A stretch of DNA of 64,000 nucleotides. Origin: Sinohyriopsis cumingii. Lineage: Eukaryota; Mollusca; Bivalvia; Unionida; Unionidae. Below, piece after piece: positions 1 to 64,000 of the stretch (its first letter is position 1; each line of letters begins with the position of its first letter). Position numbers and translations under genes: made by a program. The notes beneath the pieces were generated by a model. It was given only the letters and a program-made list of their open reading frames with translations, was not told the origin of the DNA and ran no database searches. Location: positions 25,787,308-25,851,307 of the forward strand of contig CM068841.1 in assembly GCA_028554795.2 (NCBI GenBank). Direction: 5' to 3'.

Positions 1-82
1 TGCTCTGATAGAATTTGATAACGCTGGATGATGTTTGACTGGCTCTTGCTTTCGTGTCGCTGAAAAATCAAGGACATCCGTG
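1..82 (-). pseudogene. Packaging ATPase, 5' fragment (left Polinton remnant)
   Basis: The minus strand reads a short segment (SATRKQEPVKHHPALSNSI) that matches the N-terminus of the intact Polinton ATPase at 34,561 (SATRKREPVKNHPALPNSI). The Walker A region would lie past the left edge of the window, so only the start of the gene is present. Its position, divergent from the PLA2-like gene, is the same as in the intact element, which fixes the remnant's orientation as inverted. Confidence 0.7.
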
Positions 83-104
83 TTGTAGAAATATAATGAA
101 TAAC

Positions 105-520
105 ATGGATTTATATTGCGTGATGCAGAGCAGAGCATCCGCCCCAATAAGTAGAATAACAACAATAATAACAACAACTATAAAAAGTGCGCTTAGAGGC
201 AAGTGTGTAAAATGTGGTACAAAAAATACAAAGTTATCTCCCTTGACAAGCCAAGGAAAACGGGTGGGGATATCGCTGCTACACTGGGAAAATTACCACG
301 AGCTCCATGGGCTAAATATCCAGGAGAAAACATCTTCCTGGATATAATATTTGTGGTCCTGGAACCTGACATGATATTGGCGAACGAGACCGACCAAGAG
401 CCGGAGAATATTAAAAAAATGCGATTGATCAAGCGTGCCACGCTCATAATGTAGCGTATAAAATGATGGATTTACAACAACGATGCATTGCAGATGTGAA
501 TTTTACTCACTCTTTTTATT
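105..520 (+). pseudogene. Phospholipase-A2-like gene with Cys-rich N-terminus, decayed (left Polinton remnant)
   Basis: The plus strand begins MDLYC and includes a GKCVKCG cysteine pair; both align with the start of the PLA2-like gene of the intact Polinton (34,110-34,547, minus). Downstream pieces around 310-450 (a GENIFLD-type stretch where the intact copy has its calcium-loop region, then an IKRATLIM end) keep the order but lose the LPGY and GHGT motifs and change frame. The gene lies between the ATPase fragment and the integrase, exactly the intact order read backwards. Non-functional as it stands. Confidence 0.65.
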
Positions 521-559
521 CAAATAAAATCTCTCAAAGAACAACTTCCTAGCTTCCTA

Positions 560-651
560 GTAAAATCCACTATTAAAGGTAAACTAGTATTAGGGGCCGG
601 TAATTATTCATCTGATTATTATTATTATTATTATTGTTATTATTATTATTA

Positions 652-709
<58 letters not shown>

Positions 710-1610
710 GAAATCGATTTATTATAGCTCAAGAGGATATTATAGGGGTAGAGCAGCGATTAGTAAACTCGAAGATACAGGAAATGTCACATGTTCTGTT
801 GCTGCAAATTGGCTAGCACGACATGCAAAATGGCAAATTTATTTACCACCACCTAACAACATTCATTAAACACATTTTGTTGTCAGTACTTCTAATGAAG
901 TTCATCAGCGATACCGTTAAAACTGGTAGACGTCAATTACACACATGCAAACACGCGTTGACTGTCTTTGACGTTGTAAGTAGATATAAAGAAGCAGAAC
1001 TACTATCACCTGAAACAGCAACTGAAGTTGCATCTGCGTTTGAACGAATATGTCATCGAGGACCATTGCGATGGCCACGGTTGCTACAGGTTGATCCTGG
1101 CAAGGAATTTCTTGGTGCAGTATCACCTCTGATGAAAAAACATTCCGTCAAAATCAGGCGAGGACGTACCGCAATTCATCGGGATCAGGCAAGTGTTAAA
1201 CGCTTTAATCGAACACTTGCTGAGCGGTTATTTGGATATCATTATGCATAAGAAATATCCATGAAGAAAGTTCAGAAAGATATGAGATCTCGTGAATGGG
1301 TTGCAAGACTGCCAAGTGTGATAGCTGCGTTAAATAATGAAATTACTCGTGCAATTTCTATGACACCCATCAATGCGATCACAAAAATACATACCAATAC
1401 AACATGACTCCTTCTAAAAAGAACCAGTACTGGGTAATGTGACTGTCAGATATTTATTTGAACCTGGTGAACATGAAGGTAGTAAAAAAGAGCAACTGGT
1501 CCTATTTGGAGTGTGACCACACTTAACATATGCAGCCTGGTAAGACCCACGGGTAGACCTGCAATCTACAGACTAGATTCAACTGCTCCTAATCCAAGAA
1601 TAAACCACTA
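560..1610 (+). pseudogene. Polinton rve integrase, broken (left remnant)
   Basis: This is the retroviral-type integrase of Polintons, which joins element ends to target DNA. The N-terminal region (GKLVLGAGN) is split by an ATT microsatellite at 615-709. The catalytic core is best seen at 823-1,251, with HALTVFDVVSRYKEAE, LLQVDPGKEFLGAVS and RRGRTAIHRDQ. At the expected catalytic glutamate the text reads SVKRFNRTL, whereas the intact copy reads IVERFNRTL, so the acidic residue is Lys here. The C-terminal part continues after a frame change (REWVARLPSVIAALNNE) to about 1,600. Stops after 1,251 and around 870-910 make it inactive. Confidence 0.85.
615..709. repeat. (ATT)n microsatellite
   Basis: About 95 bp of nearly pure ATT with a few interruptions (GTT, ATC). 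It lies inside the integrase pseudogene, between its N-terminal motif and the core. Confidence 0.95.
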
Positions 1611-1629
1611 ATAAAATTTTAGAAGTCCT

Positions 1630-2450
1630 AATATTGAAATGTTCAAATTATCTCAAGTTCGAGTCCCGAATAAGAATCCAAGATGGAAGGCGATGACGTA
1701 TGCTGCATCCTGTTCAATGTTGTTATCTACAGTTCCTTGTCGAAACATAATACTTAATTCCCCGGTTTTGGGAATCAAAATCAAATTTTTAAGAAATGTC
1801 TTTGTTCAAGAATTCTGTATAAGCACAAAAATATTTCCAGAGAAACGAATTAATCCTTTTGAATCAAAATATTCTGAAGAAAAATTAACATATAGCTCGA
1901 AAACTGGTTACAACGGAAGGAAACGACTTAACATCAACCGTTTTTAAGCCCAGACTGTGAGATCTCTCTCTAAACATCACTGTTTGAACTAAGTAATGCG
2001 CAATTTTGGAAATGTCTAATTGCGAAATAGAGGATCACGTGATTATGTTTAATGATAAAAAATCACTTAGCCTCAGTATGTCCTTGATAAGAACCAATCA
2101 TTTTACTCAGAGAATAAAAGTTGTTTACTTCATTCAGAACTATTTACATGTCGAGGGTCACGTATCCAACACAGCCTTGATCTCAACCTTATTATTTCCA
2201 CAATAAAATAAATTAAAAATAACTTGTCACGTGGTAATTACTAATTTTGAATTAAGGTCGGGAAACAGGTCATCCTTATTTTACAAATATGAACAGTCAA
2301 GGTCAAACTAGTTTTTGGAAAAAGTATGAGTTGTAAACAGAACTACATAATTTTTGACATATAAATGAAATTCAAAAATAAAAATATTTTTAAAACTTAC
2401 AAACAATTAAATCTGGTAACAAATATAAATAACACAATATAATTTAAAAC
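1630..2450. other. Unrecognised AT-rich stretch replacing the 3' end of the polymerase pseudogene
   Basis: In the intact Polinton the integrase and polymerase genes meet tail to tail. Here about 820 bp of unrelated AT-rich sequence lies between the integrase end and the first helicase motif. An open frame at 1,639-1,947 (102 codons) resembles nothing I recognise and has no Polinton counterpart. The stretch may be an insertion with loss of the helicase C-terminus and HNH tail. Confidence 0.5.
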
Positions 2451-2454
2451 AAGG

Positions 2455-5267
2455 TTTTGTTTACTACCGCAGCATGGAATCTCAACGTCTATAATTTGTC
2501 GTCGAGTATCTTCTCGGCGATAACACAATGGCACGGGTAGATTTTAAGGTTTTTCTTTATATAACATCAATAATTGGTGTTGAATTGTATCACGAACTCT
2601 CTTTCTACTTGCCACTGTCAAATCATCTGGTCTCGACATATTCCAAAAATTGTTCATAGGAGTTTCTGAAATTATCTCACGCATTATTTCATACTGAACT
2701 TTATTTACTTGTAGTCTGATTGATTTCTTAAGCTGTCTTAATTCTGGATCAAGCGCTCTATGATCATCAATAATTTCTTCATTATAACCTACGTACTTTT
2801 ACTTAGCCATTTAAAGGCGGTGGTTGACCATGATCGCCTCACATTATCACAGTGCTATATTTTGTCAACAACCAATCAAGAAATATTCCCAATATCTTCA
2901 TCGAAACTGTACATATTTCATCCCAGACAATAATCTTTGGAATATACTTTTCACCCACTGGTTCAGGAGTCCATGTATCTCCCTTCCTTCGGAAGAAGTT
3001 GTTTGTAGGGTTTAATACAATTATATCAAGTTCACAAAAAATTTGATCACACGTGTTGTTTTACTAGAACCACCCACTCCATTGAGGTACACAGGCTTAA
3101 ATCTGATCACAGGATCATATACCGATGGTGCTGATGACAGTTTTGAAATTTGATTTATTTGAAACAAATATCCTTATTTTCAACGTCAGCAGATTCAGAA
3201 TAAATAAGTATCTTTTCTTGTTTTATTCTCCATTCGCCCCATGATGCATCAGCGCCGATATGTAGTTGTTCTAGGAATCCTTTAGTTTTATTGACGTAAA
3301 ATTAATATGTGGCAACTCAAACAGCTGCATCAGGAAATCTATTAATCATTGATAATACATTTATTGAAACGTACGTTAGCATTGAATATCTAAAATGAGA
3401 AAACTGCGGTTATTCACCATCTGTGTAACTCACAATTGTACCTAATTTAGTTCTGTCCGATAAGTTAACATTATAACATTATTTCGACTTATAAATGTGT
3501 TTCACTCAGTTGTATCAGCAATTATAAAATCGAGTTCAGCATCATCAATAATTAAGTTTGTACAATATCGTTTATGATCATATGACCCTCCTTGGGTAAA
3601 TTTGGCAATTGTTTTTCTACCAACATCTTTTGCAATTTTATTCTCAAAATCAGTCATATCAGGATTTTTTATCATCAGAATATTTCTTTTTTTGTGGTAA
3701 CCAAACTTGTTTCTGCGGACTATATTTTACAAACAACGATATCAATATTTTTTCCAGCAAGCACATATCGTAATAAAACTATTGGAGCCCAATGTGTTTC
3801 TGAAAAATGTTTTCCAAACCAAACAGCAACAACCGGATGAAGGTGTTTCGGTGCAAATTCGAATGACCCAATACAAGCAAATCCAGTCAAGTCAAAATTT
3901 GGTAAAGGTCCGTGTATCGCAACTCTGCTCATTTAGTGTGTTGGATGTCTAAATCTCTTAAAGTATTTAGAACAGTCTCCAATTCCAAGAAAACTTCAGA
4001 GATAACATGCAACCATATCGACCGAGACAACATCCTTATAATCACATCTGATATTCCATAATCTACCGTGTCCGTATTCGATACAACTCGATATTATATC
4101 ATTGAGAAAGTCAAACCGAGTTGGTTTCAATGAATTTTTCTTTCTAGCAAAATGAGCCGCGACCGAATTAATCATAAAACAATTTCTGAGTAACGTTTCA
4201 TGATCATTGGTGCATTTTGACACAAGATCTTTCACTTTTGTATGAAGAAATTCTGTTCGATAAATCTCACCATTAGGTCTTACAAACTGGTCAAATTTAT
4301 TTTTCTTCCATACAGATACTTCCATCAGGTTTAATTAATTCGTCGCTATTTTCTTCAGAACTTTGAAATAACCACACTGATACTGCATCGTTCTTACTTA
4401 TTTCTTTAATAAAATCAAATATATTTCCTTGGTAAAATATAACGGTTCTATCTCTTGGAAATATTGTTATAGCAGAAGTCCAAGTATGCCCATTATGATC
4501 AACGATATTTATCGGAGCTCATTTCGATAAACATTTTGGCTCATATAATACTTCTCCTGTTATTGCTTTTACTATTATTGGGAATTATTTATTTATTTTT
4601 TTCTGACGTAGCAACATCATTTATTGTTGTTCCTTTATCTTTGACTGATTCAGCCCATTTATTTATTTTTTCACGTCGTAGATCTGTTAGCTTATTTTCA
4701 CGTGTTACATTTGTAAAATGTTCCATTGCATGTTCTGCGACGTAATTCATTTCAGAAAATCTCATCTGCATGATTTCGCCAGTGTTAGGATTTTCATTTC
4801 TCGGATATATGGCAGAAATACCTGCAGTCACAGGATACGCTCGTTCATAATACGGTACGATAATACCAGTCAAAATTCCTGCTTTGGAATTTGTATTTAA
4901 TGTAACAATATTTCTAGTGTGAAGATGGACAGAGTCACGTTTGTCATGGGTAATCCAAGTATCTACCGCTACAATAAATTTTACTCTAAAAATTATATTT
5001 GAATGTCGAGATAATTAATAATTGTCCCTGTTCGTTGGTAATGCATTGTAGCACGTATAACATCTTTGGCGTCGCGCATGATTCTGAATGTTGACATCAC
5101 ATGAGATGTACCATCGCCACAAATTTTTTCTTGGCGCCACGAATAGTTTCAATCAGAGTTTTCCTCTGATGAACCAGAGCTCGCCTCCGCAAGTCAGGGG
5201 TTCGTCTGTTACGTTCTAATCTAAGTTTGGAAGCTTCAATTGTAGATAATATTTCCAAATCTTCCAT
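2455..5267 (-). pseudogene. Protein-primed DNA polymerase B - helicase fusion, decayed (left Polinton remnant)
   Basis: Minus-strand pieces match the intact polymerase-helicase gene (29,674-33,079) in order. The start is near 5,267. PYYERAYPVTAGISAIYPRN lies in the piece at 4,589-4,873, and ARKKNSLKPTRFDFLNDI and EYGHGRLWN in 3,996-4,325. PNFDLTGFACIGSFEFA lies in 3,720-3,932, and palm-domain remnants around 3,360-3,600. A helicase P-loop-like segment (NGVGGSSKTTRVIK) lies near 3,060, followed by helicase C-terminal pieces to about 2,455. Frame changes and stops occur every few hundred bases. The final helicase/HNH part is missing. Confidence 0.8.
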
Positions 5268-5304
5268 ATTATAATTAAGACAAAAACTTATTTAAATTGA
5301 AGAA

Positions 5305-5770
<466 letters not shown>

Positions 5771-6056
5771 GGAGCCACATGAATTTGTAAAATATCCCAT
5801 CATGAGTAATTATGAAGCATCACTTGATGGTGTAATTTGTAACTGTCGATTAAAAAAAAACTAGTCGATATTGTTGAAAGTGCTGGTTATCTTAGATATA
5901 CTGTTGAAAAAGGATATCTTTGTCATCAATTTATCTATGAATGTTTTCATGGTCATATCGTAATCGACCGTTTCATTTGCCAAGAACTTAATAATTCCTT
6001 GGTTAATTTACGAGCCGTTACACAAAGTCAAATATTGCAAATTTTTCAATACTAGC
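5771..6056 (+). pseudogene. HNH homing-type endonuclease, decayed (left Polinton remnant)
   Basis: It starts MEPHEFVKYPIMSNYEASLD and is followed, after a stop in an A-run near 5,860, by GYLRYTVEKGYLCHQFIYE and later LNNSLVNLRAVTQSQ. These match in order the free-standing HNH gene of the intact Polinton (GYLMFSIGKKNYLCHRFTYE, LNNNLYNFQAVTQSDN). The expected HIDG core has decayed around 5,960-5,990 (IDRFICQE). It ends after about 95 codons, without the C-terminal helix-turn-helix-like part of the intact copy. Confidence 0.75.
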
Positions 6057-6726
6057 TGTAATGATAAGAGCGCAAAAGTTGTTCATTCTCTGAATATAGG
6101 GTCTGGCAAAGAAAGAATATTTCCATCGACATATGCAGCTAGCACAAATATATTTTGATATTTGCAGGAGTTCAATATATTTTGCCGCAGATAATATTAT
6201 CATATCATCATATTCGAAGAAATATAAAATAAAATAATATTTCAGTATATCCCAATGTGTACGATACAACTGAAGGTAGATAACTCTGTCAAGCAAAGAT
6301 CTCTGAGTAGAGCAATTAAGTAGCTACCCCGCTTGTTACTACGTAATAACTACCACAAATTTTTTTGTCATCATTCGGTAACTATTATACTGTAATTTAG
6401 CTACCTATATGGCAATTAGCTGTTAGTGTAGAAGCGTAATTTGTGACAGTACAAATTCGTAGAGGATATTTACACCTTTTGACTTCGTCTTTGATAACAG
6501 TAAGTCATGCCCGCTTGTGAAATATAGCTAAGCAATTTTCAGATGTCTAGGTAATATAACTGTATACAGACACATATTTTTACTCATCAGAAATATGTGT
6601 GCCTATTTTTTAGGGTGTGTTTGGAAATGAAAATAAATCCACACTGCAGTTTGCAACAATTATGATTTACTCATCATAATGATCATTTGTAGGAAACTAG
6701 TATAGGTAACTTCATAATCATTTCTG
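6057..6726. other. No recognisable feature
   Basis: AT-rich sequence without a supportable gene. An open minus frame at 6,018-6,296 overlaps the HNH pseudogene and has no recognisable motif. Confidence 0.4.
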
Positions 6727-6815
6727 AAACATATGTCAGCTAGGATGGTCTGTGGTGCAGTGCTAACGTGTTGGAATCTCACACTCGAGGTCTGGCGTTC
6801 TAATCTCATGATGAT
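6727..6815 (+). repeat. tRNA-like sequence, possible SINE head
   Basis: The segment contains GGTGCAGTGCTAACGTG, resembling a pol III A box, and TGGCGTTCTAATCTC about 35 nt later, resembling a B box with one change from the usual TTCGAA core. It does not fold as a complete tRNA by eye. A decayed tRNA-derived SINE head is the likeliest reading. Confidence 0.4.
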
Positions 6816-6839
6816 ACATTTGTCGATGGTGACCGATAA

Positions 6840-7300
6840 TCGCAATTTATTTGTTAATAGATGGGGGGGGGGGCCGAGCCCCATGATCAAACTTCAACAG
6901 AAAAAGTACCGCTTGCCACCATGTTACCACGTGGAGAGTGCTCTTTTGCAGTCTCCCGGCGTTGATTATGGGGGAGGGTGCGCGTAAATCTGTTGAACGT
7001 TGAGACGTACCCCTTTATATATATTGTGTCGTCCTTAATTAAGATTGTATATAATGCTGTATATATGCTACTATATGTACTGTGCCGTCCTTAGAACTAA
7101 GATTTATATAATGCTGCAAATATGCTATACTATGTATTTTGTCGTCCTTAGAGATAAGATTTCGTATACTGTAAATATTTTGTACCTCTGAATTTGCTAG
7201 AATATTGTTTGGCAATCTAGACGTTCACATAGGGTGTGTGCTGTCCTTAGAGCTAAGATTATATATACTGTAAATATTTCGTACATCTTGAACTTCAGTG
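6840..7300. repeat. Repeat block shared with the intact Polinton (inverted), with ~60-bp tandem units
   Basis: The plus strand here (ACCACGTGG, then GATTATGGGGGAGGGTG, AAATCTGTTGA and the GTCCTTAATTAAGAT motif) matches the reverse complement of about 28,130-28,320 in the intact Polinton. From 7,015 to 7,290 a unit of roughly 60 bp beginning GT(C/G)CCGTCCTTAG.. and containing TAAGATTTATATAATGCTG repeats about four times with variation. It lies at the expected place for the non-coding array of the inverted remnant, so the remnant probably extends to about 7,300. Confidence 0.6.
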
Positions 7301-8864
7301 AAACTCAAGTTCAAATATGAACACTGTTCCCACGAGCTCGAGATAAATGGAGCACACAACTATAGTGGATTCAAAAATAGGCAATTTTCCATTGACGGCC
7401 CCAGTTTGTACAAATACATCCTTTCTTGAAAATACACAGTAATGGCTTCTCTCTGGTATATAGTCATACTTTCGATGATAAACTTATAAAGTATCCTGTT
7501 GAAGTCAATTGCCTCCACAATTTTCAGCCGAGGTACAACGCGCTGCTGTAACACCTGTTGGTTAGTTGGCATTTACATACTAAGTGAGACAACTCATGAA
7601 ATCCAATTAATGTCACTAGGATAAAGCTCTGGACGATCTGTACGATCCGCCAAGGTATAGATAGGGATAACACATCGGAACCTTCGCTAACAAAGATGAG
7701 ACCTTCCATAGCTTTAAAATATTGTTTCATAGTAAGAATTATCTGGGCATAAATTTGTCCTGGAACGTGACAGTCAAATTTTACATAAGGTCTTAAATGT
7801 GACAGTCAAATGTTAAAAATATTACAAATGTAATGGACAAATGTTATAAATGTGACAACCAAATGATCACAAAATGTTACAAATGTAACTTTAGCTATCA
7901 CATTGCAGACAAATAAATGTTCCATCAACGCTCACAACGCCCAAACACGTCAAGAGATATGTGGGTTTATCGATACATTTGACGATCAAACGCTCATAGA
8001 AGTTAAAAATAAGTTCAATTCAGTGGGATGCTCAGTAAATGGTTTAATCAGACAACAAAATGGCAGCCGGGGAAGCATTCAAGATGTTTTCAAAGGCAAG
8101 AACATTCCAGGAGAGAACATGGACATTTTGTTTCAAAATTATATGACAGAGTAAGGTCAAAACAGGCATTTCATTTTGCAAAGAATTGAACAAAATAAGT
8201 TACAATTAACAGATGAGGACCTCGAACAAATGGAAGATGACACGGAAGATAGCTTGAAATTAAATCAAAACTCAGAGATTGGAAGAATTTATTTGGGGAA
8301 TTGTCCATCTCACAGTATCTTGCTCGGTGGTATTGGCCATCCTATACACAAATATGAGACATCACCACCTGTACAAAACTCAGTTACAAACCAAACTGAG
8401 CACAAAAAAAACAAGCAATGGAGACTTTGAAAATTAAACCGACTGTACAACCTGACTACAAGAATTACGTTCTTGAAATGTTGTGCGTTTTGCATTGTAA
8501 ATAGTTCAATTTTATGCACATTTAATGTACGAGAAAAAAGAAAATTGGAAATACAACTTAACTGCAGAATTGGACGCGAGTTTAAATAGTTCGCACAACA
8601 TACTGATACAGAAGCTAGCGGGTTACAGGATAGATCAACTGTCAAAACAATGTTGAAGAAATAGATTAAATTGGCTAAGACTATTTCATTGTACATAGAT
8701 TGTTAACCTAAAAAAAATTATCATTACATCTAGACATGAAAGATAGCAAACTGACGGTCAGTCTCACAATAAGCTTCAATCTTTTTCAAAGTATGGCTAT
8801 TTCTGAAGCTGTAAAGTTTAAGCAGATTGTCTCTAATGTGTTGCAATTTGCTTCTCGTTTAACC
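7301..8864. other. Intergenic stretch with unrecognised short open frames
   Basis: Frames of 83 and 84 codons lie on the plus strand at 7,903-8,154 and 8,176-8,430, close together and rich in Gln, Asn, Asp and Glu. They may be a broken gene, but I see no motif or relative. At 7,760-7,890 a short motif (AATGTGACAGTCAAATG-like) repeats several times. Nothing else is supportable. Confidence 0.35.
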
Positions 8865-9036
8865 CAGTTGTTCCCAACACCCTGGTCACGACCTAAATCA
8901 GGGTCGTGAGGACGTTCTCGAGGGTCCAGAAGGGTCGGTATTTTTTTAAGGTGGCAAAACTTATCAAAATGTGGAAATGGGGTCGTGAAACTCAGTATTT
9001 GTTAGGGATGCGACCAGAAATGGTTGGGAAATACTG
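8865..9036. mobile_element. hAT-like MITE
   Basis: The 172-bp segment begins CAGTTGTTCCCAAC...GGTCACGACC and ends with the reverse complement of CAGTATTTCCCAACC...GGTCGCATCC, giving imperfect terminal inverted repeats of about 30 bp of the CAG..TTCCCAAC form common in hAT-derived MITEs. The flanking 8-mers (GTTTAACC and ATTTATGT) share only some bases, so a target duplication is not clear. There is no transposase. Confidence 0.6.
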
Positions 9037-12000
9037 ATTTATGTCTTTAACATACTTGATTCTGTGGAATGTTTATGAGATGCCAAGGGACACGACTGCA
9101 CAAACTGATGTAACTTCTTTACATTGCTTTGTTTATCTTATTGGGCAAGGTAATTTATTTGGCAAATCGCTTAGCCTTATCAAGCATAAATATCTTGGTG
9201 ATTTATTTTAATAATTAGGTATGCGAAAAGGATGTCAATAAAGTTTTGACATACATTTGTCCAAAATTGCTCACGTGCTCTCTCTGACCAGACATTACCT
9301 TGGGGTTTCTATCGGAGCAGAGTGTTTCCATTAGCCACACCCAGGGGTTAACGTCATATGTTTTCTTACTGTAAATTGCTACGGTTATTGACCTAGGTAA
9401 GATGTCATATCAACCCCTGTTCAGAACTAAACAGCTCAACCCGTTATCATAATTGTCGTATGTGTGCAATACATCGACTTTTCTTATGATTAATTGCGAA
9501 TGATCTTACCATGGCGTCGTACGTCAACTCGCCCTTGATGTCGCTGAATTACTCAATTTAAAATTTAATTTTATCTCTATATCTACTCTTACCCCTGGCA
9601 GCAGTTGTATGACATACTGCCACCGCTAACGATTAGCAGCATAATCCACTGTCATACTTGAGACTTTTTCTATTGTAGTATTAAGAGATTTTCCTGAATT
9701 TGGGGTGTTTTTGCCTTCGTTTTTATTTCAAATCAGTCGGAATGTTGCAGAATCACCTTATAATCTGAAGTTTTTGTAACTCATACATTTGACATCAATA
9801 TGTTTTCATACTAATCTCAGCTCAGGACCAATCAACACAATGCACCGTCATTCTCTAATGACTGAAGCTCAAAGTTATATGCAAATGCAGGTTGAGGCAT
9901 GACTAAAACCACCAACATCTATGCACACAAATTACATTCCGAGATCAAAACATAGTTTCAACTGTTTTGCTTTTTTGTCTGCACATTTTCCACATAAATC
10001 ATGTAGGAAGATTATAGTACTTATATAAATTCCACCAAAACCCATCAAACTAGTTATTTGTTTTGTGTATTTGTTTAATTGTTTGAAATTGGTATGGCGC
10101 TCTGGACTCATTATATACATAGACTACAAGGGAAAACAGCAACAATATGTATCAGAATATACAGAGGTCGAGTTCCATCATTTTCTCTCACTCGTTGCAA
10201 AATGTCACAAATATCCATCAGACACGGCATATTGCTGGCAGATTTTGAACCTAGACAGATTGGTTATATATGAAACTAGCTATCGTGGTGCGTGCAAAAG
10301 GATTCTATTATTATACGCAAATACTTGTCTCTGTTAACTTGACATTGCCAGAATCGTGCAGTGTTTTTTTATGGGACAAATTCTCATTAAAATCCATTCT
10401 TTCTGTTCGTTACTACACTATGGTCTTAAACCACGTAACAGAAAGAAGAAAAACCAAAAAGTTTTGTAAACAAATAATTTAGTTATCTAAGTTATAAAAT
10501 GAACATTTAAGAGGAACTTACAGTTTTGTGAATTCACTTCACAATAATGCTAAAATTTCTATCACAAGTCCAAAACATTTGTGTTCCGAATGATTCCCAG
10601 GTCATGAATATATTGATGTACCAATATCCTTGCCTATGCTGAAGTGTCAGCAGCACTGATGTATCACAATTATATTCTCAAAACTTTAGATGAATTCACG
10701 ATAACATCGAAATGATCCTTTAGTCCAGTGCGTCATTTGATCACAGTGGATAATCCAAATAGACGAGTCCTCTCAAATTATATCTAAACACAAGATTAAT
10801 GCAGCTTCTGATGGTGATGTATCTTTTATAATTGCATACACGTCTTATCCATCATGAGGTCTACTTATATTGATTTGATGCAAAGCATAAAATATTACTG
10901 TTCTCAATCCGCAGATTAATATAAGGTCTCCTTGGAAATTTGTTGAAAGCCATTAAACGTTTTCAAGTATTCGCCTCCTATTTCAAGTATTCGCTCTACC
11001 CTCTTACGACACCTTAGCGGTCTCTCCACCATGGAAAGAGCGACTATTTCTTGATCGCCAGAAAAGCAGTAAACTCCAGCCCGATCCCAGTAATTTATTT
11101 AACAAGTAAATTGGCCATAATGATGACAAACAAGCAGCAAATAAATGTACGAGGAGCATATTCATCCATCGATATAATTTCATTGGCCGTATTTTTTATT
11201 TTAGAATATTGTCACGTATCACCAAACCGTGGAATTTTGAACAAAAGTAGTCAAATATGCCATATGATACCACGTTATGGTAAAAAGGGCATGGTTCATA
11301 GTGAATCTGTCTATAGGAGTTACTGTATTGTATATATAGAAGCTTGTGTAAGCTGCATGCAATATTAATCCACAACTTACATGTATTCAATAGGCACATT
11401 AGTTGTGTTGCTCTCTACGTGAATGTTAATATTGATTGATTGCATAAATAATTATGGTTACTTGCACCATACTACATGAAAGCCAATATCATACGTGTGC
11501 TTGGATGGTTATAGGCCGCTCATGTGGCCTGAGCACTGGACACTAATAATGGATCCAATATTCATTTATCAAATGGGTTAGGTATTACATTATCTGCGGT
11601 AGAAAGGATGAACCAATTCAGAGCAGGCCTGAGCGACAGACTTGGACTTCATTACATGTATTGAGTGCCAAGTCAATGTAACGTTAAGGAAGCCTAGGGT
11701 CAGAATAGGTCCGTCATCTCATAATGTAGACTTTGGGTCTTGCCATCTTAATGCGGGCATACCAAGAGCGGATTCTGTGTCAGTTCTGATTGCCAGGTTA
11801 ACCTTCACGGGTCAGGATACTGTTCCGGCAGACATTCAGTATATCTCTATGCATGCTGACCAAGGCAATAATAAGGCAATGTTGTTATTTCTATCAGTTA
11901 TGCTTGGAGACGACTGCCTTTATTTAATAAATAAAATGTGTACTGACAGTTATATGTTTCATTTTTTCTCATCCATGCGACAGAGACATCTAGCTGTTTT

Positions 12001-12345
12001 GCTAACCTTACTTTTCTTATCTCAGTTTAGTCATCTCAGACCAGTCGTCACAGTCAAGGTGTCACCGCGCTCAGAATTACTTTTGAAAAAAAGAAACCCT
12101 TGTTATCTTCTGCTGTGCCTGACGTAGTTGTACTAAAATCAAACAACAATAACAACAACAACAGCAACAAATATATATCAAAAACATAGTAACTTAAGGT
12201 AAATCCATCTTTGAGAGCACACCCTACAAAAAGATTTCGAGGGAGACAAAGACACAAACACATACGATGTCGAGCCTTCTCGTATTATGATAGTACATTC
12301 CACACAGCATGGTCAATTTATCCTATATGCAGGGCTAGCTTAGTA
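9037..12345. other. Intergenic; no gene supported
   Basis: Sequence around 9,340-9,424 forms a loose inverted repeat (CAGGGGTTAACGTCATATG against GTAAGATGTCATATCAACCCCTG). A 161-codon open frame at 11,642-12,127 has an extracellular-looking composition in its first part but no recognisable domain or convincing splice sites. It may be chance or a decayed exon. Confidence 0.35.
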
Positions 12346-12461
12346 CATTTTCAGGTCAGCGTCATTAAATGTAGTATAAGCTATCTAACTAGTTTTAAAT
12401 ACTTAGTGTGAAACAAATTATATACTGTTAGCTACATTTAATGACGCTGACCTGAAAAATG
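12346..12461. repeat. Hairpin (inverted repeat), MITE-like
   Basis: A 29-bp arm at 12,346-12,374 (CATTTTCAGGTCAGCGTCAT...) is repeated inverted at 12,432-12,461 with one extra A. The weaker match continues outward for about 25 bp on both sides. The loop is about 57 bp. No coding content. Confidence 0.75.
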
Positions 12462-16271
<3,810 letters not shown>

Positions 16272-17047
16272 CTATCCTAAACAAGCCATAGCTACTTTGA
16301 TGAAGATTGATGCATATTAGTAGTTTCTTTACGGGGAATGTTGTCATATTTCGTGAAATCGACATTTAATGAAGATAATCTCTCGATTCCTTCTAAAACA
16401 ATTGTTAAGTATTGCAGGAAAATATTTTCCTTTTCTATTACTTGACCAGTAGAGTAATTAGCATTTACGAGTTATATCATCATTGCATATCGCACTCTTT
16501 ATGTATGAAAATTACCGGCTCTAAGGCTCAGTTTGGTTGAATCTTTAACTGAAGAAAGATGTTAGTAAGGTTGTACTTTAAAATGATTAGTATTAGTATT
16601 TCACTTAAATTTAAAATAGGAAGGGTTCTTCACAACGTTCTGTTTTTCTTTGATCGTTGTTTTACCTATTTCCTTTTTCCATGTTAGATGAAGCCGACCC
16701 ATTTAATTCATTATTAGAGATTTACCCTCAGTGAGAAACACCTACTTCATCCTTTCTGAATATCGTTTGTGGATAGGTTGGGGAGGGGGAGGATAATGTT
16801 ATATGTTTATAGAGATATAGAAAACACCCATGCTCATGCGATGTCGTTGTTTGAATTTAAAATCAATAAAATAACTGATACATTTGAGCCGTGTGTAGAT
16901 ACAATATCTGAATATTGTCATGAACTGATATTTTAATTCCCAAATTAGCCACGGTTATCAGCCTTTCGTAAAATTTGTCTACAGTTTTAGTTTACAATAG
17001 TTGGTGTCTTGCAAATCACTTTTTAAGCATGGCATATGGACAACTGC
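16272..17047. other. No recognisable feature
   Basis: Non-coding AT-rich sequence downstream of the host gene; only short chance frames. Confidence 0.4.
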
Positions 17048-17486
17048 CCATAATATACAAGTCATAGTCATTAAACCCATACTATACAAGTCATAGTCAT
17101 TAAACCCATAATATATAAGTCATAGTCATTAAACCATAATATCCAAGTCATAGTCATTAAACCCATAATATACAAGTCATAGTCATTATACCGATAATAT
17201 ACAAGTCATAGTCATTCAACCCATAATATACAAGTCATAGTCATTAAACCAGAATATCCAAGTCATGGTCATTAAACCCATAATATCCAAGTCATAGTCA
17301 TTAAGCCCATAATGTACAAGTCATAGTCATTAAACCATAATATACAAGTCATATCGTTAAACCCATAATATACATGTTATAGTCATATAACCCATAATAT
17401 ACAAGTCATAGTCATTAAACCATAATATACAAGTCATAGTCATTAAATCCATAATCTACACGTCACAGTCATTAAACCCATAATGT
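17048..17486. repeat. Minisatellite, ~28-bp unit, about 16 copies
   Basis: The unit CATAATATACAAGTCATAG followed by TCATTAAACC repeats in tandem with small changes and length variants of 26-29 bp. It lies some 290 bp beyond the stop codon of the minus-strand host gene, so it may be within or just past its 3' untranslated region. Confidence 0.9.
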
Positions 17487-17771
17487 AAAAGAATAAACTG
17501 GATATATTACTATATGCATGATAAAATGTTGACATATCATATATACTGCTAAATATTAATCTAATATTTTACTATATACAGTTATCAATATGTCGGAAAC
17601 TTATGATTGGGTATGTTTTCGGTACAATAATACGTCAATGGTAATTATGCTTCTTTTACAGACCAATGAGAAATCTGTTTAGTAATTTAAATTGGTAAGA
17701 TGAACGTTGACGACAGAGTAAAATCAAGTCAACTTGTATTGTTTGCACATCAAAATAGATTGAAGCGCTGC
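17487..17771 (-). other. Probable 3' untranslated region of the host gene
   Basis: Non-coding sequence past the host stop codon. I see no clear AATAAA on the minus strand before the minisatellite, so the poly(A) site is not located. Confidence 0.35.
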
Positions 17772-49290
<31,519 letters not shown>

Positions 49291-49329
49291 GATGATTACA
49301 TTGCATTTATTATATTTAGGACCTGGTTA

Positions 49330-50160
49330 AATATTAAGATTAATACGGTTGAGAAACTGTTTATTTTCTGTTTAATGCTGAATAAAATGTTCAAATTTAT
49401 CTGCATACAAAGTGGAAAATTCATCAGTACATGTTTCAGTAAAAGGTGAAGTTTCCTGTCGTTTGCACATTTCATTAAGTTCAACGCTTTTCAGTTTATT
49501 GGCCATTTTTGGGTAATTACAACGTATATGTCTAGCAATGCAAAGCACAGTATCATCTTATCCGTTCAAACTAAATAGTCCAGATGAATAACTGCACCCT
49601 GTTATTTATCGTGCAAAAAAATATTCCTCCTGCGCATGTTGATATATTGACTCCTGGGAAGAATCGTAAGTGTCAACGGTTGTAATAACGCTAACAGCTG
49701 ACATGTCTGGTCTTGCTTTTTTAATGCCTTGAGAAATCCTGCCCATTTTACGCGACTGACTAGCTAACCTTGGATGTGAGACTGAAAACTGAGGTTATGT
49801 GCTACTATGATTTGCAGCGCGAGTTGCAACACAAGATACGTGTGCAGTACCAAGCTTCTGAGTGAGCTGTTTTCGACGACATAGTAGATTCATTGCTAAC
49901 AGCTCGACTCGAATTTGAGCAATTGGGACATTGGCACTGATCATAGTAGGTTGTACCGATCCATTACTATCATCTATGTAATGTATGTTGTTTTCAGTAT
50001 TGCCCCGACAAATTACTTCATGCCAAAATGTCCGTGATAACTTTTTTGACACGAGCCAATCATGGGTTCGGCTGCTGGAACGACCGAGTAAAGCCGTTTG
50101 ATGATTGTTGACATGTACTTCTATTGTGTACAACTGTTTACGAAGAGTAGTATTACAGTG
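49330..50160 (-). pseudogene. Unrecognised degenerate coding-like region
   Basis: On the minus strand a frame at 50,133-49,795 (HVNNHQTALLGRSSSRTHDW, LSRTFWHEVICRGNTENNI) is followed in other frames by KMGRISQGIKKARPDMSAVS and KLKSVELNEMCKRQETSPFT, suggesting one decayed gene of 250 or more codons. I do not recognise the family. It may belong to a transposable element, since Polinton fragments begin about 1 kb to the right, but there is no direct link. Confidence 0.3.
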
Positions 50161-50978
50161 GGCAGTTTAGATTTCTTTAGCTGAGGTAGGTCAGTACCCT
50201 TCTATAGCACATGAGTTTAACAAATTGTTCCTGCTCGTCACAAGCATGGGTATGTGGTGCCGCTAAAATTTAGGCAGCAAAAATTATTCATACTTTGGCG
50301 TAAGCGCTTTAGTGTCACAAATTCGGTTAGTGGTACACGATGTAGTGATTACTCTTTTTTTTTTTGGGGGGGGGGGGAATATAATTAATAATTCATTGGC
50401 GGCGCCAATTACTAATTATTTCGATATACAGGTATACAACTACGAAATCATTTAAATGCAACGGCGACACGGACAACAACGACGCCACTGCAGATGTAGA
50501 CCATCCCGTCTTTGTGTATGCGTTGTTATTGTATAAACTACACACAACCACAATGGAATCTACTTTGCTCGCTTTGAATAATTTGGCAACTCATGTAAAC
50601 GACTTTGGTAGCGTAACTTATACTGAAAAGTATATCTGCTTTTGCCACAGTCAGGCCATTTTATGATTTTAGATTATGACTATTTTGTATATACTTTATT
50701 TTGCAGAGACTTGTTTATGTGAGACAAACACTACAGGAATCGAATTATTGATCAAGACTTTACTGTATATTAAATATACTGATAATGCTGTTTCGGTTGT
50801 TCAGAATATATCTTAAGGATTGTATCTATATTTCTATGTGATATATTTTACAGATATTTTGTTTATATTATGCCTATAATTTTATGCATCATATTTCGTA
50901 GACATTGTGCAAGATAAATAGCGTGGTGTATAAATGTAATCACAGAAATGTCAACGTGTATAAAATTGAAAACGCTTT
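50161..50978. other. No recognisable feature
   Basis: Contains a T/G homopolymer run near 50,355-50,380; otherwise plain AT-rich sequence. Confidence 0.4.
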
Positions 50979-51233
50979 ATGAGCTTATCTAACGCAGCAA
51001 TTGCAATACTCGAACAATGGATTGTTCTTAACAACACAGAAAAGATTAACTCGCCGGTTGACTTAAATACATCGTACAGATTTGTCGACGAACCTCATAA
51101 GGCGCTGTCTGAGTTTTTAAATACATATTCGGAGCGTACTAATAAATTAATTGATCTTGGTACATTTTTGGAAGAACAGCGACATACGAGTGGTCAAGAT
51201 TACAACGAAAAACAGAAATTAGAAATGAAAGTC

Positions 51234-51286
<53 letters not shown>

Positions 51287-51420
51287 TGAATATGGTAGCG
51301 AAGGGAGGCGACCATTTTAAAATTACCTGTCAATGCAGTGAATGTGACCCTGAAACCTTCACGTATTCACGTGCAAATGAATATATCCATGCTAAAGCAA
51401 GAGTTGTTGAATACGTTTGA
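50979..51420 (+). pseudogene. Unrecognised reading frame split by (TA)n
   Basis: The frame starts MSLSNAAIAILEQWIVLNN and continues through YRFVDEPHKALSEFLNTYSE and a charged segment until a (TA)n array at 51,235-51,284 breaks it. After the array, another frame reads FKITCQCSECDPETFTYSRA and stops near 51,420. The content looks like protein rather than chance, but I do not recognise it. It precedes a polymerase fragment by about 100 bp, so it may be part of a further Polinton remnant. Confidence 0.35.
51235..51284. repeat. (TA)n microsatellite
   Basis: About 50 bp of TA. Confidence 0.97.
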
Positions 51421-51519
51421 TGAGACTCAGTTGCCACCTATCAAGGTCTTTCATTCATCGGTTTCTCTAGAGAGAGGAAATTTTTGCCAGCGACAACGCA
51501 CATGCAAATAATGTCTGGG

Positions 51520-51690
51520 CCACTTTTCCTAGTGACTATCGCAATGTGTATCTGCTCTTATACGTACTGTTGTTCCTCGCTGACGTGTTTGAGACTTCCC
51601 GTGATACAGAGCATCGGTTAGACACCGCACAATACTTTTTATCTTCCGAAAGTCAATGGGTTACGCTGCTATAAAGCACCAAGGTGGAAT
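51520..51690 (+). pseudogene. Family-B DNA polymerase fragment of a further Polinton lineage
   Basis: A single frame reads FPSDYRNVYLLLYVLLFLAD, VFETSRDTEHRLDTAQYF and a stop. The DxxLLLADVFE pattern followed by a conserved Leu-Asp-x-Ala-x-Tyr is characteristic of the region between exonuclease and polymerase domains in many viral and Polinton family-B polymerases. Neither Polinton 1 nor element 2 contains this form at the same spot, so it is a separate lineage or a part missing from them. Only about 55 codons remain. Confidence 0.5.
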
Positions 51691-52491
51691 TGGAACTGAT
51701 CATTGAGAAAGGTCAGCGCTTATTTATGTAAAGATGAATATGTGGAGTGAGGATGTGAGAAGAAGCAGAGCCATTTCCAGTCACGCCTGAGCCAAACCAA
51801 TCACAACAAAAATTGAAACAAGCTTAAAAGGCCTACACGTACAAGTGCAAGAAAAACTCTTGCGCTTGTTCGTGCAGGACAAACCCATGAGTGCATATCA
51901 AAGTTGAAATCAAATGCTCAGAAAATGTGAGCAGACAGCAAGGCAATGGATCTTACGTTTTACCTATAACATTTTGAAATATTAAAATAATACATGTAGT
52001 AGCGTCAACTGCCAGCAAGTGACAAGGGTGGGTAAACAAGAGATAGACACACAATATACAACAGTAGACATCCAGTTTGTATGATAAGCTTATTAACCTT
52101 TATCAAATCATTGGTGAAGTAAAGGTCGAACTGCACTTAAATGTTTTCAAGATAATTTTTAAACAGCTTTGCACGAAAACTATAATGGGGAGACTCCCAA
52201 GGAGCATGTGCTTTCCAAGTAAGAACAATATTTCTCCCCATGGAAGGAAGAACCACCAAAACGGGGATAAAGTCTCAGTGGTCGTGTACGCAAATGTGGG
52301 CCAAGGAAAGGTTACATGACAACAAGAGAGTTGAAATTAATGTTTGTGGACCAATACCCGATTAATGAACTCGCGGATCCGTTGGTATCACTAGAGTGGT
52401 ATGTTCGCGCGGAAAACACGCTATAAATCAATGAGACCGCATCGATTAGTCAACGGTTTGCTTACCAATGACATCATGTCAGTAGTTATTG
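51691..52491. other. No recognisable gene
   Basis: An open frame of 80 codons at 52,077-52,319 has no motif. The sequence is otherwise unremarkable up to the inverted repeat of element 2. Confidence 0.4.
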
Positions 52492-52983
52492 GGGGCGATA
52501 TAGAGACAAGGTAATACCGAGTCTAAAATTACTAGGCCTGTATAGGGACAAGTTTTATAGGGACAAGAAAAATTCAATCAAAAAGGTATTGGGCCTGCCT
52601 AGGGACAATGAGACTTATCATTAATATAGGGACACTATGAATGGAACAGGAGGTGACGTCACGGTACTGACAATTAGCAACAATGTAGCAAGGGGATGAC
52701 ATCAGTAAGGACCAAAGATCGGAAAAAAAACCAAAACAAATAAAAAACAAATCTAGCACGCTTGGCGGGAACGGGAATGACGGGACAGACAGAGATAACT
52801 CAGACAATAGACATTATACAAACAACTACACAATTAACTAAAAATATTTTAGGTAAGAATGCAAATCTTTTCGAGGCATATTTACAACAGACAACACTGA
52901 AACAATCATACAACAAACTAAAGAAAATTAGGCAAGAAAGCGAATCGTTTCGAGGCATATGAGTGACCCTGAAAAGGGCCTTT
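52492..52983 (+). repeat. Element 2 left terminal inverted repeat
   Basis: About 490 bp. It is longer than the right copy partly because of an internal duplication around GCAAATCTTTTCGAGGCATAT / GCGAATCGTTTCGAGGCATAT. AGGGACA occurs several times in the outer 150 bp, mostly as TATAGGGACA. The match to the right copy ends at the stem-loop. Confidence 0.8.
52965..52980 (-). terminator. Histone-type 3' stem-loop (left repeat)
   Basis: On the minus strand the 16-mer GGCCCTTTTCAGGGTC is preceded by AAA and followed by ACTCATATGCCTCGAAACG. The 6-bp stem contains one G-U pair and the loop is the 4-nt TTTC. The sequence matches the metazoan replication-dependent histone stem-loop apart from that base. 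The leftward gene that would use it is not identifiable. Confidence 0.65.
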
Positions 52984-53199
52984 CGATTTTTGTTAAGATC
53001 ATTCCGGTTAACATAGATAGCAACGCATAGATCTTCTTCTCTTCCTCAAACTTCTTCTGACTTCTGGTCCGTAGATAAGGACCCTTTTCAAGCATCCTTG
53101 TCTCTCCACATAAATTCTTCTTTTCCAAACATTCGCATCCGTGATCCTGATAATTGTCCTTGATGATTTCACATACATGGATAAGTCCGTACGGAACAG

Positions 53200-54260
53200 C
53201 ACTTGTTCAATACCGAAGCCAATCAACACGCCATTCTAACCCATTTGCCTGAGGCTCACGACTACGACCCTGACAACATTCGTGCCGAACAAACAGAAAC
53301 TTTTACGCTTGGTACCAGACTCACGCCTCGGACCCCTTCGACTTTCAGGAACAAATGTTCTAGTATCGTCGTTCCGACGTGGTCATTTTACGGCGTTGCT
53401 GTGGAAAATTTCGAGACCTCTTCATGGAATACGGAGAGATCGATCCTTTGAAAGAGGCCTATACCATTGCCAAGGCGTGTTCCTTAGTGTACCAGCAACG
53501 TTTCATGCCGAAAACACCCTGGATGTAATTAGCCCTCAAACGACGAACTTTGTCAAACGTCAATACTCGGTCAAATCCCTACACTGGCTACATTACTTAT
53601 GCGACAAGGAAGACAAATGGATCCAACATGTCCGCAACGTAGGAGGCGAAAAGACCATCGGAACGTATTCGGTGGATGGTTGTGACTTAGAAAACCCCAA
53701 CATGGTGTACGAGTTTAACGGTTGCTTATTTCACGGATGTCCCTTCTGTTACCCTCAGCTTGACAGAAAAAATCAGTTTTTACAACAGACCATGGAAGAC
53801 TTGTACCAGGCCACTTTTCAGCAGCTATTGAAGTTAGAACAGCATGGATACCATGTGGTGAAAATGTGGGAACACGAGTACGATCACCGTTTGAAAACCG
53901 ATCAAGAGTTTAAACGCATCATGGAAAGTTACAAGTTGGTGGACCCAGTGAACCCGGAAGACAGTTTGTATGCAGGAAGGACAAATGCCACCTGTTGGCT
54001 GTACCAAGCCGACGAAGAGAAAGGAGAATAAATCAAATACTTGGATGTGTATTCGCTGTATCCTTACGTGTGCAAATATTGTCTTTTCCCACAGGGCACC
54101 CGCCATTGCTTACGGAACACATCGATCAATTTACCAATTTCCCAAGCCAGAACAGTACCACAAGAGCGACGAGACTCAGAAAGGCAGTGTATTGTGTTAT
54201 CGGTGCGGCCTTTGCCAATTTGAGCCTGCAACAAGGAGACAAACAACTGTAGACCATTTA
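53200..54260 (+). pseudogene. Family-B DNA polymerase fragment of element 2
   Basis: The frame begins near 53,200 (LFNTEANQHAILTHLPEAHD), shifts near 53,310 (DVVILRRCCGKFRDLFMEYG, DPLKEAYTIAKACSLV), then runs in 53,486-54,031: TNFVKRQYSVKSLHWLHYLC, VYEFNGCLFHGCPFCYP, HGYHVVKMWEHEYDH and YAGRTNATCWLYQ. A TAA at 54,029 precedes KYLDVYSLYPYVCKY, which is polymerase motif A. Another shift gives FPTGHPPLLTEHIDQ and GAAFANLSLQQG before the match ends near 54,260. The exonuclease end and the start of the palm are present; the rest of the enzyme is deleted. Confidence 0.85.
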
Positions 54261-54435
54261 ATTGAGCAGCTGAATCGGTTACCTTCTTCCCAAAACTTCC
54301 CTGAAATACTCCTCGAACGGGAACAACGGGAATCTTGCGTCCAGCGTCAGTCACCAATCCAACAACAACAACATTTTGGGCGGAGACACTCCTCTGACTT
54401 CCAGTGACCCCTCGGACAGCCGAAGAACTCTAGAA

Positions 54436-55245
54436 TTATGAACAACAACAACCAAATTTACTTAACCTTACCCAGTGACAGTTACATGGAGGTGTTTCCC
54501 AATAACACAGTGTGTTGTTACACGGCCAAATTACCTCAGGCCATCCAATAGGATCACGAAGCCCATTGGGAAGTGGCTTTGGTGGAAATGACTTACCCAA
54601 CACAAAACGAAAACATCACTGAAAAAGCAAAGCAATTTCCCGTTCGAAATCCTGAACGCCCAATTGCAAGAAGAAATAAATAAAATCGGGTTTTCAGGTG
54701 ACACAACGCCAGCAAGCAATCCATCCTTTAGCATCTACACGTTGAAAATTCAGGCTATTATTTTAGTGGTGAACATTTGGTAGACACCATTGCGGACAGG
54801 TTCGAGTTAGCATTTGGCAAAGCCCTAAACAGAGCCAAAAGGAGTGTTAAAATTGCGTGTCATAAAGTGGCTCGTAACCTACTGATAAAAATTCAGGATA
54901 TCGACAGTTTGTCTCTCAGGTTTAATGGTAATTTGTTTGAAATTTTGGGTGGACATCCGCAGATGGTACCACATAATCTGGGCCCAAAGATCAACAGTAA
55001 TTTGGAACTTTACAGGGCTTTTGGATCCCCGGTAGAACTGAACGAAAGACTCAATTTAATCTTTGTGTACTCCGATGTAGTGGAGTATAACGTGCTGAGA
55101 CACACCTCCGTACCGTTACTGCGTGTCATTACATTCAAAGTTGATAGTACCACGACCATTTAACAGGAAGGTGGAAATACCTATAACGTTCACCGCGAAT
55201 TTGTACATCTTTACTATTTACCTGTGCCTCGTAAAAATGGATAAT
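54436..55245 (+). pseudogene. Penton-like capsid protein of element 2, broken
   Basis: It starts MNNNNQIYLTLPSDSYMEVF, with NNTVCCYTAKLPQAI, then a TAG at 54,549 and EAHWEVALVEMTYP. Two frame changes near 54,640 and 54,745 follow, then SGEHLVDTIADRFELAFGKA and the main frame to 55,163 (NLFEILGGHPQMVPHNLGP, VPLLRVITFKVD). A terminal piece (HREFVHLYYLPVPRKNG) is in frame after the TAA at 55,161. This is the single jelly-roll penton-type protein of a different Polinton lineage. It has no room for the 215-codon insert seen in the Polinton 1 homologue. Confidence 0.75.
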
Positions 55246-55450
55246 AGAAGTGTGTCTAATGACACTTCGTTTCTATAACTTTGTTAGTAGTGTGTCTATA
55301 AGCACTTCGTTTTCTTAGCTTGTCAATTAGTCAGTGAGTTTGTAATTGTAATTAGTGTTTGTAAGTAAAAGGTGAGTTAGTGTTTCTTTTAAGTCCGCGC
55401 GATCAATGTGTGTTGTAGTAATGATATGGACAATGTAAGTTTTGGTGACA
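55246..55450. other. Spacer upstream of the first promoter module
   Basis: Two near-copies of GTGTCTAATGACACTTCGTT / GTGTCTATAAGCACTTCGTT at about 55,250-55,315 lie just past the penton-like gene; the inner GTGTC..GACAC is a small palindrome. AAAAGGTGAGTTAGTG at 55,366 resembles a splice donor. Confidence 0.4.
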
Positions 55451-55490
55451 AGGATGTTTTCCTTCACGGTCGTGCTCAACCCATATAAAG
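55451..55490 (+). promoter_or_regulatory. Promoter module 1 of element 2
   Basis: GGATGTTTTCCTTCACGGTC followed by CGTGCTC and TATA box ATATAAAG (55,483-55,490). It recurs almost unchanged at 56,840. The 42-codon gene starts 50 bp after the TATA box. Confidence 0.7.
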
Positions 55491-55539
55491 GGAGCGCTCG
55501 TCAGTCTGGATACCCTTGTTGATTCATCAACTGTGAAGA

Positions 55540-55668
55540 ATGAGCAGCAGACTCGCAAAACTGATGGAACTCCAATTGCACATGGAATATGCCAGGCGTC
55601 TCCTTGATGAGCTGGCTATGGTGGCGATAGGCGAAGATGCCAGGGTAGAAAAAGAGGAGGAAAAATAA
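55540..55668 (+). CDS. Short acidic protein, 42 aa (element 2)
   Basis: MSSRLAKLMELQLHMEYARR, then LLDELAMVAIGEDARVEKEE and a Lys/Glu end. It is helical and amphipathic, starts 50 bp after the TATA box of promoter module 1 and ends at TAA before a Glu/Lys-coding run. Function unknown. It could be the first exon of a longer product with the frame at 55,752-56,093, but no clear splice sites were found. Confidence 0.45.
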   Translation: MSSRLAKLMELQLHMEYARRLLDELAMVAIGEDARVEKEEEK

Positions 55669-55751
55669 AGAAAGAAGAGGAGGAAAAGAAAAATATATCC
55701 TACCTCACGTAATTATGTGACTTGTGTGTGAGGTCAAGCCTGAGGCTATGA

Positions 55752-56093
55752 CGCCTCCACAGAGAAAAAACACCGAAGCCACTGCCAACACAGCAGCCTC
55801 TACCAGCACCACAGCAAGTAGCAGTGCAGGTGCGTGAGGAATATATTAGGAGGCCTCAACATCCAACAGTGTGGAATAGGAGAAGACAGAGGGAAGTCTT
55901 CACTATCCCTGAAAGTAAAGACTGGGAGCGTGAAGCCAATCTGAGTTCACAACCACAAGAATCAATTGGGGCAATGATTGGAGTCGCCGTTGTGTCTGTG
56001 GTGCTCGCGCTTGGAGGTGTCACAATCAAGCTGGTGCATCTGAAGTTAAAACAAAAACATAACAGCCCTTGTCAGTGCTACTCAGATCTCTAG
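55752..56093 (+). CDS. Single-pass membrane protein (element 2)
   Basis: An open frame without a clear ATG: PLPTQQPLPAPQQVAVQVRE, a basic region (NRRRQREVFTIPESKDWERE), then a transmembrane segment SIGAMIGVAVVSVVLALGG and a short tail with CQCYSDL, ending at TAG 56,091. The Pro/Gln-rich N-terminus and the single helix suggest a type I-like membrane protein. Either the start is a non-ATG or it is joined by splicing to an upstream exon. No family recognised. Confidence 0.45.
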   Translation, partial: RLHREKTPKPLPTQQPLPAPQQVAVQVREEYIRRPQHPTVWNRRRQREVFTIPESKDWEREANLSSQPQESIGAMIGVAVVSVVLALGGVTIKLVHLKLKQKHNSPCQCYSDL

Positions 56094-56099
56094 AAAATA

Positions 56100-56780
56100 G
56101 ACTAGATTGTGTGCTTGCATAAGTGAGCATACGCTTGTGTGGATAGTAGATTTTGGGGGTTTGTAAGCATTCGCGTACGTTTGTGTAAACAGCAGAGTGT
56201 GTGATTTTCCCTTCCTTTCTGTGTGGATGGTATATTTGGGTCTGTTTTGTTCTCCTTCCTGTGTGTGGATAGTATAATTGGGTTTATTTGTGCTCCTCAC
56301 CTTTGTGTTGATAGTATATTTGTGGTTTGTGAATAGTATAGTAAGGGTTTGTTTTTTCTCCTTCTCGTGTATGGATAGTATATTTGTGATTTGTTTTTGC
56401 TTTTCACCTCTGTGGTAATAGTATAATTGGGTTTGCCTTTGCTCCTTACCTTTGTGTTGATAGTATATTTGTGCTTGTGAATATTTTGTAAGGGTTTGTT
56501 TTTTCTCCTTCACGTGCGTGGATAGTATATGTGTGATTTGCTTTTGCTCCTCACCTCTGTGGTGATAGTATAACTGGGTTTGTTTTTTCTTCTTCCCATG
56601 TGTAGATATTAGATATTGAGGGTTTTGATAGTATATTTGGTTTTTTTCTCCTTCTCGTGTGTGGATAGTATAATTAAGTTTTTTTTTTTCTCTTTCTTGT
56701 GTGTGGCTAATATATTTAGGTTTTGTTTTTGCTCCTTACCTTTGTGTTGATAGTATATTGGTGGTGTTTTCATATTATGT
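56100..56780. repeat. ~60-bp tandem repeat of element 2
   Basis: About ten irregular copies of a unit with GTGTGTGGATAGTATATTTG, then TGGTTTGTTTTTGCTCCT and CACCTTTGTG, varying in order and length. Long open frames on the minus strand are by-products of this repetition. Confidence 0.85.
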
Positions 56781-56839
56781 AATAGTTATATAGGTTAAGT
56801 TATGTATCGATAGTAGATAATATGTGAAGGTGAGTGTAA

Positions 56840-56879
56840 GGGATGTTTTCCTTCACGTCCGTGCTTGAGAAATATAAAG
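56840..56879 (+). promoter_or_regulatory. Promoter module 2 of element 2
   Basis: GGATGTTTTCCTTCACGTCC followed by GTGCTTG and TATA box ATATAAAG (56,872-56,879). The distance from GGATG to the TATA box is 31 bp in both modules. It precedes the gene that ends at the right stem-loop. Confidence 0.7.
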
Positions 56880-56976
56880 TCAAAGCCTTTGTCGTTCGCG
56901 CCATTCTACACAGAATAAAATAGAATAACAATAGAGTTATTTAACAAGTTGAAGGACAGTTGGTACTGGATGGTGG

Positions 56977-57503
56977 ATGCCATTTATATGGTGGAAAGGC
57001 TACAATGAATGGAGGTATCCAGTCACCAAAGACTTTGTGACAAGTCAAGTGACCAACCTGAGAGTAGCCAGTGATCTGGTACAAGGCATGATCCAAGAGG
57101 AAGCAGAAAAGTTACGAGGCTTCTTTCAATCAATATTTTTGAGAAAGGGCACCTTGAATAAGCCCCTTGATAATGTAATGAAAGTAAGGTGTATTTTAGA
57201 AGAGATATTGAATTGGACAGAGTGGTCATTGTGAAGTGCGGGCTGAACCAACTAAGGAAAGCAGAATAACTAATGTGAAAAGTGCTGCAAGAAGAAGTGA
57301 AGAAAATAAACGACAGGTGGTCTAAAGAAAGAAAGGACAAAGAAAACATAAAGAAAAAAGAGAAGTTTTACAGACTAAATCAAAATTGACTAACGGTGCA
57401 GGAAACATTTAGATCGATGGACTATCCTGACTTGATGCCAGAGAAAAAGAAAAAGAAGAAGAAAGGAATGATTGAAAACGTGAGTAAATGGTGGAAGAAA
57501 TAG
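56977..57503 (+). pseudogene. Right-end gene of element 2, unknown function, ends at a histone-type stem-loop
   Basis: The first frame runs 56,977-57,234: MPFIWWKGYNEWRYPVTKDF, helical middle (NLRVASDLVQGMIQEEAEK) and KVRCILEEILN. After its TGA the second part is in other frames: QEEVKKINDRWSKERKDKEN, then a lysine run and GMIENVSKWWKK with TAG at 57,501-57,503. The C-terminal half is strongly basic and helical. It is not a histone. It may be one gene with two breaks or two small genes. Promoter module 2 lies upstream and the stem-loop 20 nt downstream. Confidence 0.5.
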
Positions 57504-57520
57504 AAAAAATAGAAGAACCC

Positions 57521-57907
57521 AAAGGCCCTTTTCAGGGCCACTCATATGCCTCGAAAAGATTTGCTTACTTGCCTAAATTTATTTTAGTTAATTGTATAGT
57601 TGTTTGTATTATGTCTATTGCCCGTGTTTTCTGTCTCTGTCCTGCCAGTCACGTTCCTGCCAAACATTCTATTTTTTTATCCCTTTGTTTTCTCCGATTG
57701 AAGTCAACCCCTTGATATATTGTTGCTAATTGTCAGTACCATGACATCACCTCCCTGTTCCATTCCTATTGTCCCTACATTAATGATACGTCCCTATAAT
57801 GGCCCAATACGTTTTTGATTGGATCTTCCCTTGTTCCCATAAATCTTGTCCCTATACAGGCCCACGACCTTTTTGACTGGAGTTTCCATTTTCACTATAT
57901 CGCACCC
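57521..57907 (-). repeat. Element 2 right terminal inverted repeat
   Basis: About 387 bp, reading inward in reverse complement as GGGTGCGATATAG ... GGCCTGTATAGGGACAAG ... GAGGCATATGAGTGGCCC. The inner boundary coincides with the histone-type stem-loop. Confidence 0.8.
57524..57539 (+). terminator. Histone-type 3' stem-loop (right repeat)
   Basis: GGCCCTTTTCAGGGCC, preceded by CCCAAA and followed by ACTCA. This agrees with the metazoan histone mRNA stem-loop in stem sequence, 4-nt TTTC loop and both flanks. The purine run GAAAAGA at 57,553-57,559, 13 nt downstream, is where the U7-binding histone downstream element lies in histone genes. The stop codon of the upstream gene (57,501-57,503) is 20 nt away, a histone-like distance. 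Confidence 0.8.
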
Positions 57908-58194
57908 TTTAAATACTTATGCACACTGGAAGGCTTCGCTTGTTGACGCACAAACGCACTTAATACATCAATGATATATATTACCACATCTGTGGTGAGT
58001 TACAAAACACTTTCAACTGAAACAAATTTATGTTGCGGTACACCATGCAGTTCTAAATCCAGCGCTATCTCGATGATTACAATCTTAGCAACGACACCAG
58101 AATATCAACAACCAACAGCCGAGATCGTACTAGTGTCTTTGCACATATATTACTGCTGGCCTAATATCCGATACACATGAAACTTGGTAAAGTG
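57908..58194. other. Left edge of the right-hand Polinton remnant
   Basis: Non-coding or undetermined. A TTTAAATACTTA stretch at 57,908 could be a TATA-like element. The 69-codon frame at 57,971-58,180 has no recognised motif. Confidence 0.3.
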
Positions 58195-58560
58195 ATAAAA
58201 CACATTTACATTACATATTACGGAAATGATCTGGTGATGTTGTCAACGGGATTATTTAGAGGAGGACGAAAGGTGCATGTATCCTCGTCTTCGCGCCACT
58301 GATTGCTAAATAGTTTGCAATGAGAGTTGTTTGTAGCATCACAAACATAACTGCGAGTCGGTTGAAATATCTGGGATTGAGAGCCGTTTAATTGCGTCAA
58401 GATCGACTACGACAATTTGAGAAACAAGCATCGTGGGTACAAGCAAATGCGATTACACTTCCATTACCATCAAAAATGCCTGCGTCTGTCAGTAAAATCA
58501 TGAATGAAGCCGACCAACAACACGCAATTGATTATATTATTGCGAATTCGGCAATGTGAA
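58195..58560 (+). pseudogene. Small basic protein, decayed (right Polinton remnant)
   Basis: YYGNDLVMLSTGLFRGGRK near 58,215 and LPLPSKMPASVSKIMNEADQ near 58,460 match in order the start and end of the intact basic protein (GDGLGDVVQWLFRR and TTDMPADVSKIINQAANK). The middle has stops and shifts. Confidence 0.6.
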
Positions 58561-59060
58561 GCGGGTTACTGTTGTGGACTGATTGTGGACGGAAAAAATG
58601 TATCAGGCTAGATCGATAATGTACAATTAAGGTATCAGCGAGCCAAGATATATATCCATAGCATTTTAAGTTGTAGTTCGGCGCGCGTTGGACCGTTAGT
58701 CAAATGATATTGGAGAAGTTCGAGCGTCTTAAGTTTCTCTGCGCTAAACGGTTGGCAGAAACTGTCCACATAAATTGTAATTGGCATCATAAACAATAAT
58801 GTCGCACATGCATATATTATGATGTGACGCAGATTTCTCAGCATAACTTTACTACTTGGTACTAGATTTATTATCTTTCGTCGGAATAACTGGATCTGTA
58901 TAGACAGACTGTAGTCGACGTGAACTAGGATGCATGTGATAATCAGGTCCTTGGTAGCTACAGATTTATTATTGTCATTCTCTCTGATAAATTGTTATTG
59001 TAGGAGGGCACATAGTATCGTATATTGGCTACTAACGGGCCTTTGGAGAAGATGTAATTG
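58561..59060. other. Unassigned; major capsid gene mostly absent
   Basis: In the intact element the major capsid gene of 1.4 kb lies here. Only about 500 bp are present and I could not recognise capsid motifs. Confidence 0.35.
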
Positions 59061-59079
59061 TTGTAGTTGTGATTAAAAC

Positions 59080-59900
59080 AATGTCCTGTCACAAGCGGTA
59101 ACTTGGCTTTAGCTCAGATCAGTTTGCAAAATTAAAGAGGGCACTACGGAATGATTGTGTAGACACTGAGATGCTTTCTCTGCCAAAGTTACCTGGGATT
59201 GTCCAGCTGTGGCCTACGCAAGCACAACTTGATCTGCTCAATACGGCCAATAAAATAATATTATCTATGACAGAGGTGGCACAACTGCAAAATAATAGGT
59301 TGAATTTTTTCATTACTCGCAGTAATTTACAGTGTTGTTAGTAGCTGAGGTTTGTGCCGTTGCAAAGGAGTCTGGATTAGAAAATGTTGGAATAGTTTAA
59401 AAGATTGAAATGCAGTTTTGGACCACATCGTAAACGAATAAAAGATGAAAAGGCCTTCGACTTCTTAGGATCATTTGCCGAATAACATGAGGTAAAGATC
59501 ATGGACTACACACCACGACTCCCAAAAGGCATCGCCGTTTAGGATGTCATTGTGTCCATTGATGAATGCTGATTCACTCGATCTGGCAAATGAATTAAGT
59601 ATTTTGGAGGTTTTAGTTTAAGATATGCACTTGCCTTGCAACACAGAAACCGGGATTGCTAACCTGTATTATCAACAGGGACTGGGAACACATTAAGTCA
59701 TATATATGACAAAACCTCAACAACTATTGTATTTTGATTGCAGGCTTACATCACCAATTGATGTTGTTGATGATTTACCTACGATCTTTTATTTAATGTT
59801 GCAGTTGGAAACTACGCTGCATGGCTTTATAAGTGGACATCACACCGTTGACATATTGCGAACACTCGAGGGTTCACCAACACGGCATGCACCTAGAAAC
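59080..59900 (+). pseudogene. Minor capsid / protease fusion, decayed (right Polinton remnant)
   Basis: DQFAKLKRALRNDCVDTEML near 59,118 and QLWPTQAQLDLLNTANKIIL near 59,205 parallel the N-terminal half of the intact fusion (GQVKKLQSN.., LSLTKFQIKHFNKALK). TGIANLYYQQGLGTH followed by a TAA in place of the Trp codon and then a YFD segment, near 59,650-59,745, matches the protease His/Asp region (IINLDSNSEPGTHWV, VYFDSYG). Multiple stops; no Cys motif recognised. Confidence 0.65.
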
Positions 59901-59920
59901 TAGGCTTAATTGTATACAAA

Positions 59921-60780
59921 ATGCCTATTAATATTTACGGACGTTACTCATCCCGACTCAGATCTGAGCATGTTTGCCATCAAAGCTGATTTTACTGAGT
60001 TTTCCAACCGGATTGGTGTTGACGTCGACCCGAATGAACTTGTGATTTTCAAAGATTTGACTGGAAAACATAACACGTTTAAGATGGACATTCAATATGT
60101 TGTTTGGAAGCTGCAAGGAGCTATTGCAAAACACTTGGCCGAAATCAATGAAATCGGAAGAATGAGATCAAACGTTAAAACGTCTGCTCACACGATGAAT
60201 TGAGACCTTCTTATAAAGGGACATGTAATTCAACTGATTCAAGAGACCATTGATGATGCTGATACTGCAACAATAGTATGTCGATGTAAAGATGATAGAA
60301 ATGCTCCAATGACCACATATAGTAACCTCGTGCAGATATGTTGAAGATATATTAACCAAAATAAAGAGAAGAAAGCCCTAATTTATTAATATTATCAGAT
60401 CTTGGACATGCTTTTAATCATCTTGAAATTGGCTTTGACAAATCTAAACCTCCCATAATAAAGGTGCGTGAGGCCGTAGAATATGTGTTAATTTTAAGCG
60501 GAAATAAAGGTTGGTGCTGTAGAATGGCGATACTGACAACAACAAAGTTGCGTCTTGACCTTCTCTTACCAATCACACATTTCGACAGACCGTACACAGC
60601 ATTTGCAGAACATTTTACATATACAGTTCAACACCATCAGCCGCTGAAGATGAAATTCAATTCGATGGACCCAACCTTTATCCGGACGGATATTTATTTT
60701 TCTTTAGAGTTTGTTGTAATGCTAGGTTTACAACTTATACTAGATTGGATTTTGACCTCAGTTTTACACTAGCTGATTTT
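59921..60780 (+). pseudogene. Fibre-like protein, decayed (right Polinton remnant)
   Basis: It starts MPINIYGRYSSRLRSE at 59,921, then in the overlapping frame SDLSMFAIKADFTEFSNRIG and VDPNELVIFKDLTGKHNTF, closely following the intact fibre-like gene (MVDIYGRRSS, SDLSKYATKDEL, VDPDEVVIFQNRYGKL). Beyond 60,200 frames break up. A 102-codon frame at 60,464-60,772 may derive from the C-terminal head region but shows no clear match. Confidence 0.7.
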
Positions 60781-63645
60781 ACAGCGTTAGATTAATTTTC
60801 ACTGCCTAACGTTTAGCCACACCGCATGCACCTGCGTTTGAAGCGCGGTAAGGATTCGTAAAGTCATGGAATATAGAAGGGTTTTGACATATCTCAGCTA
60901 ATAAAATCTAAACCTCTCATTGTAATGCTACTAAATTTGAATGTACATGTGTGGAGAAACCTTAAGCCCATTATATGTCAGTCATATTTTCCGATCGATT
61001 ACTATAGTGCGTAAATTGCATGTGGTCATGCATTAAGCGAAAACACACACTTGAAAATTTCAAGGCCCGATTATTTAGCCTTAGCAAATACCATATATAG
61101 TAGGTTTTGTTGGTGTGGCAAACATTCAGGAGATGTCCCGTGAGGTAAAAACAAAACACGACAAGTGCGATAAACTGTAATGCCAACATTAGAGTAAGCA
61201 GTTTTTGCACGTTATAACATGGAAAGCTTTTGAGGTAAATGGTTAATACCTTGGCGACGTAAATAATCCAGTTTAGAATGACTATGTTTATATGCTTATT
61301 ATCTGGTAGTTATCGACGCTAATCATTTGAATAAGCGACCAATAGACCGTTTCTTACCTTTTAGTAGATTTAATACCGGTGGTTTAATAACAGGCCTGAA
61401 TACTATGTACAGTTATGCTATTTTACTGTATCCCATCAATTGATTAATGGCAAAACGGGAATTTTCACTACGTGTTAGAGTAACATTTTGACATTGTTCA
61501 ACAAATTAGTTTGACAGCTTTGCAGATGATGTGTATTGCATTTCACGTGCAAATGATTATCTAGTTGGTTACATATCTGTCTGAATAATGTACGCTCCAG
61601 ACCAACAGAAACATAGCCTCCCTCTTTCTGATTTTTTCCTTCTCACCGTCTTTCTCTGGATCATTATGACGTTTAGGCGTTAATGCTTATAAATGCAACT
61701 TGTAAATTATTTATACAATTTATTTGATACTGGAGATAATGGCTTTAATCCTGACTCAGCAATGATCGGATAGAAAATATTTTTATTTTCCACCTGCAGC
61801 GCATGGTTATGAAACCTTGTATAGCAACAGCCCTTAGAACATACTTATATTAGAGAGAGGCATCGTTTCCGCATGAATATGCAAAGACTATCTAGAGGCT
61901 CAATAATTAAGGTTGTACGGAGTATGCAGATTGTTTTATCCATTGCAGACTACATATATCTAAATACTTTGCAGCCAATTTTGCATAGCAATTACTTTTA
62001 CTCCGCTTTTTCAACTATCAAATTCCAAGACCTGAAATAAAACAAATTCATCCATACGACTGATAAAACTTGCTCCATAAAGATTCGCCCTGTTCATCGC
62101 GGGACTTTATCGAAAAGATATGGTGGTGGATGCATCCAGGTTAAACGATGGTTGATGTGGCCCTCTAAGACCCGGTGTTGATTCTTTATGTGGGTCGAAT
62201 GAAACATTCTAAAATCTTTATCATAATATCCATTCTCCATATATAATTTCACCTCATATTATCACAAATCATACCATATGATCCAAAGATTCCACTTACC
62301 GTTGTGCTTGATGCCCATTGGTAAGTTTCCATATGTCTTGATTTATGTATGAGGAATCCTGCTCAATTATGTATTAAGATGAGATTTAATCGCAGAGTCG
62401 CAATTACGATGTGTCTTATAAACGCATACACTTATGACGACAACTAGAGTCCATCATTTTGAGGAAATAGGCATTTAGTCGAGAATGTATGCGGTTGGTG
62501 TCTGCATGCAAGGCGATGTGTACCGTGAGAAGCAGAGGCTCGGATTCGATTTGCAGAAAGGGACAAATACACAGTAATTAATCCAGTATGGTAATATTCT
62601 TTTTCAATAAACAGTTTAATTCTCCTTATGTATGGTCAAAGGATATATATATAGAGAGAAAACCTGCTATTGTAATGTTTTGGGTCATACATGGGCTAAA
62701 TCATTACCACACACAATTATCAAATTTCTCAAATTAACGACGCTTGTTTGCATTAAATTCATTCTTGTGTGGTTCGATTTTCTTTAGAATATCTGTGACA
62801 TTAGATGTTCTTATGCCATATTTTCCCATAGTTTCTTTAATGAAGTTTTGTCACAGTCGTACTCATTGATCAGACATTTTTCATGTGCGAATTGTTTACT
62901 CCTACAACGCGTAGCGTTTTGCTATGACATATGGACATGTGCGTGAAGACAAATCACATTCAGTGTTACCCAAAACAAACATATAACCGTTGTTACACAT
63001 TTAATATCAAATGAGTGAATCGAGCTTTTAGAACATTGTTTTGTCCGTCGCCGTCGGCAAAACATCAAAACGCAATGCCATATTCCAAATTTATAAAGCT
63101 TTTAAATTTTGTTATAAAAACTCAAACACAAGATAATCTAAAGACCGTACATGCATGTAAATATTATAAATTGCAGATAATAAATATATAATCATTAACT
63201 TATTTAAACGGCCTACCTAAAAGAGTTTAGCTAAGCTAGTTCTCCTTAAAACTGGCTCTTTTGTATCGAAAGACTTCAGAGTAGCCCATTGTTCACCCAT
63301 ATTTGTGTCAGCGCGCATGTGGAATATTGGTTAAACATCGCGAGCTCTTGGAACATTTTTCAGATATTTGTCCTACAAGTAAGCCTAACACATTGCATGA
63401 TTACCGTAAATAATCTGTTACAGCGTATGAAATTAGCAGCTCAGATACATTTCAGAGTTTAAATGGAGTTTCTGTTTTAATGGCTTTGCAGCGTACTTTG
63501 AAATTTGGGATCGAAATTCGTTTTCAGTATTCTGCGTTGAGAGGCTTCGGCTCGCTGGGCAAAAATGATGATATTAAGGGAGAATCATTTTGGAACTTCA
63601 AATGAATGTCTATCTAGAAGTAACTCCGGTATACTGATCATTCGG

Positions 63646-63650
<5 letters not shown>
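60781..63650. other. No recognisable gene
   Basis: AT-rich non-coding sequence. Short frames only; no splice-compatible exon or element terminus recognised. Confidence 0.45.

Positions 63651-63728
<78 letters not shown>
63651..63728. repeat. (TA)n microsatellite
   Basis: About 78 bp of TA. The remaining sequence to 64,000 shows no feature. Confidence 0.97.
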
Positions 63729-63731
<3 letters not shown>

Positions 63732-64000
63732 GCCAAGATCGTCCGTTAGCTTGTTCACCATGTACGCCGACAGATTGAAAGAATAATAACGAAGACAGGT
63801 AATGATACATATAACATATTTCCAAGGCATTTTCTTCAACTTATAAAGTTTAGTGATCTAAATGTTTTGCAGTATAGAGTAGATAATAACAATGTTCATG
63901 GTAGAGGGACCGAGTTTGTTCCATACATATGGATTCCTTAAAAGTGGATAAATAATCTTGTTTTGCTTTATTGTACAAGGAAAAATAGTTAGAACCAGGA

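Follow-up and report, generated by a model that had tools for sequence, protein, structure and literature searches.

The window, by which we mean the whole 64-kb stretch of Sinohyriopsis cumingii DNA analysed here, carries a decayed Polinton with the remnants of several genes and with hairpins of the histone type. The gene labels R1, R2, R3, b and c are our own, assigned by eye. The features recognized in the element were:

52480–57916 (no strand): decayed, shortened Polinton copy of ~5.4 kb, delimited by terminal inverted repeats and by tblastn to sister copies
52480–52985, minus strand: left terminal inverted repeat, in the same order reading outward, with a mirror-image hairpin at its inner edge
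52965–52980, minus strand: histone-type stem-loop of the left-end gene b, reading outward (Histone3 match 52941–52985)
53059–53190, minus strand: remnant of the outward left-end gene b, Arg-rich (tblastn 61% over 44 aa)
53319–54067: PolB remnant (tblastn 75–76% to the PolB of sister copy L085)
55452–55500, plus strand: promoter-like motif GGATGTTTTCCTTCACG.. and TATAAA upstream of R2 (repeat comparison, sister copies)
55537–56026, plus strand: R2 remnant (tblastn 62% over 37 aa and 61% over 18 aa)
56064–56079, plus strand: decayed stem-loop of gene R2, with 5/6 pairs, of the R2/R3 type (A-T first pair)
56838–57512, plus strand: R1 remnant and its leader, interrupted by stop codons and frameshifts (tblastn hit at 56838–57443, 208 aa with 37.5% identity)
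56841–56880, plus strand: the same motif GGATGTTTTCCTTCACG.. and TATAAA upstream of R1
57519–57916, plus strand: right terminal inverted repeat, with the hairpin as its inner edge (blastn of the arms; identity drop past ~57920)
57524–57539, plus strand: histone-type stem-loop of gene R1 with its six pairs unbroken (Histone3 match 57519–57563)
57553–57559, plus strand: GAAAAGA, histone-downstream-element (HDE)-like, 13 nt 3' of the stem, with sequence and spacing as in host H3, H4 and H2B

The decayed Polinton and its hairpins

The first-pass annotation had called the element Polinton-like. This label is right, because of the terminal repeats, the PolB and penton-like remnants, and the integrase, PolB-like and capsid proteins of the sister copies. 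The left and right arms aligned by blastn with 77% identity over 405 nt and 87% over 85 nt. By tblastn against the sister copies, PolB matched with 75–76% and a protein judged by eye to be penton-like with 50% identity; R1, R2 and b were matched as well. The remnants have interrupted reading frames. The PolB of L085 scored 21.4 with Pfam, slightly under the cut-off of 25.8; we assume that Polinton PolB is protein-primed. Another L085 ORF had 26% identity to the Pox_A32-type ATPase of a second Polinton in the window. Sister copy L087 encoded an rve integrase (53.5 bits) and a chromodomain (31.8 bits), for which no tblastn match was found in the shortened window copy, and what we take, from a motif and with no Pfam match, to be a protease.

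The sister-copy capsid protein had 1828 homologues. Among the 120 listed, the named ones were nearly all “F54H12.2-like” and came from bivalves and one sea cucumber; we take F54H12.2 to be a capsid protein. Common to the Polintons/Mavericks (adintoviruses) and the elements described here are the rve integrase with chromodomain, PolB, the F54H12.2-like capsid and the terminal repeats. A 6-bp target duplication, which we assume to be a Polinton trait, was not discernible in the decayed window copy. Any function would have to be sought in relatives or ancestors of the window copy, which is itself a decayed remnant.

The hairpin of R1, GGCCCTTTTCAGGGCC, lies at 57524–57539 on the plus strand, with AAA 5' of the stem and ACTCA 3' of it. 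The Rfam model Histone3 (RF00032, gathering score 34 bits) matched it at full length over 57519–57563, with 38.1 bits and an E-value of 5.4e-8. An in-frame TAG at 57501–57503 ends 20 nt upstream of the stem, and the next TAG, at 57510–57512, is the stop position in most relatives. The flanked stem-loop, the GAAAAGA 13 nt past it and the stop 20 nt before it had all been claimed from the letters, with a covariance-model search proposed as a check. All of them were found, the match is significant, and the observation of a histone-type hairpin is confirmed. The proposed RNA fold counted against it. The folding energy of the window copy was ordinary (z −0.31, 72 of 200 shuffles being equally stable) and the minimum-energy fold of a 69-nt piece differed from the histone-type hairpin, and we set folding energy aside as uninformative for this copy.

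The hairpin had been placed at the right end of the element, which is correct yet incomplete, as hairpins were also found in the left repeat and after an internal gene. The Histone3 match of the left repeat (52941–52985, minus strand) scored 24.5 bits with an E-value of 0.0063, under the gathering score. The decayed R2 hairpin was found by a core scan, at 56061, and had no Histone3 listing at E ≤ 10. A third listing in the window (47222–47256, 16.1 bits, E-value 9) was at chance level, and none was obtained between positions 1 and 40000 at E ≤ 1. When the 64-kb window was scanned with two hairpin cores at up to four mismatches, three sites were recognized, all inside the decayed Polinton; the same scan of 10 block-shuffled windows returned zero sites.

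Further repeats were seen in and around the element. In the left repeat, a 33-nt stretch following the hairpin is duplicated, at 52849–52881 and 52928–52960, 79 nt apart. Imperfect repeats at ~42–147 nt spacing fill 56202–56782, between R2 and R1. At 45918–46084 there is a long hairpin (Rfam MIR7996, 58.5 bits against a cut-off of 119), which is probably a small inverted-repeat element.

Hairpins in other copies, in host histone genes and in other Polintons

The genome was searched with Histone3, and 75 of 589,472 first-look candidates were scored, so the numbers that follow are no census. Every one of the 75 exceeded the cut-off, with 42.6–45.6 bits for 69, and none lay at the 150 histone places listed separately. 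In 14 control genomes, all prokaryotic, there were matches at E ≤ 10 and none above the cut-off. From the 75 we extracted 30 loci. Polinton genes adjoined the hairpin in all 30 (tblastn), and by eye no histone ORF preceded the hairpin in any of them. The majority belonged to a less decayed group, here “family B”.

Rfam was then run on 20 of the 30 loci, plus four pieces of 9.8–9.9 kb from four separate copies. This gave 49 Histone3 matches (at E ≤ 0.05 and E ≤ 1), or 45 distinct ones without four duplicates. The stop of a recognisable gene was located 7–36 nt upstream on the same strand in 48 of the 49 (44 of the 45 distinct). These 48 belonged to R1 (7), b (18), c (15), R2 (6) and R3 (2); at the leftover site, in L061, R1 was present by tblastn. 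An HDE-like motif stood 13 nt past the stem in 45/49 matches and 41/45 distinct sites, a count in which the top matches are biased towards the HDE because the Rfam model spans this A-rich stretch. The 13-nt spacing was also kept at the lower-scoring c, R2 and R3 sites, which were found as neighbours.

R1, R2 and R3 form a tandem array at the right end and are oriented outward, as is b at the left end. Gene c reads inward from a region that it has in common with b and ends ~1.1 kb inside the element. The hairpins of c, R2 and R3 are thus internal to the element and outside the terminal repeats, which links the hairpin to the genes rather than to the repeats in themselves. All five genes with their hairpins were recognized in window-family pieces as well (L048, L049 and L053). 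Downstream of the integrase, capsid, PolB and other core ORFs of the four pieces there was no hairpin, and the structural and replication genes of the examined pieces were without the signal. R3 of L086 had no intact hairpin, its own being decayed. Judged from these sequences, the claim is larger than first noted: five genes of a Polinton lineage end in this way, not one.

With respect to the gene products, the Pfam test for histones covered R1, R2, R3 and c, none of which gave a match at E ≤ 0.05. The all-helical model of an R1 homologue (mean pLDDT 74.8) had no PDB match at E ≤ 0.001 among 502, and we therefore claim no function for it. Gene b (L071, L085) encodes ~66 residues from the likely ATG, with an Arg/Cys-rich tail, RRSLRRRRCHRCPFC; its product is possibly a DNA-condensing core protein. 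By eye, b and c are divergently arranged around a short region (L071 1050–1260, L085 9050–9330) that contains two TATA-like boxes and a pair of ATTGG (CCAAT) motifs, an arrangement reminiscent of divergent histone gene pairs. An outward ORF at the left end, close to where the inward PolB region starts (L085 7841–8245, also in L048), encodes what we take by eye to be a CCHC zinc knuckle.

Upstream of R1 and R2 we found a 24-nt motif, GGATGTTTTCCTTCACGTCCGTGC (window 55452 and 56841; also in L053, L084, L086 and L087), doubled before R1 in family B and followed in the window family by a TATA-type box ~8 nt after it. The promoter-like motif had 0 chance matches in 20 shuffles of 19.7 kb. That R1 and R2 have GGATGTTTTCCTTCACGTCCGTGC in common suggests that they are also co-regulated at their 5' ends.

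A host histone unit (L088) encoded H3, H4, H2B, H2A and H1, each with a hairpin of 35.0–39.4 bits and with GAAAAGA or GAAAAGG at 13, 13, 13, 14 and 14 nt past the stem, respectively. Among the named proteins listed, those closest to the histone H1 of the host came from molluscs. The stretch CTCTAGAAAAGA was common to host H2B and several R2/R3 sites. Like the replication-dependent histone genes of metazoans, the Polinton sites have the hairpin sequence and shape, the A-rich 5' flank, the closeness to the stop, GAAAAGA at 13–14 nt and intronless ORFs; unlike them, the Polinton genes encode non-histones and sit in a mobile, virus-like element. Replication-dependent histone genes are treated in PMC6303110 (eLife 2018).

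The searches for the host machinery were weak tests, because neither family gave a signal in any control. For U7, RF00066 had no match in the genome and was silent in every control genome; a pattern search returned 11 matches against 9 in a reversed control, with neither an Rfam U7 match nor a hairpin that would convince as that of U7. For SLBP, PF15247 had no match at E ≤ 0.001 when searched exon by exon, with the controls silent too, and the search would miss an SLBP domain interrupted by introns.

Other Polintons were sampled with a capsid-alignment scan of bacterial assemblies, which recovered five contigs (L089–L093) resembling contaminating animal Polintons. They are probably animal Polinton contigs inside bacterial assemblies, for example of Escarpia and Bathymodiolus symbionts; such contigs are a source of contamination and also a way of sampling Polintons. 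The check on other Polintons was positive for L092 and negative for the remaining four, of which L089 and L093, if not more, have insufficient length for both ends of an element. L092, recorded as a Bacteroidia bin, has an integrase, a capsid protein 32% identical to the query and PolB. Its Histone3 match (35.8 bits, E-value 8.5e-7) lies 28 nt past the stop of a small ORF that we take by eye to encode a C2H2 finger, and the A-rich AAAAAAGAGA starts 12 nt past the stem (12–13 nt). L090 had a weak match resembling a twister-P1 ribozyme at 10734–10798 (28.9 bits against 67.2), ~480 nt past its capsid match. Searches of IMG/VR with the ATPase, the integrase alignment, two alignments of the capsid and the hairpin as an exact pattern recovered no relatives.

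The second Polinton of the window, at 19244–35371, has terminal repeats of 153 nt and no histone-type hairpin. Its recognized genes were:

21889–22362: capsid-like (DJR-like domain, under the cut-off)
22525–23448: adenovirus endoprotease, weak match
33390–34001: integrase-like
34435–35193: Pox_A32-type ATPase

Given this element and the four contigs without a match, the signal is not universal among Polintons.

Conservation of the hairpin within and between families

In the 2.9-Gb genome, a search with the right terminal repeat scored 40 of 2604 candidates and placed this repeat at no fewer than 40 sites, including the window's own (43 rows, three of them second pieces). The hairpin was visible by eye in 38 of the 39 other extracted copies, in some of them decayed, and was missing in L036. 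The 40 ends obtained with both window ends included and L036 excluded comprised 22 of the right type and 18 of the left type. The inner flanks of the two types differ and converge at the hairpin.

Across 41 ends the column identity was high from the hairpin to ~57920 and fell beyond. As it was high up to there, the hairpin is not better conserved than the remaining repeat within the window family. All six pairs were kept in 21 of the 41 ends and 23 of 246 pair cells were broken, as neutral decay would give. The within-family test for compensation, whose 41 rows include the hairpin-less L036, counted 223 paired cells out of 246, where the shuffles averaged 219.3, and 52 of 2000 shuffles reached the observed value. 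Double changes were seen in two ends (L013 and L015). The window family is decaying, and its compensation test is weak.

At the right ends, mismatches by codon position were 0.201, 0.198 and 0.263, pointing to a codon-type constraint; this excess at the third position of the R1 remnant was found over the 22 right-type ends. The left ends of the window family had no codon periodicity (0.223, 0.238 and 0.240), so that support for gene b comes from family B rather than from the window family. Within family B, the protein identity of b was 70–100% (tblastn).

Ten window-family copies, found by whole-repeat similarity and then hand-chosen, were compared with nine family-B copies. The hairpin with its flanks was 92.4% identical between families, a value somewhat inflated because the family-B loci were chosen by hairpin score; the HDE was 81.2% and the 11-nt spacer 57% identical. 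In the ten 30-nt repeat blocks that follow, the identity was 29–73%, eight being at ≤57% (29–57%), and eight of these ten further blocks had more than one third gaps.

In R1, b and most c sites, pair 1 of the stem is G-C; in R2/R3 it is A-T (AGCCC..GGGCT), which occurs in six distinct, fully paired sites and in more in L050 and L053 and probably arose in a single event. At pair 3, gene c of L048 has T-A (GGTCC..GGACC) as against C-G in its family-B counterparts, and the host H1 hairpin likewise has T-A at this pair. Related elements thus kept the stem, with both partners changed so as still to pair at pair 1 (R2/R3) and pair 3 (c); the lack of such compensatory changes was one of the refuting outcomes named in the first-pass annotation.

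A probable histone-type 3' end for Polinton genes

Our main reading, with a probability of about 0.83, is that a Polinton lineage ends R1, R2, R3, b and c with the histone 3' signal, for histone-type processing by host SLBP and U7. The mRNAs of these five genes are then probably without poly(A). The earlier interpretation of a histone-type 3' end is supported by the sequence comparisons. The signal, on R1–R3 at the right and on b and c at the left, would act through its 6-bp stem, its 4-nt loop and, 13 nt beyond, a purine motif of the U7 type. The hairpin would serve as the binding site of host SLBP and the U7 snRNP would pair with GAAAAGA; pairing of the host U7 5' end with CTAGAAAAGA and CTTGAAAAGA is predicted. 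CPSF73, for which cleavage between hairpin and HDE is established in histone pre-mRNA, may cut at the same place here. The products would be short intronless mRNAs lacking poly(A), with a peak presumably in S phase, when the cell provides replication factors, and they would be exported, translated and, with S phase, degraded like histone mRNA.

Of the alternatives, the one that survives best, itself improbable, is a signal that is real and merely accessory, with mostly downstream polyadenylation and a hairpin active in some cells or stages only. AATAAA was found ~70 nt past the hairpin in L092 and 317 nt past it in the b-side repeat of L085, and host histone genes themselves have AATAAA or ATTAAA within 300 nt in two of the five cases in L088. 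Against this view, neither hexamer was present in the 420 nt past either terminal hairpin of the window, nor in the 364–420 nt past those of L084, L086 and L087. Within 300 nt of the R-gene stops there was none in seven tested, six with a hairpin and one, R3 of L086, with a decayed one. Most core ORFs, often running into the next ORF, also lacked AATAAA/ATTAAA within 300 nt. Poly(A) signals therefore do not clearly separate the gene classes, and we dropped them as a divider.

The sequence is near-identical to host histone ends, and the hairpins of R2 and R3 resemble one duplicated unit, as would be expected had a host histone 3' end been captured once and spread by duplication inside the element as a functionless passenger. 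We consider this very improbable, as hairpin and HDE were kept between families whose surrounding repeat has largely diverged, double changes preserve the pairing, and the Polinton of another assembly (L092) has the same hairpin position behind a different gene. The footprint and the double changes thus weaken the case for a captured, functionless tail. A DNA feature of the terminal repeats (a replication start, or a terminal-protein or integrase site) with a coincidental histone likeness would fit the mirror-imaged hairpins in both terminal repeats of the window and has an equally slim chance, since the internal genes c, R2 and R3 carry the hairpin on the gene strand right past the stop, with an HDE at 13 nt as in host histones that a DNA site would not lead one to expect, by which a chance or DNA-only hairpin was rejected.

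The histone-type 3' end, as the preferred reading, may be part of a wider programme of two classes. It is likely that the core genes end conventionally and that the accessory genes form a poly(A)-less, SLBP/U7-dependent S-phase regulon, some with a common promoter motif, in Polintons of more than one host.

The virophage Sputnik is related to Polintons. According to PMC6723459, Sputnik carries the hairpin signal of Mimivirus at the end of 16 genes and is, as here, a small virus with its helper's hairpin signal at gene ends; that hairpin, however, is the Mimivirus polyadenylation signal, whereas the Polinton hairpin would be the histone signal of the host cell. In the relevant section of PMC12220804, six “histone 3'UTR stem-loop” matches in Polinton-like viruses and virophages are given without comment. 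They are a mere count among non-coding RNA classes, with none in cryptophyte elements, and no gene, HDE or function is discussed there for this class. Within the mostly open-access literature searched, including parts of PMC12220804, PMC12721341, PMC11071296, PMC6723459 and PMC9341512, no histone-type 3' end was described for an animal Polinton/Maverick, in line with the first-pass annotation, which knew of none.

If the main reading is true, a virus-like parasite links its own genes to host DNA replication without any cell-cycle control of its own. This would explain the absence of such transcripts from poly(A)-selected RNA-seq. The signal of the five genes would offer natural test substrates for SLBP and U7, and a searchable signature for Polinton accessory genes with few or no protein database matches. 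The histone 3' end is taught as specific to histone mRNA, and to our knowledge no earlier animal non-histone gene set uses it as a standard signal; the Polinton genes would be the first.
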